DNA from: Candidatus Saccharimonadota bacterium
GTDB taxonomy: Bacteria > Patescibacteriota > Saccharimonadia > Saccharimonadales > Saccharimonadaceae
Length of the DNA: 64,000 nucleotides
Direction: 5' to 3'
Assembly: GCA_009783305.1 (NCBI GenBank)
Contig: WRHJ01000001.1
Span: 62,001 to 126,000 of the forward strand
Every line of letters begins with the position of its first letter. Position 1 is the first letter of the stretch. The position numbers and the translations under genes were made by a program. Positions 1-64,000 of this stretch are shown here, piece after piece. Under the pieces are notes generated by a model that saw nothing but the letters and a program-made list of their open reading frames with translations, ran no database searches and had not been told where the DNA came from.

Positions 1-155
1 GCCTGGAATTTGGGGTTGAAAAGCTTAGATAACAGCTTATCCGATAGAGCAATCGTAGCGGACATTTCAGTTACAAGGTCTTGGGCTCCGAGTTCGTTGA
101 TAATGGACAGTTCGCAATTTTCCAATGCGTTGACGGTGTTGTTATTCCTAGTCAA
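1..155 (-). CDS. Unrecognised protein, 5' end only
   Basis: The reverse strand opens at a TTG codon (155..153) and stays open for 51 codons to the window edge. A GAGG ribosome site sits 8 nt upstream and a TATAAT box (210..205) about 50 nt upstream, so this looks like a genuine 5' end rather than a chance frame. The visible part (TRNNNTVNALENCELS...) is polar, probably helical, and has no motif I recognise. The rest of the gene lies outside the window. Confidence 0.55.
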   Translation of the reverse strand, partial: MTRNNNTVNALENCELSIINELGAQDLVTEMSATIALSDKLLSKLFNPKFQ

Positions 156-238
156 CGGTAACACCTCTTTCCTAGTTTTATTAACGAGCTTGTGGGTGGT
201 ATTAATTATAGCATTTTTGTGGTATATTTGGAAGTGCT

Positions 239-312
239 TGGGGACTGGCCAAGTGGTAAGGCAACGGGTTCTGGTCCCGTGATCGGGGGTTCGAATCCCT
301 CGTCCCCAGCCA
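239..312 (+). tRNA. tRNA-Gln (anticodon CTG)
   Basis: A full cloverleaf is visible: acceptor TGGGGAC/GTCCCCA, D arm, anticodon stem ACGGG/CCCGT with loop TTCTGGT (anticodon CTG), and a T arm with TTCGAAT. The discriminator base is G309 and CCA is encoded at 310-312. A rho-independent hairpin follows at 335-357. Confidence 0.95.
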
Positions 313-334
313 TGCCAGAGATTTTTTCAAAATT

Positions 335-357
335 TCCGTCCGAAAGGCGGATTTTTT
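335..357 (+). terminator. Rho-independent terminator of tRNA-Gln
   Basis: The stem TCCGTC/GGCGGA (one G-T pair) with loop CGAAA is followed by six T. It lies 23 nt after the CCA end of tRNA-Gln. The rest of 358-475 holds no supported gene. Confidence 0.75.
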
Positions 358-475
358 GGTTCGCTTCGCGAACAGTTGAATAAAGCTAAAACGAATCGAG
401 AAGGAGGCTGTTTGGATTCTGGCGAGACATTACAAAGTTGTTGTATAAATTCTACGCACCTCTCCGTGCAATTAT

Positions 476-889
476 TTAAAATTTAGTTCCGTTTTCTTTA
501 ATTTCTTGTTTTAAGGTATCAAGAACTCCGTTGACAATTTCCTGATAATTGGGGCAATTCTGAGCTAGCCATTTCATATTAACGAAAGTCTTGAGGAGTT
601 CGGCGGAATCCTCTTTTAAGTCAGTTTCTTGTGCCAGAGTGGCGTAGAGCGAGTCTTTTTCGTAACCGGGGCTTGAGTCGAGAAAACTTTTGATTGCAAG
701 TTGATTACCATCAATAATGCGTTCATATTCTAAAGCCTGATTCTCGGAAAAACCTTCAGAAAGTTTTTCGCCGACACGGACTTCCAATTCTTCTTGGAGG
801 TGATTAAAAAATGACTGTCTTTGTTCTTCTGGTAGGGAATCCAGACCCACTTCTTTCAAGAATCCATCTTCAATAATTGATATATTCAT
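476..889 (-). CDS. DUF5663-like small protein
   Basis: A soluble protein of about 137 residues, acidic and predicted helical. Its N-terminal half (FLKEVGLDSLPEEQRQSFF, then ELEVRVGEKLSEG) resembles the DUF5663 family that is common in Patescibacteria; no function is known. I chose the ATG at 889 because AAGGAGT lies just upstream and the upstream gene stops at 891; an earlier in-frame ATG at 907 would overlap that gene and has no ribosome site. It is probably cotranscribed with the membrane protein at 891-1265. Confidence 0.8.
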   Translation of the reverse strand: MNISIIEDGFLKEVGLDSLPEEQRQSFFNHLQEELEVRVGEKLSEGFSENQALEYERIIDGNQLAIKSFLDSSPGYEKDSLYATLAQETDLKEDSAELLKTFVNMKWLAQNCPNYQEIVNGVLDTLKQEIKENGTKF

Positions 890-890
890 A

Positions 891-1265
891 TTACTCCTTA
901 TCCTCATGGAGGATTACCTCCTCATTCTCTATCGCGAGATTATCAATCTGCTGTTCGCTGGCTCTTTCCGCAGCCTTGAGTTCTCTTGCCCTTAAGACGC
1001 TAGAAATCGTCCATTGAAGAAAAAATGCGCCACTTGCCATAGAAGCAAGATTAGTGATGTTAATTTCATTACCTATACCCGTTCTAGCAATAGAGCCGAC
1101 TCCCACGTATGCAAGCATTGCTCCGGCATAAAGAGCCGCTCTACCAAATTTTTTCTTGCGTTCTTGCCTTTGTTCCTCTGATTCCTCTTCTTCGATTCTG
1201 CTTTCAGTTACTGACTGTTCTAATTGTTCATATTCTTGATCATAGCCCGGTAATTTTTCGCTCAT
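891..1265 (-). CDS. Small membrane protein with two predicted TM helices
   Basis: The 124 residues show a charged N-terminal region (runs of E/R/K, residues 15-40), two hydrophobic segments (about 42-62 and 74-92), and a charged tail. I do not recognise a family. AAGGAGG lies 7 nt before the ATG and a TATAAT box (1291..1286) lies close upstream, giving a short-leader promoter. It shares a transcript with the DUF5663-like gene, whose ribosome site is inside this gene's stop region. Confidence 0.75.
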   Translation of the reverse strand: MSEKLPGYDQEYEQLEQSVTESRIEEEESEEQRQERKKKFGRAALYAGAMLAYVGVGSIARTGIGNEINITNLASMASGAFFLQWTISSVLRARELKAAERASEQQIDNLAIENEEVILHEDKE

Positions 1266-1295
1266 TTTATCGCCTCCTTGCCAATATTATAGCAT

Positions 1296-1326
1296 GAAAA
1301 AGAGCCGTCGGGTTGAGCGACGACTC
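1296..1326 (-). terminator. Rho-independent terminator
   Basis: Read on the minus strand, a 9-bp stem (GAGTCGTCG/CGACGGCTC with one G-T pair) is followed by TTTTT. It ends the transcript of the small membrane protein at 1337-1558 and insulates the next gene. Confidence 0.8.
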
Positions 1327-1336
1327 CTGTTCGCGG

Positions 1337-1558
1337 TTACTGCTGCGGTTCATCCTTCCGGTTAGTCTCCCTAATCAGCTGGACTAATACGAACGGCAAA
1401 GCGAACGGAATCAGACAGAACAAGATGATCCCGTTGCCGTTGGTCGCGAGCATGAAATTGCTCAGGCTGGGTTTTAGGCCTCTGCTTTTCATATTGGAGA
1501 AGCCGAGAAAACATAGACCCGATACAGCGACCGTCAGTAACACTAAAGCTATTCCCAT
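1337..1558 (-). CDS. Small two-TM membrane protein
   Basis: A 73-residue protein with two hydrophobic segments (about 3-21 and 38-62) and a short charged C-terminus. No family is recognised. AAAGGAG precedes the ATG at good spacing. A strong promoter lies at 1717-1689, so the mRNA has a leader of about 120 nt. That leader contains a second ribosome-site-like GAGAGGAG followed by a four-codon ORF, and a GTCAT/ATGAC hairpin, so translation may be controlled. A terminator follows. Confidence 0.7.
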   Translation of the reverse strand: MGIALVLLTVAVSGLCFLGFSNMKSRGLKPSLSNFMLATNGNGIILFCLIPFALPFVLVQLIRETNRKDEPQQ

Positions 1559-1688
1559 ATTCTTATCTCCTTTCTAGCAACTCGTCATGTTCGCTAATGA
1601 CAACTACGGTCCGAGCATTTGGGGTCTCCTCTCAAGAGAAATATGGAAAACCGACAAAGAACCACAAGCCCACCCACTGTGTAACCCC

Positions 1689-1717
1689 ATTGTATCATAC
1701 TTTCATAGAAAAGTCAA
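1689..1717 (-). promoter_or_regulatory. Promoter TTGACT-N17-TACAAT
   Basis: The -35 box TTGACT (1717..1712) and -10 box TACAAT (1694..1689) are separated by exactly 17 nt. It drives the gene at 1337-1558. It is one of five promoters in the window with the same TTGACT/17-nt layout. The region 1559-1845 otherwise holds only this leader and the promoter of the next gene. Confidence 0.8.
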
Positions 1718-1845
1718 GTGCGACAGAGTAAACCCACCAATTACATCTGTTTTTTGCCATTCATGGCGTGGCGCGCCTAGAAAATCATTTGTCAGAGTTT
1801 ATGCTAAAATGGGTTCGAGCTACATCGTAGAGAGTAGTCACATTT

Positions 1846-2574
1846 ATGACTAATCAAGATATTACAAATGACGCACTGGAAGCGATTGGGGCAAGGATTA
1901 AGGCTGATGCGCGGTATGGCGAAGAGGGCGGTATTGTTGGTTTAGCGCTGCGGACATATCCAGAAAATACAGATAGTTCGATTGTTGCTATGAAAATAGC
2001 GCTAATTGATATGACTAACTCGACGCAATTAAGCAGGCTGTTGGGCGAAAAGGTGGTTACAAAGAAAAATGCTCAAACTGGCAAACGCGAAGTAGTTTCG
2101 CGGACTAAAAAGTCGATTACGCTGGGCAAGATAGTTGAGAAAATCAGAACAGTGGATTTTGATGAACGCGTTAAACGGGGCGATAAAAGCTTGGTGAGCG
2201 AACTGGCGCGATGGGGCTATATGGATGGAACAGGTGTAAATCTGTTCTCATTTTTTAGCAAGTATTGCTGCTACCATAATGAGCTGATCTATGGCGGCGA
2301 CGATTATTCAATATTTGATTCGGTGATAAAAAATTATTTGGGCAATTATATGTCGGTCGAGGAGTATGAAGAAATTTTTGGTACGAAGCTGGTGTTGAGA
2401 TCTAATCAGACGATTGCTGGCGTGGTCTGCAATAAAATTGAGCGGATGCGGACAAGTTTTGATTATGAATCTTATGCAGATATGATTGATAAGTTTTTGA
2501 CTATTAAAGGAATTACTTGCGAAAAAAAGAGACGGAAATTGGATTGGAAAATCTGGTACGACAATAGGGCGTGA
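1846..2574 (+). CDS. Unrecognised 242-residue protein
   Basis: A soluble protein with no TM segment. Distinctive pieces are ALIDMTNSTQLSRL (about 51-64), TVDFDERVKRGD and LFSFFSKYCCYHNELIYGGD (about 134-153). The last resembles the 'SF.SKYC.YH...YPIYD' stretch of small helix-rich DNA-repair-like proteins, but I cannot assign a family. A TGCTAAAAT extended -10 box lies about 35 nt upstream; the ribosome site is weak. It converges on the next gene with directly adjacent stop codons. Function unknown. Confidence 0.75.
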   Translation: MTNQDITNDALEAIGARIKADARYGEEGGIVGLALRTYPENTDSSIVAMKIALIDMTNSTQLSRLLGEKVVTKKNAQTGKREVVSRTKKSITLGKIVEKIRTVDFDERVKRGDKSLVSELARWGYMDGTGVNLFSFFSKYCCYHNELIYGGDDYSIFDSVIKNYLGNYMSVEEYEEIFGTKLVLRSNQTIAGVVCNKIERMRTSFDYESYADMIDKFLTIKGITCEKKRRKLDWKIWYDNRA

Positions 2575-2988
2575 TTACGATGGGTTGGCGTTGAGATATT
2601 GGTGGATGATTTCGGAAGTTTTTGTGCGAACGTCGGCATCGGAGGCACCTTTGGTGGTGAAGCTGTAAAATTTGCCGTCCTTGGTCGTGACGTCGATGCG
2701 GGCGGCTTTTTCGTGCTCAGTTTTGGGCATGGCGAAAGCCCACCATTTAAAGAAAACCATGCGAGTGACGGTGGGACGGCTGGTGGTACGAGAAAGGTCG
2801 AGGACATCGACGCTCTTGATGGTGTTGGCCGGTATGGTGATAATGCTGTTTTGACTGAAGGATACGCTGGGGCGGAAGGTTATGCCGGCTGGTTCGAAGA
2901 TGAGATATCCAGATTTGCCGCCGTCATTGTAGATGACTTGGAAATCAATAGTTTTGCCGCCCAAGCCGAGATCTTTGAAAAAGCTCAT
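2575..2988 (-). CDS. Hypothetical PH-like small protein (leaderless)
   Basis: A 137-residue protein rich in beta strands (SGYLIFEPAGITFRP, IITIPANTIKSVDV, AARIDVTTKDGKFYSFTT). The pattern suits a bacterial PH-like domain, which is an inference from strand spacing only. The ATG lies exactly 6 nt after a TATAGT -10 box (3000..2995) and has no ribosome site, so the mRNA is predicted to be leaderless. The stop codon abuts that of the convergent gene at 2574. Confidence 0.7.
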   Translation of the reverse strand: MSFFKDLGLGGKTIDFQVIYNDGGKSGYLIFEPAGITFRPSVSFSQNSIITIPANTIKSVDVLDLSRTTSRPTVTRMVFFKWWAFAMPKTEHEKAARIDVTTKDGKFYSFTTKGASDADVRTKTSEIIHQYLNANPS

Positions 2989-3026
2989 GGCATAACTATA
3001 GCATAATGGGAGAGTGTGATATAGTG

Positions 3027-3632
3027 ATGAAAAGGCACAAAGTGGGAAAAAAGCGCAAGAAACTTAAAACTAACAAAGATGACGTGAAAACATGGCGGGA
3101 TTTGGTGTTTTGGCGTGATCTTTTGTTGTATTTCTTGGCCTTTTCTTATGTGGGGCATTTTATTGAAATGGCGTGGGCGTGGTTGGCGCATGTAGTGTTA
3201 GGCCGGGAATTGATGACGAATATTCTGCATAATCCACTTGAGCCGTACACGATTTACGGCATGGGGGCGGTGTTGGTGATTTTGATTGTGAAGCCGTTAG
3301 TGAAGAAACTCAATCATCATATTGTGGCTACTTTTGTGGTGGCGACTTTGGTATGTGCGGTGCTAGAGTGTGTCAGCTCGATGATTTTGGTGTGGCGGCA
3401 TGGCTACAATCCGTATTGGTGGTATGTGGATCAGCCATTTAATTTTTATGGGCATATTTGTTTGATAAATAGTTTGCTGTTTGGATTATTGGCGACGGTG
3501 TTTTTGCGGGCGATTTATCCGCTGACAGAAAAATTGTTGCGACGCAGCAATCAGGTGGTCTTGAATATTGTTTTGTTGGTATTGCTGGCGATGTTCGCAG
3601 TGTATTATGCGGGGCGATACGGCTTGATTTAG
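3027..3632 (+). CDS. Membrane protein, putative ABC transporter type IV (CmpB-like) family
   Basis: About 201 residues with a very basic N-terminus and five predicted TM segments. The motifs EPYTIYGMGAVLVI (about residues 72-85) and FNFYGHICLINSLLFG (about 138-153) match the PF06541 family, whose transport role is unproven. Starts at 3006 and 3027 are both in frame; I prefer 3027 because TATAGT/CATAAT-like boxes overlap the upstream codons. The TAG stop overlaps the TAA stop of the convergent VOC gene within the four bases TTAG. Confidence 0.75.
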   Translation: MKRHKVGKKRKKLKTNKDDVKTWRDLVFWRDLLLYFLAFSYVGHFIEMAWAWLAHVVLGRELMTNILHNPLEPYTIYGMGAVLVILIVKPLVKKLNHHIVATFVVATLVCAVLECVSSMILVWRHGYNPYWWYVDQPFNFYGHICLINSLLFGLLATVFLRAIYPLTEKLLRRSNQVVLNIVLLVLLAMFAVYYAGRYGLI

Positions 3633-4045
3633 GGGAGGTAGTGGAGAATTTGCCAGATAACGCCGAATTTGTCTTCGACCATGCAGTAGAGTTCGCTATA
3701 GAAAGTGGCTTGGGGTTCACAATAGACTTTACCGCCTTCTTTGAGCTCGTTGAATAGTCTTTTGATTTCTTCTTTGTCTTCTGAATTGATGGTGGGGTTG
3801 ATGTTGTTGCCGGCGATGAATTCTGAATCGGACGGGAAATCCATGAACATGACCGTCTCGCCGCCGATTTGCAGGCTGGCGTACATGACGCGGTCCTTGT
3901 CGGCTTCGGCAATCTCGTAGCCCGAATCGGGCGGGGCTTGGGCATAGGTCATGGGACTGGTGATTTCGGATTTAAAGATTTTTGAGTAAAATTCCAAGGC
4001 TTCTTGGCAATTGCCATTGAAATTGATAAATAGTTCTAAGTTCAT
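3629..4045 (-). CDS. VOC/PhnB-like glyoxalase-fold protein
   Basis: A 138-residue protein of the PhnB (glyoxalase/bleomycin-resistance) family. Markers are LFINFNGNCQEALEFYSKIF at the start, YASLQIGGETVMFMDF in the middle and EDKFGVIWQI near the end. Members are dimeric and often have lost the metal site; the substrate cannot be predicted. AAGGAG precedes the ATG. The C-terminal overlap with the opposite gene is 4 bp. Confidence 0.85.
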   Translation of the reverse strand: MNLELFINFNGNCQEALEFYSKIFKSEITSPMTYAQAPPDSGYEIAEADKDRVMYASLQIGGETVMFMDFPSDSEFIAGNNINPTINSEDKEEIKRLFNELKEGGKVYCEPQATFYSELYCMVEDKFGVIWQILHYLP

Positions 4046-4107
4046 AGATTCTCCTTAGGTTGCTTGTATTTATTTTAGCATGGCGGTTTTATTTTATGAG
4101 GGGAAGG

Positions 4108-4137
4108 TAAAAACCGCCTGAGTTCAGGCGGTTTTTT
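4108..4137 (-). terminator. Bidirectional hairpin terminator
   Basis: The stem ACCGCCTGA/TCAGGCGGT (9 bp, tight loop) is flanked by A-runs and T-runs on both sides, so it can act on both strands. On the minus strand it ends the transcript of the gene at 4151-4717. Confidence 0.85.
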
Positions 4138-4150
4138 GGAGGGATTGCCC

Positions 4151-4717
4151 CTACCAGGTTTTTTTGAAAAGTTCGTGACAGATGGAGAGCGCGGTGCCCC
4201 ATACGTAATCCTTGAGGATGCCTTTGGGTAGGTCGAAGCTCATTTTGAGCGCATCTTCCAGGACCGTAGTGACGGCGGCGATGTAAAAGACGTCTTGCCA
4301 CTCTTTGCGGTCCGAAAAAGCGATAATGACTTCGCCGGTCCAGTTGCTGCCTTCGAGATCGCAGCAGTTTTTGAGGCGGATTGACCCGTACCATTTCTTT
4401 TCATCGATGGCGAGCTGATCCAGCCATATGCTGCCGCCCCAATCGGCTTCGGGATGGGCAATAAGCGTGTTGACTTTGTCGATAGCACAGCTTTTGCCGG
4501 GACCGCCGTTGAGGGTGGCGCAGTAAAGGGGTTTCCAGTTGCCGCCTTCTGAGTAGTGGATGATGAGTTCGCCGGTATGAACGAAGGGGGCCATGTAGAG
4601 GTTAACCTTTTCGATGATGTCGTTGATGGGTTGAATATTCTCCTCTGTGAGCAGAGTGGATTTGTAGATGCAGATCACTGACGACACAACCTTCCTTAAA
4701 GATCTTGGGTGTTCCAA
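4151..4717 (-). CDS. Unrecognised 188-residue protein
   Basis: A soluble protein rich in Trp and Cys (GGNWKPLYCATLNGGPGK, EADWGGSIWLDQL, CCDLEGSNWTGE). I recognise no family. The start is unsure: the longest frame begins at a TTG (4717). AAGGAAGG lies inside this frame, so a GTG near 4678 is an alternative that would remove 13 residues. A strong promoter (TTGACT-N17-TATAAT, 4764-4736) lies just upstream and a bidirectional terminator just downstream, so it is a single-gene unit. Confidence 0.7.
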   Translation of the reverse strand: MEHPRSLRKVVSSVICIYKSTLLTEENIQPINDIIEKVNLYMAPFVHTGELIIHYSEGGNWKPLYCATLNGGPGKSCAIDKVNTLIAHPEADWGGSIWLDQLAIDEKKWYGSIRLKNCCDLEGSNWTGEVIIAFSDRKEWQDVFYIAAVTTVLEDALKMSFDLPKGILKDYVWGTALSICHELFKKTW

Positions 4718-4735
4718 AACTACCCAGATACTTCC

Positions 4736-4764
4736 ATTATATCACACTTTGCTTAGAAAGTCAA
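4736..4764 (-). promoter_or_regulatory. Promoter TTGACT-N17-TATAAT
   Basis: TTGACT (4764..4759) and TATAAT (4741..4736) are separated by 17 nt, with TGTGA before the -10 box. It belongs to the same promoter family as those at 1689, 8743, 9659 and 53073. Confidence 0.85.
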
Positions 4765-4775
4765 TATGGTAACGG

Positions 4776-5525
4776 TTAAACGTAGATGATGGTGAGGCCG
4801 CCGAAGTTGATCTCGCCGGTGAGGGTGAGGGTTGGGGAATCTTTAGTTGGGGCGGGGTGGTTCTTCTCTTCTACACCAGCGAAGGAGGAGTGGGTTTTGT
4901 CAATGACGCGCCAGGTTTTAGGGATGTAGAGTTCGATGCCGCCAAAGTTGCAATCTAGTTTGATGGTGGCTTCACCATTTTTGGGTTTGGCGTTTTCGAA
5001 ATAGGCTTTGACGGAACCGAAGTTGCAGTCGAGCGTAGCGGTGTCGAGTTCGTCTTCGAAGTATTTGACGGTGGCGCCGAAATTGGCATCGGCGTCTCTG
5101 CTGTGGGGGAAGATTCTTTTGCGGAAAATGACGTGGAAGGCAACGGTGAGCAAGGCAGCAGCGATGTAAAGGTTGCCGATGGCTTGACCATCCAAGTCAA
5201 AGACGAGACCATTGGCGTTCATAATGGTGACAATGGCGGCGGAGAGGAAAAAGAGACCGCCCCAGAAGAAATGGAAAGCGGAGTAGATGGCGACGATACC
5301 GAGAGTGAGGATGGCAACGAGGATGCCGATATTGACAGTGAGGGTGATGGCGCCGAAGATGTTCAAGAGGACGAGGGTGGCGGCGGTAATAAAGATGAGT
5401 CCGCAGATGACGCGGAAAATAATGTTGATGGGACGGCGGCACTTTTTATCTTTGCTGCAGCAGCTGCTTTCGCCGTTGCCGTCCTTGCAATCGCAGGCGA
5501 CTTTAAGTTTTAGTGGTTTTTCCAT
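4776..5525 (-). CDS. LiaF-like membrane protein with Cys-rich N-terminus
   Basis: The 249 residues show a Cys-rich head (C10, C12, C22, C23, C29), four hydrophobic helices (about 33-140), and a C-terminal beta region with recurring 'NFG' units (ANFGATVKY, CNFGSVKAYF, CNFGGIELYI, INFGGLTIIYV), typical of the LiaF/DUF2154-type cell-wall stress domain. It overlaps the LytTR gene upstream by 23 nt, so the two are translationally coupled. In Firmicutes such pairs act as regulator plus membrane sensor or target. The Cys head could bind metal, which is an inference. Confidence 0.75.
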   Translation of the reverse strand: MEKPLKLKVACDCKDGNGESSCCSKDKKCRRPINIIFRVICGLIFITAATLVLLNIFGAITLTVNIGILVAILTLGIVAIYSAFHFFWGGLFFLSAAIVTIMNANGLVFDLDGQAIGNLYIAAALLTVAFHVIFRKRIFPHSRDADANFGATVKYFEDELDTATLDCNFGSVKAYFENAKPKNGEATIKLDCNFGGIELYIPKTWRVIDKTHSSFAGVEEKNHPAPTKDSPTLTLTGEINFGGLTIIYV

Positions 5526-5898
5526 GATTTTGGCTCCTTGCCTTGAGCGCGCTTCTCAGGACTTTAATATATTGGCGCGAGATGTGAAGTTTCTTGTCAG
5601 TTTTGCTAAATTCGACGATGCCGGTAGTACCAACAGTGGTCGCGAAGGAAAGAATATAGTTGACGTTGACGATGCCGGCCTTGCTGACGCGGAGAAAATT
5701 GTTGGGCAGGATGGTTTCGAGCTGGTAGAGGCGATGGCGAACGCGATAGATGTGTTGCCGAGTATGGGCGTAGGTGTTGTCGTCGCTAGCTTCAAAAAAT
5801 AAAATTTGTTGAGGTTCGAGGAAATATTCCTTATTGTCACGATGGTAGGTGATTTGTTGCACGATTTTATTTAAGCAGTTTGTATCAGTGATGTCCAT
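5503..5898 (-). CDS. LytTR-family transcriptional regulator
   Basis: A 131-residue stand-alone LytTR DNA-binding domain. YFLEPQQILFFEASDDNTYAHT is the first strand region; HRLYQLETILPNNFLRVSKA and GIVNVNYI are the classic LytTR core. There is no receiver domain, so it is a one-component regulator. It overlaps the LiaF-like gene by 23 nt. Tandem repeats in the 5899-5945 spacer may be its own binding sites. Confidence 0.88.
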   Translation of the reverse strand: MDITDTNCLNKIVQQITYHRDNKEYFLEPQQILFFEASDDNTYAHTRQHIYRVRHRLYQLETILPNNFLRVSKAGIVNVNYILSFATTVGTTGIVEFSKTDKKLHISRQYIKVLRSALKARSQNHGKTTKT

Positions 5899-5904
5899 GT
5901 TATT

Positions 5905-5940
5905 GCGGTAAGCGGTAAGGTATGGTCGGTGAGTGGTCGG
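5905..5940. repeat. Direct repeats in the LytTR/GH97 divergent spacer
   Basis: GCGGTAA occurs twice in tandem (5905-5911, 5912-5918), and TGGTCGG twice with an 11-nt period (5923, 5934). They lie between the LytTR gene and the divergent GH97 gene, about one helical turn apart. LytTR proteins bind pairs of direct repeats, so these are candidate operators; the match to a known LytTR consensus is poor. Confidence 0.4.
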
Positions 5941-5971
5941 AAAATGGTGGCGAGCGGTCTATTGCTTATGG

Positions 5972-6006
5972 TATAATTCCCACATATGTTAAGTGGGCGT
6001 AGTTAG
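5972..6006 (+). promoter_or_regulatory. -10 box and six-residue leader ORF before GH97
   Basis: TATAAT (5972-5977) is followed after 8 nt by ATG (5986), which opens the short ORF MLSGRS ending at TAG (6004-6006). The GH97 start codon comes 2 nt later with no clear ribosome site, so re-initiation from this near-leaderless mini-ORF is plausible. Confidence 0.5.
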
Positions 6007-6008
6007 CG

Positions 6009-7979
6009 ATGGGTTTCTGGAAGTGGTTGTTTTCGGGCGGGAAAAAGTTAGACGCAGAATATGGTGTAACTTCACCAAATGGGCGGATTGTAGCGACGTT
6101 TTTCTTGGAGCGCGGCCGGATGGGATATTTTGTCAAAAAAGATGAGAAATTGGTGGTGCGAAAATCTTTGTTGGGATTGGCACTGAAGGATAAACGGGCG
6201 CTGGATCATGATTTTGCGTTAGTGCGGATGCACAAGCGATCAGCGGACGAAACTTGGGAGACGGTGGTTGGACAAGAGCGGCTGATCAAAAATGCCTACA
6301 ATGAAATGAGTTTCTACCTGACGGAGGTAAATGCAGAAAAGCGATTGATGACAGTGAGGTTGAGAGTGTTTAATGACGGGATCGCTTTTCGGTATGAGAT
6401 ACCGGCGCAACCTGGGATGAATAAGATGATTGTGAGTGACGAGTTGACGGAATTTGCGCTGAACGCTAATGATATGGCGTGGTGGATACCGGCTTATCAG
6501 CCGGATCGGTATGAGTATAACTATAATTATCACCCTTTGCGGGAGTTGATGCATGAAGTGCATACGCCTTTGACGACCAAAACGAGCACTGGGCATTTTG
6601 CATCGGTGCATGAGGCGGCTTTGTATAATTACGGTTCGATGACCTTGAAATGGACGGGTGCGGCGTTGAAGACAGATATCACGCCGTTGTCGGACGGGAC
6701 GAAGGCGCATGTAGATCTGCCTTTCCAGACACCGTGGCGGGTGATTATGATTGCACATGACGAGATGGATTTAACGATGAGCCGGATGATCTGGAATCTT
6801 AATGATCCGCCAAGGCAGAACTTCAATTGGGTGAAACCGACGAAGTTTATGGGGATTTGGTGGGCGATGTACGTGGGCGAGTGGACCTGGGCGCCAGGAG
6901 AACGGCATGGGGCGACCACGAAACATGCGAAGGAATATATTGATGCTTGTGTGCGGCTGGGGATCCCGGCGCTACTGATTGAGGGGTGGAACGATGGCTG
7001 GGAGGGCGATTGGTTAGAAAATGGCGAACATAATAAGTTTATGGTGGAGGCGGAAGGATTTGATGTAAAGGCAGTGAGCAGTTACGCACAGCAGAAGGGT
7101 GTGAATTTGGTGGGCCATCATGAGACGGTGGGTTTTGTGACGAACTATGAGCATCAATTGGAGGATGCTTACAAATATATGAAGGAATATGGTATCCGGT
7201 ATTTGAAGTCGGGTTATGCGGGGTCAAAGATGATGATTGACGGCAGGCGCGAATTTCACCATTCGCAGATTGGCGTGAATCATTATCAGAAGGCTACGGA
7301 GTTGGCGGCGGAATATGGGATTATGCTGAACGTGCATGAGCCGATCAAGGGGACGGGAATTGAGCGGACTTGGCCGAATATTTTGACGCGAGAGGGCGCG
7401 CGCGGACAGGAATATGAGGGTGGGGCGCTACAGCCGTCGCATGCTTGTATTCTGCCGTTTACGCGGATGCTTTCGGGAGGGATGGATTATACGCCCGGCA
7501 TCTTTGACGTGAATAATTTTACGAAGCGACTGACTTCGACGTTGGCGCGGCAGTTGGGATTGTTTGTGACGATTTATTCGGGTATGCAAATGGCTGCGGA
7601 TCGACCGCGGTTTTATGAGCACGAACATCCGGATGCGTTTAAGTTTATCCGAGATGTGCCGGTGAATTGGGAGCGGACGGTGCCGCTTTTGGGCGAGGTT
7701 GGGCAAGTTTATGTAGTAGCGCGGCAAGGCCGAGGGTCGCATGATTGGTTTATTGGCGGTACCACTAACGAGCAAGGCCGGCAGGTGGAGTTGTATTTTG
7801 AGTTTTTGGATGAGGGGGCGAATTATATCGCGGAAGTTTATCGGGACAGCGACGATGCGCATTACCGCGATCATCCGCTGGGGCACGTGATTGAAGAAAA
7901 AGTGGTGCGGCGCGAAGATCGGATGGGAGTTTATATGGCGCCTGGTGGCGGGTTTGCGATTAGGTTGCGAAAAGCTTAA
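6009..7979 (+). CDS. Glycoside hydrolase family 97 (alpha-glycosidase)
   Basis: The 656 residues follow the GH97 layout: N-terminal beta-sandwich (to about 270), (beta/alpha)8 barrel, and C-terminal beta domain. Visible motifs are FMGIWWAMYVGEWTW (about 280), LIEGWNDGWEGDW (about 323), GHHETVGF (about 368), LKSGYAG (about 398), NVHEPIKGTGIERTWPN (about 440) and REGARGQEY. Family members hydrolyse alpha-glucosides or alpha-galactosides; inverting or retaining type cannot be decided here. There is no signal peptide, so it probably acts in the cytoplasm on imported sugar. It is unusually large for a reduced genome. The end overlaps the convergent sortase by 4 bp. Confidence 0.88.
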   Translation: MGFWKWLFSGGKKLDAEYGVTSPNGRIVATFFLERGRMGYFVKKDEKLVVRKSLLGLALKDKRALDHDFALVRMHKRSADETWETVVGQERLIKNAYNEMSFYLTEVNAEKRLMTVRLRVFNDGIAFRYEIPAQPGMNKMIVSDELTEFALNANDMAWWIPAYQPDRYEYNYNYHPLRELMHEVHTPLTTKTSTGHFASVHEAALYNYGSMTLKWTGAALKTDITPLSDGTKAHVDLPFQTPWRVIMIAHDEMDLTMSRMIWNLNDPPRQNFNWVKPTKFMGIWWAMYVGEWTWAPGERHGATTKHAKEYIDACVRLGIPALLIEGWNDGWEGDWLENGEHNKFMVEAEGFDVKAVSSYAQQKGVNLVGHHETVGFVTNYEHQLEDAYKYMKEYGIRYLKSGYAGSKMMIDGRREFHHSQIGVNHYQKATELAAEYGIMLNVHEPIKGTGIERTWPNILTREGARGQEYEGGALQPSHACILPFTRMLSGGMDYTPGIFDVNNFTKRLTSTLARQLGLFVTIYSGMQMAADRPRFYEHEHPDAFKFIRDVPVNWERTVPLLGEVGQVYVVARQGRGSHDWFIGGTTNEQGRQVELYFEFLDEGANYIAEVYRDSDDAHYRDHPLGHVIEEKVVRREDRMGVYMAPGGGFAIRLRKA

Positions 7980-8695
7980 ATTTTGTTGGCGTAGACGGTG
8001 AGGCGGTGAGTAGCATCGCCGTTGCCGATGGGGGTGCCGGCACAAGTCATGATGGCAAGGTCAGCACCGCGACGGTGAGGCATGATGACGTCGTTCATAT
8101 TGAGCACTGGTTCAGGGTAGTTACTGCAGGGGTAGCTGGGATTAGTATAGTCGCAGGTGACTTCTTTGAAGCTGATGCGATAATTGGTGGTCTTTCCGGC
8201 AATGGTGACGCTGAAGGTGGTGCCATTGTTTAAGCTGCTGAGGTTACCAAAGAGAGCAGCGGAGTTGTGTCCAAAGATATATTTGTTGGAGCTAAGCTCG
8301 GTGTTGTAGATGTAAGCGTGATTGTAGCTGAGGCTACCAGCGGTGGTATTGGTAGAAGCAAGACAGATATTCTTGCCGCCGATAGTAATGTAGCCGTAAT
8401 AACCGCCGCAAATAGCGATTGGAACGGGTGGACGGACGGTTGGAGTCACAGGAGCGGGGGTAGTAGTTCGGGCGGTGATTTTGGGGTTATTAATAATCGC
8501 GGGGATAGTTCCCTGCTCTAAAGTTTCGATTTTGGTCAAATTGAAGTTGAAATTTGAGGCTTCTGCTGGTTGATTGACGGTCTCGGTAGTGGCGGGCACA
8601 ACAAAAAAGGCCTTAGTCTGGTCGGCAACTGAAGCAAAACCGGCTATCAAAGTCACAAAAATTGCTAACAGATTAGCGCATCTGTAAGTTTTCAC
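7976..8695 (-). CDS. Secreted sortase-fold transpeptidase
   Basis: A 239-residue protein with a signal peptide or N-terminal anchor (about 1-28), a Thr/Pro-rich linker (72-92), and a sortase core. The catalytic triad is visible: H143 in YIFGHNSAALFG, C218 in LAIMTCAGTP, R231 in ATHRLTVYA. Sortases join surface proteins or pilins; no LPxTG-type partner lies nearby. The start is GTG (8695), chosen because GAGGAG precedes it. The promoter is TTGACT-N17-TATAAT at 8771-8743. Confidence 0.85.
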   Translation of the reverse strand: MKTYRCANLLAIFVTLIAGFASVADQTKAFFVVPATTETVNQPAEASNFNFNLTKIETLEQGTIPAIINNPKITARTTTPAPVTPTVRPPVPIAICGGYYGYITIGGKNICLASTNTTAGSLSYNHAYIYNTELSSNKYIFGHNSAALFGNLSSLNNGTTFSVTIAGKTTNYRISFKEVTCDYTNPSYPCSNYPEPVLNMNDVIMPHRRGADLAIMTCAGTPIGNGDATHRLTVYANKI

Positions 8696-8742
8696 ACACT
8701 CTCCTCTTAATATTAGAGTAAAATAATTACCCTTATCTTTTC

Positions 8743-8771
8743 ATTATAGCACAGATTTGTCAATTAGTCAA
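8743..8771 (-). promoter_or_regulatory. Promoter TTGACT-N17-TATAAT
   Basis: TTGACT (8771..8766) and TATAAT (8748..8743) with a 17-nt spacer and TGC before the -10 box. It gives the sortase mRNA a leader of about 40 nt with a ribosome site. Confidence 0.85.
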
Positions 8772-8790
8772 TACTTTTTATGATCCGCTG

Positions 8791-9156
8791 TCAACCTCTA
8801 GGATAGGAGATGGTGATAGTGGTGCCATAACCATGTCGAGAGTGGAGGTCGATATTGGGGTTTTCGGTGATGGCGGCACGTTCGTTTTTGGGGATGGCTT
8901 CACCGGTGTCCTTGATGAAGATTTCGACGCTTTTGCGAGGGGCAGATTGGGCGCCGATGGTGATAGCGCCGTTGTGTTTGGTACGCAAGATGGCGTCTTG
9001 GAGATAAGGCTTAAGCTCACTGGCGAGTTGTCGCTGGTCTAAATCTACGGTCAGGGACGAGTCAGAGAGGTCAAGATTGAGGGCGATTTTCTTGCGTTCG
9101 CAGAAAGGAAGGGCGATTTTGTATAGAGATATGAGGGTGTCGGAGACTTTTGCCAT
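8791..9156 (-). CDS. Stand-alone HATPase-like (GHKL) domain protein, leaderless
   Basis: The 121 residues correspond to only the ATP-binding part of a histidine kinase: an N-box-like helix (LASELKPYLQDAILRTKHNG), a G1-like box (IFIKDTGEAIPKNERAA) and a G2-like end (HGYGTTITISYP). There is no sensor or phospho-acceptor domain, and the N-box lacks the usual Asn. It could be an anti-sigma-like kinase, a regulator or a relic. The ATG lies 6 nt after TATAAT (9168..9163) with no ribosome site. Confidence 0.65.
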   Translation of the reverse strand: MAKVSDTLISLYKIALPFCERKKIALNLDLSDSSLTVDLDQRQLASELKPYLQDAILRTKHNGAITIGAQSAPRKSVEIFIKDTGEAIPKNERAAITENPNIDLHSRHGYGTTITISYPRG

Positions 9157-9174
9157 AAGCTGATTATAGCATAC

Positions 9175-9235
9175 ATGGGGTTAATTATTACTCCGTGCAA
9201 CAAGTACGGTCGTGCGAAGTAATAATTAGCCCCAT
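9175..9235. repeat. 18-bp inverted repeat upstream of the HATPase promoter
   Basis: Arms 9175-9192 and 9218-9235 match at 17 of 18 positions when one is reverse-complemented; the core is TTAATTATTACT with an outer ATGGGG. The 25-nt loop holds a smaller CCGT/ACGG dyad. It sits directly upstream of the -10 box of the leaderless gene at 8791-9156, where an operator would lie. Confidence 0.75.
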
Positions 9236-9257
9236 AAAACTACAAGAATCAAAATAG

Positions 9258-9288
9258 CAAAAAGCCCAGCTGGTGGCTGGGCCTTTTT
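9258..9288 (-). terminator. Bidirectional hairpin terminator
   Basis: The stem GCCCAGC/GCTGGGC is flanked by AAAAA and TTTTT, so it can work on both strands. On the minus strand it ends the gene at 9298-9600. Confidence 0.85.
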
Positions 9289-9297
9289 GGAACGCAA

Positions 9298-9600
9298 TTA
9301 GAGGAAAACTTTGATGCCGTTGCTGGGTGTGCCAGCGTTGGTTTTGCTGCAACCGAAGTATTTACGGACGTACACCACTTCTACGTTCCCCTCTTGGATG
9401 ACGCGCTGGATGGCATCGACCAGTGATTCGTCTGAATCTTTATAATCTTTAAGATCGATCAGATCCAAACCGTCATAGAAGAAGACGTCGACGTCGCTGG
9501 TGATTTGTGCGGGTTTAAAGTCCAGGATGTCATAGGAGACAAACTTAAATCCGTCGCCCATTGCGTTGGTGAAAATTGCTTTGGCTTCCAATTTGTTCAT
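9298..9600 (-). CDS. Unrecognised 100-residue protein
   Basis: A small acidic protein (MNKLEAKAIFTNAMGDG..., then DVDVFFYDGLDLIDLKDYKD) with a short basic/Cys stretch VRKYFGCSKT near the end. I recognise no family. I chose the ATG at 9600 because GGGAGGT precedes it and because the promoter boxes (9687-9659) lie inside any longer reading frame. A single-gene unit between a promoter and a terminator. Confidence 0.65.
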   Translation of the reverse strand: MNKLEAKAIFTNAMGDGFKFVSYDILDFKPAQITSDVDVFFYDGLDLIDLKDYKDSDESLVDAIQRVIQEGNVEVVYVRKYFGCSKTNAGTPSNGIKVFL

Positions 9601-9658
9601 GCTGTTACCTCCCGAAAAATAGTGGCCAAACTGAGGCTGGCTAGAGCCTTCTTTGTTC

Positions 9659-9687
9659 ATTATGGTATATATTTCTAATAAAGTCAA
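9659..9687 (-). promoter_or_regulatory. Promoter TTGACT-N17-CATAAT
   Basis: TTGACT (9687..9682) and CATAAT (9664..9659) with a 17-nt spacer. Its position fixes the start of the gene at 9298-9600. Confidence 0.75.
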
Positions 9688-9689
9688 TA

Positions 9690-10235
9690 TTAGACGCCGG
9701 GAGTGAACATCTTGAGACGCTTCCTATTACGCTTGTAATTTGGATCATGTTGGGCGACTTCGGCCCAAAAGGCGGCGGAGTGGTTCATATGGTTGATATG
9801 AGCGAGTTCGTGGAGGATGACGTAATCGCGGAGAGGTTCTGGGAGGTTCATTAGGCCGATGTTCAGAGAGATAGTGCCGGTGCTGCTGCGGCTGCCCCAG
9901 CGAGTGTTGGCGTGCGAAAAACGCAGGGTGGTGTAGCTGTAGCTGTATTTTCTGGCCCAGAAATCGAGGCGGTAAGGTAGGTATTCTTTGGCTTTTTTAT
10001 TGAGGATTTTCTTTTTGGTGTCGCGGGCGCGCTGGGTGGTGGGGTTTTTGATGGGGAGTTTGACGCGAATCTGTGCCCTGCTGGAGTTGAGGAAGCGCTT
10101 GATTAGGAAATTTGGGGTGGTTTTGGGTACGGACATGGCAAGGCGTCCAGAGGTGGAAATGGAAAATTTAATGCTGGTGCTGAAGGCATTTTTGCGGACT
10201 AAGACGTCTCCGAATTCGGGATCTTTAAGAATCAT
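9690..10235 (-). CDS. YgjP/M48-like zinc metallopeptidase (DUF45)
   Basis: About 181 residues. The zinc motif HELAHINHMNHSAAFW is near residues 140-155, with HExxH plus a third ligand region, then HDPNYKRNRKRL; this is the YgjP-like (DUF45) pattern. The substrate is unknown. I start at the ATG at 10235, which overlaps the end of the P-loop gene by 11 nt and implies coupled translation; the longer frame to 10331 would read deep into that gene. Confidence 0.8.
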   Translation of the reverse strand: MILKDPEFGDVLVRKNAFSTSIKFSISTSGRLAMSVPKTTPNFLIKRFLNSSRAQIRVKLPIKNPTTQRARDTKKKILNKKAKEYLPYRLDFWARKYSYSYTTLRFSHANTRWGSRSSTGTISLNIGLMNLPEPLRDYVILHELAHINHMNHSAAFWAEVAQHDPNYKRNRKRLKMFTPGV

Positions 10236-10710
10236 TTTTGCTGAGGGCGGACAAGACGGTTTTGAGTTGGCCGTCAAAAGTATGCTTACCGGAGAGAACG
10301 ATGGTGTCTTCGGAATCTTCTGGGGCTTCAAGCTGGTCTAGAAGGGCTTCAAAGTATGATTTGGCGCGTTCGACGGATTTGAGGTGACTGCGGAGGCGGC
10401 GTTTGATGGTATTGACATCGGTTTGAATCCAGACGATGACGACGCGATAGCCGGCGGAGTGTAAGGTGCGGCGGAGTTCTTCGCGTTGCTTGTAGGTGTC
10501 GATGCCGTGATCAATCACGAGGTTTTGTTGGCTGTCGGCGATTTGCGCGACGACAGATAGGAAAATTTTACGGCTGATGCCAGGGATAGATTCGAAATTT
10601 AAGAGAGGGGCGCGGAATTTGCGGCTAAATTTGGTGGCGAATTGGGTTTTGCCGCTCATCGGTACGCCGAAAACCATGATGGCGTACGGTTTTGAATTCT
10701 TCCCGTTCAT
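10225..10710 (-). CDS. P-loop kinase (AAA_33/zeta-like), leaderless
   Basis: About 161 residues. Walker A is GVPMSGKT (about residues 17-24); NLVIDHGIDTYKQREELR and VVIVWIQTDVNTIKRRL follow the pattern of small kinases of the AAA_33 or zeta-toxin type. The phosphate acceptor is unknown. The ATG at 10710 lies exactly 6 nt after TATTAT (10722..10717), with TTGTCA at 10746..10741, so the longer frame to 10746 is rejected. It shares a transcript with the metallopeptidase. Confidence 0.75.
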   Translation of the reverse strand: MNGKNSKPYAIMVFGVPMSGKTQFATKFSRKFRAPLLNFESIPGISRKIFLSVVAQIADSQQNLVIDHGIDTYKQREELRRTLHSAGYRVVIVWIQTDVNTIKRRLRSHLKSVERAKSYFEALLDQLEAPEDSEDTIVLSGKHTFDGQLKTVLSALSKNDS

Positions 10711-10744
10711 ATCTGCATAATACCATAGCATACTAAAATCTGAC

Positions 10745-10821
10745 AACCTAATTTCTAGAGAAACTAAAGACCTGGGTTTCTAGAACCATGACTGCGTCAT
10801 ACGTTCTGCGAAAATTAGGTT
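10745..10821 (-). other. Predicted three-way-junction RNA or complex dyad
   Basis: A perfect 10-bp outer stem (10745-10754 with 10812-10821, AACCTAATTT and its complement) encloses two further hairpins placed back to back. One is AGAAAC/GTTTCT (10759-10764 with 10776-10781, 11-nt loop); the other is AGAAC plus ATGAC paired to GTCAT plus GTTCT (10782-10807, 3-nt loop). The element covers the stop codon of the YhhN-like gene and reaches the -35 region of the P-loop gene. It may be a 3' RNA structure, an operator or an unrecognised RNA. Confidence 0.6.
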
Positions 10822-11531
10822 TTTAGTCCCTCTAATTTTACTTTTGATTTGATCGGCTTCACATTTGAACTGTTACTGATGAGGACTTGAGAGGGGTAGT
10901 AGAAGAGCCAGACTAGGTAGGATACGACAGGAAAGATGACGGCGGGGATGACGTGGTCGGATGAAAGGTATTGCATGGCAACGGAGAGGTCGCAGGCGAG
11001 GAAAAGGATGAATCCGTAACAGGCGCAGCGGGCGTGGAAGTTTTGCTTGTCTTGGCGGTACCAACTGATGGCTAGGCCGACGTTGAGCAGAAGCGTGCTG
11101 GCGTAGATAAAGGCGATGACATAAATGGGGTCGATGCCTTGAGTGACACCGGCGGCAAAGATGACAAAGACGATGAGGAAGAAACCAATCAGGGTTTTTG
11201 GGTGAGGTTTGGTGAAACGAGCCATGTGGAAGAATTGGGCAAAGACGAAGGCGTAGACGCCGGGGATGTAGTACGGAGTCCAGACAAGGATGGTGTCAGC
11301 AAGAAGAGTGAAAAGGAGGGCAAGGATAAGAAGAGTGTCGTGGCGGAATTTTTGATAAGCGTAGACAAGACAGAGGAAGATGCCGGTATATTTGATGAGG
11401 GTGGCGCCGAGGAAGTCGGGGCTGAAGATGTCAAGGAAAAGGAAGCTAGCGTAGATAATGATCCAAATAACGAGCCAGCGCCAGTCGACGGTGCGAATAC
11501 GCTTTAAGTCGGCAATGACCTTTTTAAGCAT
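10815..11531 (-). CDS. YhhN-family membrane protein (lysoplasmalogenase-like), leaderless
   Basis: A 238-residue protein with about eight TM segments. LLFTLLADTILVW (about 74-86), GFILFLACDLSVA and LFYYPSQVLIS near the end match the YhhN/TMEM86 family, some members of which cleave the vinyl-ether bond of lysoplasmalogens. The ATG lies 6 nt after TATACT (11543..11538) with no ribosome site. It is divergent from queA; both promoters fall within about 40 bp. Confidence 0.75.
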   Translation of the reverse strand: MLKKVIADLKRIRTVDWRWLVIWIIIYASFLFLDIFSPDFLGATLIKYTGIFLCLVYAYQKFRHDTLLILALLFTLLADTILVWTPYYIPGVYAFVFAQFFHMARFTKPHPKTLIGFFLIVFVIFAAGVTQGIDPIYVIAFIYASTLLLNVGLAISWYRQDKQNFHARCACYGFILFLACDLSVAMQYLSSDHVIPAVIFPVVSYLVWLFYYPSQVLISNSSNVKPIKSKVKLEGLKT

Positions 11532-11583
11532 AGGCTTAGTATAGCATGAACGACTGGTCGTGACCGGATGATATAATGGATAA

Positions 11584-12582
11584 ATGTTAGTTTCGAAGTT
11601 TGATTATGAGTTGCCGGAGGAATTGATTGCTGAAAGGCCGCCTGAAGTGCGGGGAAATGCGCGTTTGTTGAGGTTGGATCGACAAAATGGAAAAATTAAA
11701 GACGATTCGTATGCAGATTTGGCGGAGTTTTTGAATTCAGGTGATTTATTAGTACTGAATGATACAAAAGTAATGCGGGCGCGACTGATTGCCCGATTGC
11801 CTGATGGAAGAAAACGAGAGTTAGTGGTGTTGGAGAAACATAAGGGTGAGCTAGAGCGGGTGATGTATCGTGGGAAGTTGCATAAGGGGGACAAGCTAAT
11901 GGTGGGCGATACATCTGTGTGGGTGAGGGAAATTTTAGGGAATGGAGTCGCCGAGGTAAGCGGTATGATGTCGCTTGTAGAGTTAACGGAGCAAACTGGC
12001 AATGTGCCATTACCTCCCTATATGCGACGAGAGGCGGATGCTGTTGATATAGATCGTTATCAAACAGTGTGGGCACGACGGATGGGAAGTGCGGCGGCGC
12101 CAACGGCTAGTTTGAATATGACGGTGGATTTATTGGGAAGATTAAGAAAAAAGGGCGTGCGAATTGCGTATTTGACTTTACATGTGGGGTTGGGGACGTT
12201 TTTACCTATGCGGAACGAAAAAGTTGAGGAACATAATATGCACTCAGAGTGGTTTGATTTGCCGGAAAAGACGATAGCAGAGATACGACGGACACGAGTA
12301 GAGGGTGGACGAGTAATTGCGCTAGGCACAACGGTGGCGCGAACTTTGGAGTATTGGGGCAAGACTGGTAAAGTTCAGGGTGAGAATGATTTATTTATCT
12401 ATCCGGGTTTTGACTTTACGATTGTGAATGGTCTGATTACGAATTTTCATGCGCCAAAGTCTACGGTTTTGATGTTGGCGGCGGCTTTTGCGGGATGGGA
12501 TAATTTGAAGAAGGCCTATACACATGCGGTGCGAAAGAAATATGCGTTTTTGAGTTATGGAGATTCAATGTTGGTATGTTGA
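11584..12582 (+). CDS. queA: S-adenosylmethionine:tRNA ribosyltransferase-isomerase
   Basis: A 332-residue full-length QueA. Markers are FDYELPEELIAERPPEVRGNARLL at the N-terminus (split here: FDYELPEELIAE, then RPPEVRGNARLL), LVLNDTKVMRARL, and VGLGTF and NFHAPKST later on. It transfers the ribosyl part of SAM to preQ1 in tRNA, giving epoxyqueuosine. The ATG lies 6 nt after TATAAT (11572-11577), with no ribosome site, so it is predicted leaderless. It overlaps tgt by 7 nt. Confidence 0.97.
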   Translation: MLVSKFDYELPEELIAERPPEVRGNARLLRLDRQNGKIKDDSYADLAEFLNSGDLLVLNDTKVMRARLIARLPDGRKRELVVLEKHKGELERVMYRGKLHKGDKLMVGDTSVWVREILGNGVAEVSGMMSLVELTEQTGNVPLPPYMRREADAVDIDRYQTVWARRMGSAAAPTASLNMTVDLLGRLRKKGVRIAYLTLHVGLGTFLPMRNEKVEEHNMHSEWFDLPEKTIAEIRRTRVEGGRVIALGTTVARTLEYWGKTGKVQGENDLFIYPGFDFTIVNGLITNFHAPKSTVLMLAAAFAGWDNLKKAYTHAVRKKYAFLSYGDSMLVC

Positions 12583-13694
12583 AATTTGAAATTTTGCAAC
12601 AAAAAGGGTTGATGCGGACGGGCGTGATAAGCACGCCACATGGGAGAATTAGGACACCGGCTTTTGTGGGGGCGGCAACGCGGGCAGCCATGAAAGCTTT
12701 AACGGTGAAACAAATGTCCGGGTTGGGTTTGCAGGCGGTGTTGGCGAATGCCTATCATTTGGTGCTGGCTCCAGGTAGCTGGTTGGTGAAAGAGGCGGGA
12801 GGTTTAGCTAAGTTTATGGGTTGGGAAGGGCCGACTTTTACGGATAGTGGGGGATTTCAGATTATGAGTTTACCGGGTGTGCGGGTGAGCGAGAATGGGG
12901 CGGAATTTAAATCGCACATTAATGGTGATAAGTTGATAGTGACACCAGAGTCATCGATGCGGGCGCAATGGGAAATTGGAGCGGATATCCATATGGCGTT
13001 TGATTGTCCGGTTGGATATGGGGTAAGCAGGGTTGGGTTTAGCGAGACTAAGGACGTAATGAAGAGGACGCATGTTTGGGCGGAAAGATGTTTGTTGGAA
13101 CATCAAAAGTTAGCGAATGGTGCGGATGATTACCAGTCGCTGTACGGTGTGGTGCAGGGGGGAGATTTTGCAGATTTACGACGGGAGAGCGCGGAGTTTT
13201 TTGCGGCGTTAGAGTTTGATGGTTATGGAATCGGCGGTATGTATAGTGTGGATGAGGGACGGAAGTTACTCGGTGTAATGAATGAGATTTTGCCGAACGA
13301 TAGGCCGCGACATTGGCTGGGGATGGGACAAGAGCCAGCGGATTTGTTTGTGGGTGTGGAGTTTGGGTGCGATACTTTTGACTGCGTGGGGCCGACGAGG
13401 ATAGCGAGAAACGGCACGCTTTATAGCCCACGGGGGCGGATGAATATTAGAAATGCGAAGTATCGAACGGATTTTGGAGTGGTGGATGCAGAATGTGATT
13501 GTGAACTTTGCAAAAATTACAGCGTGGCGTATTTGCACCACTTATTTAAGGTGGATGAAATTACGGGTAAAATATTAGCGAGCATTCATAATGAGCGGTT
13601 TGTAGTGCGAACAATGGATAGAATACGGGAAGCGATTTTGGAAGATAAATTCGAGAGTTTTCGAGATGACTTTTTACAGCGATATTATTGCTGA
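12576..13694 (+). CDS. tgt: tRNA-guanine transglycosylase
   Basis: A 372-residue Tgt that exchanges G34 for preQ1 or a related base in GUN-anticodon tRNAs. The TFTDSGGFQIMSL motif carries the catalytic-site Asp (about residue 90), FDCVGPTR the second Asp (about 268), and ECDCELC plus a downstream His the zinc site (about 305-335). It overlaps queA by 7 nt, so the pair is translated together. The genome also carries the precursor transporter yhhQ (24280), but no preQ1 synthesis genes are in this window. Confidence 0.97.
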   Translation: MLKFEILQQKGLMRTGVISTPHGRIRTPAFVGAATRAAMKALTVKQMSGLGLQAVLANAYHLVLAPGSWLVKEAGGLAKFMGWEGPTFTDSGGFQIMSLPGVRVSENGAEFKSHINGDKLIVTPESSMRAQWEIGADIHMAFDCPVGYGVSRVGFSETKDVMKRTHVWAERCLLEHQKLANGADDYQSLYGVVQGGDFADLRRESAEFFAALEFDGYGIGGMYSVDEGRKLLGVMNEILPNDRPRHWLGMGQEPADLFVGVEFGCDTFDCVGPTRIARNGTLYSPRGRMNIRNAKYRTDFGVVDAECDCELCKNYSVAYLHHLFKVDEITGKILASIHNERFVVRTMDRIREAILEDKFESFRDDFLQRYYC

Positions 13695-13712
13695 GTGTGA
13701 TATGATAAAGGC

Positions 13713-14789
13713 ATGAGCAATAAAATAGAAGTCGATACCAAGACTTTTGTGAGGTTTTGGTTGGTCATCTTGGGGTTGGGGTTAGCAGCATTATTTATTT
13801 GGCAGGCAGCCACGGGGTTGCTGATTGTGGGTATTTCCCTGTTTTTGGCGATTGCAATTTCACCTTTAGTGAATAAGGTGGCTAGTGTGATACCTGGAAA
13901 GGGGCGGAAGTTGCCGACGACGATAGCTTACATTATCGTGATGGCGGTGCTTTGTCTGATATTGACGGTGATAGTGCCAGCCGTGATTAGTGAGACAACT
14001 AAATTTGTAACGAATTTGCCGACGATGGTTGAGGATGTGACTAGTAATTTGGGGTGGGTAGATGATCTGGGCGATAAGATGGGAATCGTGGACCTGAGGG
14101 AGCAGTTTATGGGCGGGATTGAGGCTTTTTCAGTGCAGTTTGTGCAAGATTTTGGTACTAATATTTTAAATTCAGTGGGAGCGATCGGGTCATTTTTGGC
14201 GGCGTTTATTCTGATTTTGGTGCTAACGTTCTTGATGTTGATGGAAGGTCCGGGGATGCTCAAGATGTTTTGGCGAAAATTTGAGCGCAATAAGAAGGCG
14301 CAAAAGATGCAGAAAGCATTGGATCGGATGACGGAGGTGGTGGCGAAGTTTGCTTCAGGGGAGATTATCGTGGGGTTGATTAATGGGTTCTCTACTACAG
14401 TAGTAGTATTCATATTGTCGATAATCTTTAGGTTTTCGCCTGGATTGGCACTGCCGTTCGGTTTGATTACGGGTGTGTTGTGTATGGTGCCGATGTTTGG
14501 GGCGTTTATCGGAGGCGTATTGGTGGCGCTGCTGTTGGCGGTGAGTAATGTTTGGGCGGGCGTGGCGTTCTTTGCTTACTACTTGATCTATATGCAGGTT
14601 GAGGCAAATGTGGTGACGCCAAGGATACAGAGTAAAAACATGCGTTTGCCGGCTTTGATAGTGCTAGCCGTGGTGACGATTGGCGTGTATATGTTTGGGT
14701 TGATTGGAGCGATTATTGCGATTCCGATTGCAGGGTGCATAAAGGTTTTGATTGAAGAGTATGGCGCTAGTGCTGAGGCAAAAGACTAA
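13713..14789 (+). CDS. AI-2E family transporter (PF01594), leaderless
   Basis: A 358-residue membrane protein with about eight TM segments in the AI-2E family arrangement: two N-terminal helices, a large soluble insert (about 70-150), then the C-terminal bundle with GFSTTVVVFILS, GLITGVLCMVPMFGAFIG and YYLIYMQVEANVVTPRI. Members export small solutes or exchange sodium; the substrate is unknown. The ATG lies 6 nt after TATGAT (13701-13706) inside a TGTGA-TATGAT extended box, although the gene follows tgt by only 18 nt. Confidence 0.88.
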   Translation: MSNKIEVDTKTFVRFWLVILGLGLAALFIWQAATGLLIVGISLFLAIAISPLVNKVASVIPGKGRKLPTTIAYIIVMAVLCLILTVIVPAVISETTKFVTNLPTMVEDVTSNLGWVDDLGDKMGIVDLREQFMGGIEAFSVQFVQDFGTNILNSVGAIGSFLAAFILILVLTFLMLMEGPGMLKMFWRKFERNKKAQKMQKALDRMTEVVAKFASGEIIVGLINGFSTTVVVFILSIIFRFSPGLALPFGLITGVLCMVPMFGAFIGGVLVALLLAVSNVWAGVAFFAYYLIYMQVEANVVTPRIQSKNMRLPALIVLAVVTIGVYMFGLIGAIIAIPIAGCIKVLIEEYGASAEAKD

Positions 14790-14792
14790 AGC

Positions 14793-16160
14793 TTAGTTTT
14801 TGTATTGCCAGATGGGGCCAGTGGGGGTGCTGCGGATTCCGATGCCGGTGGTTTCGACTTGATTGCGAATTTCGTCGGCCTTGGCCCAGTCTTTAGCTTC
14901 GCGGGCAGTTTGTTGGTCTGTGATGCTTTGCTTTTGTTCTGATGAAATGTCATGGGTAGATTCGATGAGTTGCAGACCAAAAACGTCGTCTAAAAACCCT
15001 AAGAAATTATCGTTGGGAGCGGTTTGATCGAGAACCTGATCAAGTTCGGCAAGCGCGCCGGACGTATTGAGGTTATCATTAATAAATGTTGTAATTTTTA
15101 CAACAGTTTCGTCAAGCAATTGTTGATTGGTGGGTTGGTTTTGCCAGCGCAGGGCGGCGAAATTGCGGTAATTGAGCAGGCGCTGTTTGGCGGCGGAAAG
15201 GTCGTCGAAGGTGAAATTGCGTTCGGATTGATAGTGGCCTTGCAATACCCACATGCGGTAATCGAGGTGCGTGAAACCTTTTTCTTCTAAGTCTTTGAAG
15301 GTGTAAACGTTGCCGAGTGATTTGCTAATTTTGGTGCCGTCGACGGTGATGTGGTTGTTGTGCAGCCAGAATTTTGAGAGTGGTTTGTCAAAAGCAGCTT
15401 CACTTTGAGCAATTTCGTTGGTGTGATGGACGGGAATATGATCAATCCCGCCGGTATGGATGTCGATTGGTTCCCCCAATTCGGCATGGATGATGGATGA
15501 GCACTCAAGGTGCCAGCCGGGATAACCAGGTTTACCGAGGTAATCCCAGCGCATGGCGTGATCTTCGTTTGGCTTGATGAATTTCCAGAGTGCGAAATCG
15601 GATGGGTTGCGTTTTTCGGGATTGAAGTCGACGCGGGCGCCGGCCTTTAAGTTTTCAAGATCGAGATGAGCAAAGTTGGCATAAGTTGGGAACTTGCTGG
15701 TGTCATAATAAATACCATCGGCCGTTTCGTAAGTGTAGCCTTTTTTGGTGAGTTCATCGATGAGGTTGATGCCAGCTTCGACATAATTAGTGGCTTTGGT
15801 GATTTTGGCTGGGTCGATGAGGTTGAGCTGTTTAAAATTGACGAGGAAATCGTCAGTATAATATTCGGCTATTTGCCAAACAGTCTTCCCTTCCCTTTTA
15901 GCGCCTTTTTCAAGCTTGTCCTGCCCATCGTCTGCATCAGACGTGAGATGGCCAACGTCGGTGATATTGAGGATACGATTGACTTTGAAATCATTAGACT
16001 GAAGTGTGCGGATGAGTGTATCCCAGTAGATATAAGCTGCGAAGTTGCCAATGTGCTGATAGCCGTAAACTGTGGGGCCGCAAGTGTAGACTTTGACGTT
16101 CTGAGGATCTTGGGGGACGAATTCTTCAGTATTTCTGGTAAGCGTATTATAAAGTTTCAT
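14793..16160 (-). CDS. cysS: Cysteinyl-tRNA synthetase, leaderless or coupled
   Basis: A 455-residue class I synthetase. TCGPTVYGYQHIGNFAAY holds the zinc Cys and the HIGH-type motif (HIGN), WHLECSSI holds another zinc ligand, and KISKSLGN is the KMSKS loop. The ATG lies 6 nt after TATACT (16172..16167), which is inside the end of the hydrolase gene, and it overlaps that gene's stop as ATGA. It can therefore be made both from its own leaderless promoter and by coupling. Convergent with the AI-2E gene. Confidence 0.96.
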   Translation of the reverse strand: MKLYNTLTRNTEEFVPQDPQNVKVYTCGPTVYGYQHIGNFAAYIYWDTLIRTLQSNDFKVNRILNITDVGHLTSDADDGQDKLEKGAKREGKTVWQIAEYYTDDFLVNFKQLNLIDPAKITKATNYVEAGINLIDELTKKGYTYETADGIYYDTSKFPTYANFAHLDLENLKAGARVDFNPEKRNPSDFALWKFIKPNEDHAMRWDYLGKPGYPGWHLECSSIIHAELGEPIDIHTGGIDHIPVHHTNEIAQSEAAFDKPLSKFWLHNNHITVDGTKISKSLGNVYTFKDLEEKGFTHLDYRMWVLQGHYQSERNFTFDDLSAAKQRLLNYRNFAALRWQNQPTNQQLLDETVVKITTFINDNLNTSGALAELDQVLDQTAPNDNFLGFLDDVFGLQLIESTHDISSEQKQSITDQQTAREAKDWAKADEIRNQVETTGIGIRSTPTGPIWQYKN

Positions 16161-16969
16161 GTTTTAAGTATAGCATGCTGAAGAGCCGAGATGACGCGCC
16201 GGCGTTTTATGCCGGTGATATCATGTACGCCGATGGCAGTTTTAGTTAATTGGATATGTTCGTTTTTTGCCGCAAGGTTTTTGAGGTTTGAGCCGCTGAC
16301 GAGTGGATCAAGGCGTCCATGAATAATATAAGTGGGGATGTTAAGCTTTGAAACTGTATGCCAGTTCTCTTCGTTCAAAATGATATTTTCCATACACTCT
16401 TTAAATGCTAGAGTTGGGATTGATTTGCTGTCCAGGGTGGATATTTTAGATAAGAAGCCACTGATAGTGGTAATAAAAAGATTTTCGGGACGGTCTTTCA
16501 TCTTGGTAAAACTTTTGCGATAGAATTTATCAGGCATGGTTCGGATGTCTTGTGGTTTGAGAAATGGAGGAGAAACCATGACTAAGGCTTGAATATTTTC
16601 TGGGTGCTTGGCAGTATAATCGGCAGAAATGAGACAGCCCATGGAGTGTCCGGCGAGGACGAGCGGAGTCTTGATGCGGAGCTTTTTAATGGTGTGGCTG
16701 AGGGATTTTTCGTAATTTTCGTAATCGTGGCAAAAACAATTGGTCTTTTTGTTCTTGCCGAAGCCGATGAGGTCTAAACCGATGAGACGAGCGGAGGCGA
16801 AGTCGGGATTTTTGGCAATTTCATTGACGGTTTTGCGCCAGGCGGCGTATGAAGATGCGATGCCGTGGAGAAAGACGATGGTGATTCCGGCATTTTTGAC
16901 AGGACGGTCATAGCGAATACGCATGGTGAAGGGATAGTTGAAAACGCGGTGTAAAATGAAATCGAACAT
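16157..16969 (-). CDS. Alpha/beta hydrolase
   Basis: A 270-residue alpha/beta hydrolase. IVFLHGIASSYAAWRK is the oxyanion region, LAGHSMGCLISADY the nucleophile elbow (Ser of GHSMG, about 110), IIHGRLDPLV carries the acid and IGVHDI the likely His. The substrate is not predictable. The ATG follows the NrnA-like stop codon immediately, with TTGGAG as ribosome site, and the stop overlaps cysS (ATGA), so it lies in the middle of a three-gene operon. Confidence 0.88.
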   Translation of the reverse strand: MFDFILHRVFNYPFTMRIRYDRPVKNAGITIVFLHGIASSYAAWRKTVNEIAKNPDFASARLIGLDLIGFGKNKKTNCFCHDYENYEKSLSHTIKKLRIKTPLVLAGHSMGCLISADYTAKHPENIQALVMVSPPFLKPQDIRTMPDKFYRKSFTKMKDRPENLFITTISGFLSKISTLDSKSIPTLAFKECMENIILNEENWHTVSKLNIPTYIIHGRLDPLVSGSNLKNLAAKNEHIQLTKTAIGVHDITGIKRRRVISALQHAILKT

Positions 16970-17944
16970 CTAAATCTCCAAGAGTTTGGTAACGGCGCTG
17001 ATTAATTCCGGCAGGACATGCTCATAGGTGTCGTAGGTGCGGAAACCGGCAGCATAAGAGTGGCCGCCACCGCCGAAAAAGCCGGCGAGCTGTTCGGCAA
17101 CTGGTTTGCTGGCGCGGATTTTGCCAGTAAGTTTGCCATCGGGATAGGTTTTGATGGCGACAGCGATATCGACGCCTTCGACGAGGCGGAGTTCTTCCAG
17201 AATCAGGACGTTGGGGTTGTATTCGTCTGAGTATTCTTGGATATCGTCAAAGGGTATAAGGACGGTGGCGAGACGGCCATCCAAATGATACTGTACACGC
17301 TTGATCAGATCGGCTTTGTAGTCGAGAATACGGGGAGATTTCTTCATGAAGTCACGGCGGTGCTCTTCCATTTCAGCAATATTGGCACCATGGTCGATGA
17401 GATCAGCGGCGATGCGGTAATCCTCGGCAGTGACGGACTGAGAGGTGAGGCCGAGCGTGTCAGAGAGGATGCCATAAAGGAGATTGACGGCGCAATCTTG
17501 ATCGATGTCGTATTTTGCTGCGGTAAAGATGTTATAAAGGTTTTTGCAGGTGGCGATGGAGGTTTCAGTGATTTGGGTTGATTCAAAAGGCAGGTCGGGG
17601 GCGGTTTCGTGATGATCGATAACGAGGATTGGAGCGTGCTCGAGGCGGTTTTTGATGGCGGAGTCGTTTAGCAGCTTGGATAACAATGTAGCGGAGGCGG
17701 TATCGACGATAATGTAGCCGTCTGCCTTGTAGGAGAAATCGTTGGTGACGCGAGACCAGGCGGTAAAATAGCGGATATATTTGGGGATATCGACTGGGCA
17801 ATAGAGAGAGGTTTCGTGGTCGAGGTGAGTTAAGATGTTTTCGAGAGCGAGAGTGGCGCCGAGCGAATCGCCGTCTGGGTTTTCGGCTTGAATAATACAA
17901 AGATGGTTTTTGCCATTAATGAAATTTTGGAATTCTTGGTGCAT
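16970..17944 (-). CDS. DHH/DHHA1 phosphoesterase (NrnA-like), leaderless
   Basis: A 324-residue DHH-family phosphoesterase. Motif I is NPDGDSLGA (about 23-31, where the usual preceding His is replaced), motif II IIVDTA, motif III VIDHHET (about 122), and DHHA1 ends in FGGGGHSYAAGF. Relatives degrade nanoRNA and pAp or cyclic dinucleotides. The ATG lies 6 nt after TATAAT (17956..17951) with no ribosome site. First gene of the NrnA-hydrolase-cysS unit. Confidence 0.9.
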   Translation of the reverse strand: MHQEFQNFINGKNHLCIIQAENPDGDSLGATLALENILTHLDHETSLYCPVDIPKYIRYFTAWSRVTNDFSYKADGYIIVDTASATLLSKLLNDSAIKNRLEHAPILVIDHHETAPDLPFESTQITETSIATCKNLYNIFTAAKYDIDQDCAVNLLYGILSDTLGLTSQSVTAEDYRIAADLIDHGANIAEMEEHRRDFMKKSPRILDYKADLIKRVQYHLDGRLATVLIPFDDIQEYSDEYNPNVLILEELRLVEGVDIAVAIKTYPDGKLTGKIRASKPVAEQLAGFFGGGGHSYAAGFRTYDTYEHVLPELISAVTKLLEI

Positions 17945-17990
17945 GTGTAAATTATAGCATTTTACAACGGATATGCTAGAATAAGCGCAT

Positions 17991-18066
17991 AGGGGCGTAG
18001 CTCAGTTGGTAGAGCACCGGTCTCCAAAACCGGGTGTCGTAGGTTCGAGTCCTGTCGCCCCTGCCA
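17991..18066 (+). tRNA. tRNA-Trp (anticodon CCA)
   Basis: Acceptor AGGGGCG/CGCCCCT, D loop AGTTGGTAGA, anticodon stem CCGGT/ACCGG with loop CTCCAAA (anticodon CCA), T loop TTCGAGT, discriminator G, CCA encoded. A TGCTAGAAT extended -10 box lies just upstream. Confidence 0.96.
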
Positions 18067-18085
18067 CGTCGGATGAAGGTCTTTT

Positions 18086-18123
18086 AAACTAGAAATTAAA
18101 CAAGTTTAATTTCTAGTTTTTTT
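18086..18123 (+). terminator. Terminator of tRNA-Trp
   Basis: A perfect 15-bp stem (18086-18100 with 18105-18119, AAACTAGAAATTAAA and complement) with a 4-nt loop, ending in seven T. An outer dyad GGATGAAG/CTTCATCC (18071-18078, 18128-18135) encloses it. Confidence 0.85.
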
Positions 18124-18143
18124 GACGCTTCATCCTCCTTTCA

Positions 18144-18169
18144 CCCCAATCCTTCGGATTGGGGACCCC
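18144..18169. repeat. GGGGACCCC-type hairpin next to tRNA-Trp
   Basis: CCCCAATCC (18144-18152) pairs with GGATTGGGG (18156-18164) around TTC, and is followed directly by ACCCC, so the middle GGGG can pair on either side. A sister element lies at 25429-25450 upstream of tRNA-Thr. Nothing else but the tpiA promoter (TATAAT, 18228-18233) and a TAATACT/AGTATTA hairpin is seen in 18124-18288. Confidence 0.5.
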
Positions 18170-18288
18170 TTTACTTACGCCCACTCAACCTTCGGTTGGA
18201 AATTTTAAAACAAAAAATGCAGTCTGGTATAATTGATTGGAGTAATACTCGAATAAAACAAGTATTAAGTAGAAAGAAGGGATAATTT

Positions 18289-19062
18289 ATGAAGACTGCA
18301 ACTGGCAGGCAAATGATGGCTGGCAACTGGAAGATGAACGGGAATTCGGCTGAGACGGAAAAATATTTCAAGGATCTAATTGAATCGTTGAGTACCGGTA
18401 ACTGTGAAGTGGCGCTGTGTGTGCCCTATCCGCTGATTCCAGTGGCGAGAGAAGCTGTAAATGGTACAGATATTCGGATTGGTGCACAGAACTGTCATTG
18501 GGCGGAAAGCGGAGCTTTTACGGGCGAAGTATCGGCCAAGATGCTGATTGAGGAATATGGCATAGACTTAGTAATTATTGGGCATAGCGAGCGTCGGCAA
18601 TATTTCGGCGAGACGGACGAAACGGTTAATGGTCGTATCAAAGCGGCTTTGGCGGCAGGTCTGGAAGTGATTTTCTGTATTGGCGAGACGTTACAGCAAC
18701 GTAAGGACGGCGTGACGAACGATATTCTTGACGTGCAATTAGCTGAAGGATTGAAGGATATTACTCCGGAGCAAATGCAGAAGATTATTGTTGCTTATGA
18801 ACCAGTATGGGCGATTGGTACCGGTGAAACTGCGACTCCTCAGCAGGCGCAAGAAGCCATTGCGCATATCCGAAGCGTGCTGGTGCAACTATATGATGTA
18901 GATATTGCTGCTGGTATGCCGATCCTCTATGGCGGCTCTATGAACGGAGGCAATGTGGAAGATCTATTAAATGAGTCAGACATTAATGGCGGCCTGGTAG
19001 GCGGAGCATCTCTCAAAGCAGATGAATTTGCCGGTATGATTGCTGCAGCAAATAAATTGTAA
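18289..19062 (+). CDS. tpiA: Triosephosphate isomerase
   Basis: A 257-residue TIM that interconverts dihydroxyacetone phosphate and glyceraldehyde-3-phosphate in glycolysis. MAGNWKMNG carries Asn/Lys of the active site, IIGHSERR the catalytic His (about 98), and AYEPVWAIGTG the catalytic Glu and hinge of loop 6. A TGGTATAAT extended -10 box lies about 55 nt upstream and an AAGAAGGGA-like ribosome site precedes the ATG. A terminator follows, so it is a single-gene unit. Confidence 0.97.
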   Translation: MKTATGRQMMAGNWKMNGNSAETEKYFKDLIESLSTGNCEVALCVPYPLIPVAREAVNGTDIRIGAQNCHWAESGAFTGEVSAKMLIEEYGIDLVIIGHSERRQYFGETDETVNGRIKAALAAGLEVIFCIGETLQQRKDGVTNDILDVQLAEGLKDITPEQMQKIIVAYEPVWAIGTGETATPQQAQEAIAHIRSVLVQLYDVDIAAGMPILYGGSMNGGNVEDLLNESDINGGLVGGASLKADEFAGMIAAANKL

Positions 19063-19079
19063 ATTTATCTCAAGTTCGA

Positions 19080-19108
19080 AAATACCCGCTTTACGCGGGT
19101 ATTTTTTA
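19080..19108 (+). terminator. Terminator of tpiA
   Basis: The stem AATACCCGC/GCGGGTATT (9 bp, loop TTTAC) is followed by TTTTT. Confidence 0.9.
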
Positions 19109-19211
19109 ATGCTTATGGTTGTAATTTACTGTTACTTATGATATAATAGAGGTATACAGGTGAGTAAATTTTTATGCTTGCCGAGTTTGTTCTTTGAAAG
19201 GAGGGTTTGCC

Positions 19212-20243
19212 GTGGAAGCCAATAGGGGAGAAATTGATGTTAGAGAGTTGAAGTTGCCGAAGAAATTGGCACTGCATGGACTATGGCTGGCATTATGGCG
19301 CATACAAGCGATTCTGAATACGAAAAAAGCCAAACGATGGATGCACGGCGAAGCCGCCGAGACGACAGAAAGACTGAAACAGAAGATAAGGAAGCAGATG
19401 GTGAAGGTTTACGGCGAAGCTAAGATAGCTGAATTGTGGCCTGACCTGCAGGAAAAATTCGCTAACCCAGCAGTGGCACGAGCTACCTGGCTGGCCGGCA
19501 AGGTTGGTTCTAGGAGATACATGGACGCCATCATTGAGGCGCCGTATGTCGGAACCTTAGGCGCAGCATTACAATTGGATCCTTATTTGGAACTGATTCC
19601 GAAAAACGATATCATTCGCTTTATCAGGGATGTCGATCCAATGTTCATGTCGGTGTGCTTGAGATATCATATGGCAGCGGATTTAGTTAGCCGTAAGGAT
19701 AGCGTGACAGATTTGGCATGCGGAACCTTATTGCCATTCAGATTGCTGTCGACAGATACGTTGCCGAAAAGAATAGTCGCTTGTGACAAAACAGACGATG
19801 TCCGAGTACTGAAATGTTGTGCAGATTACGCTAAGGTTTTAACTGGGCAAGATGTCGAATTGGATTTTCGAAATGCAGACTTATTTGAAGTCCTAGATGG
19901 TCTGCCGGATCAATCGCAGGATGCAATTTTGGCAAATGGCATTTTGACGTATTTGTCCGATGAGGAGCGAAAGCACTTGATGTCTTTGGCGATAATGAAA
20001 CTGAAATCCGGCGGAGTTTTGATGACGGACCTGCAATTGCAGGGCTGGTCGATAGATTTCTGCGTGCACTGCCTGGAGTGGTCTTACGAAATGCGCCTGA
20101 ACGAGAGTGTCAGAGCGGCAAAATCGACAATTGAGCATTTGGTTTCAGATTTGCCAGTTGAATCGGTAATGTACCATACTCACCCATACTTGAAGGGAGA
20201 GAAAGATTTACTCGAAGTGAATTTCAAGATTAAAGCCCTCTAA
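19212..20243 (+). CDS. Class I SAM-dependent methyltransferase-like protein
   Basis: About 343 residues. A helical N-terminal half (to about 165) precedes a Rossmann-like half with motif I VTDLACGTLLPFRLL, motif II RIVACDKTDD, and DAILANGILTYLSDEERK. The substrate is unknown. I start at GTG 19212 because AAAGGAGGG lies at ideal spacing; the frame extends back to a TTG that overlaps this site. Its TATAAT (near 19142) is followed by a leader with the short ORF MLAEFVL, whose TGA touches the ribosome site. Confidence 0.75.
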   Translation: MEANRGEIDVRELKLPKKLALHGLWLALWRIQAILNTKKAKRWMHGEAAETTERLKQKIRKQMVKVYGEAKIAELWPDLQEKFANPAVARATWLAGKVGSRRYMDAIIEAPYVGTLGAALQLDPYLELIPKNDIIRFIRDVDPMFMSVCLRYHMAADLVSRKDSVTDLACGTLLPFRLLSTDTLPKRIVACDKTDDVRVLKCCADYAKVLTGQDVELDFRNADLFEVLDGLPDQSQDAILANGILTYLSDEERKHLMSLAIMKLKSGGVLMTDLQLQGWSIDFCVHCLEWSYEMRLNESVRAAKSTIEHLVSDLPVESVMYHTHPYLKGEKDLLEVNFKIKAL

Positions 20244-20248
20244 AAAAT

Positions 20249-20290
20249 GGTCGTCAAAGTATAATTTTATACGGAGGCGGCCTTTTTCTT
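20249..20290 (+). terminator. Terminator after the methyltransferase
   Basis: The stem GGTCGTC/GGCGGCC (two G-T pairs) around a 20-nt loop is followed by T-rich sequence (TTTTTCTTTTTTT). Confidence 0.65.
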
Positions 20291-20343
20291 TTTTTAGTTT
20301 GATGTATAATTAATAGCGTATATGTTTATTATGAGAGGGCTTT

Positions 20344-21702
20344 ATGCAGCTAGCTAGTGTTTTGGTCGTTATCGTAGCGACTTTAACTTTACTGATGGGC
20401 ATCACGGTGCTTTTTGGGTCAAAAATAAACAAGAAAGCTTTGTCTATTTGGTTTTTCGTGGCAGTGGCAGGTGCATCTTTGTGGGCGTACTCGGTTACAG
20501 TATTCCTTAATTTACCCGAAGGTGCTGTTGCGATTGCGCCTTGGATAACGGCCGTTATGTACATATCGGCGTTGATAATGGCGGGGGGGATGGTAGGTTT
20601 TGCAGCTAAATTTACCGATTTTAAGAAAGGACGGACATTGGCGATTTCTTTGGCTGCTGTAGGCGCGGCTTTTTGCATAGCAATTATTGCAGTGCCCGAT
20701 CTTCTATATACGAATATAACTTTGAGCGAGCTGTATGGCAACGTAGTTAATTTGCGGTTGGGGTGGTTTTATTTTGCATATATCTTTTACTTTGTGGTGA
20801 CAATTGTTGCTTACGGTATGTTGTTGCTGACAAAGCTGATGAGCCGACCACCGACTTTGGTGAAGAATACGATCCTGGTTTTACTAGTTGGTCCTGGCGT
20901 TTGTGCGTTGACGGCTTTTTGTTTTGGGCTAATCGTTCCCCTAAATGGATATGACCTAATTTGGATTGGACCGCTTTCTATTGGCGTAGCGGTGATGGCT
21001 TTTTACTATGCAATTTTGCGATATCGCTTGATATTGATTCAGACGGTATGGCTGAAGATGTTATCTTATGCGACCTTAATTGCCACGATGTCGTTAGCTT
21101 ATGTCGTGCTGCTGTTCGTGCTGTCAATTCTGCTATTCCGCCACTCTTATTTGTCGCTCGAAAGTTTAATCCTGAACTTTATAATGACGGCGACACTTTT
21201 ATTAATAATGCCGTGGCTGTCCGAGTTGATGGAAAATGTGCGCTCGTTGCTATCAATAAATGTGGTAGATGTTGGGTATATCGTAAAACGGCTGAATCGA
21301 TTTAGAGCCGGTAAGGTTAATCTGGAGGAACTGACGGTTTTCCTGGCTGATCATTTGCATTTTTCATATATTGGCATCGCGATTGGTGATAAGCTCTATG
21401 GTTCAAAGGAGGTTGAATTTGGAGCAAAGGATATTGAGATTGGCGCAATTGAAAACAAGAGCGCGCCGGATCAGATTTGGCAGATATTGAAGAATAAAGA
21501 GGGTGATCGGATTTTGGAATTTGAAGAACTGCGAGCAATAGTTGATCTTCGTGATGTTGATGGGCAGACGTTTGGCAGGATTATATTTGGCGCTCCTCAT
21601 CGTGAAGGGCAGTTTGGCGAGGAAGATTTTTCGCAGCTAGAGATGATTATTGGTTTAGTGGCGTTGGCGGTCAACCCAAAGAAGGGTCGCAGGGCGTCAT
21701 GA
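20344..21702 (+). CDS. 7TM (HisKA_7TM-like) sensor with C-terminal GAF-like domain, no kinase
   Basis: A 452-residue membrane protein. Seven TM helices (about 1-220) fit the histidine-kinase N-terminal 7TM module, followed by two more helices (about 233-300) and a cytoplasmic GAF-like domain (about 330-445; LADHLHFSYIGIAIGDKLYG..., FGRIIFGAPHREGQFGEEDF). No DHp or ATPase domain follows, so it may signal to a separate partner. GAGAGGG precedes the ATG; a short ORF (MFIMRGLYAAS) starting at 20321 overlaps the start. Confidence 0.75.
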   Translation: MQLASVLVVIVATLTLLMGITVLFGSKINKKALSIWFFVAVAGASLWAYSVTVFLNLPEGAVAIAPWITAVMYISALIMAGGMVGFAAKFTDFKKGRTLAISLAAVGAAFCIAIIAVPDLLYTNITLSELYGNVVNLRLGWFYFAYIFYFVVTIVAYGMLLLTKLMSRPPTLVKNTILVLLVGPGVCALTAFCFGLIVPLNGYDLIWIGPLSIGVAVMAFYYAILRYRLILIQTVWLKMLSYATLIATMSLAYVVLLFVLSILLFRHSYLSLESLILNFIMTATLLLIMPWLSELMENVRSLLSINVVDVGYIVKRLNRFRAGKVNLEELTVFLADHLHFSYIGIAIGDKLYGSKEVEFGAKDIEIGAIENKSAPDQIWQILKNKEGDRILEFEELRAIVDLRDVDGQTFGRIIFGAPHREGQFGEEDFSQLEMIIGLVALAVNPKKGRRAS

Positions 21703-21742
21703 TTGTTGTTTATGCTAAAAATTTAGAGTATACTGGTAGGTG

Positions 21743-22969
21743 ATGAAGATTTTGATGCTAGGATGGGAATTGCCACCGCACAATAGTGGCGGGTTGGGGG
21801 TAGCATGCATCAACTTATCGAAGGCTTTGGCTAAGGCGGGGGCAGACATTGATTTTGTGGTGCCATATGAAGCGGAGCATGGGATAAACCATATGCGGGT
21901 TTTGGCGGCAACACGGATAGATCCGTTGTTCCGTTACGGTGGTTCCGCTTATGAGTCGAAGAGGATTCAAGAGAAGCTGTTTAAGATTTTTACGGAAGAA
22001 GAGATGATGTCGATCCGTGATATTCAAAGGTGTTATTGCGAGTTTGTTGAGCGTTATTTGATGGAATTTAAGCCGGATTTTGTGCACGCGCATGACTGGC
22101 TGACTTATGAAGCTGGGGTGTTAGCGAAGAAGAACTTTGGCATACCTCTAGTGGCGCACGTACATGCTACGGAATATGACCGCAGCGGTATGAACGGCGG
22201 GAATCCAGTGGTGCACGAGATTGAACGAGCGGGGTTGGTGGCGGCTGATCGAATTATTGCGGTGAGTAATATCACAAAGAATATTATTGTGGAGAAGTAT
22301 GGTATACCGGCAGATAAGATTGATGTGGCTTATAACGGGCTGGATATGTCTTATATTGACGAAGATTATGATTATGACGGGTCAAATTATCGTTATTTGG
22401 AGGGGCTGAGGAAGAAGGGCTGGACGGTGGTTTCGACGGTGGGAAGGTTTACGTTGCAGAAGGGTTTAACTCATATGATACGAGCGGCGGCACGAGCGGT
22501 GAGTAAGCACCCGAAGATGCTGTTTTTGTTTGCGGGCGATGGTGAACAAAAGGATGAACTGCTGCAATTATCGGCAGATTTGGGCATAGCAAATAATGTT
22601 TTGTTTACGGGGTTTATACGTGGCAAACAAGTGCGAGACGTATATGCGGCTTCAGATATTTTCGTGATGAGTTCGGTAAGTGAACCATTTGGATTGACGG
22701 CTTTGGAAGCTGCGCATCATGGAAATGCTCTGGTGATCACAAAGCAATCTGGTGTTGGCGAGGTTTTGCGTAATATTATGCGTTATGATTTTTGGGATGA
22801 GGATAAATTGGCCAATGCATTGGTGGGAATTGCGGAAAGTACGGCGCTGAGAGAGAGTCTAAGTGACGGCGTGGCGCACGAATATAGGAATATTTCGTGG
22901 GATGATATTGCAAAAAAATGCATGCAAGTGTATGATGAGGCGAGAAAACATAAACGGAATGTATTCTAA
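21743..22969 (+). CDS. Glycosyltransferase family 4, glycogen-synthase-like
   Basis: About 408 residues in two Rossmann domains. KILMLGWELPPHNSGGLGVA is the GT4/GT5-type donor-site start, DFVHAHDWLT and RIIAVSNITKNIIVEKYGI follow, and the C-terminal domain has STVGRFTLQKGL, LFAGDGEQ and SSVSEPFGLTALEAAHHG (E-x7-E). It probably builds an alpha-glucan from nucleotide sugar. The next gene is a GH57 enzyme 6 nt away, a pairing known for alpha-1,4-glucan metabolism. TATACT lies 8 nt before this ATG and 5 nt before an in-frame GTG (21740), so it is near-leaderless. Confidence 0.88.
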   Translation: MKILMLGWELPPHNSGGLGVACINLSKALAKAGADIDFVVPYEAEHGINHMRVLAATRIDPLFRYGGSAYESKRIQEKLFKIFTEEEMMSIRDIQRCYCEFVERYLMEFKPDFVHAHDWLTYEAGVLAKKNFGIPLVAHVHATEYDRSGMNGGNPVVHEIERAGLVAADRIIAVSNITKNIIVEKYGIPADKIDVAYNGLDMSYIDEDYDYDGSNYRYLEGLRKKGWTVVSTVGRFTLQKGLTHMIRAAARAVSKHPKMLFLFAGDGEQKDELLQLSADLGIANNVLFTGFIRGKQVRDVYAASDIFVMSSVSEPFGLTALEAAHHGNALVITKQSGVGEVLRNIMRYDFWDEDKLANALVGIAESTALRESLSDGVAHEYRNISWDDIAKKCMQVYDEARKHKRNVF

Positions 22970-22975
22970 ACAAAC

Positions 22976-24169
22976 ATGAGATCTATAGTGCTCTATATGC
23001 ATATGCACCAGCCCTATAGGGTTAAGCATTACAGTGTATTTGCAGCGGGCAAAGACCACGATTATTGGCATGAGCCGGACTGGTATGCTAGGAATAACAA
23101 CCAGCGGGTTCTTGAGAAGGTGGCGGATAAATCGTATCGGCCAATGTTGGCTACTTTGGAGAAATGCCTTAACATGTATCCGGAGTTTAAATTTTCCCTA
23201 TCGGTGACGGGGGTTTTATTGGAACAGATATCAGATTGGGCGCCAGATGTGCTGGAGACTTTAAAGCGAGTAGTGGCGACGGGTCGGGTGGAAATTGTAG
23301 CAGAGACGTATTATCACTCTTTGGCATTTTTCTATGATCGTGACGAGTTTGAAGCTCAGGTGAGGATGCATCAGGATAAGATTCGCGAAATGTTTGGGGT
23401 GGAGTGCCGAGTGTTTAGGAATACCGAGTTATCTTATAACAATGATTTGGCGAAATGGGCGCAAGATTTTGGGTTTAAGGGCATCTTGGCAGAGGGATGG
23501 GATAAAATTTTGGAGTGGAGGTCCCCGAATTTCGTATATCGACCAGAGGGTTGCGATAATATTCGATTGCTGTTGAAGAATTATCGGTTGAGTGATGACA
23601 TCGCGTTTCGTTTTTCGGATAAAAAATGGAAAGAGTGGCCGCTGACGGTCGATAAATATATTCAATGGCTGGAAACAGATACCTTGAGGGGCGGACTGTT
23701 GAATTTGTTTATGGACTTTGAGACTTTCGGCGAACATCAATGGGAAGATACGGGCGTGTTTGAGTTCTTTGAACACTTGATGTTCCGTTGGGATCGTGAT
23801 CAGGAAAATCGCTTTTTGACCGTGAGCGAGGCGTGTGATAGCGAAGAGCCGAAGAGCGAGATTAGTATGCCGTGGACAGTGACTTGGGCGGATACAGAGC
23901 GGGACTTGTCGGCATGGCTGGGCAATTCAATGCAGCATGAGGCAATGCGCGCAGTGTATGGTGTAAAAGACGGAGTGTTGGCAAGCGGCGACTTGGGCTT
24001 GATCAATGATTGGCGGCGGTTGCAGACCAGCGACCACGTCTACTATATGTGTACGAAGTATTTCAATGATGGCGATGTGCATGCTTATTTCTCGGCCTAT
24101 GACAGCCCGTATGATGCGTTTATGTACTATATGAACGTTATGCGGGATGTGCAGTTTAGAATCGGTTAG
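22976..24169 (+). CDS. Glycoside hydrolase family 57, alpha-amylase-like
   Basis: A 397-residue GH57 protein. MHMHQPYR is the N-terminal metal/substrate region, FRNTELSYNN carries the predicted nucleophile Glu (about 150), and FMDFETFGEH the predicted acid/base Asp (about 246). GH57 enzymes cleave or transfer alpha-1,4/1,6-glucans. No signal peptide, so it is cytoplasmic. There is no ribosome site, and the start lies 6 nt after the GT4 stop, suggesting coupled translation of the pair. Confidence 0.92.
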   Translation: MRSIVLYMHMHQPYRVKHYSVFAAGKDHDYWHEPDWYARNNNQRVLEKVADKSYRPMLATLEKCLNMYPEFKFSLSVTGVLLEQISDWAPDVLETLKRVVATGRVEIVAETYYHSLAFFYDRDEFEAQVRMHQDKIREMFGVECRVFRNTELSYNNDLAKWAQDFGFKGILAEGWDKILEWRSPNFVYRPEGCDNIRLLLKNYRLSDDIAFRFSDKKWKEWPLTVDKYIQWLETDTLRGGLLNLFMDFETFGEHQWEDTGVFEFFEHLMFRWDRDQENRFLTVSEACDSEEPKSEISMPWTVTWADTERDLSAWLGNSMQHEAMRAVYGVKDGVLASGDLGLINDWRRLQTSDHVYYMCTKYFNDGDVHAYFSAYDSPYDAFMYYMNVMRDVQFRIG

Positions 24170-24177
24170 GTTTGTGA

Positions 24178-24277
24178 TATAATTCGGAAATGATTATCTC
24201 TAAACGCCTTATCACTTGGTCTAGTTTTATTTAAACTCCTCTTCTCTTTTATTTTATAAAATCGAAATAAGGAGTTT
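24178..24277 (+). promoter_or_regulatory. Leaderless leader ORF and ribosome-site-sequestering hairpin of yhhQ
   Basis: TATAAT (24178-24183) is followed after 6 nt by the ORF MIISKRLITWSSFI (24190-24234). Its stop codon lies on the 5' arm of a hairpin, AAACTCCT (24233-24240), which pairs with AGGAGTTT (24270-24277). The 3' arm contains the AAGGAG ribosome site of yhhQ (ATG at 24280). A ribosome finishing the leader ORF would open the hairpin. Confidence 0.65.
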
Positions 24278-24279
24278 TT

Positions 24280-24996
24280 ATGTTTTTAATAAGATCTGCG
24301 CTTAGAAAGTTCAATAAGCTGGATATAATGATAGCGCTATACATCTTTGGCGTGATTGTGGCGGCGTTGATGGGAACGAAGGTGATGCCGTTGGGTGAGT
24401 TTTTGGGATTGAATTTTAATATTTCAGTCGCGATATTCTTATTGCCAATGATGTTTATGGCACTAGACGCAGTAAATGAACTTTATGGTCGCGCGAGGGC
24501 AAAGCAGTTGGTTTGGTTGGGCGTGATTGTGCAAGTCCTGCTGGTGCCATTTATTTGGTTGGCAACGAGTTTGCCCCATGCAGCACGGTTTGAATTTATG
24601 AACGGTTCATACAATATGGTTTTTGGCATGTCGGCAAGGATTGCGATTGCGTCAATAGTAGCATTTGCGGTGGCTGGGACACTTGACGTGTTGATTTTCA
24701 GCCGTTTGAAGAAACGGTCAAAAGGCAGGCATTTATGGTTTAGGAGCAATATATCGAGTTTCTCTGGGACATTGATTGATACGGTAGTTTTTATGACGGT
24801 GGCATTTTATGGTGTATTTGCGGATGGGTTTGCGAATAATATACTTTGGTTAGGTGGGATGATATTGCCATATTGGTTGGCAAAGTGTGCAATGTCAGTA
24901 GTGAGTACTCCGTTAGTTTACGCTGGCGTGAGATATTTAAGGGGGCGTAAAAAGAGTAAGAGTATAAAAAATCAGACCGAAGTTGTTGCGGTCTGA
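24280..24996 (+). CDS. yhhQ: Queuosine-precursor transporter (YhhQ/VUT family)
   Basis: A 238-residue protein with six TM segments. ALDAVNELYGRARAKQ (about 65-80) and SSFSGTLIDTVVFM (about 160-173) are the conserved family blocks. YhhQ imports preQ0/preQ1; with queA and tgt 10 kb upstream this gives a salvage route. The start is set by AAGGAG at 6-7 nt spacing, but that site lies in a hairpin (see leader). The gene ends in a TCAGACCG/CGGTCTGA hairpin across its stop. Confidence 0.87.
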   Translation: MFLIRSALRKFNKLDIMIALYIFGVIVAALMGTKVMPLGEFLGLNFNISVAIFLLPMMFMALDAVNELYGRARAKQLVWLGVIVQVLLVPFIWLATSLPHAARFEFMNGSYNMVFGMSARIAIASIVAFAVAGTLDVLIFSRLKKRSKGRHLWFRSNISSFSGTLIDTVVFMTVAFYGVFADGFANNILWLGGMILPYWLAKCAMSVVSTPLVYAGVRYLRGRKKSKSIKNQTEVVAV

Positions 24997-25011
24997 TAAT
25001 TATTGATTGGG

Positions 25012-25040
25012 AGCGCTGGGATTTCTAGCGCTTCTTTTCT
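25012..25040 (+). terminator. Terminator downstream of yhhQ
   Basis: AGCGCT (25012-25017) pairs with AGCGCT (25027-25032) and is followed by TCTTTTC. It overlaps the 3' end of the convergent rpmG gene. Confidence 0.55.
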
Positions 25041-25234
25041 TTGACTTCGTTGCGGCCGAGGTTTTTCTTGGTCTCGGTGAATTTAACGTGTTTCCTGAGG
25101 ATAGGATCGTATTTACGCAAAGTGAGCTTGTCAGGATTGTTCATAGTGTTTTTCTTGGTGTAGTACTGACGAAGGCCAGATTCCTCTGAAACTAGTCCGA
25201 CGAGCTTGCGCTTGGTATTATTCTTTTTTGCCAT
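25025..25234 (-). CDS. rpmG: Ribosomal protein L33 (zinc-free type)
   Basis: The 69 residues match L33 ([36 protein letters not shown]). It lacks both Cys pairs of zinc-binding L33, so it is the C-minus form. It has a short extension before the core and a basic tail. A weak GGAAA ribosome site and a TAATAT box lie upstream. It stands apart from other r-protein genes, between yhhQ and a tRNA-Thr. Confidence 0.93.
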
Positions 25235-25278
25235 AATGTTTCCTATATTACCATATCTTTACAATAAAGACAATAAAA

Positions 25279-25354
25279 TGGAGCCGCGACCGGGATTTGA
25301 ACCCGGGACCTCATCCTTACCATGGATGCGCTCTACCAACTGAGCTATCGCGGC
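25279..25354 (-). tRNA. tRNA-Thr (anticodon GGT)
   Basis: Acceptor GCCGCGA/TCGCGGC, anticodon stem CATCC/GGATG with loop ATGGTAA (anticodon GGT), T loop TTCAAAT, discriminator T, CCA encoded. Its promoter lies about 100 nt upstream, leaving a long structured 5' leader. Confidence 0.95.
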
Positions 25355-25428
25355 ACGTCGTCGACTTCAGGCCTCTAGTTTATCTTTGCTACGCAAAGAT
25401 TTCACTTACGGCACTGCAGTCTCCTCTA

Positions 25429-25450
25429 CCCCACGAGTGGGGACCCCACT
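25429..25450. repeat. Bistable GGGGACCCC hairpin in the tRNA-Thr leader
   Basis: CCCCAC (25429-25434) can pair with GTGGGG (25437-25442), or AGTGGGG (25436-25442) with CCCCACT (25444-25450); the two are mutually exclusive. A second hairpin, ATCTTTGC/GCAAAGAT (25382-25400), follows toward the tRNA. The layout resembles 18144-18169. Confidence 0.5.
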
Positions 25451-25479
25451 ATTTTAGCATGTGTGGGAATAATGGTAAA
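25451..25479 (-). promoter_or_regulatory. Promoter of tRNA-Thr(GGT)
   Basis: TTTACC (25479..25474) and TGC-TAAAAT (25456..25451) separated by 17 nt. Transcription would start near 25444, giving a 5' leader of about 90 nt before the tRNA. Confidence 0.65.
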
Positions 25480-25509
25480 ATGCATATGTATAAAAATTGA
25501 AGGAGGAGT

Positions 25510-25785
25510 ATGACGTATAAAGAGAAGTTTGACAGAGTGATGGGCGTGAGTGGTTGGAACAGAGGTAAAATAGCGAGACTGCTGGGGGTGAATTACTTCA
25601 CGGTGCGACGATGGACTAAGACGAAAGCGAAGCCTCGAAGTGCATATGCAGAAAAGATTGACCTGATGTATGACGGGATTGTGAAGCCGCTGGAATGCGA
25701 GATTGACCGGCTGAGTGATATCGTGGAAAAGAGGATTTTGAAAGAACAAATTAAAGACCTTAAAAAAGACGATTGCGAAGTGTAA
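25510..25785 (+). CDS. Small HTH DNA-binding protein
   Basis: A 91-residue protein. WNRGKIARLLGVNYFTVRRWTK (22 residues; helices at about 17-25 and 28-38) has the helix-turn-helix pattern RGKIARLLGV then FTVRRW, followed by a charged C-terminal helix (CEIDRLSDIVEKRILKEQIK) that could dimerise. Probably a small regulator of unknown target. AGGAGGAG precedes the ATG at good spacing. Confidence 0.75.
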   Translation: MTYKEKFDRVMGVSGWNRGKIARLLGVNYFTVRRWTKTKAKPRSAYAEKIDLMYDGIVKPLECEIDRLSDIVEKRILKEQIKDLKKDDCEV

Positions 25786-25829
25786 AAAGGTTGCCAATTA
25801 CAGATAAAAAATGCTAAAATAGCATTAGC

Positions 25830-25907
25830 ATGAATGGAGGTAGTAATAGTTTGGCTGGAGGTGCGGGGTCGCTTCGTGTAGGTACGCCACCTGTTGTGGG
25901 GAATTAA
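25830..25907 (+). CDS. Possible 25-residue Gly-rich peptide
   Basis: A compact unit: TTGCCA, 18 nt, TAAAAT (25815-25820), then 9 nt later an ATG opening a 25-codon ORF (begins MNGGSNSLAGGAGSL, ends in GTPPVVGN) and closely followed by a terminator hairpin. The peptide is rich in Gly and has no ribosome site, so it would be near-leaderless. It could instead be a small RNA. I know no homologue. Confidence 0.4.
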   Translation: MNGGSNSLAGGAGSLRVGTPPVVGN

Positions 25908-25916
25908 ACAAAAAAA

Positions 25917-25948
25917 GAGCCTTCTAGTGCATATGGAAGCTCCTTTTT
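25917..25948. terminator. Bidirectional terminator
   Basis: The stem GAGC-C-TTC/GAA-GCTC (one bulge) has AAAAAAA before and CTTTTT after. It can end the small unit at 25830 on the plus strand and tRNA-Tyr on the minus strand. Confidence 0.65.
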
Positions 25949-26032
25949 GGTGCTGGAAGTAGGACTCGAACCTACGAAGACCGAAGTCGGGAGGTTTACA
26001 GCCTCCTGCGATTGCCACTACGCGATTCCAGC
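25948..26032 (-). tRNA. tRNA-Tyr (anticodon GTA)
   Basis: Acceptor GCTGGAA/TTCCAGC, anticodon stem GGAGG/CCTCC with loop CTGTAAA (anticodon GTA), a long variable arm typical of bacterial Tyr, T loop TTCGAGT, discriminator A, CCA encoded. Confidence 0.95.
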
Positions 26033-26074
26033 AAGGTACGGGGTTATTTTAGCATAATTGTCGTTATATTACAA

Positions 26075-26452
26075 TTAGTATGATTCCCCGTTTTTGTACC
26101 GTATTCTTCTGTAAGCTCTACCATTTCCGCGGTTTTTGGATTTATAGGTGGGTAGCTGCGCATCGCAGTTAGGGCATACAGCTCTTAGGTTATGGAAGTT
26201 ATTATTCTCTGAATTTCCGTCTATGTGGTCTATGACGATGGGTATAGGTTGACCCCTCCATTTACTGTTATGGCAGATTTGGCAAGTATAGCTGTCTCGC
26301 TGCTTAATAAAATTGTTCCGGACTTTCCAACCGGCTGTGCCGTTTTTAATTTTCTGATTACTTTGATATTCTTGCTGACACTTATTAGAACAATAAACGG
26401 GATTTATAGTATGTTTTTTGCAATTTTTACAAAACGTATCATATTTTTTCAT
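26075..26452 (-). CDS. HNH endonuclease directly behind a tRNA
   Basis: A 125-residue protein. An N-terminal zinc-ribbon-like pattern (C8, C11, C21, C25), a second Cys pair (CQIC), then the HNH core IDHIDGNSENNNFHNLRAVC with a closing Cys pair (CPNC). Such stand-alone HNH nucleases are common in phages and mobile DNA. It is AT-rich with many AAT/AAA codons. Its ATG lies 7 nt after the CCA end of tRNA-Thr(TGT), without ribosome site or own promoter, so its mRNA is probably released by tRNA processing. Confidence 0.85.
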   Translation of the reverse strand: MKKYDTFCKNCKKHTINPVYCSNKCQQEYQSNQKIKNGTAGWKVRNNFIKQRDSYTCQICHNSKWRGQPIPIVIDHIDGNSENNNFHNLRAVCPNCDAQLPTYKSKNRGNGRAYRRIRYKNGESY

Positions 26453-26459
26453 GCGAATT

Positions 26460-26536
26460 TGGAGCCGTGTCCCAGGTTCGAACTGGGGACCTCCTCTTTA
26501 CAAGAGAGGCGCTCTGGCCAACTGAGCTAACACGGC
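26460..26536 (-). tRNA. tRNA-Thr (anticodon TGT)
   Basis: Acceptor GCCGTGT/ACACGGC, anticodon loop TTGTAAA (anticodon TGT), T loop TTCGAAC, discriminator T, CCA encoded. The HNH gene follows after 7 nt. Confidence 0.95.
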
Positions 26537-26565
26537 ATATTTGAACTCTCGGTAATTATACCATA

Positions 26566-27258
26566 TTACATAACTCGGCGGCGCCCCTGGAGGATTTTGG
26601 GTGGGCGGCGAGGCGGTTTTTCGGGCTTGTCTGGTTTTTGTTTTTGGGTTTCCAATAAGTCCTCAATGCGTTTTTTGGTTTGTTCAATGCCCTCTTCGTC
26701 CTCGGCGCGTTCGTATACTTCGAGAATATGGCGAAGGATCATGGTGGAGGGAGCGAGATCGTAGGCGACTTCGAGAGATTCGAGGGCTTTTTTGCGGTTT
26801 CCAAGGTGTTCTTCGGCCTTGGCGTAGGCAATGTAGCGGGCTGGGAGATCGCCTTCGAGTTCGATGGCTTGCTTAAATGCCATAGAGGCTTTTTCATAGT
26901 TTTGGGTTTCCAGATAGATGAGGCCTACGTTATGCATGGATGAGGCATTATTATCGAGCGATTGGGCGATTTCGAAGCACTCAATGGCTTCTTTGTATTT
27001 TCTTTCTTTGGCGTAAATAATACCCAGCCGGTTGTAGGCGGCAGCGTTCTTTTGGTCAAATTTGAGGATGGTGAGGAGGGCTTTTTCGGCTTTTAGAGGT
27101 TTGCGCTCTTTCATGGCGACGCGGGCAAGCGCCCAAAGTTTGCGCATTTGGGGGGCTTTGCGGATTTCAGGCTCATCTTCGTCTGTGGTGGTTTTTTCGG
27201 CAGGTAGGAAAAAGACAATATAAAGTGCGAAAAGCGACATAATGATAACGGCTAACAT
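26566..27258 (-). CDS. Membrane-anchored TPR protein, leaderless
   Basis: A 230-residue protein. One N-terminal TM helix (about 2-18), a short charged linker, then about four TPR units (NAAAYNRLGIIYAKERKYKE, NASSMHNVGLIYLETQNYEK, LPARYIAYAKAEEHLGNRKK) and a basic Pro-rich tail. TPRs bind partner proteins; the target is unknown. The ATG lies 6 nt after TATAAT (27270..27265). That box overlaps the holB stop codon. Confidence 0.85.
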   Translation of the reverse strand: MLAVIIMSLFALYIVFFLPAEKTTTDEDEPEIRKAPQMRKLWALARVAMKERKPLKAEKALLTILKFDQKNAAAYNRLGIIYAKERKYKEAIECFEIAQSLDNNASSMHNVGLIYLETQNYEKASMAFKQAIELEGDLPARYIAYAKAEEHLGNRKKALESLEVAYDLAPSTMILRHILEVYERAEDEEGIEQTKKRIEDLLETQKQKPDKPEKPPRRPPKILQGRRRVM

Positions 27259-27265
27259 ACCTTAA

Positions 27266-27916
27266 TTATACCATACCGGCCACAAGCTGTAAGCGGACGT
27301 GGCCGTTTTTTGAGATGTTGTCGTAGGTTTTGGCTAGGTTTGCGAGTTTATCGAGGAATTTGGGATTGCCGGTTTTGAAATAAGATTTATAAAGTAGTTC
27401 AATGGAGACATCGAGCATTTCGAGGGCTTTTTCGCGGTTTTTGGCAAGAGTTTGCGAAAATGATGCTAATTGGCGCGGTGTGGATGAGATATATTGTTTT
27501 GCGAGAGTGATGATCTCTTGATCGTGTTGCAGTGGAGAGTCGATCTTGATGTTGGATTTTTGTTGAAAGATCTGGGCGCGGGAGCGGATGGTGGGCAAGA
27601 GTTGATTGAGGTGCTGAGTGAAAAAAGCGAAATGGATGTGGTCTCCTGGTTCTTCTAGTAATTTCAGGAAACAGTTTTGGGCTTGTTCAGTCATGTGATC
27701 GGCATGGCTAACGGTGATGATGAAACTGCTGGATTGTTTAGTGCGGACGATTTGTTCAATGTCGTGAATATCTTCGATTGTGATGTTATTTTTGTCGTTA
27801 GGTGTGATATTGATGGCTTTGGGGATGGATGGAAAGTCGGAATCGGGGAGTTCAAAAATAATAAAATGGAATTTTTCGATGATTTGGAGGGTTTTATCAG
27901 TGTTTTTCAAGAACAT
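27266..27916 (-). CDS. holB: DNA polymerase III delta'-like clamp-loader subunit
   Basis: A 216-residue protein. AQNCFLKLLEEPGDHIHFAF and LPTIRSRAQIFQ are typical of delta'/gamma clamp-loader subunits (the 'SRC' motif reads SRA). The P-loop and zinc module are missing, so it is an ATP-independent, shortened delta'. It overlaps the RluA gene by 20 nt and so sits in the trpS-rluA-holB operon. Symbol assigned by motif only. Confidence 0.75.
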   Translation of the reverse strand: MFLKNTDKTLQIIEKFHFIIFELPDSDFPSIPKAINITPNDKNNITIEDIHDIEQIVRTKQSSSFIITVSHADHMTEQAQNCFLKLLEEPGDHIHFAFFTQHLNQLLPTIRSRAQIFQQKSNIKIDSPLQHDQEIITLAKQYISSTPRQLASFSQTLAKNREKALEMLDVSIELLYKSYFKTGNPKFLDKLANLAKTYDNISKNGHVRLQLVAGMV

Positions 27917-28769
27917 TTTGAAAACTTTCTGGTAATTTTGAGGTGAAAATTTTGCGTTGGCTTTTTGGTATGGTAATTTCTAGTTCGGTGGCATGAAGAT
28001 ACATGCGGTCGGCAGGTGTTTTGCCGTAGATTTTATCACCTAAGATTGGTGTGCCGATGTGAGCTAGATGAACACGGAGCTGGTGAGTACGTCCGGTTTG
28101 AGGTTTTAGCTCTAGCAGTGAATATTTGTCGTTTTGTTCAATGACTTTATATTGCGTGATGGCTTCCCTGCCCTCTGGGTTGGGTTGGAAAGTAGTGGGG
28201 GCTTTGAGGTTGCGCGCGAGTGGTATATTGATGATGGCTTCGTCAAGTTTGGGGTAGCCAACTACAATTGCGTAATAAGTTTTGTGGGTTTTGCGGTCTT
28301 GAAATTGCTTTTGGAGGGCAGATTTGGTTTGATCATTTTTGGCGAGGATGATGACACCGGAGGTATCGCGGTCAAGACGATGGGCGGCGAGTCCGTATGA
28401 CTCTAGCGTGGGTTCGGGGTTGAAATCGCCCTTACTGACAGTGAGCAGGCCGACTGGCTTATCTAGGACTATGACATTGTTATCTTCGTAGATTACTGGA
28501 GGTTTTGGTGTGCTGTTGCTGGTTGGTAAGTGGATTTTGAGGTTATCTGTTTCTGTCACGAGCGTATTTGGTTTATCAGCTAAATTTTCGTTGATGGAAA
28601 CTTGGCCGGCTTTGATGTATTTCTTGATGGTAGAGCGATTGTACTGCGGATATTTGGTTTGGAGAGCGATATCAAGTCGAGTTTTAATAGTTTTTTCTGG
28701 AGCCTCTGACAACTCAATATCCCCGTTGATGATACGGGACAAATGGGATTTACTGAATTTTTTAGGCAT
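27897..28769 (-). CDS. RluA-family pseudouridine synthase
   Basis: About 290 residues. An S4 domain (TRLDIALQTKYPQYNRSTIKK region) precedes the catalytic domain with HRLDRDTSGVIILAKN (catalytic Asp about 132) and TGRTHQLRVHLAHIGTPI. It modifies uridines in rRNA or tRNA; the exact target is not clear. I start at the ATG at 28769, which overlaps the trpS stop by 8 nt; a longer frame to 28790 would run inside trpS. Confidence 0.92.
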   Translation of the reverse strand: MPKKFSKSHLSRIINGDIELSEAPEKTIKTRLDIALQTKYPQYNRSTIKKYIKAGQVSINENLADKPNTLVTETDNLKIHLPTSNSTPKPPVIYEDNNVIVLDKPVGLLTVSKGDFNPEPTLESYGLAAHRLDRDTSGVIILAKNDQTKSALQKQFQDRKTHKTYYAIVVGYPKLDEAIINIPLARNLKAPTTFQPNPEGREAITQYKVIEQNDKYSLLELKPQTGRTHQLRVHLAHIGTPILGDKIYGKTPADRMYLHATELEITIPKSQRKIFTSKLPESFQNVLEKH

Positions 28770-29784
28770 TTTTACGTAGTCCGAGAGCAACTTGAACTTG
28801 ATGGAGTTTTGCGTTGGCGATTTGGTTGGCGTAAATTTCGCCTTTTTCTAGAACTTCAAGAACTTTTTGATCAGTGATATCGTTAACTTTCGTTTGAAAA
28901 TCGGTTAGAAAGGTTTTTACGGAAGTGGCAACTTGGTTTTTGAGGTCGCCGTAGTTGGTTTCGCCGGCCCAACGGGAAATAACAATTTGCAGAGGTTGGT
29001 TAGTGATGAGGCTTTCAATTTGGAGCAAATTGCTGATGCCAGGCTGATTGAACATGTCAAATTGGATCTTGCCGATGCTATCAGTGGTGGCGGACATGAT
29101 TTTTTTGGCGGCAGCTTCTGGGTCGTCTGAGAGCATAATTTTACTGTGTTCGCTGATATCGGATTTGCTCATTTTCTTCTCTGGATTGGTGAGCGAACGA
29201 ATACGGATGCCGTCATCAACACCCATAAATTTTGCTTGGTCGGTGGTTTTGGCAGGTATCGTGAATATCTCCTGATCAAAACGATTATTGATGCGGATTG
29301 CAATGTCGCGCGTGAGTTCGAGGTGCTGGAATTGGTCTTCTCCTACTGGTATATAGTTGGCGTCATATAGCAAAATATCGGCTGCCATGAGGACTGGATA
29401 ATCAAAAATGCCAACATTGGCGGAATCTTTGCCTTCGCCTTTTTCTTTATATTGGATCATGCGGGAAACTTCGCCCATAGTGGCAAAACAATTTAGCAGC
29501 CAGGTCAGTTCGGAGTGGGCAGGCACAAAGGATTGACGATAAATATGGATATTGTCATTTAGCTCTAGACCCGAGGCGAGATAATATTTGATTGATTTGA
29601 TTAGGTTGGTTTGCAGATTGCCGTCGATGTCGGAAATGATGGTATGAAGATCAGGTATGAAGATATTGATTTTGGAATCTTGGCTATGTTGATTGGCGAG
29701 CCGGGTCATGGGAAGGAGTGCACCTAAATAGTTGCCTAAGGTGAGTTCGCCATTGACACGGATGCCGGTAAGAATAGTTTTCAT
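28762..29784 (-). CDS. trpS: Tryptophanyl-tRNA synthetase, leaderless
   Basis: A 340-residue class I synthetase. ELTLGNYLGALLP holds the HIGH-type motif, GEDQFQHLELTRDIA is the Trp-site region and KKMSKSD the KMSKS loop. The ATG lies 6 nt after TAAAAT (29796..29791) within a TGTGA-TAAAAT extended box; there is no ribosome site and no leader, so a T-box or leader-peptide control is excluded. First gene of trpS-rluA-holB. Confidence 0.96.
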   Translation of the reverse strand: MKTILTGIRVNGELTLGNYLGALLPMTRLANQHSQDSKINIFIPDLHTIISDIDGNLQTNLIKSIKYYLASGLELNDNIHIYRQSFVPAHSELTWLLNCFATMGEVSRMIQYKEKGEGKDSANVGIFDYPVLMAADILLYDANYIPVGEDQFQHLELTRDIAIRINNRFDQEIFTIPAKTTDQAKFMGVDDGIRIRSLTNPEKKMSKSDISEHSKIMLSDDPEAAAKKIMSATTDSIGKIQFDMFNQPGISNLLQIESLITNQPLQIVISRWAGETNYGDLKNQVATSVKTFLTDFQTKVNDITDQKVLEVLEKGEIYANQIANAKLHQVQVALGLRKNA

Positions 29785-29854
29785 GCTCTAATTTTATCAC
29801 ACTGGTGATACTTCTGCTTGTGATATAATAATGCTTAAGGATAGATGGGTAAGG

Positions 29855-31180
29855 ATGTCAGTAAGAGATAAGATAATCAATAAATTTACTATTATGTTTG
29901 CCATGATTGTGGTGGCAATTATCACCGTGATTACGGCAATTTATTTTTATGATGAGGCAATCGCAGAGATTGGGACTAGGACAATAGAGACGGTAAACAC
30001 GATTGCTATTGTTATACCTAGAGAAGATATAGCAGAATTGGCTGGAGATAGATCAGACCTATACAGAGAGTCATATCGAAACCTAAAGACTATGTTTACT
30101 GATTTGGCTGAGGTAAACAGCCAGATATCTTTTGTGTGGCTAATGGGCGTGAATGACGCAGGCGAGTTATTTTTCTACGTAGATTCTGACACCAGCGACG
30201 AAGAAGCTTTGCCGGGAGATATTTTTCCTGATACGACAGATTTGATGTGGGAAACGATAAATACGGGTGAGACCGGGTTTGATGGAGCGGCTACTGATGA
30301 GTGGGGGACTTGGTTGTCGAGTTATGCTTCTATAACGGATGAGGATGGGAATTTTATGGCACTATTTGGCGCAGATGTGCCCAATGGTCAGTATGTGGCG
30401 TATATAATATCGCGCGTATCGTTGCCAATTATGACTGGCGTGGCATTTATGGCAATATTGTATTTCGTGCAATTGAGCATGAAGCGGACTAGACAACAGC
30501 TGGAGCGCGAGAAAGAGTTGTTGTCGGTAGCCTCGCATGAGGTGCGCAGTCCGATGGTGAGTATTAAATGGGTGCTTGATGACATGCTGAAGCATCCAGA
30601 GGGGCTAAGCGAACAAAATCGATCATTGATTGCGGCGCTGGCTGAGAATGCAACGAAGATTATCAATGGCATTGAGGGTATTTTGAGCAGCAAATCAGGA
30701 TTGGCAGTATCACATAAGAGTTACAATGACGTGAAAATTCGAGCAATCTTGGAAGATATAGTTGGCACGTTGAGTATAGTGGCAAAAGAACACCAGGTAA
30801 CCGTGAAAATTGATGATACGATTACAGCGGATTTAATGATACGCGGCAATCAGGATAGCCTGACTCGCGCTTTTTATAATGTGGTCAATAATGCACTTAA
30901 ATATACGCATCCGAATACAGAGGTAGAGATTTCTTACGCTAGATCAGAAAAATATAATCACATCATGGTGAGCGATCACGGTCCGGGCGTGAAGCCAGAA
31001 GATCGAGAGAGGATCTTTGAAGGAATGTATCGTACGGAAGAGGCAATGGAGTCTAAGCAGCAGGGGACGGGACTCGGGTTATATTTTGTGAAGAAAATCG
31101 TGGATGATCATGAAGGTAAAATTTATATTGATCCAAACTATACAGATGGTGCGCGAATAGTTATAGAGTTGCCAGTTTAG
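29855..31180 (+). CDS. Sensor histidine kinase (orphan)
   Basis: About 441 residues. TM1 (about 10-33), an extracellular sensor region (about 34-185), TM2 (about 190-210), DHp with H-box SHEVRSPM (about 228), and HATPase with NVVNNALKYT (N), SDHGPGV (G1) and GTGLGLYFVKKIV (G2). No response regulator is adjacent. I start at the ATG at 29855, since the ATG at 29831 lies only 1 nt after TATAAT (29824-29829), ahead of the expected start of transcription. Confidence 0.9.
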   Translation: MSVRDKIINKFTIMFAMIVVAIITVITAIYFYDEAIAEIGTRTIETVNTIAIVIPREDIAELAGDRSDLYRESYRNLKTMFTDLAEVNSQISFVWLMGVNDAGELFFYVDSDTSDEEALPGDIFPDTTDLMWETINTGETGFDGAATDEWGTWLSSYASITDEDGNFMALFGADVPNGQYVAYIISRVSLPIMTGVAFMAILYFVQLSMKRTRQQLEREKELLSVASHEVRSPMVSIKWVLDDMLKHPEGLSEQNRSLIAALAENATKIINGIEGILSSKSGLAVSHKSYNDVKIRAILEDIVGTLSIVAKEHQVTVKIDDTITADLMIRGNQDSLTRAFYNVVNNALKYTHPNTEVEISYARSEKYNHIMVSDHGPGVKPEDRERIFEGMYRTEEAMESKQQGTGLGLYFVKKIVDDHEGKIYIDPNYTDGARIVIELPV

Positions 31181-31221
31181 TAATAACTATTTTAGACTTT
31201 ACAAAAATGAGTCGTTTATGT

Positions 31222-31338
31222 TATAGTATGCCTATGACTAATAATCATAATAAGAATCTAATGTATTATCTCTTTGCCTGTTTGGGGTAGTTTCTCGTAA
31301 TTAAAACAAGACGCTCCCCCAAATACGGAGCGTTTTTT
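31222..31338 (+). promoter_or_regulatory. Leaderless leader peptide and attenuator
   Basis: TATAGT (31222-31227), 6 nt, then the ORF MTNNHNKNLMYYLFACLG ending in TAG (31234-31290). A terminator follows: ACGCTCC/GGAGCGT (31311-31317, 31327-31333) and six T. TGTTTGGGG at the end of the ORF (31279-31287) can pair with CCCCAAATA (31317-31325), which overlaps the terminator stem edge and loop. It lies before the gene at 31423. Confidence 0.65.
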
Positions 31339-31422
31339 GTCACTAGCGCTCGGTATTTAGGGAAGCTTCTTCGAAAGACAGAGGAGGCTGGCTCGTTACT
31401 ATTTTTAGGGAGGTCATTATCA

Positions 31423-32427
31423 ATGGATACCCGAGCATTTTCGTTCTTGGTAAGGGAGTGGGTGAAAACCTTAGACTCCAAAGCCGTGTGTGATTACCGC
31501 AAGCCTGTTGTCGGTAATCTGACAGAATTGCTCGTGAAGGCCTTTGGCCAAAACCGTACGCTGACGTTCGTGGGGGCATCTTGCCAACCATGGATGAAAG
31601 TTTCAACCATACCGGAGGTGGATGCTATTCCGCTGATTGACCCGACTCGTAAACGGCCGCGTAGATTTGCGGCTGAGGTTGCTAGTTTCTTTCGGGCACT
31701 GGAAAGCTTCGGCATAAACTACAGATTCATGTATACGGTGTCTGATATCGAAGTCAGAGTACATGCCGAGTTGGGTAATATGGGGCTTCAAATTGCCAAT
31801 ATTGATGCTATGGAGAACGCTAGGGCGAATCAAGATATGTTGGTTGGCATGTTGCTTGAAGCTGGGGTAAATGTGCAGAGATTTTCGGAGTTGGACGCGC
31901 TTACACAATATCTTCGCCCGAATTCTCTGGAACATTTGCAGTGGCTGATGGCAGGCAGAGATCCAACATATGCCCAATTTCTATCTTCGCTCTATGAGTT
32001 GGAATTTACGACCGTTTTGCCGGCTATAGCCGAGGATGAACTTGCTATCTGGTTAGATGTGCAGACTTTTGCATACCGGGATTTGGTAGAAGATTTCGAA
32101 ATGAAGGCGCGTGAATTTGCACCGGACGTACCGTTGGTTTCAGTAATTAAAAACTGTGGTAACTGGAACTACGGGAGCATTGAGCAAAATACGTTTTTGT
32201 CTAAAAATGAATTGCTTGCAAAACTCTGCGGGTTTGATATTCGTGATAAGCATCAAGTTCCAGTGACGACGGATGAGTGGAAAAATAAACTCATGCATTT
32301 GAACTCATCGAGATTGAGCGATATTTGGTATGCCGCGAGCAATATGCGGATCCTGCCAGATTGCTACGATACGGCGCGTTGGATGGTTAGTCAAATTGTT
32401 GATGCGTTTGCATTGCAGGCTCCCTAA
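31423..32427 (+). CDS. Unrecognised 334-residue protein behind an attenuator
   Basis: A soluble protein with no TM segment or signal peptide. Notable parts are GKPTRKRPRRF-like basic text (DPTRKRPRRFAAEVASFF), NIDAMENARANQDMLVGML, and WYAASNMRILPDCYDTARWM near the end. I do not recognise a family. GGGAGG precedes the ATG by about 10 nt. Transcription passes a leader peptide and terminator (31222-31338), so expression is probably conditional. A GAAA-capped hairpin lies just after the stop. Confidence 0.75.
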   Translation: MDTRAFSFLVREWVKTLDSKAVCDYRKPVVGNLTELLVKAFGQNRTLTFVGASCQPWMKVSTIPEVDAIPLIDPTRKRPRRFAAEVASFFRALESFGINYRFMYTVSDIEVRVHAELGNMGLQIANIDAMENARANQDMLVGMLLEAGVNVQRFSELDALTQYLRPNSLEHLQWLMAGRDPTYAQFLSSLYELEFTTVLPAIAEDELAIWLDVQTFAYRDLVEDFEMKAREFAPDVPLVSVIKNCGNWNYGSIEQNTFLSKNELLAKLCGFDIRDKHQVPVTTDEWKNKLMHLNSSRLSDIWYAASNMRILPDCYDTARWMVSQIVDAFALQAP

Positions 32428-32432
32428 AAATT

Positions 32433-32456
32433 GGGGGCGGTAGAAATACCGCCCCC
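32433..32456 (+). terminator. Strong GNRA-capped hairpin, probable terminator or 3' stabiliser
   Basis: GGGGGCGGTA pairs perfectly with TACCGCCCCC around a GAAA tetraloop. No T-run follows; TATAAT of the next gene begins about 10 nt later. Confidence 0.55.
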
Positions 32457-32487
32457 TGTTCAAGTATAATTTTATGAAAGGAAAGTT

Positions 32488-33561
32488 ATGGATCAGCAAG
32501 AAAAGATAGATATGCTTAAATCGTTAGTTGAAATAGATACGTCTAAGACTAAAAATATTAAACCAGCTATGACGATAGTTCGAAATTTTGCCCTAAGTAA
32601 GGGATTTTCTTGTAGGTCTATAAAAAATACCTCAGCTTTATTAATTGAAACGAATCTTGAACAGAATATGAAAGTTGGCTTCGTGGCACATATTGATGTG
32701 GTGCCGGCTATGGATTGGGAGCAAGCTTTTGTATTAACTGAAAAAGATGACAAACTGTATGCTCGCGGCGTGGTGGACGATAAGGGCCCCTTGGTGGTGT
32801 GCCTAGCAACTCTGGTGCGGCTGAAGGAATTAATGCCTAACGAAAACTTTGGGATTCTGGTAGTTTCAGATGAGGAAAATGCCAATGAGGATATTCATGA
32901 AGTTATTGCGCAAAACCTTTTTCGACCTGAATTTGCCATAGTGGTAGATGGCGGCACTTATGACATGATAGATGTTGGAGAAAAGGGTACGCTGGAGGCA
33001 AAACTGATATTTGAGACGATTGGCGGGCATAGCGGGTTTGAGAAATCCGAGGATAATGCAGCGCTTGCAGCGCGCGATCTGCTTAATGAGTTAAGTGGTC
33101 GAGCTAAGACTCAAACTGTAGATGTTGAATTCTCGCCAACCTTCGTTAATGTGAGTCGTTTTGAGGCAATAGAAAACCCCTATGGGATGCCGAGTCGTTG
33201 TGTGTTGAATATTGAGATTCAGTTTCCAATACCGCAAACTAGCGAATTTTGGAAGAACACAATAAATGAATTAGCGAATAAGTATGGCGCTGAGTTGTCG
33301 GTAAATTGGGCTAACGAACCGCATGTTTTGTCTGATGAAAGAATCTTGGGCTTTTTGAAGAGTTTGCCTGATGTTAAATTGGAGACGATTGGCGGACATG
33401 GCTTGGCTAAAGATTTGCATGAAGCGGGGATTACGGCGATTTGCCATTGTCCGATAAAGGAATATAATGCCCACTGCGTAAACGAAAACTTAGAAATAGA
33501 TGATTTACGTAAAGGTGAAGAGTTTTATACTGATTTAGCGCAGAGGTATATAAGATTATGA
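32488..33561 (+). CDS. M20-family metallopeptidase
   Basis: A 357-residue M20 peptidase/deacylase. GFVAHIDVVPAMDW carries the first metal His and Asp, YARGVVDDKGP the bridging Asp, and VVSDEENANED the catalytic Glu pair; GTLEAKLIFETIGGHSG starts the lid domain. Relatives are dipeptidases (PepV-type) or ArgE/DapE; a dipeptidase suits a peptide-scavenging host-dependent cell, which is an inference. AAAGGAAAG precedes the ATG, with TATAAT about 18 nt upstream. Confidence 0.88.
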   Translation: MDQQEKIDMLKSLVEIDTSKTKNIKPAMTIVRNFALSKGFSCRSIKNTSALLIETNLEQNMKVGFVAHIDVVPAMDWEQAFVLTEKDDKLYARGVVDDKGPLVVCLATLVRLKELMPNENFGILVVSDEENANEDIHEVIAQNLFRPEFAIVVDGGTYDMIDVGEKGTLEAKLIFETIGGHSGFEKSEDNAALAARDLLNELSGRAKTQTVDVEFSPTFVNVSRFEAIENPYGMPSRCVLNIEIQFPIPQTSEFWKNTINELANKYGAELSVNWANEPHVLSDERILGFLKSLPDVKLETIGGHGLAKDLHEAGITAICHCPIKEYNAHCVNENLEIDDLRKGEEFYTDLAQRYIRL

Positions 33562-33591
33562 TGAATAAAAATCCCCTCTTTTCAAGGGTTT

Positions 33592-33668
33592 TGGTGGAGT
33601 ATATGAGACTCGAACTCATGACCTCTTCAATGCCATTGAAGCGCTCTAGCCAACTGAGCTAATACCCC
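33592..33668 (-). tRNA. tRNA-Ala (anticodon GGC)
   Basis: Acceptor GGGGTAT/ATACTCC (one G-T), anticodon stem CTTCA/TGAAG with loop ATGGCAT (anticodon GGC), T loop TTCGAGT, discriminator A, CCA encoded. Confidence 0.95.
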
Positions 33669-33720
33669 GCGAGATTACTTTATCATAAAAATGTGAAAAT
33701 GGACATGGTACAATGATGTT

Positions 33721-33930
33721 ATGAATATGAGAATAGAGGGAAGACAACCGGTGATAAAACCAGTGGAACCGGTTCATCGCGGGGAAAATAATCCACGACG
33801 CAACCCGGATAAAGAGCGGCAAGAGGATATAATTCGCGAAGCTGAAAGGCGAAGCCAAATAGAGATCGGACGGGCGACAATTAATACTGTCAAGAGTGAA
33901 ACTGGCCGTCATATTGATATAAAAATTTAA
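33721..33930 (+). CDS. Small charged protein, leaderless
   Basis: A 69-residue, highly charged protein with Pro/Arg-rich start (RIEGRQPVIKPVEPVHRG) and a helical middle (KERQEDIIREAERRSQIE). I recognise no family. The ATG lies 6 nt after TACAAT (33709-33714) and there is no ribosome site. A terminator follows at 33946. It is a single-gene unit facing the r-protein block. Confidence 0.6.
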   Translation: MNMRIEGRQPVIKPVEPVHRGENNPRRNPDKERQEDIIREAERRSQIEIGRATINTVKSETGRHIDIKI

Positions 33931-33945
33931 AGTAATTGGCTATAC

Positions 33946-33976
33946 AAAAAATACCCCTGCAACAGAGGTATTTTTC
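33946..33976. terminator. Bidirectional terminator
   Basis: AAATACC-C-CTG pairs with CAG-A-GGTATTT around CAA, with A-runs and T-runs on both sides. It ends both the 33721 gene (plus) and the rpsI transcript (minus). Confidence 0.85.
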
Positions 33977-33979
33977 TTG

Positions 33980-33995
33980 AAATGCATATGCATTT
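33980..33995. repeat. 16-bp palindrome AAATGCATATGCATTT, copy 1
   Basis: A perfect palindrome that reaches into the stop codon of rpsI. An identical copy lies at 37798-37813 between infA and rpmJ. Both flank the alpha/S13 part of the r-protein cluster. Confidence 0.7.
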
Positions 33996-34404
33996 AGCGC
34001 TTGCTGAATTGTTCCTTTTTGCGAGCGCTGCGCAGACCGTAGTGCTTGCGTTCTTTTTCACGAGAATCGCGCTTCATTAGACCGGCTTTCTTGAGTACTG
34101 GGCGGAATTCTGGGAATTCTGCGACTAGAGCTCTAGAAATGCCGAGCTTGATGGCGTCAACTTGTCCAGCTAGACCGCCGCCGTTGACTTTGACAGAAAC
34201 GTCGTAGTCTTTTTGCTTTTGAGTGGCAGCTAGCGGATCGGTGATCTCGGCCATTAGGGTTTTGTTTCCGCTGAGATATTCAAGAGCCGGCTTGTCATTG
34301 ATGATGATATTGCCTTTGCCCTTAATCAGGCGGACACGGGCGGTGGCAGCTTTGCGGCGGCCAGCACCGTAAGTGTAGGTGGTTTTCTTGGCAGTAGCTA
34401 ACAT
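33994..34404 (-). CDS. rpsI: Ribosomal protein S9
   Basis: A 136-residue S9. YTYGAGRRKAATARVRL at the start and the basic tail ending KKEQFSKR (normally reaching the P-site tRNA) are diagnostic. The ATG overlaps the rplM stop by 1 nt. Last gene of the alpha-type block. Confidence 0.97.
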   Translation of the reverse strand: MLATAKKTTYTYGAGRRKAATARVRLIKGKGNIIINDKPALEYLSGNKTLMAEITDPLAATQKQKDYDVSVKVNGGGLAGQVDAIKLGISRALVAEFPEFRPVLKKAGLMKRDSREKERKHYGLRSARKKEQFSKR

Positions 34405-34829
34405 TATTTGATCTCCTTTGGTTGCTGAGCAGTATGAGCGTGCTCGGCGCCTGGGAAGACTTTGAGTCTTTTTAGGCGTTCTGCTTGCAACTTATTTTTT
34501 GGAATCATACCGGCAACAGCTTGCTCAATGACTAGGGCTGGGTTTTTCTCGATGACTTCTTCTAGAGTGAGATCTTTGAGATTTCCAGGGTAGCCAGAGT
34601 GGCGGTAGTAATGTTTGTCGGTCATCTTATTGCCAGTGACTTTGATGTCTTTGGCATTAGTGACGACTACGAAATCGCCGTTGTCGTTGTGCGGAGTGAA
34701 AGTAACTTTTGATTTGCCCATGATCTTGTCAGCGATGATAACTGAAAGTCTGCCAAGAGGCATAGTCGAAGCGTCTATAATCCACCACTCGCGGCTGATT
34801 TCGGCAGTTTTTTGGGAATAAGTTTTCAT
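34404..34829 (-). CDS. rplM: Ribosomal protein L13
   Basis: A 141-residue L13. REWWIIDASTMPLGRL, TPHNDNGDFVVVTNA and HYYRHSGYPGNLK are family markers. GGAGAAAAAGTA precedes the ATG, which overlaps the rplQ end. It pairs with rpsI as in most bacteria. Confidence 0.97.
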   Translation of the reverse strand: MKTYSQKTAEISREWWIIDASTMPLGRLSVIIADKIMGKSKVTFTPHNDNGDFVVVTNAKDIKVTGNKMTDKHYYRHSGYPGNLKDLTLEEVIEKNPALVIEQAVAGMIPKNKLQAERLKRLKVFPGAEHAHTAQQPKEIK

Positions 34830-35251
34830 TACTTTTTCTCCTTTTTGACGACAGGTTTGGCGGCGGGCTTTTTGACTTCTGGTTTAGCTACGGTAATCTC
34901 GTCGACGAAAGCGATAGTGGCCATTTCGGCGTTGTCGCCTTTGCGGTAACCGATGCTTTTGATCCTAAGATAGCCGCTGTCACGCTTGATGGCTGGTACG
35001 ACGATATCGATAAGATGAGCGGCAGCTTGCATGCTGTCAAGCCGGGCGACGATGAGGCGGCGGTTGGCCAGTCCACCTTTTTTGGCTAGTGTGACTAATT
35101 TTTCGGTGTAGCGGCGCATTTCTTTGGCTTTGGTCAATGTAGTGTTGATTGAGTGATTGAGGATCAGCGCACAGATTAGCCCACGTAGCAGTGCCTTTCT
35201 CTGATCAGTTTCGCGGCCAAATTTGCGGCCTTTGTATCCGTGGCGGTGCAT
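34829..35251 (-). CDS. rplQ: Ribosomal protein L17
   Basis: A 140-residue L17. MHRHGYKGRKFGRETDQRKA and LRGLICALILNHSINTTLTKA are diagnostic. The C-terminus has a Lys/Ala/Pro-rich extension (KKPAAKPVVKKEKK). It follows rpoA by 1 nt, the canonical rpoA-rplQ order. Confidence 0.97.
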   Translation of the reverse strand: MHRHGYKGRKFGRETDQRKALLRGLICALILNHSINTTLTKAKEMRRYTEKLVTLAKKGGLANRRLIVARLDSMQAAAHLIDIVVPAIKRDSGYLRIKSIGYRKGDNAEMATIAFVDEITVAKPEVKKPAAKPVVKKEKK

Positions 35252-35252
35252 A

Positions 35253-36176
35253 TTAAACCTTCAATTCCGTTAATTTTTCTCTAACTTCGTCGAGAGCTTT
35301 ACTACCGAAACCTTTGAGTTCTTTCAGGTCGGTTTCGGAGAGCATAACGAGGTCGCGGACGGTGCGGATTTCGTTGTTCAGCAATGCGTTAGCGGTGCGG
35401 GCAGACAGTCCCATTTCTTCAACTGGCATCATGAGGCCAGATTCGTCTTCGGTAGTGGTGCTAGTGGGAGCTGGTGCGGATTCGACGGTAGTGGTGCCCG
35501 CAAGAGCCTTGTATTGGTTGACTAAGATAGCAGCAGCTTCTTCGAAAGCTTCACGGGGAGTGATGGTGCCATCAGTGTCGATAGTGACAGTTAGTTGCTG
35601 CAGGTTAGTATCTTGACCGACACGAGTATTCTCGGCCTTGTAGCGGACGCGCAGGACTGGTGTAAAGACTGCATCGATAGCGATCATATCGCTGTTGGTG
35701 CGAGATTCGCTGGACTGTTCGATATTGAGATAACCGCGGCCGGTGTCGACGACTAGGTCCATTTTGAGAGTGAACTTGGGATCGTCGATGTTGCAGATAA
35801 TCTGTTGAGGATTGGCAATTTCGATTTCGGCGGGGAGTTTGATATCGCGGGCAAAAACCGTGCCAGCGCCTTTTTTCTCTAGATGCAGTTCGATGGGCGT
35901 ATCAGAGTGAGATTTGACGTGGATGTTCTTGAGGTTGAGCATAATATCGACAACGTCTTCAGCAATGCCAGGGATGGCCGTAAATTCGTGCGTGGTGCCT
36001 TCAATGCGAAAAGCCGTGATGGCAGCACCTTTGATGCTGGAGAGCAGAACGCGGCGCAAGGAGTTGCCGAGCGTATTGCCGTAGCCGTAGTAAAGCGGTT
36101 TGATGACAAAACTGGTGCTGTTTTCGCCAAGTTCGTTGATTTCTGCAAGTGTTGCTTCGTGGATAACTTTTGACAT
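35253..36176 (-). CDS. rpoA: RNA polymerase alpha subunit
   Basis: About 307 residues. The N-terminal dimerisation domain has YGNTLGNSLRRVLLSSIKG, and the C-terminal domain (EEMGLSARTANALLNNEIRT, LKGFGSKALDEV) is complete, so UP-element and activator contacts are possible. I start at the ATG at 36176, after the S4 stop and with AAAGGAGAA upstream; the longer frame to 36209 would overlap rpsD. Confidence 0.97.
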   Translation of the reverse strand: MSKVIHEATLAEINELGENSTSFVIKPLYYGYGNTLGNSLRRVLLSSIKGAAITAFRIEGTTHEFTAIPGIAEDVVDIMLNLKNIHVKSHSDTPIELHLEKKGAGTVFARDIKLPAEIEIANPQQIICNIDDPKFTLKMDLVVDTGRGYLNIEQSSESRTNSDMIAIDAVFTPVLRVRYKAENTRVGQDTNLQQLTVTIDTDGTITPREAFEEAAAILVNQYKALAGTTTVESAPAPTSTTTEDESGLMMPVEEMGLSARTANALLNNEIRTVRDLVMLSETDLKELKGFGSKALDEVREKLTELKV

Positions 36177-36189
36177 ATTCTTTTCTCCT

Positions 36190-36807
36190 TTAGCGTGAGT
36201 AGTACTCAACGATTAATTGTTCGTTTATGCCCACCTCGGCTTCTTCGCGCTTTGGTGATCCAGTGATTTCAATTTTGCGTTTTTTAACATCGGTCTTGAG
36301 CCAAGAAAGAGGCTGAGGGCCAGCGGCGCCGATGACGTTTTCAAGATTTTTGAAATATTCAGATTTTTGAGATTTTGGCCGAACTTCCAAGACATCGCCA
36401 GATTTCATGCGGATGGACGGGATATCGATACGATGACCGTTAAGCAGGAAATGGCCGTGAGAAACGAGTTGCCGGGCGGCGCGGCGAGAGGTAGCAAAGC
36501 CAGCGCGGTAAACGGTATTATCGGCGCGACGCTCTAGGTAGTTCAGGAGAGCTTCGCCAGTCTGGCCTTCGGCTTTTTGAGCCTCGTGGACTAATTTGGC
36601 GAATTGTTTTTCGAGCAAGCCGTAAATACGGCGAGTTTTTTGCTTTTCGCGGAGCTGAGTCAAATAAAGACTGCCGCCGCGGACACGCATGTCAGCGTGC
36701 TGTCCAGGAATACCGGACTTGCGAGCCATGATTTTATGAGCTTTAGGATGAAGCGCATAACCTTCACGACGGGATTGTTTTGCAATTGGGGTATTATCAC
36801 GTGCCAT
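36190..36807 (-). CDS. rpsD: Ribosomal protein S4 (zinc-free type)
   Basis: A 205-residue S4. The S4 domain is clear (RRADNTVYRAGFATSRRAAR, QLVSHGHFLLNGHRIDIPS). The N-terminal Cys knuckle is absent, so this is the C-minus form. The ATG overlaps the rpsK stop by 1 nt. Confidence 0.97.
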   Translation of the reverse strand: MARDNTPIAKQSRREGYALHPKAHKIMARKSGIPGQHADMRVRGGSLYLTQLREKQKTRRIYGLLEKQFAKLVHEAQKAEGQTGEALLNYLERRADNTVYRAGFATSRRAARQLVSHGHFLLNGHRIDIPSIRMKSGDVLEVRPKSQKSEYFKNLENVIGAAGPQPLSWLKTDVKKRKIEITGSPKREEAEVGINEQLIVEYYSR

Positions 36808-37238
36808 TATGGTTTCCTTTCTCCCTTAGGTCGCACACCACCATGTGGGATCGGAGTTTTATCGGTAACACTGCTGATGGAAATACTTTGTGAACTAATG
36901 GCGCGGATGGCGCTGTCGCGGCCAAGTCCGATGCCTTTGACAAATACGTCTACGCTGTTCATGCCGTGTTCTTGTTTGGCGACCTGTGCAACTTTTTCAG
37001 CGGCAACTTGAGCGGCGTAAGCAGTTCCCTTTTTGGAACCACGGAAACCGTTGGCGCCGGCTGAACTGGCGACCAAAATCTCACCTTTTTTATCTGTAAT
37101 GCTGATAATAGTATTGTTGAAGGTAGCTTGAATATGAACTTCACCTGCCTGAACAATGCGTTTGCTTTTTTTGGTCTTTTTAGTGACCTTTTGCTCCACT
37201 TGCGGAGCCTCAGTAGTAATAACTTCTTCTGCTGTCAT
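36807..37238 (-). CDS. rpsK: Ribosomal protein S11
   Basis: A 143-residue S11 with a Lys/Thr/Glu-rich N-terminal extension (about 25 residues). The core GEVHIQATFNNTIISITD and RPKGERKP-like end (PIPHGGVRPKGERKP) are diagnostic. AAGGAG precedes the ATG. Confidence 0.97.
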   Translation of the reverse strand: MTAEEVITTEAPQVEQKVTKKTKKSKRIVQAGEVHIQATFNNTIISITDKKGEILVASSAGANGFRGSKKGTAYAAQVAAEKVAQVAKQEHGMNSVDVFVKGIGLGRDSAIRAISSQSISISSVTDKTPIPHGGVRPKGERKP

Positions 37239-37250
37239 ACTAATAACTCC

Positions 37251-37637
37251 TTAAGTTTTGCTCGCAGCTTTAGGTTGTGCACCACCAACTGCAATTGCCC
37301 TACCCTTACGAGTTCGTGCATTCGTACGAGTGCGTTGACCATTGACTGGAAGACCAGCCTTGTGGCGTAAACCTTTATACGTATTAATATCCTTAATACG
37401 CTTAATATTATTGGTCACGAGGCGCTTCAAGTCACCTTCAACGGTATATTTTGTAGAAATAATATCGTTTAGTTTCTGTTCGTCAGCCTCGGTGAGATCT
37501 TTCACCCGAGTGGTCGGCTCAATTTTGGCCGCCGCAAGGATGGCTTTGCTTGTGGTGTGACCGATTCCGTAAACCGACGTTAATGCAACCCACACTTGCT
37601 TGTCGTTCGGGATAGTGACGCCGGCGATTCTTGCCAT
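37251..37637 (-). CDS. rpsM: Ribosomal protein S13
   Basis: A 128-residue S13. MARIAGVTIPNDKQVWVALT, YGIGHTTSKAIL and GLRHKAGLPVNGQRTRTNAR are diagnostic. It starts 2 nt after the rpmJ stop with only a weak AGGGT site, suggesting coupling to rpmJ. Confidence 0.97.
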   Translation of the reverse strand: MARIAGVTIPNDKQVWVALTSVYGIGHTTSKAILAAAKIEPTTRVKDLTEADEQKLNDIISTKYTVEGDLKRLVTNNIKRIKDINTYKGLRHKAGLPVNGQRTRTNARTRKGRAIAVGGAQPKAASKT

Positions 37638-37639
37638 GC

Positions 37640-37756
37640 TTAACCCTGCCTTTGCTTATTCTTAGGTTTTTTCTTATTGATGATACGAAGTATGCCTTTG
37701 CGGCGGACTACGATATCATCCGGGCTGATTTTCTTGACACTTGCGCGAACTTTCAT
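37640..37756 (-). CDS. rpmJ: Ribosomal protein L36 (zinc-free type)
   Basis: A 38-residue protein. It begins [20 protein letters not shown] and ends KPKNKQRQG, the L36 pattern. The usual Cys-Cys-Cys-His zinc ligands are replaced (ISPDD for the first pair), so it is the C-minus form. It lies in the canonical infA-rpmJ-rpsM order. Confidence 0.95.
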
Positions 37757-37797
37757 GTTAAGAAAATGTCCTTTCTTGGGAGATTTTCAGTCGGCTG

Positions 37798-37813
37798 AAA
37801 TGCATATGCATTT
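37798..37813. repeat. 16-bp palindrome AAATGCATATGCATTT, copy 2
   Basis: Identical to the copy at 33980-33995. Here it is enclosed by TCGGCTG (37791-37797) and CAGCCGA, giving a longer hairpin in the infA-rpmJ spacer that could act as a processing site or partial terminator. Confidence 0.65.
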
Positions 37814-37839
37814 CGGGCAGCCGAAATTCTCGATTAAAT

Positions 37840-38064
37840 TTAATCTTTGAGGCGGAAGCTGATTCTGCCCTTTGTAAGATCGTAAGGGGTTAACTCAACT
37901 TCTACCTTATCACCTGGGACAAGTCGGATATAATTTTTGCGCATTTTACCCGACATGTGCGCGATGATAATATGACCATTCTCCAGAGAAACCCGGAATT
38001 GGGTACCAGGCAGAGCCTCAACGACTTTGCCGGTGAGTTTAATCACTTCCTTTTGACTAGCCAT
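37840..38064 (-). CDS. infA: Translation initiation factor IF-1
   Basis: A 74-residue OB-fold protein. [40 protein letters not shown] and [15 protein letters not shown] are diagnostic. AAGGT lies before the ATG and it has its own promoter (38106-38078), so the infA-to-rpsI block can be transcribed apart from secY. Confidence 0.97.
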
Positions 38065-38077
38065 AAATTACCTTGCT

Positions 38078-38106
38078 AGTGTATCAAAAATTTGTCAAGT
38101 TGTAAA
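38078..38106 (-). promoter_or_regulatory. Promoter of infA
   Basis: TTTACA (38106..38101) and TACACT (38083..38078) separated by 17 nt, located between the sortase stop and infA. Confidence 0.65.
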
Positions 38107-38112
38107 GGGTTT

Positions 38113-38820
38113 TTACTCTTCGTTTTCCACAAGAACAGCGCGGACCATAGCGCGAGCATTGTAAGTGCGTTTTTGTTGGCTCCAATCGCCAGCACAGGAG
38201 ATGAGCGAGAGTGATTCTTTGCCCGGTACTGGCGATTTTAGCATGGTGGACATATAAGCATTGGCTTGAGCAATAGGCATAGATTGGCTTTCGTAGACCT
38301 CATATTTGAAAATGGCGCCATCGCCACGTTCGATGGTGAGGATATCGCCTTTTCTGACTTGGTCGAGGTTATCAAAGATGCCGATTCTGGTGGGGCCACC
38401 TTTGTGGCCGTTCATTAGGATAGTGCCACCTTGTCCTGGCTTACTGGAATTGCGATACCAGGCTACATCGAAAATACCGGATAGAGTATCCATGGCACCG
38501 GATGAAGTGAGTCCGACTTCACGGACTCGAGCTTTGGTGTGTTGGCCCATAAATGCACCCATGAGGTAGCGGGGTTTGTCAGGGGATACTATATGAGCGG
38601 CCTTGTCCGCGTCAGTGACGGGAGTTTCATCGACGGCCGATGGTTCTGGAACGCTGACGCCAATTTCTATAGCTTGATCGCGGATGGATCCTTCTTTGTC
38701 TTGATAGTAGAAGTGCTCCCAAAGGGCGACTTTGATCAGACAGCCGAGCAGGAATAGCGCGAGGATAATTAGGATAATTTGGGGAATTTTTCGGACTACA
38801 GTATTGATGCGGAGGCTCAT
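38113..38820 (-). CDS. Sortase in the secY-infA position
   Basis: A 235-residue type II membrane protein. One TM helix (about 12-32), then a sortase core with H139 (ILMNGHKGGPT), C209 (LSLISCAGDW) and R223 (TYNARAMVRA); it resembles class D/E enzymes. Its ATG overlaps the secY stop (ATGA), so it is translated with SecY. This is the place usually held by adk and map. It may anchor proteins as they leave the SecY channel, which is an inference. Confidence 0.87.
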   Translation of the reverse strand: MSLRINTVVRKIPQIILIILALFLLGCLIKVALWEHFYYQDKEGSIRDQAIEIGVSVPEPSAVDETPVTDADKAAHIVSPDKPRYLMGAFMGQHTKARVREVGLTSSGAMDTLSGIFDVAWYRNSSKPGQGGTILMNGHKGGPTRIGIFDNLDQVRKGDILTIERGDGAIFKYEVYESQSMPIAQANAYMSTMLKSPVPGKESLSLISCAGDWSQQKRTYNARAMVRAVLVENEE

Positions 38821-40220
38821 TTGTATTCGTCGTAGGTAATCATCAGCGCACGCGAGTTGAGCTGACGGAGACTTTCGAGTGCCACCGTCACTACGATTAG
38901 GAGTCCAGTTCCACTAAGAGCGAGCCCAATTGGGGCACCAGAGATGATAATGAATATATAGTCTGTGATAAATGGGAGCATGGCGATGAGGCCAAGCGCG
39001 AGTGAACCGAAGAGATTGAGTCGGCGCATCGTGGTGTCAAAGTATTTTTGGGTGGCTAGGCCGGGACGAACGCCTTCGATGAAACCGCCTTGTTTTTGAA
39101 GGTTTTCGGCGATTTCTTTGGTGTTAAAGATAATGCTGGTGTAGAAATATGTGAAGGCGACGACGAGGATGAAGTAACATGCTGGGTAGATGAACCACTC
39201 TGGGGTGAGAGCGGTGAAGTTTTGAGCAGAAGGCGCGGAGAACCAGCTGGTGAGGTTGGCGGCAAACTGATTGCCTGGATCGGCACTTTGCATAATTTGG
39301 CCTATAAAAGACGGTAAGGATAGGAAGGCGACGGCGAAGATGACGGGGACGACGCCGGCGGCGATCAGTTTAATAGGCATGATAGATTTAATGCCACCAT
39401 ATGAGCTGTTGCCGTGGACACGTTTAGCGTAATTTATGGTTATAATACGCTGTGCCTCGTTGATTTTGACAAGACAATAGAGAACGATGACGATGCCAAC
39501 ACCCAATGCTAGCGTAATATAGAAGACGTTCGGGTTGACTGGGAGCTCGAACCAGCCAAACATGCTGAGGCTGCCAGCAGTGGTATCAAAGAGTGAATTG
39601 CCAAGATTGGCGATGGTGGAGGGGAAGGCGGAAATGATGCTGGCGAAGATGACCATGGAGATGCCGTTGCCGATGCCCTGCTCGGTGATGAGTTCGCCGA
39701 GCCACATCAGGATGAGCGAGCCGGCGGTCATCGAAACGATGGATAGAATCCACTGTATGGTCGTGGGCTCGATGGCGACGGTGGTGTTGCTGGCGATAAC
39801 TTGCTGGTAGAGGATAAAGATGTATGCGATGGATTGGAGGATAGCGAGTGGCACGGTGGCCATGCGGGTCCATTGGTTGATCTTGCGGCGGCCGGATTCG
39901 CCGTCGTTGTGGAGTTCTTCCATTTTCGGGATGGCTTTAGTGAGAAGCTGGGTGACAATGGAGGCAGTAATGAAGGGCGAGAGGCCGACCAGGATGATTG
40001 AGAAGCTAGTGAGTCCGCCACCGGATATGAGATTGATGAAACCGCCGAAGTCGGTGCTGTTGATGAAGTTTTGGACAGCTTCCTTAAAGTTGCTAGCATC
40101 GCCAAGCGGGACTGGGATGTGGGCGAGGAAGCGGTAGGCAATCAAAATACCGAAGATAATAAGTATGCGTTTGAGCATGCTCTTGTTGCGGAACGAACGG
40201 AAAATTGTCTTGAAATTCAT
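38817..40220 (-). CDS. secY: Preprotein translocase subunit SecY
   Basis: A 467-residue protein with ten TM helices. RILIIFGILIAYRFLAHIPV near the start, GIGNGISMVIFASII, KRVHGNSSYGG and GFIEGVRPGLATQKYF are SecY signatures. AGAGGT precedes the ATG. A TTGATT-N18-TAATAT promoter candidate lies in the 40221-40284 spacer, so it is not dependent on the surface-protein gene upstream. Confidence 0.97.
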   Translation of the reverse strand: MNFKTIFRSFRNKSMLKRILIIFGILIAYRFLAHIPVPLGDASNFKEAVQNFINSTDFGGFINLISGGGLTSFSIILVGLSPFITASIVTQLLTKAIPKMEELHNDGESGRRKINQWTRMATVPLAILQSIAYIFILYQQVIASNTTVAIEPTTIQWILSIVSMTAGSLILMWLGELITEQGIGNGISMVIFASIISAFPSTIANLGNSLFDTTAGSLSMFGWFELPVNPNVFYITLALGVGIVIVLYCLVKINEAQRIITINYAKRVHGNSSYGGIKSIMPIKLIAAGVVPVIFAVAFLSLPSFIGQIMQSADPGNQFAANLTSWFSAPSAQNFTALTPEWFIYPACYFILVVAFTYFYTSIIFNTKEIAENLQKQGGFIEGVRPGLATQKYFDTTMRRLNLFGSLALGLIAMLPFITDYIFIIISGAPIGLALSGTGLLIVVTVALESLRQLNSRALMITYDEYK

Positions 40221-40284
40221 GAATACCTCTAAAATTTACTTCATTTATATTACCATGGTTTGCTGGACTAAATCAACGGTGGTT

Positions 40285-42474
40285 TTATGGGAGGACACAG
40301 CGGACGGTAAGACCAAAGTACTTTGGGGCGGAACCGTCAAGGCCAGTACCCGGGTACACGAAAGCAGCGTAGGAATTCAGGATACGGGCGTTGGTGGCAG
40401 AGTTGGTCGTAGAGCTCCAGAAATAGTTGCGTGCGCCCTGCATGCCGAAGTTATTAGGGCGGTATCCAGAGAAGGTGCCAGACCATTGGGCGCCTGGTAA
40501 CCAACCAGCAAAAGTAGAGGTGGTAGCATTACCTGTCGCCAAAGCACCTGCTGCCATGCTGGCATTGAGGACTGGAAAGTCCGCATGAGTGGAAACTGTA
40601 CCGTTGGTGGTTGGACCACCGGTACCAGATGTCCCAGAGGGTAATCTGAAGTTAGCTAAGCAAATATTCCCCGTAACTTGGTTGCCGTCCGTACCAACGC
40701 TATAAGTGCCTGTGCCATTAGTCGCCGCATACCAGTTATATAGGTAACCACAGTGGGTGGTGGTGTTGGTCGCCATGTAGCTAGTGCTGCCACCGTAGCA
40801 ACTGTCTATGCCCATAGGATTATTGTAAAAAGCCTTATTGCTGTTAGTAGCGCTCTGCGTACTGGTGCCATTAATCGTGTTAAAAGTGCTAGTCTCATTT
40901 CGGTAGATCATACCAACCGACCCAGCTGTGCCATTGGGTATACCACTGGAATCTACGCCATCATAGTTCTGGATCACGTCATCTATGTACTTCAAATTAT
41001 CAATCATCCAGCACTTATTGTCGATCATACGTTTTACTTTATAGACTTGGTTGTTTCTAGTGTCCCTCACGTAGACAATGGATGGATTAGGCCCAGGACT
41101 AATTGGGTTAATAGTTGTAGTATTGCTTGGCGTCATACTAGAACAATTGGTAGAAGTAAAGCCATTGGGATAGTAAGGATAGGTATAGCCATTTAAGGTT
41201 ACAGTACTAGCTGTTGGATCAAAGTAGGTAATCTTCATATGGGTATAAGTGCTGGCATCAGTTACATTGGTACCTGGTGCAGTGCCATTGGTAACTACAA
41301 TGTCATTAGTAGTGCCACTTACTTTTGCTGGTAGTACACAGGTAATCTTAGAGTTAGACACTACTGTATAGCTGCTGCAAGCTGTGCCGCCAATAGTTAC
41401 ACTGCTAACATCACTGAAGATGTGGTTGCCGGTAATAGTCACACTATCTCCTGTCCAACCCGTAGTAGGGTAAACATCCAGAACTGGTGGGTTGAGATCA
41501 ACTATGGTTAGTTCTATATCACTATTACTACTCCCTCCAAACGTCTTCACGATTACAGGATAAACACCAGGCTCTAGCTCTGGTACAGTGCAGGTAAGAC
41601 TAGTATTGCTAGTAACTACTCGATTAGTACAGCTCATGGCAGCAATTCCACTACTACCTCCTCCTATAGTCACTCTCAACACTCCACTAGTTGATCCACC
41701 AGCATAGAAATTAGTACCAGTAATTGTGATGGTATTACCGGCTGCAGCAGAAGTAGGAGAAACACTAACTACAGTAGGAGGAGGAACAGGGTTAGTTACA
41801 GCCGTGAAGGTAACAGTCTGTTTGTAGACTCCTACCTTCTGATTCATATCAGCTCTAGCTCCAAAGGTAACAATAGTCTCATCATCTTCTATGGGAGCAC
41901 TTGAGCTATTAATAGTATCAGGAGGACCATCAGGTAGAGGAATAGCCTTAAAGTCTTCTAGGACGCTGCTCATAGGTCCTACATCATAGCCCCAGGTATT
42001 ATTAGCTAATGTTCCTGCAGTAATGTTGTCAGTACTAGGTATAGTAGCTGGAGTAGGTAAGCCTAACAATACATCACCACTATGCACTAGACTATTGTCA
42101 CTTGTTTCACTATTCATAGTTAGGGTATAGCCAGTACGATTATTAGTACCTACTGTTACTACGAGCTCTCCAGATCCTACCATGCCAGAAGGTATTGGTG
42201 TAATCTTAAAGTCTACAAGATCAGTGTCTGTAGTGAGATTCAGCACAGGTGCGATGTCTATGAGGATGTCGGCAGAAGCGGAGTCATCTACTGCACTGCT
42301 ACTCTGAGTGTAGGGGATGAACACCAGAGAACCAATGACGAAGGTAAGAGCGAAGGAAGTGAGGAAGACCAGAAAAGAACCAATCAGATTTTTACTGAAC
42401 CAGCTTGATCGCAGAGAAAACCTGCTTCGGGCAGGGTTTTCTCTGGAGTCGCTACGTTCAGAAAAACCTGACAT
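40285..42474 (-). CDS. Large surface protein with IPT/TIG and FISUMP domains
   Basis: About 729 residues from the ATG at 42474 (743 from a GTG at 42516). A signal anchor (about 28-50), a beta-rich N-terminal region, two IPT/TIG domains (PTVVSVSPTSAAAGNTITIT and PPVLDVYPTTGWTGDSVTIT), then a FISUMP-type C-terminal domain (CWMIDNLKY, CGYLYNWYAAT, YFWSSTT, ending RCVLP). Thr/Ser/Asn-rich, typical of secreted adhesins. No LPxTG end is seen. It lies between rplO and secY with its own TATACT box (42560..42555) and a (GA)10 tract at the start. Confidence 0.87.
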   Translation of the reverse strand: MSGFSERSDSRENPARSRFSLRSSWFSKNLIGSFLVFLTSFALTFVIGSLVFIPYTQSSSAVDDSASADILIDIAPVLNLTTDTDLVDFKITPIPSGMVGSGELVVTVGTNNRTGYTLTMNSETSDNSLVHSGDVLLGLPTPATIPSTDNITAGTLANNTWGYDVGPMSSVLEDFKAIPLPDGPPDTINSSSAPIEDDETIVTFGARADMNQKVGVYKQTVTFTAVTNPVPPPTVVSVSPTSAAAGNTITITGTNFYAGGSTSGVLRVTIGGGSSGIAAMSCTNRVVTSNTSLTCTVPELEPGVYPVIVKTFGGSSNSDIELTIVDLNPPVLDVYPTTGWTGDSVTITGNHIFSDVSSVTIGGTACSSYTVVSNSKITCVLPAKVSGTTNDIVVTNGTAPGTNVTDASTYTHMKITYFDPTASTVTLNGYTYPYYPNGFTSTNCSSMTPSNTTTINPISPGPNPSIVYVRDTRNNQVYKVKRMIDNKCWMIDNLKYIDDVIQNYDGVDSSGIPNGTAGSVGMIYRNETSTFNTINGTSTQSATNSNKAFYNNPMGIDSCYGGSTSYMATNTTTHCGYLYNWYAATNGTGTYSVGTDGNQVTGNICLANFRLPSGTSGTGGPTTNGTVSTHADFPVLNASMAAGALATGNATTSTFAGWLPGAQWSGTFSGYRPNNFGMQGARNYFWSSTTNSATNARILNSYAAFVYPGTGLDGSAPKYFGLTVRCVLP

Positions 42475-42485
42475 GTTCTTTTCTG

Positions 42486-42506
42486 CTCTCTCTCTCTCTC
42501 TCTCTC
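42486..42506. repeat. (GA)10 dinucleotide tract at the surface-protein start
   Basis: Ten GA units on the coding strand end 12 nt before the ATG at 42474. They lie within the frame from the GTG at 42516. An upstream ATG (42541) is out of frame by one base: gain of one unit or loss of two would fuse it to the main protein. Confidence 0.8.
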
Positions 42507-42594
42507 GGATCGGCACAACAAGACCATACTAAACGCTCCATTTAGGTTAAGGTTAGTATAGCATGAAGTTTAAGCGCAGGTCAAAGCTCCGCGA

Positions 42595-42622
42595 CAAAAA
42601 GCCACCTGCGGGTGCGAGTGGC
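42595..42622 (-). terminator. Terminator after rplO
   Basis: On the minus strand GCCAC and GTGGC pair around a 12-nt loop, followed by TTTTT. It separates the spc block from the surface-protein gene. Confidence 0.7.
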
Positions 42623-42637
42623 TTGATGGAATATTTT

Positions 42638-43102
42638 CTATTCGGTTTTGGTTTTTGGTTTCTTGGGAATAGCGGTCTTAGTGAAGGTGCCGCCGGCTTT
42701 TTTGATGGCCGCGATGGCAGTTTTGCTGGCAGCTTGAGCCTTGAGATTAATTTTAGCTGTTAATTCGCCACGCGAGATGATCTTGACCTTGATAAATGGA
42801 TTAGAAATGAGGTTTTTCTCAGCTAATACGAAGTTGTCGACGTCGCCTTTGAGCATGTTGAGAACATCAGTGTAGACTACTTCGGCCTTGTCATGGATAC
42901 TGCGGAAACCTTTTAGTTTCGGTACAGCTTGCATAATAGCACGTTGGCCGCCCATGAATCCAGCTGGCAGTTTGCGGTGACCAGTACGGGCTTTTTGACC
43001 TTTGGTGCCACGACCAGCGGTTTTACCTTGACCGGCAGAAATACCACGTCCGATACGCTTGGGTGTTGTATTTTTTACAACATTTAGTTCATTATATTTC
43101 AT
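42638..43102 (-). CDS. rplO: Ribosomal protein L15
   Basis: About 154 residues. RIGRGISAGQGKTAGRGTKG and GFMGGQRAIMQAVPKLKGF are diagnostic. I start at the ATG at 43102, directly after the rpsE stop, with GAGGAG at good spacing. No rpmD (L30) lies between rpsE and rplO, as in all CPR bacteria. Confidence 0.97.
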   Translation of the reverse strand: MKYNELNVVKNTTPKRIGRGISAGQGKTAGRGTKGQKARTGHRKLPAGFMGGQRAIMQAVPKLKGFRSIHDKAEVVYTDVLNMLKGDVDNFVLAEKNLISNPFIKVKIISRGELTAKINLKAQAASKTAIAAIKKAGGTFTKTAIPKKPKTKTE

Positions 43103-43103
43103 A

Positions 43104-43730
43104 TTATTTCTCCTCAGCTTTCGGCTTGTCAGATTTAGCATTGAGCCAATCTTTGCGGGGAACTTGTTGTCTTAGACCTTCAATGACAGCGTAAGAAATA
43201 TTGATCTTGTTAGCACTACCGATCGATTTGCTGATGAGGTTTTTAATACCAGTGAGTCCGATAACTGAACGAACGACGCCGCCAGCGATAATACCAGTAC
43301 CAGGGGCAGCAGGCTTCATGAGAACTTGAGCGCCAGTGACTTTGGTTTCAACTTCATGATAGATGGTTTCGCCGTTGATGGCGAAGGTAATCATATTCTT
43401 CTTGGCACGTTGTTCGGCTTTAGCGACAGCGGAGGTAACATCAGCGCCTTTAGCGAGACCGATGCCAACCTTATTCTTGTGATTACCAATAGCAACGAGG
43501 GCCTGGAAACGGAAACGACGGCCGCCTTTGACGACGCGAGCAACACGACCAATGTTGATAGTAATCGAATCAAATTCTTTAGGCGCCTGTTCTTCAGCTG
43601 CACGACGGTTGCGTCGATTGTCGCGGCGGGCGTTTCTAAAGTCGCGTTCGGATTTGGCTTCTTTTTCGGCAACTACTGCGTCTGCGAGCTTGGTAGTACC
43701 GGATTTATTAATAACTCTAGGTTCGCTCAT
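43104..43730 (-). CDS. rpsE: Ribosomal protein S5
   Basis: A 208-residue S5 with a charged N-terminal extension (about 45 residues, KSERDFRNARRDNRRNRRA). The core has NIGRVARVVKGGRRFRFQAL and GTGIIAGGVVRSVIGLTGI. It follows rplR by 1 nt. Confidence 0.97.
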   Translation of the reverse strand: MSEPRVINKSGTTKLADAVVAEKEAKSERDFRNARRDNRRNRRAAEEQAPKEFDSITINIGRVARVVKGGRRFRFQALVAIGNHKNKVGIGLAKGADVTSAVAKAEQRAKKNMITFAINGETIYHEVETKVTGAQVLMKPAAPGTGIIAGGVVRSVIGLTGIKNLISKSIGSANKINISYAVIEGLRQQVPRKDWLNAKSDKPKAEEK

Positions 43731-43731
43731 A

Positions 43732-44061
43732 TTAAAACTCCAATCCTTCCTTGCGGGCGGCTTCCGCTAAAGCGTTCATGCGGCCAGCGTAAAGGCGGCT
43801 GCCGCGATCAAATACAACTTTTTTGACTTTAATTTTCTTGGCTTTTTTGGCGATTTCTGCACCGATGTAGGCTGACAATTCAGTTTTGTTGCCTTTTTGT
43901 TTGCTGCCGATAGTCGTGGCATAAGCCAGTGTGGTTTTTTTATCGTCATCGATGATTTGCGCCGTGATGTGGACATTGCTGATGTGAACACTAAGACGTG
44001 GGCGCTCGGCGGTGCCGTGGATTTTAGCGCGGGTACGATTTTTGCGATATTCTGCTTTCAT
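43732..44061 (-). CDS. rplR: Ribosomal protein L18
   Basis: A 109-residue L18 that binds 5S rRNA. RPRLSVHISNVHITAQIIDD and the end YAGRMNALAEAARKEGLEF are diagnostic. It starts 2 nt after rplF. Confidence 0.97.
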   Translation of the reverse strand: MKAEYRKNRTRAKIHGTAERPRLSVHISNVHITAQIIDDDKKTTLAYATTIGSKQKGNKTELSAYIGAEIAKKAKKIKVKKVVFDRGSRLYAGRMNALAEAARKEGLEF

Positions 44062-44063
44062 GG

Positions 44064-44600
44064 CTATTTCTTTCCTGCCTTACCGGCTTTACGGATGATT
44101 TGTTCACCCACATATTTAATGCCCTTACCTTTGTATGGTTCGGGTTTGCGGAGGCTGCGGATTTCGGCCGCAACTTGACCGACTTTTTGCTTATCGATGC
44201 CCAAGACGGTGATTTCGAGCTTTTCGGTTTTCAGTTCGATGCCTTCAGGAGCATTGTATTTAACTGGGTGGCTGTAACCAAGTGCCATTTCGATTTGTCT
44301 GCCGCCGCCAGATAGGCGGAAGCCGACGCCGTTGATTTCAAGTTTTTTCTCGAAACCTTTAGTGACGCCTTTGACGGCATTGTTGAGAAGCGTGCGCTGC
44401 AGGCCATGATTGGCTTTACTGAACGCTTCATCGTCTTTGCGAGTAACGATGATTTGGCCATCAGTTACTGCTGTTTTAGTATTTTGTTGAACGGGAACTG
44501 CAAGTGTGCCTTTTGGCCCAGCAACGCTGATTTGCGTTTGCTCGACCGTGATTGTCACACCCGCGGGGACCGCTATGGGTAGTTTTCCGATACGACTCAT
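44064..44600 (-). CDS. rplF: Ribosomal protein L6
   Basis: A 178-residue L6. MSRIGKLPIAVPAGVTITV, GPKGTLAVPV and the C-terminal RKPEPYKGKGIKYVGE are diagnostic. AAGGAAAG lies upstream. It follows the inserted phosphoribosyltransferase-like gene by 47 nt. Confidence 0.97.
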   Translation of the reverse strand: MSRIGKLPIAVPAGVTITVEQTQISVAGPKGTLAVPVQQNTKTAVTDGQIIVTRKDDEAFSKANHGLQRTLLNNAVKGVTKGFEKKLEINGVGFRLSGGGRQIEMALGYSHPVKYNAPEGIELKTEKLEITVLGIDKQKVGQVAAEIRSLRKPEPYKGKGIKYVGEQIIRKAGKAGKK

Positions 44601-44647
44601 GTCTTTCCTTTTCTGTTAACTGTAGCTAGTATATCACATCTTCTGAT

Positions 44648-45304
44648 TCAAGTCCAGTAATCGGATATGCGTTTGGCGAGTTCGATTTTCTGTTCGGCAG
44701 TGTAATTATCGGGTTCGTCAAAATAGTGGTCATCATCGAAGATATTGGAGGCAATGACGTCCAGGTAGGTAGTGCCTTGTGTTTCAAGGTAGAGCCGAGT
44801 AGAGGTGTCTGGGATAATATTGCCGGCAACACCTTCGATGTGAGCAGGACGGAGCGGTTTAAGTAAGGTTTTGGCGATGGCGACGCCCATAAATTCACGG
44901 AAAATATCGTCAGTGAGCAGGACATTGCGATCATTGATGAAGGTTCGCTCGATAGAGTTCTCTTGCTTGGTTTTGTTGAGTCTACTGATGGCTTCGCGTT
45001 TAGCTTGGTCAATCTGACTACTGAAGTTCATGTAGATATATTGGTATTCTTGGTTTGAGATATCTGGATTGAGTACGAATTCGCCAGATTCGATAACAAC
45101 GCCGAGCGTGCGGCCGAGGGCGTAGGGGTCGCTAATGGTTTCATAATAGATGATGAAGATATAAGCATGCAGCATGGCTGCCAACTCGATGCAAGCTAAC
45201 AGCGAGTTTGGGTCGATGCACATGATAATGGAATCATTGTCGCGAAAGTTTTTGAGTTTTTGAGCTAGCTCGTCACCTAAAGCTTGTCGATTGTGGAAAT
45301 ACAT
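44648..45304 (-). CDS. Phosphoribosyltransferase-like protein inserted in the spc block
   Basis: A 218-residue protein. DSIIMCIDPNSLLACIELAA near the start and VLLTDDIFREFMGVAIAKTL (about 127-146) follow the PRTase fold; the latter stands where the PRPP loop would be, though the acidic pair differs from the usual DD-x-T. Substrate unknown. It interrupts rpsH-rplF. TACAAT lies 7 nt before the ATG inside the end of rpsH, so it may have its own near-leaderless promoter. Confidence 0.65.
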   Translation of the reverse strand: MYFHNRQALGDELAQKLKNFRDNDSIIMCIDPNSLLACIELAAMLHAYIFIIYYETISDPYALGRTLGVVIESGEFVLNPDISNQEYQYIYMNFSSQIDQAKREAISRLNKTKQENSIERTFINDRNVLLTDDIFREFMGVAIAKTLLKPLRPAHIEGVAGNIIPDTSTRLYLETQGTTYLDVIASNIFDDDHYFDEPDNYTAEQKIELAKRISDYWT

Positions 45305-45323
45305 ACCACTTATTGTAATTTGA

Positions 45324-45725
45324 TTAGTAGACTTTTACTAGTACTTCGCCGCCAAGTCGGGCTTTTTTGGCTTCAGCGCCGGTCATGATGCCTTTGCTAG
45401 TACTGATAAGCACGGTGCCGCGTCCAGATTTGACAACTGGTATTTCGTTGGCACCGACATATACGCGGCGTCCAGGTTTGCTGACTTTTTCGATGGCATT
45501 AATGCGGGTGTTAGCGCCATCATTGTTGATGATGACGTGAAGGATGCCGCGCGGGGCAGCTTCTTCGATCTGAACTTTTTCGATGTAATTGGTTTTCTGC
45601 AATTTCTCAGCCACGGCCGCTTTGAGCTTGCTGGTAGGAACACGGATTTCGGTTTTGCCGACGGCAATGGCGTTCCTGATTCTAGTGATGAGATCTGCTA
45701 CTGTATCTGTTGATTGTATAGACAT
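45324..45725 (-). CDS. rpsH: Ribosomal protein S8
   Basis: About 133 residues. TVADLITRIRNAIAVGKTE, the central strands, and the end LISTSKGIMTGAEAKKARLG with GEVLVKVY are diagnostic. I start at the ATG at 45725 because AAGGAGG precedes it; the longer frame overlaps rpsN. Confidence 0.97.
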   Translation of the reverse strand: MSIQSTDTVADLITRIRNAIAVGKTEIRVPTSKLKAAVAEKLQKTNYIEKVQIEEAAPRGILHVIINNDGANTRINAIEKVSKPGRRVYVGANEIPVVKSGRGTVLISTSKGIMTGAEAKKARLGGEVLVKVY

Positions 45726-45739
45726 ATTCGCCTCCTTCC

Positions 45740-46009
45740 TTACCAACTGGCCTTAGTTACGCCGGGAATTTCGCCTTTGCTGGCTTTTTCACGGAAATTA
45801 ATACGAGAGACACCGAAACGGCGCATATAAGCACGGGGGCGGCCGTCTAGCATATCACGGTTTTTGAGACGAGTAGGGCTGGAGTTGCGTGGCAGTTTTT
45901 GAAGACCTTCAAGATCGCCCATAGCTTTGAGTTCGGCGCGCTTGGCTTTGTATTTGTCGTGCATTTTTTGCCGCTTTTGATCGCGGAGTACTGCTGATGT
46001 TTTAGCCAT
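45740..46009 (-). CDS. rpsN: Ribosomal protein S14 (zinc-free type)
   Basis: About 89 residues. [20 protein letters not shown] and [20 protein letters not shown] are diagnostic. There is no CxxC pair, so it is the C-minus form. I start at the ATG at 46009, where AAGGAG lies 6-7 nt upstream, rather than at 46045 inside rplE. Confidence 0.97.
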
Positions 46010-46571
46010 TGTTTTTCTCCTTTTCTCGCTCAAATGGCATGCCAAATTTTTCTAACAACTTGAGGCTCCCTTCATATGATCCGTTTTTAATAACAAATGT
46101 GATTTCGATACCGTGTAGCACTGGTGCGTCTTCGAAACTAATTTCTGGGAAGACAGTCTGTTCTTTGAACCCGAGATTGTAATTGCCTTGAGCATCGAAA
46201 GATTTGCGCGAAACACCGTGAAAATCACGAACGTGCGGCAATGCAATATTGATTAGACGATCGGCGAATTCGTACATTTTGTCGTTGCGAAGTGTGGTTA
46301 GATAGCCCACTGGCGCGCCCATGCCTTTTCTGACTTTGAAGGTGGCGATAGATTTCTTGGCTAGGCGACTAGTGAAAGTTTGGCCAGTAATTTTGCTGAT
46401 GGTTAGTTCGACAGTTTCCACGAAGCGCTTGTCCTCGCGTTTCTTGCCAACACCGCTGCTGACAATGATTTTTTCAAGCTTGGGGGCTTGGTTGATATTG
46501 TCGAGTTTGAGCTCTTTTTTAAGTGCGGTCTTGATTTCTTTGTTGTATAGAGTTTTCAGTCGCGGTTCCAT
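46002..46571 (-). CDS. rplE: Ribosomal protein L5
   Basis: A 189-residue L5, a 5S rRNA binder. [39 protein letters not shown] and [20 protein letters not shown] are diagnostic. The stop overlaps the rpsN start by 8 nt. Confidence 0.97.
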
Positions 46572-46816
46572 TACTTTTTCTCCTTTTTATCAGCTGGTTT
46601 TTCCAGTTTTAGATTGGAAAGATGGATACCGACATGGATATCTTTCTTGCCACCTTTTTGGTGTTGCGTAGGCCGCATATGACGAGTGCGGTTGCCGATG
46701 CCTTCAATGAAGGCTAGCTTGTCAGTTGGTGATACTTTCACGACTTTGCCGGTCTTACCTTTGTTGTTGCCGGTGATAATCTTGACGGTATCGCCGGTTT
46801 TAATGGTAGTTTTCAT
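46571..46816 (-). CDS. rplX: Ribosomal protein L24
   Basis: An 81-residue L24 with the KOW motif (KTGDTVKIITGNNKGKTGKV). Shorter than the usual 100 or so residues. Start and stop overlap neighbours by 1 nt. Confidence 0.97.
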   Translation of the reverse strand: MKTTIKTGDTVKIITGNNKGKTGKVVKVSPTDKLAFIEGIGNRTRHMRPTQHQKGGKKDIHVGIHLSNLKLEKPADKKEKK

Positions 46817-47184
46817 TAAAGTACCTCCGGCGCAAGGCTGACGATTTTAGCGAATCCGAGTTCACGCAGTTCTCTAGGGACTGGTCCGAAAACGCGGGTG
46901 CCTTTGGGGGTTTTATCTTCGTTGACTAGCACGGCTGCGTTGTCATCGAAACAGATGGTAGAGCCGTCTGGGCGGCGAATCTGGCCGCGGGTGCGGACAA
47001 TGACAGCGCGAACTACAGTCTTTTTCTTGACCTGTCCGGTGGGAGAGGCGTCTTTAACGCTGGCGGTGACAATGTCACCAACTCGAGCATAACGAGCCCG
47101 AGTGCCACCGAGAACGCGGATGACGCCGAGTTCTTTGGCACCAGAGTTATCGGCCACTTTTAGCCGAGTTTCTTGCTGGATCAT
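46816..47184 (-). CDS. rplN: Ribosomal protein L14
   Basis: A 122-residue L14. [25 protein letters not shown]-like [20 protein letters not shown] and [13 protein letters not shown] are diagnostic. It overlaps rpsQ by 4 nt. Confidence 0.97.
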
Positions 47185-47486
47185 GCAGCCTCCTCGTCGT
47201 CATCGGATTTTTCTCCGGTGACATCTTCTTTGAGTTCAATCTTACCCTTAGATTTTTCGATGATTTCGGCCAAAATCCAAGTTTTGGTCTTGGAAAATGG
47301 GCGATGCTCGGCGATGACGACTTTGTCGCCAATGTGAGCGGCATTTTTCTCATCATGAGCAGAATATTTGCGCGTGATGGTAAATTGTTTCTTGTATACG
47401 GGATGAGTTTCGCGAGAGGTGACAGTGACGGTAATTGTCTTGTCACGACTGTCGGAGCTCACAACTCCGGTTAGTGTGCGTGCCAT
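47181..47486 (-). CDS. rpsQ: Ribosomal protein S17
   Basis: A 101-residue S17. [20 protein letters not shown] and [18 protein letters not shown] are diagnostic. It has an acidic C-terminal extension ([13 protein letters not shown]). It overlaps rpmC by 1 nt. Confidence 0.97.
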
Positions 47487-47713
47487 TATTTGTCTCCTTT
47501 GCTGGCGTTGATCTTAGTTAAAATACGGGCAATATCTTTCTTGATATTTTTGATTGCATGAGGATTTTGCAGAGTAGAACCGAGTCCTTGCTGAGCGGCC
47601 AGAAGTTCTTCCCTTTTCTTAGCCAATTGTTCAGGAAGAGGCAGAGTCTTGATTACTTCAGCTTCTTTGGCAGCCTTTTTAGTGGCTTTTTTGTCAATTT
47701 TCTTTTCAGCCAT
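47486..47713 (-). CDS. rpmC: Ribosomal protein L29
   Basis: A 75-residue L29 with a Lys-rich N-terminal extension. LPEQLAKKREELLAAQQGLG and NIKKDIARILTKI are the L29 helices. Canonical rplP-rpmC-rpsQ order. Confidence 0.95.
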   Translation of the reverse strand: MAEKKIDKKATKKAAKEAEVIKTLPLPEQLAKKREELLAAQQGLGSTLQNPHAIKNIKKDIARILTKINASKGDK

Positions 47714-47715
47714 GA

Positions 47716-48138
47716 TTATAGCTCCTCTTTCTTAATGATGCGGGTGCGGACGGGAAGCTTGTGGGAAGCAAGACGAAGAGCTTCATGAGCTTGTTCTTCG
47801 GTGACGTCGGCAATTTCGAACAGTACGGTGCCGGCTTTGACTTTGGCAACGTGGAATTGTGGTTCGCCTTTGCCGCTACCCATTTTGACATCAAGCGGTT
47901 TTTTGGTAACTGGGATATGCGGAAAAATGCGAATCCAAACTTTACCGCCGCGTTTAACGTAGCGAGTGATGGCTTGGCGAGCGGCTTCAATTTGACGACC
48001 GTTAATGCGCTCGTTATCGAGGCTTAAGAGGCCCCAGTTGCCGAAAGCCACGGTGTTGCAACGGGTGGCAACACCACCGTTTTTGCCTTTGCGAACTTTG
48101 CGGTGTGCTTCTTTGCGAGGTGCAATGAGAGTTGCCAT
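47716..48138 (-). CDS. rplP: Ribosomal protein L16
   Basis: A 140-residue L16. [20 protein letters not shown]-type text ([20 protein letters not shown]), [14 protein letters not shown] and [15 protein letters not shown] are diagnostic. GGGAGAG precedes the ATG. Confidence 0.97.
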
Positions 48139-48139
48139 A

Positions 48140-48766
48140 TTATTTCTCTCCCTTATAGATCCAAACCTTAACGCCGATTATGCCGGCGATGGTTTTGGCG
48201 TGGTGAACGTGGAAATCAATGTCGGCACGCAGGGTGTGGAGAGGGACAGAGCCTTCGATGAATTTTTCACGACGAGACATTTCGGCGCCGTTGAGACGAC
48301 CAGAAACTTCGATGCGGACACCTTTGGCGCCAGCGTTCATAGTGCTAGCGGAAGCCATTTTGACAGCGCGGCGAAAATTCATGCGTTTGCCAAGTTGGAA
48401 GCCGATATTTTCGGCTACGAGCTTAGCATTGAGTTCTGGTTTTTTAACTTCTTCAACATTGATGCGAATTGGTCCATTGGTGACCTTCTCAAGTTGTTTT
48501 TTGAGTTCGTTGATACCAGAGCCTTGCTTGCCGATAACGGCACCAGCTTTGGCGGTCTGAATAACAATGGTGGTTAGGTTCGGTGAGCGTTCGATGTTGA
48601 TTTTGGCAATGGTAGGTCGAGATTCAAAGCGCTTCTCGATAATTTCACGGATTTTGATATCTTCGATCAACCATTTTTTGAAATCACTTTTGCGAGAAAA
48701 CCATTTGCTGCTCCAATTTTTGGAGACCTGTAGGCGGTAACTAATTGGGTTTACTTTTTGTCCCAT
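48140..48766 (-). CDS. rpsC: Ribosomal protein S3
   Basis: A 208-residue S3, slightly short for the family. MGQKVNPISYRLQVSKNWSS, the KH region VIGKQGSGINELKKQLEK and the C-terminal domain with SGRLNGAEMSRREKF are visible. It overlaps rplV by 1 nt. Confidence 0.97.
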   Translation of the reverse strand: MGQKVNPISYRLQVSKNWSSKWFSRKSDFKKWLIEDIKIREIIEKRFESRPTIAKINIERSPNLTTIVIQTAKAGAVIGKQGSGINELKKQLEKVTNGPIRINVEEVKKPELNAKLVAENIGFQLGKRMNFRRAVKMASASTMNAGAKGVRIEVSGRLNGAEMSRREKFIEGSVPLHTLRADIDFHVHHAKTIAGIIGVKVWIYKGEK

Positions 48767-49149
48767 TACTTTTTCTCCTTCTTTTCTGCGGGTTTGGCAG
48801 GCTTTTTTGCTTTTTCCTCGCCGACGACCTCGACAAAGATGTTGGAACTGATTTTTTCAAATGGAAGAGCACGACCGCGGCTGGCTGGTTTGTAGCGGCG
48901 GATGCGAGTGCCAGCGGATACAGAAATGCGGGAAATCGCGATGGTTTTGGTGTCGATGCTGTTGTTGTCTAGCAAATTAGCTTTGGCAGATTCGACAGCC
49001 TTTTTGACGGCCAGAGCGGCACGGCGCGGAGTATTGTCTAGGATGACAATAGCATCGGCGACATAACGATCGCGGACTAGCGCGGCAACGATGGACACCT
49101 TGCGGGGCTGGCTGTCAACGCCTTTAATATACGCGTGGGCTGTTTTCAT
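48766..49149 (-). CDS. rplV: Ribosomal protein L22
   Basis: A 127-residue L22. AHAYIKGVDSQPRKVSIVAA, the central helix AALAVKKAVESAKAN, and the exit-tunnel loop GTRIRRYKPASRGRALPFEK are clear. A Lys/Pro/Ala-rich tail follows. Overlaps both neighbours by 1 nt. Confidence 0.97.
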   Translation of the reverse strand: MKTAHAYIKGVDSQPRKVSIVAALVRDRYVADAIVILDNTPRRAALAVKKAVESAKANLLDNNSIDTKTIAISRISVSAGTRIRRYKPASRGRALPFEKISSNIFVEVVGEEKAKKPAKPAEKKEKK

Positions 49150-49442
49150 TATGCACTCCCCTTCATAGCGGCAGCTTCGGCAGCTTTTTTGCCACCGTGC
49201 TTCTTGAATTTGCGGGTAGGGGCAAACTCGCCGAGTTTGTGGCCAACCATGTTTTCAGAGATAAATACTGGGATGTGGACTTTACCGTTATGAACGGCAA
49301 TAGTACGTCCAACCATTTCTGGGCTGATACTGCTAGCGCGAGCCCAAGTTTTGATAATAGTGCGGTCCTCGGTAGAAAGAGCTTTGATTTTTTTCTCAAG
49401 CTTGTAATCCACAAAAGGGCCTTTTTTAAGAGATCGTGACAT
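49149..49442 (-). CDS. rpsS: Ribosomal protein S19
   Basis: A 97-residue S19. [39 protein letters not shown] and [14 protein letters not shown] are diagnostic. Confidence 0.97.
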
Positions 49443-49444
49443 AT

Positions 49445-50281
49445 TTAACCTCTCTTCCCTTCATGACGACTGCGAACAATCATCTTATTAGTTTTCTTAT
49501 TGCGACGAGTGCGATAGCCAAGTGTAAGTTGACCCCATGGAGTGCGCGGGGGCTTGCCAGTGCCATGTCGACCGCCATCACCACCACCATGCGGGTGGTC
49601 GGTAGCGTTTTGGACAACGCCACGAACGGTTGGGCGGATGCCTTTGCGGCGCCTGCGGCCGGCTGAACCAATGCTGACGTTTTGATGCTGGATATTGCCG
49701 ACAACTCCGATATTGGCTTGGCAATTGACTAGGACTCGGCGGACTTCGCCGGAACTGAGACGAACGGTGGCGTAGCCGTTTTCTTTGGCCATAAGTTGGG
49801 CAGAGGTGCCAGCGGCTCGGGCAATTTGGGCGCCTTTGCCTGGGGTAAGCTCTATAGCATAAATTTGGGTGCCAACGGGGATCTGCTCGATAGGCATACG
49901 GTTGCTGGCTTCAACTGGAGCGTCAGCACCGATCTTGATGGTTTTGCCTTTCTGCATGCTGGTGTCGGCTAGGATGTAGTAGAAATTGCCGTTCTGATCT
50001 TTGACGCGAGCAATGCGGGCGCTGCGGTTGGGATCGTATTCGATTTCTTCGACAGTCAGGGTTAGATTGACTGGCAAAGCATGAGACAAGATACGGTAGT
50101 GTCGCTTGACACCGCCACCGCGATGACGGACGGTAATGCGGCCTTGATTATTCTTGCCAGAATTCTGTTTTTTGGATTTGGTGAGACTCTTGAGAGGCTT
50201 CCTGGTAGTAATCTCATCAAAATCTTGGGTGGTTTTTTGCCTCTGGGCTGGAGTAATTGGTTTATAAGCTTTGATACTCAT
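49445..50281 (-). CDS. rplB: Ribosomal protein L2
   Basis: A 278-residue L2. [39 protein letters not shown] and the peptidyl-transferase-proximal [20 protein letters not shown] are diagnostic, including the conserved His. It overlaps rplW by 1 nt. Confidence 0.97.
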
Positions 50282-50697
50282 TAGCGGTCTCCTCGTTTGC
50301 CGGTGCGCCGCCTAGTGAATAGTCCAGCTTTTTTGGTGGTTTCACTTTGGGCCTCATCACCAGCCTTAACAGTTGTAGTCTTGGCATCGGTGGCTTTTGT
50401 ATCCTCGACGGCTTCTTCGTCAAATACCTTGATTTTGTCGCCGGATTTAAGGGTGACATAGGCGAAATAGCGATCTTTGCGATAGGTAGTACCTGGGTAG
50501 GCGCGCTTGCCGCGAGAAAAGCGGGTGGCCTTGCCTTTGCGCTTGAGCATGCGGACAGAAATGACGGAGACTTTGTAGTCTTTTTCGACAATAGTTTTGA
50601 CGGATTGCTTGCTGGCGCTGGCTGGGACTAAGAATACGTACGTGCTTTTGGCCTGCTCAGTATAGGCTTTTTCGGTTTGAATAGGACGGATTAACAT
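50281..50697 (-). CDS. rplW: Ribosomal protein L23
   Basis: A 138-residue L23. LIRPIQTEKAYTEQAKSTYV, KDYKVSVISVRMLKRKGKA and YRKDRYFAYVTLKSGDKI are diagnostic. A C-terminal extension of about 40 residues (Thr/Lys-rich, ending RRRTGKRGDR) is unusual. Start overlaps the rplD stop (TAATG). Confidence 0.96.
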   Translation of the reverse strand: MLIRPIQTEKAYTEQAKSTYVFLVPASASKQSVKTIVEKDYKVSVISVRMLKRKGKATRFSRGKRAYPGTTYRKDRYFAYVTLKSGDKIKVFDEEAVEDTKATDAKTTTVKAGDEAQSETTKKAGLFTRRRTGKRGDR

Positions 50698-51299
50698 TAT
50701 TTGGTCTCCTTTCTAATCAGCCAGGTTTCCAATACTGGGAGTGATGTTTCGGTAATGATAATCTGATCAGCATTGAGAATGTCAAAGACATTGAGGTAAG
50801 TTGGGCGAACGACCTTGAGGTTGGCGATGTTGCGAGTAGCACGCAGAATTTGGTCGGTTTTTTCTGGGATGACGACTAGATAATTTTTGCTGTAGTCGAG
50901 CTTTAACTCTTTGATAGCGTCCTTGGTCTTGCCGGTTTTGGCAATAAAGTCGGGGATGATATCAATTTTCTTGGCTTTATTCTGCATAGATAAAGCTTGA
51001 CGGACAGCTTGAAGCTTGGCAGATTTGCTAAGTTTCTTGGTGAAGTTTTCTTCACCGGTACGGCCGAAGGCGACGCCACCGTGACGCCAGATTGGGTTGC
51101 GGGTGGAACCGAAGCGAGCACGGCCAGTGCCTTTTTGGCGCCAAGGTTTTTTGCCGCCGCCGCGGACTTCGCCGCGTTTGAGGGTCTTAGCGTGAGAAGA
51201 ACGGGAATTAGCGAGGTAAGCATCATAGGCTAATTTGACTAGTTCGTGGCTGTCGGTTTCTACGCTGAAGATTTTTTTATTCAGTTTTACGTCTGTCAT
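50697..51299 (-). CDS. rplD: Ribosomal protein L4
   Basis: A 200-residue L4. The exit-tunnel loop [20 protein letters not shown] and [19 protein letters not shown] are diagnostic. In many bacteria L4 represses the S10 operon; a structured leader lies before rplC here. AAGGAG precedes the ATG. Confidence 0.97.
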
Positions 51300-51302
51300 A
51301 GC

Positions 51303-51923
51303 TTACTCCTTCCCCCTTACGACAATTAAGCCCTTTTTGGGACCGGGTACGGCGCCTCTGAGGCCAAGCAGGTTGTTTTCGGCGTTGATATAAGCAACGA
51401 CGAGATTTTTGACAGTAACTTGATCGTGGCCCATGCGTCCAGGCATTTTCTTTCCCTTGAAGACTTTTTGGGGATACATTGATCCGATAGAGCCGACTTC
51501 GCGGATATGTCCTTTGAAGCCATGGGTGTTGCGTGATTCATTGAAATTATGACGTTTGATGGTACCGGCGAAGCCTTTACCTTTGCTGATGCCAGTGACT
51601 TCTACTTTGTCGCCAAGTTCAAAATTGGCAACGGTGAATTCGCTGCCTAAAATAACTTCCTCTGGAACTTCGTCGACACGAAACTCGCGGATATACTTTG
51701 GTTTTATCTCTTTACCGGATTTTTTGACGTGTCCGGTCACGGCCTTGCTCAGATTTTTACCCTGATCAAATGCTACTTGCACGGCGCTATACCCATCAGT
51801 ATCGATGGATTTAGTCTGAGTCACAGTGCAGGGGCCGGCTTGGAGGATAGTTACAGGGGTAACTACACCATCTTTGCCGATGATCTGGGTCATACCAATT
51901 TTGGTGCCGAGGATGACTTTCAT
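51303..51923 (-). CDS. rplC: Ribosomal protein L3
   Basis: A 206-residue L3. LGTKIGMTQIIGKDGVVTPV, GFAGTIKRHNFNESRNTHGF and GRMGHDQVTVKNL are diagnostic. AAAAGGAAA precedes the ATG. It has its own promoter (52056-52027), since a lipoprotein gene with a terminator separates it from rpsJ. Confidence 0.97.
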   Translation of the reverse strand: MKVILGTKIGMTQIIGKDGVVTPVTILQAGPCTVTQTKSIDTDGYSAVQVAFDQGKNLSKAVTGHVKKSGKEIKPKYIREFRVDEVPEEVILGSEFTVANFELGDKVEVTGISKGKGFAGTIKRHNFNESRNTHGFKGHIREVGSIGSMYPQKVFKGKKMPGRMGHDQVTVKNLVVAYINAENNLLGLRGAVPGPKKGLIVVRGKE

Positions 51924-51944
51924 CTGTTTCCTTTTCCCATTAAA

Positions 51945-52056
51945 ATCACTTGACTTGTGGGTGGTTCCTGGGGTCGGCCTATCCCTTGCGTCAGTGTGAT
52001 TGTTGTTTTATAAAAATTACTCCCGTATTTTACCACAAGTAGTCCCCTCCGGTCAA
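51945..52056 (-). promoter_or_regulatory. Promoter and structured leader of rplC
   Basis: TTGACC (52056..52051), 18 nt, TAAAAT (52032..52027). The leader of about 95 nt can fold: ATCAC (52000..51996) with GTGAT (51949..51945), continued by GAC/GTC, enclosing a GC-rich part (GGGATAGGCCGACCCC). It resembles an r-protein autoregulatory leader, but no known class is identified. Confidence 0.55.
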
Positions 52057-52060
52057 CAGG

Positions 52061-52084
52061 AAAAAAGCGAAGAATATTCCTCGC
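52061..52084 (-). terminator. Terminator of the lipoprotein gene
   Basis: GCGAGGAA pairs with TTCTTCGC around TA, followed by TTTTTT, on the minus strand. Confidence 0.8.
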
Positions 52085-52098
52085 CTTTTAAATGTGTC

Positions 52099-52440
52099 TC
52101 AGTTTGAAATGAGATTTTGATATTTTTCCCAGGAAAGAGGCCTGCCGTCTTCGGGATCATAGAGTGGAGCTAGGCCGGTAAGGCCGTCAATATAAGTCCC
52201 CGTAGCATTGCCCATGCTGTTGTAGGCGATATACATATACCCAGTCAATTTTTCTCGAAAGACCGTGTAGTATCCGCCCTCACTTTTAGCAATCATCACG
52301 AACCCAATGGTGCGATCGACTTTTTCAACATCTTGGTGAACTGGTTTGACGACGTCGTCGTTGGGGTCAATAGAGTTACAGCCCGCAAGGATGGCTATAA
52401 GTAGGAATATTATTATTGCCGCGGATAATTTTCTTTTCAT
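52099..52440 (-). CDS. Lipoprotein, DUF6440-like
   Basis: A 113-residue lipoprotein: signal peptide with lipobox LAGC (Cys21), then a domain with GGYYTVFREKLTGYMYIAYN and GLTGLAPLYDPEDGRPLSWE, which resembles the DUF6440 family of unknown function. It sits between rpsJ and rplC with its own promoter, a 170-nt structured leader and a terminator, so it is an independent insertion into the S10 block. GGAG lies about 10 nt before the ATG. Confidence 0.8.
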   Translation of the reverse strand: MKRKLSAAIIIFLLIAILAGCNSIDPNDDVVKPVHQDVEKVDRTIGFVMIAKSEGGYYTVFREKLTGYMYIAYNSMGNATGTYIDGLTGLAPLYDPEDGRPLSWEKYQNLISN

Positions 52441-52495
52441 GGTTTATTTACTCCGTTTCTGCAAATCCCATCTCTACGACGCTGATCTTCCTGAC

Positions 52496-52643
52496 TTAAT
52501 TTTTCCGCTTGAACAACACGATATATACATTTGGCATAGCGAGAGTCCTCCTTTTCAAACTGGTTTTAAAAATACTAAACCGGAGGCTATCGCCTCCAGT
52601 TTTGGTTTCGTATATTGTATACTGATTTTTAGGTTTTTGTCAA
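52496..52643 (-). promoter_or_regulatory. Promoter, bistable hairpin and mini-ORF before the lipoprotein
   Basis: TTGACA (52643..52638), 18 nt, TACAAT (52619..52614). Near the 5' end an 11-bp hairpin with GATA loop (52602-52577) is followed by a T-rich stretch. Its 5' arm AAACTGG can instead pair with CCAGTTT (52563..52557). Next comes AAAAGGAGG and the ORF MPNVYIVLFKRKN (52537-52496). Confidence 0.55.
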
Positions 52644-52661
52644 CCGCTTAAATTGAATTAT

Positions 52662-52994
52662 CTACATTTTGATTTCGGCGTCAACGCCAGCGGGGAGAGA
52701 GAGGTTTTGCAAGCTGTCAATGGTTTTGGGGGTGGCGTTGAGAACGTCAATCAAGCGTTTGTGGATTTTCATCTCGAAGGCTTCGCCGCCAGTCTTATAG
52801 ACGTGCGGGCTTTTGACGACGGTGAAAGTAGAGCGCTTAGTGGGAAGTGGTACGGGACCACTAACAGTAGCGCCGGTGCGAATAGCGGCATCAACGATTT
52901 GTTTAGCGCTTTGATCAATAATGCGGTGATCGTAGGCCTTTAAGCGGATGCGGATTTTCAGGCCGGCATCCTTGTTGGTTTTGGCTTCTGCCAT
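52662..52994 (-). CDS. rpsJ: Ribosomal protein S10
   Basis: A 110-residue S10. [40 protein letters not shown] and [12 protein letters not shown] are diagnostic. AAAGGAA lies before the ATG. First gene of the S10 block but transcribed as a separate unit. Confidence 0.97.
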
Positions 52995-53015
52995 GATTTT
53001 TATTCCTTTGTGCGT

Positions 53016-53101
53016 CCCCGTAACCTGTTATTGGCAGTTCTCGGGGCAATTTTGTTAATAGTTTATACTTCCATTGTAGCACACTTATGCTTAAAAGTCA
53101 A
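53016..53101 (-). promoter_or_regulatory. Promoter and leader hairpin of rpsJ
   Basis: TTGACT (53101..53096), 17 nt, TACAAT (53078..53073). In the leader, CCCCG (53046..53042) pairs with CGGGG (53020..53016), with an inner AACTG/CAGGTT helix (one bulge). Candidate control element for S10. Confidence 0.7.
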
Positions 53102-53108
53102 TAGGGGG

Positions 53109-55781
53109 CTAGAGCCACTCGTGAAAGAACTTTTTGTAAATGACTTTGACCAATTGGACGGCTAAGAAATACCCAATAAGGAGGATAGCTAGAGGTATAA
53201 GAAATATAATTGGTAAAGTACCCATATTTATAGAGGCGGCGGCTGGCGAAAACGCAATGAGTAGAGCGACGGCACCTACTGAGAAAGTCGAGGCAATAAG
53301 GGGGATAGAGGGGCGAGATTGCAGAAATGGGATTTTCCCAGTGCGTGCGACATGGATGATGAGAATTTGTGAGAGTGATCCAAATATAAACCAACCGGCC
53401 CAGAAAAGAGGTATGGTATCCGTGGTATTAAAGCCGAAGATGAACCAGAGGACGCCAAAGCACAAGATATCAAAAATTGAAGAAGTGATGCCGGCAAAGA
53501 TCATGAAGGTGGTAATGGAGCGAGGAGACCATTTGCGCGGCTTCTTTAAATATTCTTTGTCGACATTGTCTAGGGGCAAGCCTAGAACTGAAAAATCGGC
53601 GAGTAGATTTTGGGTGAGAATTTGAATTGGCAGCATAGGCAAGAACGGCAAGAAGGCTGAGGCGAACAAAACAGAGAACATATTGCCAAAATTGCCAGAA
53701 ACGGCAAGCTTGATATATTTGTTGACGTTGCCGAAGGTACGACGGCCTTCAATGACACCTTCCTCTAGGACTGTAAGATCTTTTTTGAGCAAGATGATTT
53801 CGGCAGTCTCTTTGGCGATATCGACGGCGGTATCGACGGATATGCCGACGTCGGCTTGATGAAGAGGCGGAGCGTCATTAATGCCGTCGCCCATATAGCC
53901 AACGGTATGCCCGTCTTCTTGGAGGATACGCACCAAGCGCTCTTTTTCGGCAGGAGATAGCTTGTAGAACAACTGGCAATCTTTGACAGCGGGCTTGAGT
54001 GCTTCATCTTCCATAGCTGAGACCTCTTGACCAGAAAGAGCGTTATTGGGGTCAATACCAACGTCTTTGCAGACGTAAGACGCTACCCCTAAAGAATCGC
54101 CGGTCATGACGACGACTTTGATGCCAGCGGCCTTGAGGCTGGAAAGGGCTTCGCGGGCTGATTCTTTGGGGGGATCGAGGAAGCCGACAAAACCAGTCAA
54201 GATGAGATCAGCTTCGTCTTTGACGCCAAATTTCTTGGAACTAAAACCGTGTAGAGGTTTTTCAGCTAGGGCGAGCATACGGAGGCCGTCATGGTTGTAT
54301 TTTTCGTAGGTCTTCATGGCGATTTTGCGGTATTCGTCGGTAAGCGGCTGAATTTTGCCGTTGATTTCGACGCGAGAGCAGATGTCTAACATTTCTTCGA
54401 CGGCGCCCTTGGTGATGAGAATTCTGGTACGACCCTTACCTCTGAGAACAACGCTGAGCCGGCGGCGAGTAAAATCAAAAGGAATTTCGTCAACAACAGT
54501 ATACTCGGCTATAAGGGAGGAGTGGCCATTTTTTTCGGCTCGCTTGATAACAGCGATATCGAGTAGTCCTTTTAGCCCAGTTTGGAAATAGGCGTTGAGA
54601 TAAGCAAATTCGAGAACATGAGTGTTGGATTTGCCGTGAATATCAAGGTATTCTTCAAGAATAATTTTATCTTCGGTGAGAGTACCAGTTTTGTCGGTAG
54701 CTAAAATGTCCATTTCGCCGAAGGTTTGGATAGCGCCGAGTTGCTTTACAATAACTTTATGCTTACTCATAGTGACGGCGCCAGTGGCCAGTGTAGTGGT
54801 CATGATGACTGGCAACATTTCTGGAGTGAGGCCGACGGCTACGGAAACAGCAAAGAGTAAAGATGAGGTCCAGTCAGCTTTGAGGACGCCGTTGAGCACG
54901 AAAACGAGCGGCACCATAACAACGACCATAACGATGAGCAGGCGGCTGACGCTGGCGACGCCGCGTTCGAAGGAATTTTTGGTCTTACCGCTGAGAGTTT
55001 TGGCCATAGAGCCAAAATAGGTGTTGTTGCCAGTGGTAAGGACTACGGCAGTGGCGCTTCCGGATATAACGTTTGTGCCCATGAAGCCGAGGTTTTTGGA
55101 GTCGGTCAGACTAGAGTTGGATTCGGGGCGAGCATGGGCAAATTTTTCGACGGGTTCGGATTCGCCAGTGAGGGCAGCTTGGGCTATAAAGGTGTCTTTA
55201 GTGGATAAAAAGCGGATATCAGCCGGCACCATGTCGCCGGCGGAAAGTTTTACAATGTCGCCAGGTACTAAATCAGCCAGCGGCAGTTCTTGAACTTCGC
55301 CGCTGCGGTAAACGCTGGCGGTGTTGTTGACCATAGATGCTAACTTAGCGGCAGCACGCGAACTGCGCTCGCCTTGAACGAACGAGACAATACTGGAAAT
55401 CAAAATCATGGCCATAATCATGATGATGGTGGTCCAGTCAACTTCTCCATAGCTGAGCTTGTCGGCGGTATAGGAAACAATGGCGATAATAAAAAGAACA
55501 ATATTAAACGGATTGACAATGGCGTCGACGATGCGAGTCATAGTGGTCTCTTTAGAAGTGAGGGTAATTTCGTTGGGTCCGAAGCGTTCAGCTTTTTGAT
55601 TGACATCCTGCCAGGAAAGTCCTTCGGGTTCTTTAGTGGTGCTAGAAAAAGTGATATCGAATTTTTCGATCAATTCGCGCATAGGAAGTTTGGAGAGGGT
55701 TTTTAAGCGGCGTTCGGTGAGATTTTGGTTGCGCTCTTTGGTTTTTTTGGCCTTGCCGAGTAATAACTGATGCAAATGCAT
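53109..55781 (-). CDS. mgtA: Mg2+-translocating P-type ATPase (MgtA-like), leaderless
   Basis: An 890-residue P3B-type ATPase. TGES in the actuator (AALTGESEPVEKF), phosphorylation motif DKTGTLTED, KGAVEEMLDICSRV in the N domain, GDGINDAPPLHQADVGIS, and about ten TM helices. It imports Mg2+. The ATG lies 6 nt after TATAAT (55793..55788) with no ribosome site and no leader, so it lacks the 5' Mg2+ riboswitch known from enterics. Confidence 0.94.
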   Translation of the reverse strand: MHLHQLLLGKAKKTKERNQNLTERRLKTLSKLPMRELIEKFDITFSSTTKEPEGLSWQDVNQKAERFGPNEITLTSKETTMTRIVDAIVNPFNIVLFIIAIVSYTADKLSYGEVDWTTIIMIMAMILISSIVSFVQGERSSRAAAKLASMVNNTASVYRSGEVQELPLADLVPGDIVKLSAGDMVPADIRFLSTKDTFIAQAALTGESEPVEKFAHARPESNSSLTDSKNLGFMGTNVISGSATAVVLTTGNNTYFGSMAKTLSGKTKNSFERGVASVSRLLIVMVVVMVPLVFVLNGVLKADWTSSLLFAVSVAVGLTPEMLPVIMTTTLATGAVTMSKHKVIVKQLGAIQTFGEMDILATDKTGTLTEDKIILEEYLDIHGKSNTHVLEFAYLNAYFQTGLKGLLDIAVIKRAEKNGHSSLIAEYTVVDEIPFDFTRRRLSVVLRGKGRTRILITKGAVEEMLDICSRVEINGKIQPLTDEYRKIAMKTYEKYNHDGLRMLALAEKPLHGFSSKKFGVKDEADLILTGFVGFLDPPKESAREALSSLKAAGIKVVVMTGDSLGVASYVCKDVGIDPNNALSGQEVSAMEDEALKPAVKDCQLFYKLSPAEKERLVRILQEDGHTVGYMGDGINDAPPLHQADVGISVDTAVDIAKETAEIILLKKDLTVLEEGVIEGRRTFGNVNKYIKLAVSGNFGNMFSVLFASAFLPFLPMLPIQILTQNLLADFSVLGLPLDNVDKEYLKKPRKWSPRSITTFMIFAGITSSIFDILCFGVLWFIFGFNTTDTIPLFWAGWFIFGSLSQILIIHVARTGKIPFLQSRPSIPLIASTFSVGAVALLIAFSPAAASINMGTLPIIFLIPLAILLIGYFLAVQLVKVIYKKFFHEWL

Positions 55782-55803
55782 AACCGTATTATATCATCTT
55801 ATC

Positions 55804-57903
55804 TTAATCTCTATGGAGAATATCCGTATAGGTTGGTATGCCCCAGAGATTGCGATCGACAATTTTCTCTAAATCATCAATATTATCTCTGGCTGAACGC
55901 ATATTGTCCAAGACAATTTCGTGGAAAAATTTAGCTTTTTTGTATAAGTCGCTAATTTCGTTAGATTGGTCGAGATTTTTTTGGAGAATTTCGCTGTTTT
56001 TATACAAGTTGTCAACGTTTTTGACGATTTTCTTTAGCACGTGAGTTTCGGCGTACACGCTAGCATCGACTTGCTTGAGAGCGTTGATATTGTTCGCTAA
56101 AAATCCAGAATATTTCATGCAAGCGGGGAGAATCTGACTATGAACGATTTCTAGCAAGGTTCTGGTTTCGATTTTGGCCCATTTGATGTATTTATCAGTT
56201 TTAATCTTGTACCTAGCCAATAATTCGTTTTCGTTGTAGACGCTGTACTTACTTAGCAATTTAACACTGGCTGGCGCAATAAAGGCGCGGAAGGATTCTG
56301 GAGCGTTGTTGACGCTGGAAATGCCGCGAGCTTCGGCCTCCTGGCCCCATTCGTCGGAGTAGCCGTTGCCGTTATAAATTATATTGAAGTGAGCTTTGAA
56401 GTTTTTGGCTAATATTTTGTATAAGTCTTGATAAAAGTTTTTTGAATTTTTTAACTGAGAGGTAATGTTGAAAATTTCGTCTGCGACGATAGTGTTGAGC
56501 ACCGTGTTACAAACTGCCATGGACGAGGCGGAGCCAAGCATGCGGAATTCAAAGCGATTGCCCAAAAATGCCATGGGTGAGGTGCGATTACGGTCGGTGC
56601 CGCGTGTGCCCAAGCGAGGCAATTTAAAATCTTCCATAGACACATTTTTGCGGTTTGGATGATCGATGAAGGTTTCAATGAACTTGGTGAGTTGGTCGCC
56701 TAAGTATACGGAGACAATGGCTGGCGGGGCTTCAAATCCGGAAAGCCGATGGTCGTTGCTGGCAGTCATGACGGATGCCTTAAGAAGATCTTTATGTTTG
56801 TTGATGCCAGTCAAGACGGCGCATAAAATGGTCAGAAATCTGGCATTTTCAGCTGTGGTTTTACCGGGTGAAACTAGGTTGATCCCGGTGTCAGTCCGGA
56901 TGGACCAGTTATTGTGTTTGCCGGAACCATTGATATTACGGAAGGGTTTTTCATGCAATAGGCACTCAAAGCCGTTCTTGCGAGCAACTCTTTTCAGAAT
57001 TTCCATTGTGAGCTGGTTGTGATCGCAGGCCAGGTTTACTTCTTCGAAAAATGGAGCTAATTCGTATTGGCGCGGAGCGGATTCATTGTGTTTAGTTTTG
57101 GACAAGATGCCTAACTTCCATAAGGCTTGGTCTACTTCTGACATAAAAATCGCGACTTTTTCGTCCAAAGATCCCAAATAGTGGTTTTCCATATCCTGAG
57201 TTTTAGCAGTATTTGATCCGAATAGGGTACGTCCGGTTAATACTAGGTCCTTCCGTTGGCGAAACATTTCTTGGTCAATCAGAAAATATTCCTGTTCGGC
57301 ACCGACCATTGCGGACACGGAGGTGGACGAAGTGTCACCAAATAGTTCCAGAATCTCTAACCCGGCCGCGTTAAGGGCTTTGCAGGAACTCATAAGGGGT
57401 TGTTTTTTGTCTAGTGATATGCCGTTATGTGATGTAAATGTAGTGGGGATACAGAGGACTATGCCGGAGTCGTCTTCTTTGAGGAACGCTGGGGAGGTAT
57501 AATCCCACTTGGTAATACCTCTGGCTTCGAAGGTAGATCTTAATCCGCCAGATGGAAAGGATGAGGCGTCGGATTCTTCACCGGTGATTAGGGATTTGAG
57601 CGGTAATTTTAATTCTACACCTCCATTGTTGCGTGGTATAAGGAAGCTGTTATGTTTCTCGGCAGTCATACCACTGAGCGGAACGAACCAATGCGCATAA
57701 TGAGTGGCGCCGCGATCTACGCTCCAATTCTTCATGGCCTCTGCTACGTCTTTTGCTAGATGGCGATCAAGTTCAAGCCCTTGACTAATGATTCTGTTTA
57801 ATTTTTGACAATTATCTTTTGAAAGATACTGTTCCATGACTTTACTGGTAAAAACATTGGATGCGAAAACTTCAGATGCATTTGAATTGTTTTTTGTGCT
57901 CAT
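55804..57903 (-). CDS. glnN: Glutamine synthetase type III
   Basis: A 699-residue GSIII (family length about 700-730). GATHYAHWFVPLSGMTAEKH, GAEQEYFLID, and the NGSGKHNNWSIRTDTGINL region are diagnostic. It makes glutamine from glutamate and ammonia. A TTGTAG-N17-TACTCT promoter and AAAAGGAG lie upstream; the short ORF MLLFTKGDIL overlaps the ATG. It is odd in a genome expected to lack most amino-acid synthesis. Confidence 0.94.
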   Translation of the reverse strand: MSTKNNSNASEVFASNVFTSKVMEQYLSKDNCQKLNRIISQGLELDRHLAKDVAEAMKNWSVDRGATHYAHWFVPLSGMTAEKHNSFLIPRNNGGVELKLPLKSLITGEESDASSFPSGGLRSTFEARGITKWDYTSPAFLKEDDSGIVLCIPTTFTSHNGISLDKKQPLMSSCKALNAAGLEILELFGDTSSTSVSAMVGAEQEYFLIDQEMFRQRKDLVLTGRTLFGSNTAKTQDMENHYLGSLDEKVAIFMSEVDQALWKLGILSKTKHNESAPRQYELAPFFEEVNLACDHNQLTMEILKRVARKNGFECLLHEKPFRNINGSGKHNNWSIRTDTGINLVSPGKTTAENARFLTILCAVLTGINKHKDLLKASVMTASNDHRLSGFEAPPAIVSVYLGDQLTKFIETFIDHPNRKNVSMEDFKLPRLGTRGTDRNRTSPMAFLGNRFEFRMLGSASSMAVCNTVLNTIVADEIFNITSQLKNSKNFYQDLYKILAKNFKAHFNIIYNGNGYSDEWGQEAEARGISSVNNAPESFRAFIAPASVKLLSKYSVYNENELLARYKIKTDKYIKWAKIETRTLLEIVHSQILPACMKYSGFLANNINALKQVDASVYAETHVLKKIVKNVDNLYKNSEILQKNLDQSNEISDLYKKAKFFHEIVLDNMRSARDNIDDLEKIVDRNLWGIPTYTDILHRD

Positions 57904-57952
57904 AGAATATCTCCTTTTGTAAAGAGTAGCATGGCGCGAGAGCAGCTACAAG

Positions 57953-57980
57953 AAAAAGATCCCTTGGTGGGGATCTTTTT
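57953..57980. terminator. Terminator of tuf
   Basis: GATCCC pairs with GGGATC around TTGGTG, with AAAAA before and TTTTT after, so it can work on both strands. Confidence 0.88.
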
Positions 57981-57999
57981 CGGTGACTACGCTATAAGA

Positions 58000-59184
58000 T
58001 TATTTGACAATCTTGGTAACGACGCCTGAACCAACGGTTTTGCCACCTTCGCGGATAGCAAAGCGGTCATTGTTGTTCATGGCGATGGGAGCCAATAGCT
58101 TGACTTCGAAGCTGATGGTGTCGCCAGGCATGACAATTTCTTTGCCAGCTGGAAGTTCAACTTCGCCAGTTACGTCCGTAGTGCGGAAGTAGAATTGAGG
58201 CTTGTAGCCCTTTGCAAATGGCGTATGACGGCCACCTTCCTCTTTCTTGAGGATGTAGACTTCGGCTTCAAATTCGGTGTGCGGGGTAATGCTGCCGGGT
58301 TTGGCAATCACCTGACCGCGCTCAATGTCGTCGCGTTCAATACCGCGAAGCAAGAGGCCGGCGTTGTCGCCAGCGCGACCTTCGTCGAGAGTCTTTTTGA
58401 AGGCTTCGATGCCGGTGACAACTGACTTGGTGGTGTCTTTAAGACCAACAATTTCAACTTCGTCGTTGAGCTTGATAATGCCCTGTTCGATGCGACCAGT
58501 AGCAACAGTGCCACGGCCTTTGATGCTGAAGACGTCTTCGACTGGCATCAAGAAGGGCTTGTCAAGTTCGCGAGTAGGTTCTTCGACCCACTCGTCGATA
58601 GCTTCGACGAGATCCATGATAGCTTTTTCGGAATCAGCATCGCCTTCAAGAGCCTTGGTAGCGCTACCTTTGATGATAGGAGCATTGTCGCCGTCGTAAC
58701 CGTATTTGGTCAAAAGTTCGCGGATGTCCATCTCGACGAGTTCGACGAGTTCGGGATCAGCAAGATCCATTTTGTTCAAGAAAACGACGATTTTTGGTAC
58801 GTTCACCTGGTGAGCCAAGAGCACGTGCTCGCGGGTTTGGGGCAACGGACCATCATTGGCGGCAACCACGAGGATAGCGCCATCGATTTGGGCAGCACCG
58901 GTAATCATGTTCTTGACGTAGTCGGCGTGGCCAGGCATGTCGACGTGTGCGTAGTGGCGCTTGCTAGATTCATATTCTTGGTGAGAGGTGGCGATGGTAA
59001 TACCACGCGCCTTTTCTTCTGGAGCGTTGTCAATCTGGTCATAAGCGACGGGCTTATTTACTTCAGATGGAAGTTTCTTTGCTAAAACTGCTGTGATAGC
59101 AGCGGTGAGAGTGGTCTTGCCGTGATCGACATGACCCATGGTGCCTACGTTTACGTGAGGCTTGGAACGGTCAAAATTGGCCAT
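58000..59184 (-). CDS. tuf: Elongation factor Tu
   Basis: A 394-residue EF-Tu. [14 protein letters not shown] (G1), [18 protein letters not shown] (G3), NKMD (G4) and GSATKAL (G5) are all intact. It delivers aminoacyl-tRNA to the ribosome. TAAGGAG precedes the ATG; a leader ORF ends on this site (see leader). Promoter at 59281-59253, terminator at 57953. Confidence 0.98.
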
Positions 59185-59193
59185 TTTTTCTCC

Positions 59194-59281
59194 TTATTGT
59201 TTTATAAATGCTGGAGCACTAATAATAACCAGCTCCATAGTCATATGTGGATATTGTATATGAGATTTGGGATGATGTAAA
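59194..59281 (-). promoter_or_regulatory. Promoter and leader peptide of tuf
   Basis: TTTACA (59281..59276), 17 nt, TACAAT (59258..59253). Eight nt later an ATG (59244) opens the ORF MTMELVIISAPAFIKQ, whose TAA (59196..59194) overlaps the TAAGGAG ribosome site. TGGAGC/GCTCCA can form a hairpin within the ORF. Confidence 0.6.
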
Positions 59282-59358
59282 GTGTTTTAAGGTTATGGAC
59301 ATGATGCTGTATATGTTATATAATAGAATTATCATTAAATGAAGGGGGAGTGAATAAT

Positions 59359-59931
59359 GTGCAACTTAAAGCTATAACTGACCATGCAATGTCTAGGTAC
59401 GCAGAACGGATTGCGGATCGTGAGGGACGGACAAACGTTGCTAGCTATGTCGCCATGAATAAAGAAAAAATTGATAAAGATTTACAGGCGATGGCTGAGT
59501 ACGCGGAAGAAATTTATAGAGGTCCAGGCCAGGACAAGAAGATTATTAGACTCCTTGTAACTGGTACGTGGTTATTGCTGCTGAATCAGGATAATGTCCT
59601 GGTGACGTTGTTTAAGAAGGATCTCGGCGTGGATGATGAACGGCTGAATAAGGAAGTAATGTTGGCGGCACGGCGCAAGATTGAAGCTCTGACGTTGGCT
59701 GTTGAAGATGCAGAGCATGAAATAGCGGATCGCTGGAAGCAGATTGATCAGGAATTGCATGAAGCTGAAATCACGATAAACCAATACCGTAAGCTACTCG
59801 AAGAGCATAAAGCCTATATGGAATCGTTGACGAGCGAGCGTAATGCGATTATGGTGAAATCCAAGGAAGCTCAAGCGGCATTGACGACATATGTAAATGA
59901 AATGATCGGGCAAAAATATTTCGGTTTATAG
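59359..59931 (+). CDS. Unrecognised protein with C-terminal coiled coil
   Basis: About 190 residues. An N-terminal domain (ITDHAMSRYAERIADREG, then LLVTGTWLLLLNQDNVLVTL) is followed by a long coiled coil (about 105-180). No family recognised. GAAGGGGGA gives good spacing to the GTG at 59359; a GTG at 59350 is in frame but lies on top of the site. TATATAAT-like box upstream. It sits between tuf and fusA, facing fusA. Confidence 0.7.
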   Translation: MQLKAITDHAMSRYAERIADREGRTNVASYVAMNKEKIDKDLQAMAEYAEEIYRGPGQDKKIIRLLVTGTWLLLLNQDNVLVTLFKKDLGVDDERLNKEVMLAARRKIEALTLAVEDAEHEIADRWKQIDQELHEAEITINQYRKLLEEHKAYMESLTSERNAIMVKSKEAQAALTTYVNEMIGQKYFGL

Positions 59932-59937
59932 TACCGT

Positions 59938-59969
59938 AAAACCCCCTTGTAAAGGGGGTTTATTTTTTT
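59938..59969. terminator. Bidirectional terminator
   Basis: AAACCCCCTT pairs perfectly with AAGGGGGTTT around GTA, with T-runs on both strands. It ends the 59359 gene and, on the other strand, fusA. Confidence 0.92.
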
Positions 59970-62055
59970 ATTTGGAATTACGGGTAGCAATGATTTCTTC
60001 GGCAATATTCGGTGGGACTTCCTCGTAAGCGTGGAGTTCCATGGTGGAAGCAGCACGGCCTTGAGACATACCACGAAGATCTGAAGTATAACCAAACATA
60101 TTGGCTAGCGGGACAAAGCCACGAACGAGCTTGGCGCCACCTTGGAGATCTTCCATGGCGTCGATGCGGCCACGGCGAGAGTTGAGGTCGCCGATGACAT
60201 CGCCCATGAATTCTTCTGGGGTGGTGATTTCGACTTTCATAACTGGCTCAAGCAGGACAGGTTTGGCGCGCTTGATACCTTCGCGAGTAGCGAGAGCACC
60301 GGCAAGGTGGAAAGCGAGTTCGGATGAGTCGACGTCGTGATAAGAACCATCGTAGAGGGTGGCCTTGACATCAATCACTGGATAACCGGCGATAACACCG
60401 CCTTCGAGAGTTTCTTTGATGCCCTGCATGACTGGTTTGCGGTATTCAAGAGGCACAACGCCACCTTTGATTTGATCAATGAATTCAAATCCTTTGCCAG
60501 GATTGGATTCGAAGCGGACATAGACATCGCCGTATTGGCCGCGGCCGCCGGATTGTTTGATGTGCTTGCCTTGAGCTTCGGAGGTGCCGCGAATAGTTTC
60601 ACGATAGGCAACCTGGGGTTCGCCAGTGTTGGCTTCAACGCTGAATTCGCGTTTTAGACGGTCAATGATGATTTCGAGGTGGAGTTCACCCATACCAGAG
60701 ATGATAGTCTGACCAGTTTCGTCGTCAGTATGCATGCGGAAAGTGGGGTCTTCCTCAGCGAGACGACCAAGGCCGATGCCCATTTTTTCTTGATCAGCTT
60801 TAGATTTGGGCTCGACAGCAATGGAAACTGGAGGATCTGGGAAATCAATGCTCTCTAGTAAAATTGGATTAGCTGGATCACAGATGGTGGTGCCGGTGGT
60901 GGTATCTTTTAGCCCGACCACGGCGGCAATATCGCCAGCGGAAATCTCTTGAATCTCCTCGCGTTTGTCGGCGAACATCCGAACTAGGCGGCCGACGCGT
61001 TCTTTTTCGCCAGTGGTAGCGTTCATGACGTAACTGCCAGATTGGAGTTTACCGGAATAGACACGGATGAAGATGAGTTTGCCGACGAACGGATCAGTGG
61101 CAAGTTTGAAGGCTAGGGCCGTGAGCGGTTCTTTGACATCCGGGTGGCGGACAATATCTTCGCCGTTTTTGGGGTTCTTGCCGAGAATATTGGGGATGTC
61201 CAGAGGACTGGGCAAGAAATCGATTACGAGGTCAAGGACTTTTTCGACAATTACGCCGCGGCCGTCGCCGCCGGTAACTAGGAAGAAGTCGCCGTCAAGG
61301 ACGCGCTTGCGTAGGGCGGTTTTGAGTTCTTCTTCGGTGATAGATTCTTCGCCTTTATCGAAAAACTTTTCAAGGAGAGCTTCATCGGCCTGAACAGCTT
61401 CTTCTACGAGCATGGAGCGGGCATTTTTGGCCTTTTCGAGCATATCAGCCGGAATTTCGCCCACGATGAGCTCATGGTCTGTGAATTCCTTGTAGGTGTA
61501 ACTTTTCATAGTGATGAGATCAATGACGCCGTTGATGTCTTTTTCGAAGCCAATGGGAAGATGCACAGGGAAAGCGTCGCGAGTTAGGCGTTTATGGATG
61601 CTCTCGAGCGAACGATAGAAATCGCCGCCGATTTGATTGATCTTATTGATAAAGCAGATACGCGGCACGCCATATTTGTTAGCTTGGCGCCAGACGGTTT
61701 CAGATTGAGCCTCGACGCCCATTTTACCGTCGAAAACGGTGACCGCACCGTCTAGCACGCGGAGGGAGCGCTCCACTTCGGCGGTAAAGTCAATATGGCC
61801 TGGGGTGTCGATGATGTTGATTTTGTGGTCTTTCCAGTGAGCGGTGACGGCAGCAGAGGTAATAGTAATGCCGCGCTCGCGTTCTTGTTCCATCCAGTCA
61901 GTGGTGGTTTCGCCTTCGTGCACTTCGCCGATCTTGTGTTTTAAACCGGTGCGGTACAGAATAGCCTCTGACGTGGTGGTCTTGCCGGCATCAATGTGGG
62001 CAATGATGCCTATGTTCCTGAATTTTGATAGGTCTGTGACTTCTTGCGCAGACAT
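59968..62055 (-). CDS. fusA: Elongation factor G with altered NKxD motif
   Basis: A 695-residue EF-G with all five domains. [15 protein letters not shown] (G1), [16 protein letters not shown] (G3), and the domain IV region [14 protein letters not shown] are normal. The G4 motif, normally NKMD, reads [10 protein letters not shown] (about residue 136), i.e. NKIN. AAGGAG lies 10 nt before the ATG; TTAAAAT box upstream. Confidence 0.97.
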
Positions 62056-62183
62056 AATGGTTATGCTCCTTTTTGGTAGTTTTTTGACAATAAAAATATC
62101 GCTGTCGTGATTTTAACATAGGTGTGGGTTTTGTGCAAAGGAAACTGGAGGAAACATGAGGATTTTATGGTATTATTGGAGTG

Positions 62184-62699
62184 ATGACGGAAATGGAAAG
62201 TGGCTTTGAACAAGATTTCATGTCGCAGGTGCGTGGCAATGAAACATCCGAGAAAAACAATGTGCGCACTAATTCGGTCGAAAAGAAATTTATTGATAAA
62301 CGGTGGTTTATAATTGGGGGTTTAATTGTGGTCTTGGTGGTAGTGCTGGTTTTACTGATTATCATTGGACAGAGCAGCGACGATGCGGAAAATCCAGAAT
62401 TATATCAAGGCAACATTACAGGATTTTGGGCTTGTAATGATGGTTTGGAGATGGAATATAGGGATGATGCAACCTATGTTTGGCTGCCCGATACGGAGGC
62501 GAGAGTGATAGAGGGGGGAACGTTTGAAAATCGAAGTGGGATATTGGTGATAACCCAAACCTCATTGTCAATCAATGACGAATCGATGGATTCGGATGCA
62601 GTGAAATCTGTATTTGAATTGCGTCGTGATGGTGACATATTATTCTTTCGTAATGGAGAAAATAACGCAATACGTGCTTGCGTGGAGATTATAAAATGA
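62184..62699 (+). CDS. Membrane-anchored hypothetical protein
   Basis: A 171-residue protein: polar N-terminus, one strong TM helix (about 43-62), and an outside beta-rich domain (GFWACNDGLEMEYRDDATYV, GTFENRSGILVITQTSLSIN). It resembles small lipocalin-like or DUF4923-type domains only in strand pattern. TATTAT lies 7 nt before the ATG, so near-leaderless; an in-frame GTG is 3 nt earlier. Its stop overlaps the next ATG (ATGA). Confidence 0.7.
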   Translation: MTEMESGFEQDFMSQVRGNETSEKNNVRTNSVEKKFIDKRWFIIGGLIVVLVVVLVLLIIIGQSSDDAENPELYQGNITGFWACNDGLEMEYRDDATYVWLPDTEARVIEGGTFENRSGILVITQTSLSINDESMDSDAVKSVFELRRDGDILFFRNGENNAIRACVEIIK

Positions 62700-63814
62700 A
62701 AAAGCGGTTTTGGGCTTACCTGGTGGTTGTGATTGGGGCGGCTTTGATGGTGAGTATACCGGTATCTGCAGCGTGTGCGCCAGCGGTGAAGCCGGAAGAA
62801 TGTGCGTCTATTTTACCTGGTACTTGGTGCCGCGGCGAAGGATTGTGGGGCATATTAGGAATAATATTGGATATTATGACTATGGGGGTGGGGGTATTGG
62901 CAACGATTGGGATCGTGATTAGCGGGATACAGTGGTTGACTTCCCGAGATAACGAATCGCAGGTCGCAAAGGCAAAGAGTCGTATATTCAATATCGTAAT
63001 TGGCATTTTATTCTGGGCTTTGCTGTGGCTGCTTTTAGGGTGGCTGTTGCCGGGAGTGATAAGTTTTGAAGACCCAACTGGAGGAACACCTGCGGGGGAT
63101 TGTCCCCCTGGAGAGTGGGAGTCATTGCAACCAAAACCACCGAGTCCGGGTCCAAGCCCAACTCCGCCTGGGGACGGAGGAACGTTGCCTCCTGGTTCAG
63201 AAACGAGTTTACCGATTGGAAATCCTAAAGCTGATTCTAGCAATATAGCTTGCGATCCACGAACAGTTGACTTAGGTGTGCATGATGGTTGGAACAACGG
63301 TGTAAGAACTTTTTACCGCATGTGTTCTATACCTAACTTATCTTCTACAACTACTGCCGGCTATATGGCGGTTTTACAAAAGGCTGGAAAAACTAATCTA
63401 TCGGGCAAGGCCGTATTGAATTCGCGCGTGGCGGGAGCGGTCTATTCTATGGCGGCAGCAGCAAAGGCCGATGGTATTACTTTGACAGCGGGCAGTACTT
63501 TTCGTTCATTTGAGTGGCAGAGAGATAACTGCAATTTAAGCAGCAGCCAAAAAGATAGATTAAACGCTCAACGATTGACTGGAAAAGTGGATCGGATATG
63601 CAACAAAGATTCTAAAATGATGGCGCCTCCTGGTTATTCTAATCACCAATCTGGCACTGCTATTGATTTTACGAGATCTTGCAATAATGGCCCCGCGAAA
63701 GGTCCGTGCAATACCGCTATGTATAGGTGGTTAAAAGCTAATTCGACAAGATTTGGATTTTCTCAGTATGTTAATGAATATTGGCATTACGACACTCGAA
63801 ATTTCAAACCTTGA
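62696..63814 (+). CDS. T4SS-pilin-like membrane unit fused to a VanY D,D-carboxypeptidase
   Basis: A 372-residue protein. Signal peptide (1-25), a Cys-rich short loop, two TM helices with GVLATIGIVISGIQWLTSRD and AKSRIFNIVIGILFWALLWL, which resembles the T4SS_pilin (PF18895) unit common in CPR; a Pro-rich linker (PKPPSPGPSPTPPGDGG); then a VanY/LAS domain with TFRSFEWQ, SNHQSGTAIDFTRS (zinc His and Asp) and EYWHYD (catalytic Glu and His). It should trim peptidoglycan stem peptides outside the membrane. Translation is coupled to the gene before it. Confidence 0.85.
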   Translation: MKKRFWAYLVVVIGAALMVSIPVSAACAPAVKPEECASILPGTWCRGEGLWGILGIILDIMTMGVGVLATIGIVISGIQWLTSRDNESQVAKAKSRIFNIVIGILFWALLWLLLGWLLPGVISFEDPTGGTPAGDCPPGEWESLQPKPPSPGPSPTPPGDGGTLPPGSETSLPIGNPKADSSNIACDPRTVDLGVHDGWNNGVRTFYRMCSIPNLSSTTTAGYMAVLQKAGKTNLSGKAVLNSRVAGAVYSMAAAAKADGITLTAGSTFRSFEWQRDNCNLSSSQKDRLNAQRLTGKVDRICNKDSKMMAPPGYSNHQSGTAIDFTRSCNNGPAKGPCNTAMYRWLKANSTRFGFSQYVNEYWHYDTRNFKP

Positions 63815-63820
63815 TTGACT

Positions 63821-64000
63821 TTACGATGATAGGATAATATTACCGATGGAGTCCGTGAGGATGGATTTGGTTTTGGATGAAAAATCGAGGTGGATGCGAT
63901 AAGTTTGGTTGCCGTAGCGGCGTTCGAAATCGAAGATACCAGATTTGGTGATTTTTTTGACTTTAAGTTTTCCATGGTTGATGACTGGATCGGTGCGCCA
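63821..64000 (-). CDS. Unrecognised protein, 3' end only
   Basis: The minus strand is open for 59 codons from the window edge to a TAA at 63823..63821, reading WRTDPVINHGKLKVKKITKS and ending GNIILSS. Beta-rich and basic; I cannot name it. It converges on the VanY-type gene with a 6-nt gap. Confidence 0.6.
   Translation of the reverse strand, partial: WRTDPVINHGKLKVKKITKSGIFDFERRYGNQTYRIHLDFSSKTKSILTDSIGNIILSS

Follow-up and report, generated by a model that had tools for sequence, protein, structure and literature searches.

A putative phase-variable GA tract near the 5' end of a Saccharimonadota surface-protein gene

The window analysed here, a stretch of 64 kb (G000:C1:62001-126000) from a source genome of 788 kb in seven contigs, carries on its minus strand a surface-protein gene flanked by rplO and secY (Table 1). 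The 729-codon frame that the first-pass annotation had reported from ATG 42474 is present. The AlphaFold model of the FISUMP region (pLDDT 40.6) was too poor for a fold search. The gene has its own promoter-like site, TTGACC-18-TATACT (42584-42555), and a sequence identical to the -10-like hexamer with its TG extension precedes the paralogue at the start of contig C5. The loop of the stem after rplO exceeds the length covered by the terminator scan, hence the stem was read by eye. This family of surface genes is accessory, being found in 2 of 45 genomes of the genus, and relatives of the protein come mostly from metagenome-assembled genomes annotated as Saccharibacteria or 'Nomurabacteria', which makes the source a Patescibacterium and, by inference, probably one of the Saccharimonadia. 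One relative (44% identity) is encoded on a 73-kb contig (NZ_JACLZC010000005.1, L002) of a Pseudoflavonifractor phocaeensis assembly; this contig may be Patescibacteria contamination. Diversification of the window gene by a diversity-generating retroelement (DGR) was considered and is unsupported, since neither RVT_1 in the source genome nor a second copy of the C-terminal region of the window protein was found.

Table 1. Features of the surface-protein locus in window coordinates, and loci (L numbers) of related elements elsewhere
Feature	Position or loci	Strand	Basis or remark
Terminator-like stem GCCAC/GTGGC + T5, 3' of rplO	42596..42623	-	by eye, inferred
-35-like hexamer TTGACC	42579..42584	-	consensus match, rplO-surface gene interval
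-10-like hexamer TATACT with TG extension	42555..42560	-	consensus match; 18-nt spacer to -35
Shine-Dalgarno-like GGAG, 8 nt before ATG 42527	42536..42539	-	paralogues: AGGAG, same position
ORF from ATG 42527, assembled 10-unit state	42384..42527	-	47 codons, out of frame with surface protein (predicted OFF)
(GA)10 G dinucleotide tract, 21 nt, codons 8-14 from ATG 42527	42486..42506	-	exact repeat
Palindromic repeat element, about 115 nt, long hairpin directly after tract	42371..42485	-	fold, copy search
Surface protein, 729 aa from ATG 42474 (or joined to ATG 42527)	40285..42474	-	open frame
N-terminal membrane anchor, residues about 29-53	42316..42390	-	hydropathy 2.44 over 19 residues
IPT/TIG domain, better of two stretches	41521..41778	-	PF01833, 5e-21
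Fib_succ_major (FISUMP) domain, C-terminus	40294..41025	-	just below curated cut-off
Palindrome copies	window 42371-42485; L024, L028:180-249, L029:750-812, L030:851-924, L031:826-908, L032:868-930, L176-L179		
RT-gene tracts in family	L132, L146, L155		
RT-gene tracts outside family	L187, L188, L189, L190, L195, L197, L200-L203, L205, L208-L210		

The perfect run of ten GA units noticed earlier was confirmed, with one G added; no other perfect 2-bp repeat in the window is as long, and the number of such 21-mers expected by chance is 0 (100 dinucleotide-preserving shuffles). As possible starts the first-pass annotation had named ATG 42541, GTG 42516, and ATG 42474. The two upstream codons exist, and the arithmetic offered for ATG 42541, which comes into frame with one unit more or two fewer, is correct, but the relevant start was overlooked. 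This is ATG 42527, conserved in the paralogues and preceded by GGAG (42539-42536), which we infer to be the main start of the surface protein from its signal and its conservation alone. ATG 42541 is unusable in a sister copy with the same promoter, where it reads MERLVWSC*. In the frame of ATG 42527, the loss of one GA unit (computed) or the gain of two (by arithmetic) would join the short ORF to the 729-residue protein, giving 746 codons after the loss. The predicted change is ON/OFF, and not merely the added N-terminus of 20-odd residues proposed before. If the real start were ATG 42474 or GTG 42516, the window tract would not switch the frame likewise.

In the whole 788-kb genome, GA tracts reach six units or more at four places only, the window copy among them, and all four lie 21 nt after the ATG of paralogous genes for membrane-anchored surface proteins. 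This ATG is preceded by GGAG or AGGAG in each case, and the products begin M[A/V]LL[N/S/C]RSERERER. The copies at the start of contig C5, the end of C3, and the end of C2 are 100% identical over 103-105 nt after the tract and differ in the tract itself. With 11 units the C5 and C3 copies have an open frame (ETKSTNSAFDK...VKNR, predicted ON), which can be followed into or through the membrane anchor only as far as each contig goes and in C5 continues through VGAFTIFLSCFVFAF up to the contig end; with 10 units the C2 end copy reads MALLSRSERERERD and stops at codon 14 (predicted OFF). A fifth copy, at the start of C2, has an interrupted tract. The sister gene bodies start at contig ends elsewhere (C5 end, C3 start, C4 end, C1 start), as expected if the identical middle segment broke the assembly. 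The window copy diverges from its sisters after the tract, where its hairpin element is inverted relative to theirs, and may thus be derived or in decay.

This hairpin, overlooked in the first-pass annotation, buries ATG 42474; the segment 42355-42527 folds with -76.5 kcal/mol (z = -7.26). It belongs to a palindromic element with about 17-18 copies in the source genome, found elsewhere in the genus only in G025 (4 copies). Its core is constant, and its outer arms differ from locus to locus but remain self-complementary, with double changes in 20 of 36 pairs. Copies lie in frame inside tsaD, truB, priA, and exonuclease and lysozyme-like genes. No RAYT/Y1 transposase was found as a candidate mover. 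Rickettsia palindromic elements are dispersed palindromes of about 100-150 nt that occupy intergenic as well as in-frame coding positions. The element described here resembles them in size, in being dispersed, and in lying in frame inside genes as well as between genes (no sequences were compared), and differs from them in its locus-specific yet self-complementary outer arms.

Similar tracts recur across the taxonomic family: GA tracts occur in 37 of 295 genomes, versus 5 of 295 for control CA tracts. A frame open for at least 100 aa follows 30 of 93 tracts in the GA sense, which codes an ER repeat, and 44 in the CT sense, which codes an LS repeat; in none of the 93 does the 3' end of such a frame lie at the tract on the CT strand. 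An ATG with a Shine-Dalgarno (SD) sequence or an extended -10 stands upstream of 31 of the 60 tracts preceding a frame of at least 150 aa, versus a mean of 1.8 and a maximum of 7 in 200 rounds of shuffled upstream sequence; about half of the family tracts have no clear start signal under this test. Two long frames, of 1389 codons in L094 and 825 codons in L161, are in frame as assembled, and in a looser start-signal set 14 of 45 tracts are in frame. This proportion is close to the one third expected under free drift of length; however, arbitrary starts would give the same, so it counts only together with the start-signal enrichment. Moreover, not every tract marks a gene start, since the 14.5-unit GA tract L056 (G025:C6) is followed by no long frame in any phase.

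The genes with tracts at their 5' ends encode type IV prepilins, TIG-domain, lectin-like, and other proteins. A Pfam tally of 66 downstream frames gave N_methyl (prepilin N-methylation motif) 17, TIG 14, Laminin_G_3 (laminin-G-like) 7, RVT_1 3, EcoRI_methylase 2, and Methylase_S 1. An array of six type IV prepilin genes in G216 (L152, G216:C10:93500-106000) has a separate (CT)n tract shortly after each start, most of these genes reading ATG AAA AAG CG..., then (CT)7-17, then GFTIVELLVVIVVIGILAAITIVSYTGI; similar prepilins with tracts occur in other genomes (L133, L134, L147-L151, L153, and L154 also). GA tracts also lie in or beside EcoRI-methylase-like or HsdS-like genes (L139, L140, L142, L194), which are candidates for phase-variable restriction-modification.

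Change in tract length was seen between species. In a reverse-transcriptase gene of two close species, G180 and G092 (L132/L155), the tract has 14.5 versus 23.5 units, although its flanks align without gaps at 94.8% identity over 463 nt and 92.8% over 900 nt; in a third species it counts 7.5 units. So far as assembled sequences can tell, this shows that GA tracts are far quicker to change than the sequence around them. Of the GA/CT tracts in Patescibacteria outside the family, about half are located within reverse-transcriptase genes or at their 5' ends. In the cases tested, an Avd-like gene starts divergently at the same reverse-transcriptase tract (NF033474, 73.7 and 66.0 bits versus a cut-off of 80); these are possible phase-variable DGRs.

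We interpret the window tract, with a probability of roughly 0.8, as a contingency tract for slipped-strand translational phase variation of the surface protein, a reading in which slippage, main start, and switching are all inferred. Slipped-strand mispairing during replication would add or remove GA units; translation would start at ATG 42527 and read MVLLCRSERERER..., and only one tract length in three would leave the membrane anchor and the TIG and FISUMP domains in frame. The assembled window copy would then be OFF from ATG 42527, as would one 10-unit sister, and the 11-unit sisters would be ON. The earlier suggestion of phase variation by repeat slippage thus gains support from the 10 and 11 units found in paralogues on otherwise identical sequence and from the recurrence in the family, with switching itself undemonstrated.

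Most of the usual marks of a gene that varies by simple sequence repeats are present. The repeat is perfect, of short unit, and longer than chance allows, and the genes are predicted to act at the cell surface or in host and phage interplay. Gain or loss of units is predicted to shift the frame after a start that is itself inferred from the sequence and the paralogues, and unit number varies on conserved flanks, as judged from the assembled paralogues and species pair and not within a population. We document here that the tract exists, that it keeps its place behind a start signal, that its length differs between paralogues and between species, and what this predicts for the frame; that a population switches back and forth and that the protein serves in host-cell contact are our inference.

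A rival reading is a stable 5'-untranslated element, with ATG 42474 or GTG 42516 as the start codon and a purine run that serves ribosome binding or spacing, so that its length tunes expression; a ribosome site of this kind was part of the earlier proposal. The GA run is indeed purine-rich and the assembled sequence leaves the 729-codon frame open from ATG 42474, but neither codon has an SD sequence at normal spacing, and ATG 42474 sits within the very stable hairpin. Its equivalent is missing in the paralogues, which nevertheless keep the ATG at -21 with AGGAG, and GTG 42516 owes its existence to a local TTGTGCC variant that the sister genes lack. The CT-sense tracts, which have the same role in prepilins, cannot be SD sites at all, and the GA run is more likely coding, as an ER repeat; we regard this explanation as quite improbable. 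Leader-peptide attenuation, in which tract length would set the stop of an upstream ORF relative to the hairpin and the passage or stalling of ribosomes would decide transcription, is somewhat better placed, though still unlikely. It has a precedent in Streptococcus gallolyticus pil1 (PMC3894217), and the anatomy is similar: a promoter, an SD-ATG, and a repeat in a short ORF are followed by a hairpin. The stop of the ORF from ATG 42527 also moves, from before the hairpin core with 11 units (23 codons) to near the hairpin end with 10 (47 codons), and is removed with 9. However, no separate downstream gene start has its own ribosome site, the hairpin itself lies within the coding frame, and, although the hairpin terminator consensus is matched on both strands, the T run has only four T before CTC (TTTTCTC). 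The hairpin is, besides, a dispersed repeat found also inside housekeeping genes, where it cannot be an efficient terminator. Attenuation could be a possible second layer, adding to the frame switch rather than replacing it.

That the repeat is decaying or non-functional, a mere result of faulty replication in a paralogue that the cell can do without, and has no selected role would agree with the interrupted tract of the C2 start copy and with the absence of the gene from most of the genus. Nonetheless, the 732-codon frame after the tract is intact, and the design of a tract after a start is seen again in tandem prepilin arrays and in surface genes of unrelated kinds, so that we give this possibility very little weight.

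For slippage-driven phase variation, the wider picture is more tentative, and we would not yet put it at even odds: a Patescibacteria GA/CT 'phasome' would switch surface adhesins, type IV prepilin arrays, restriction-modification genes, and the DGR reverse transcriptase with its Avd. Even a targeted-mutation system would then be under random ON/OFF control. Switching of this sort bears on the question of how ultrasmall epibionts, which have very few regulators, fit their surface to host cells and phages. In Saccharibacteria, type IV pili drive episymbiosis (PMC12206443), and in one family prepilin as well as adhesin-like genes carry slippage tracts after their start codons. If phase variation by such tracts is real, a clonal population of epibionts is a mixture of surface types, and annotation of metagenome-assembled genomes often takes OFF alleles for broken or mis-started genes.

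Repeat-length ON/OFF switching is a known trick of animal-associated pathogens; in the opa genes of Neisseria the repeat unit is (CTCTT)n. For Saccharibacteria and Patescibacteria we found no report of phase variation in open-licence PMC papers, in line with the earlier remark that it is little described in CPR bacteria. The nearest published case, a 9-mer coding repeat with synonymous variation in a Gracilibacterium (PMC6851277), is a different phenomenon. The class of mechanism is known, and, within open-licence PMC papers, a recurrent system in this lineage appears unreported.

The closest likeness in design is with Helicobacter pylori oipA, which undergoes (CT)n phase variation in its signal-peptide coding region (PMC10564699). 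In both, a dinucleotide repeat occupies the first codons of a surface gene and the number of units decides passage beyond an early stop. In contrast to oipA, the window tract is GA in the sense strand (many relatives, including the prepilins, are CT in sense), a palindromic repeat follows it, and its product is not an outer-membrane protein but an N-terminally membrane-anchored TIG/FISUMP protein of a Patescibacterium, whose switching has not been shown experimentally. The opa family of Neisseria, about 11 dispersed genes with phase variation by coding repeats (PMC3745409), likewise consists of several paralogues scattered over the genome, and since every one has a coding repeat to itself, the ON/OFF states are combinatorial. 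In opa, however, the unit has five bases, the proteins are unrelated to those of the window family, and switching is proven. Finally, S. gallolyticus pil1, controlled by attenuation through GCAGA repeats in a leader peptide (PMC3894217), shares with the window locus the order of elements and a stop that moves relative to a hairpin. In pil1, however, leader and pilus gene are distinct and the hairpin serves as a U-tailed terminator, whereas in the window both repeat and hairpin lie inside the protein's own 5' coding region.
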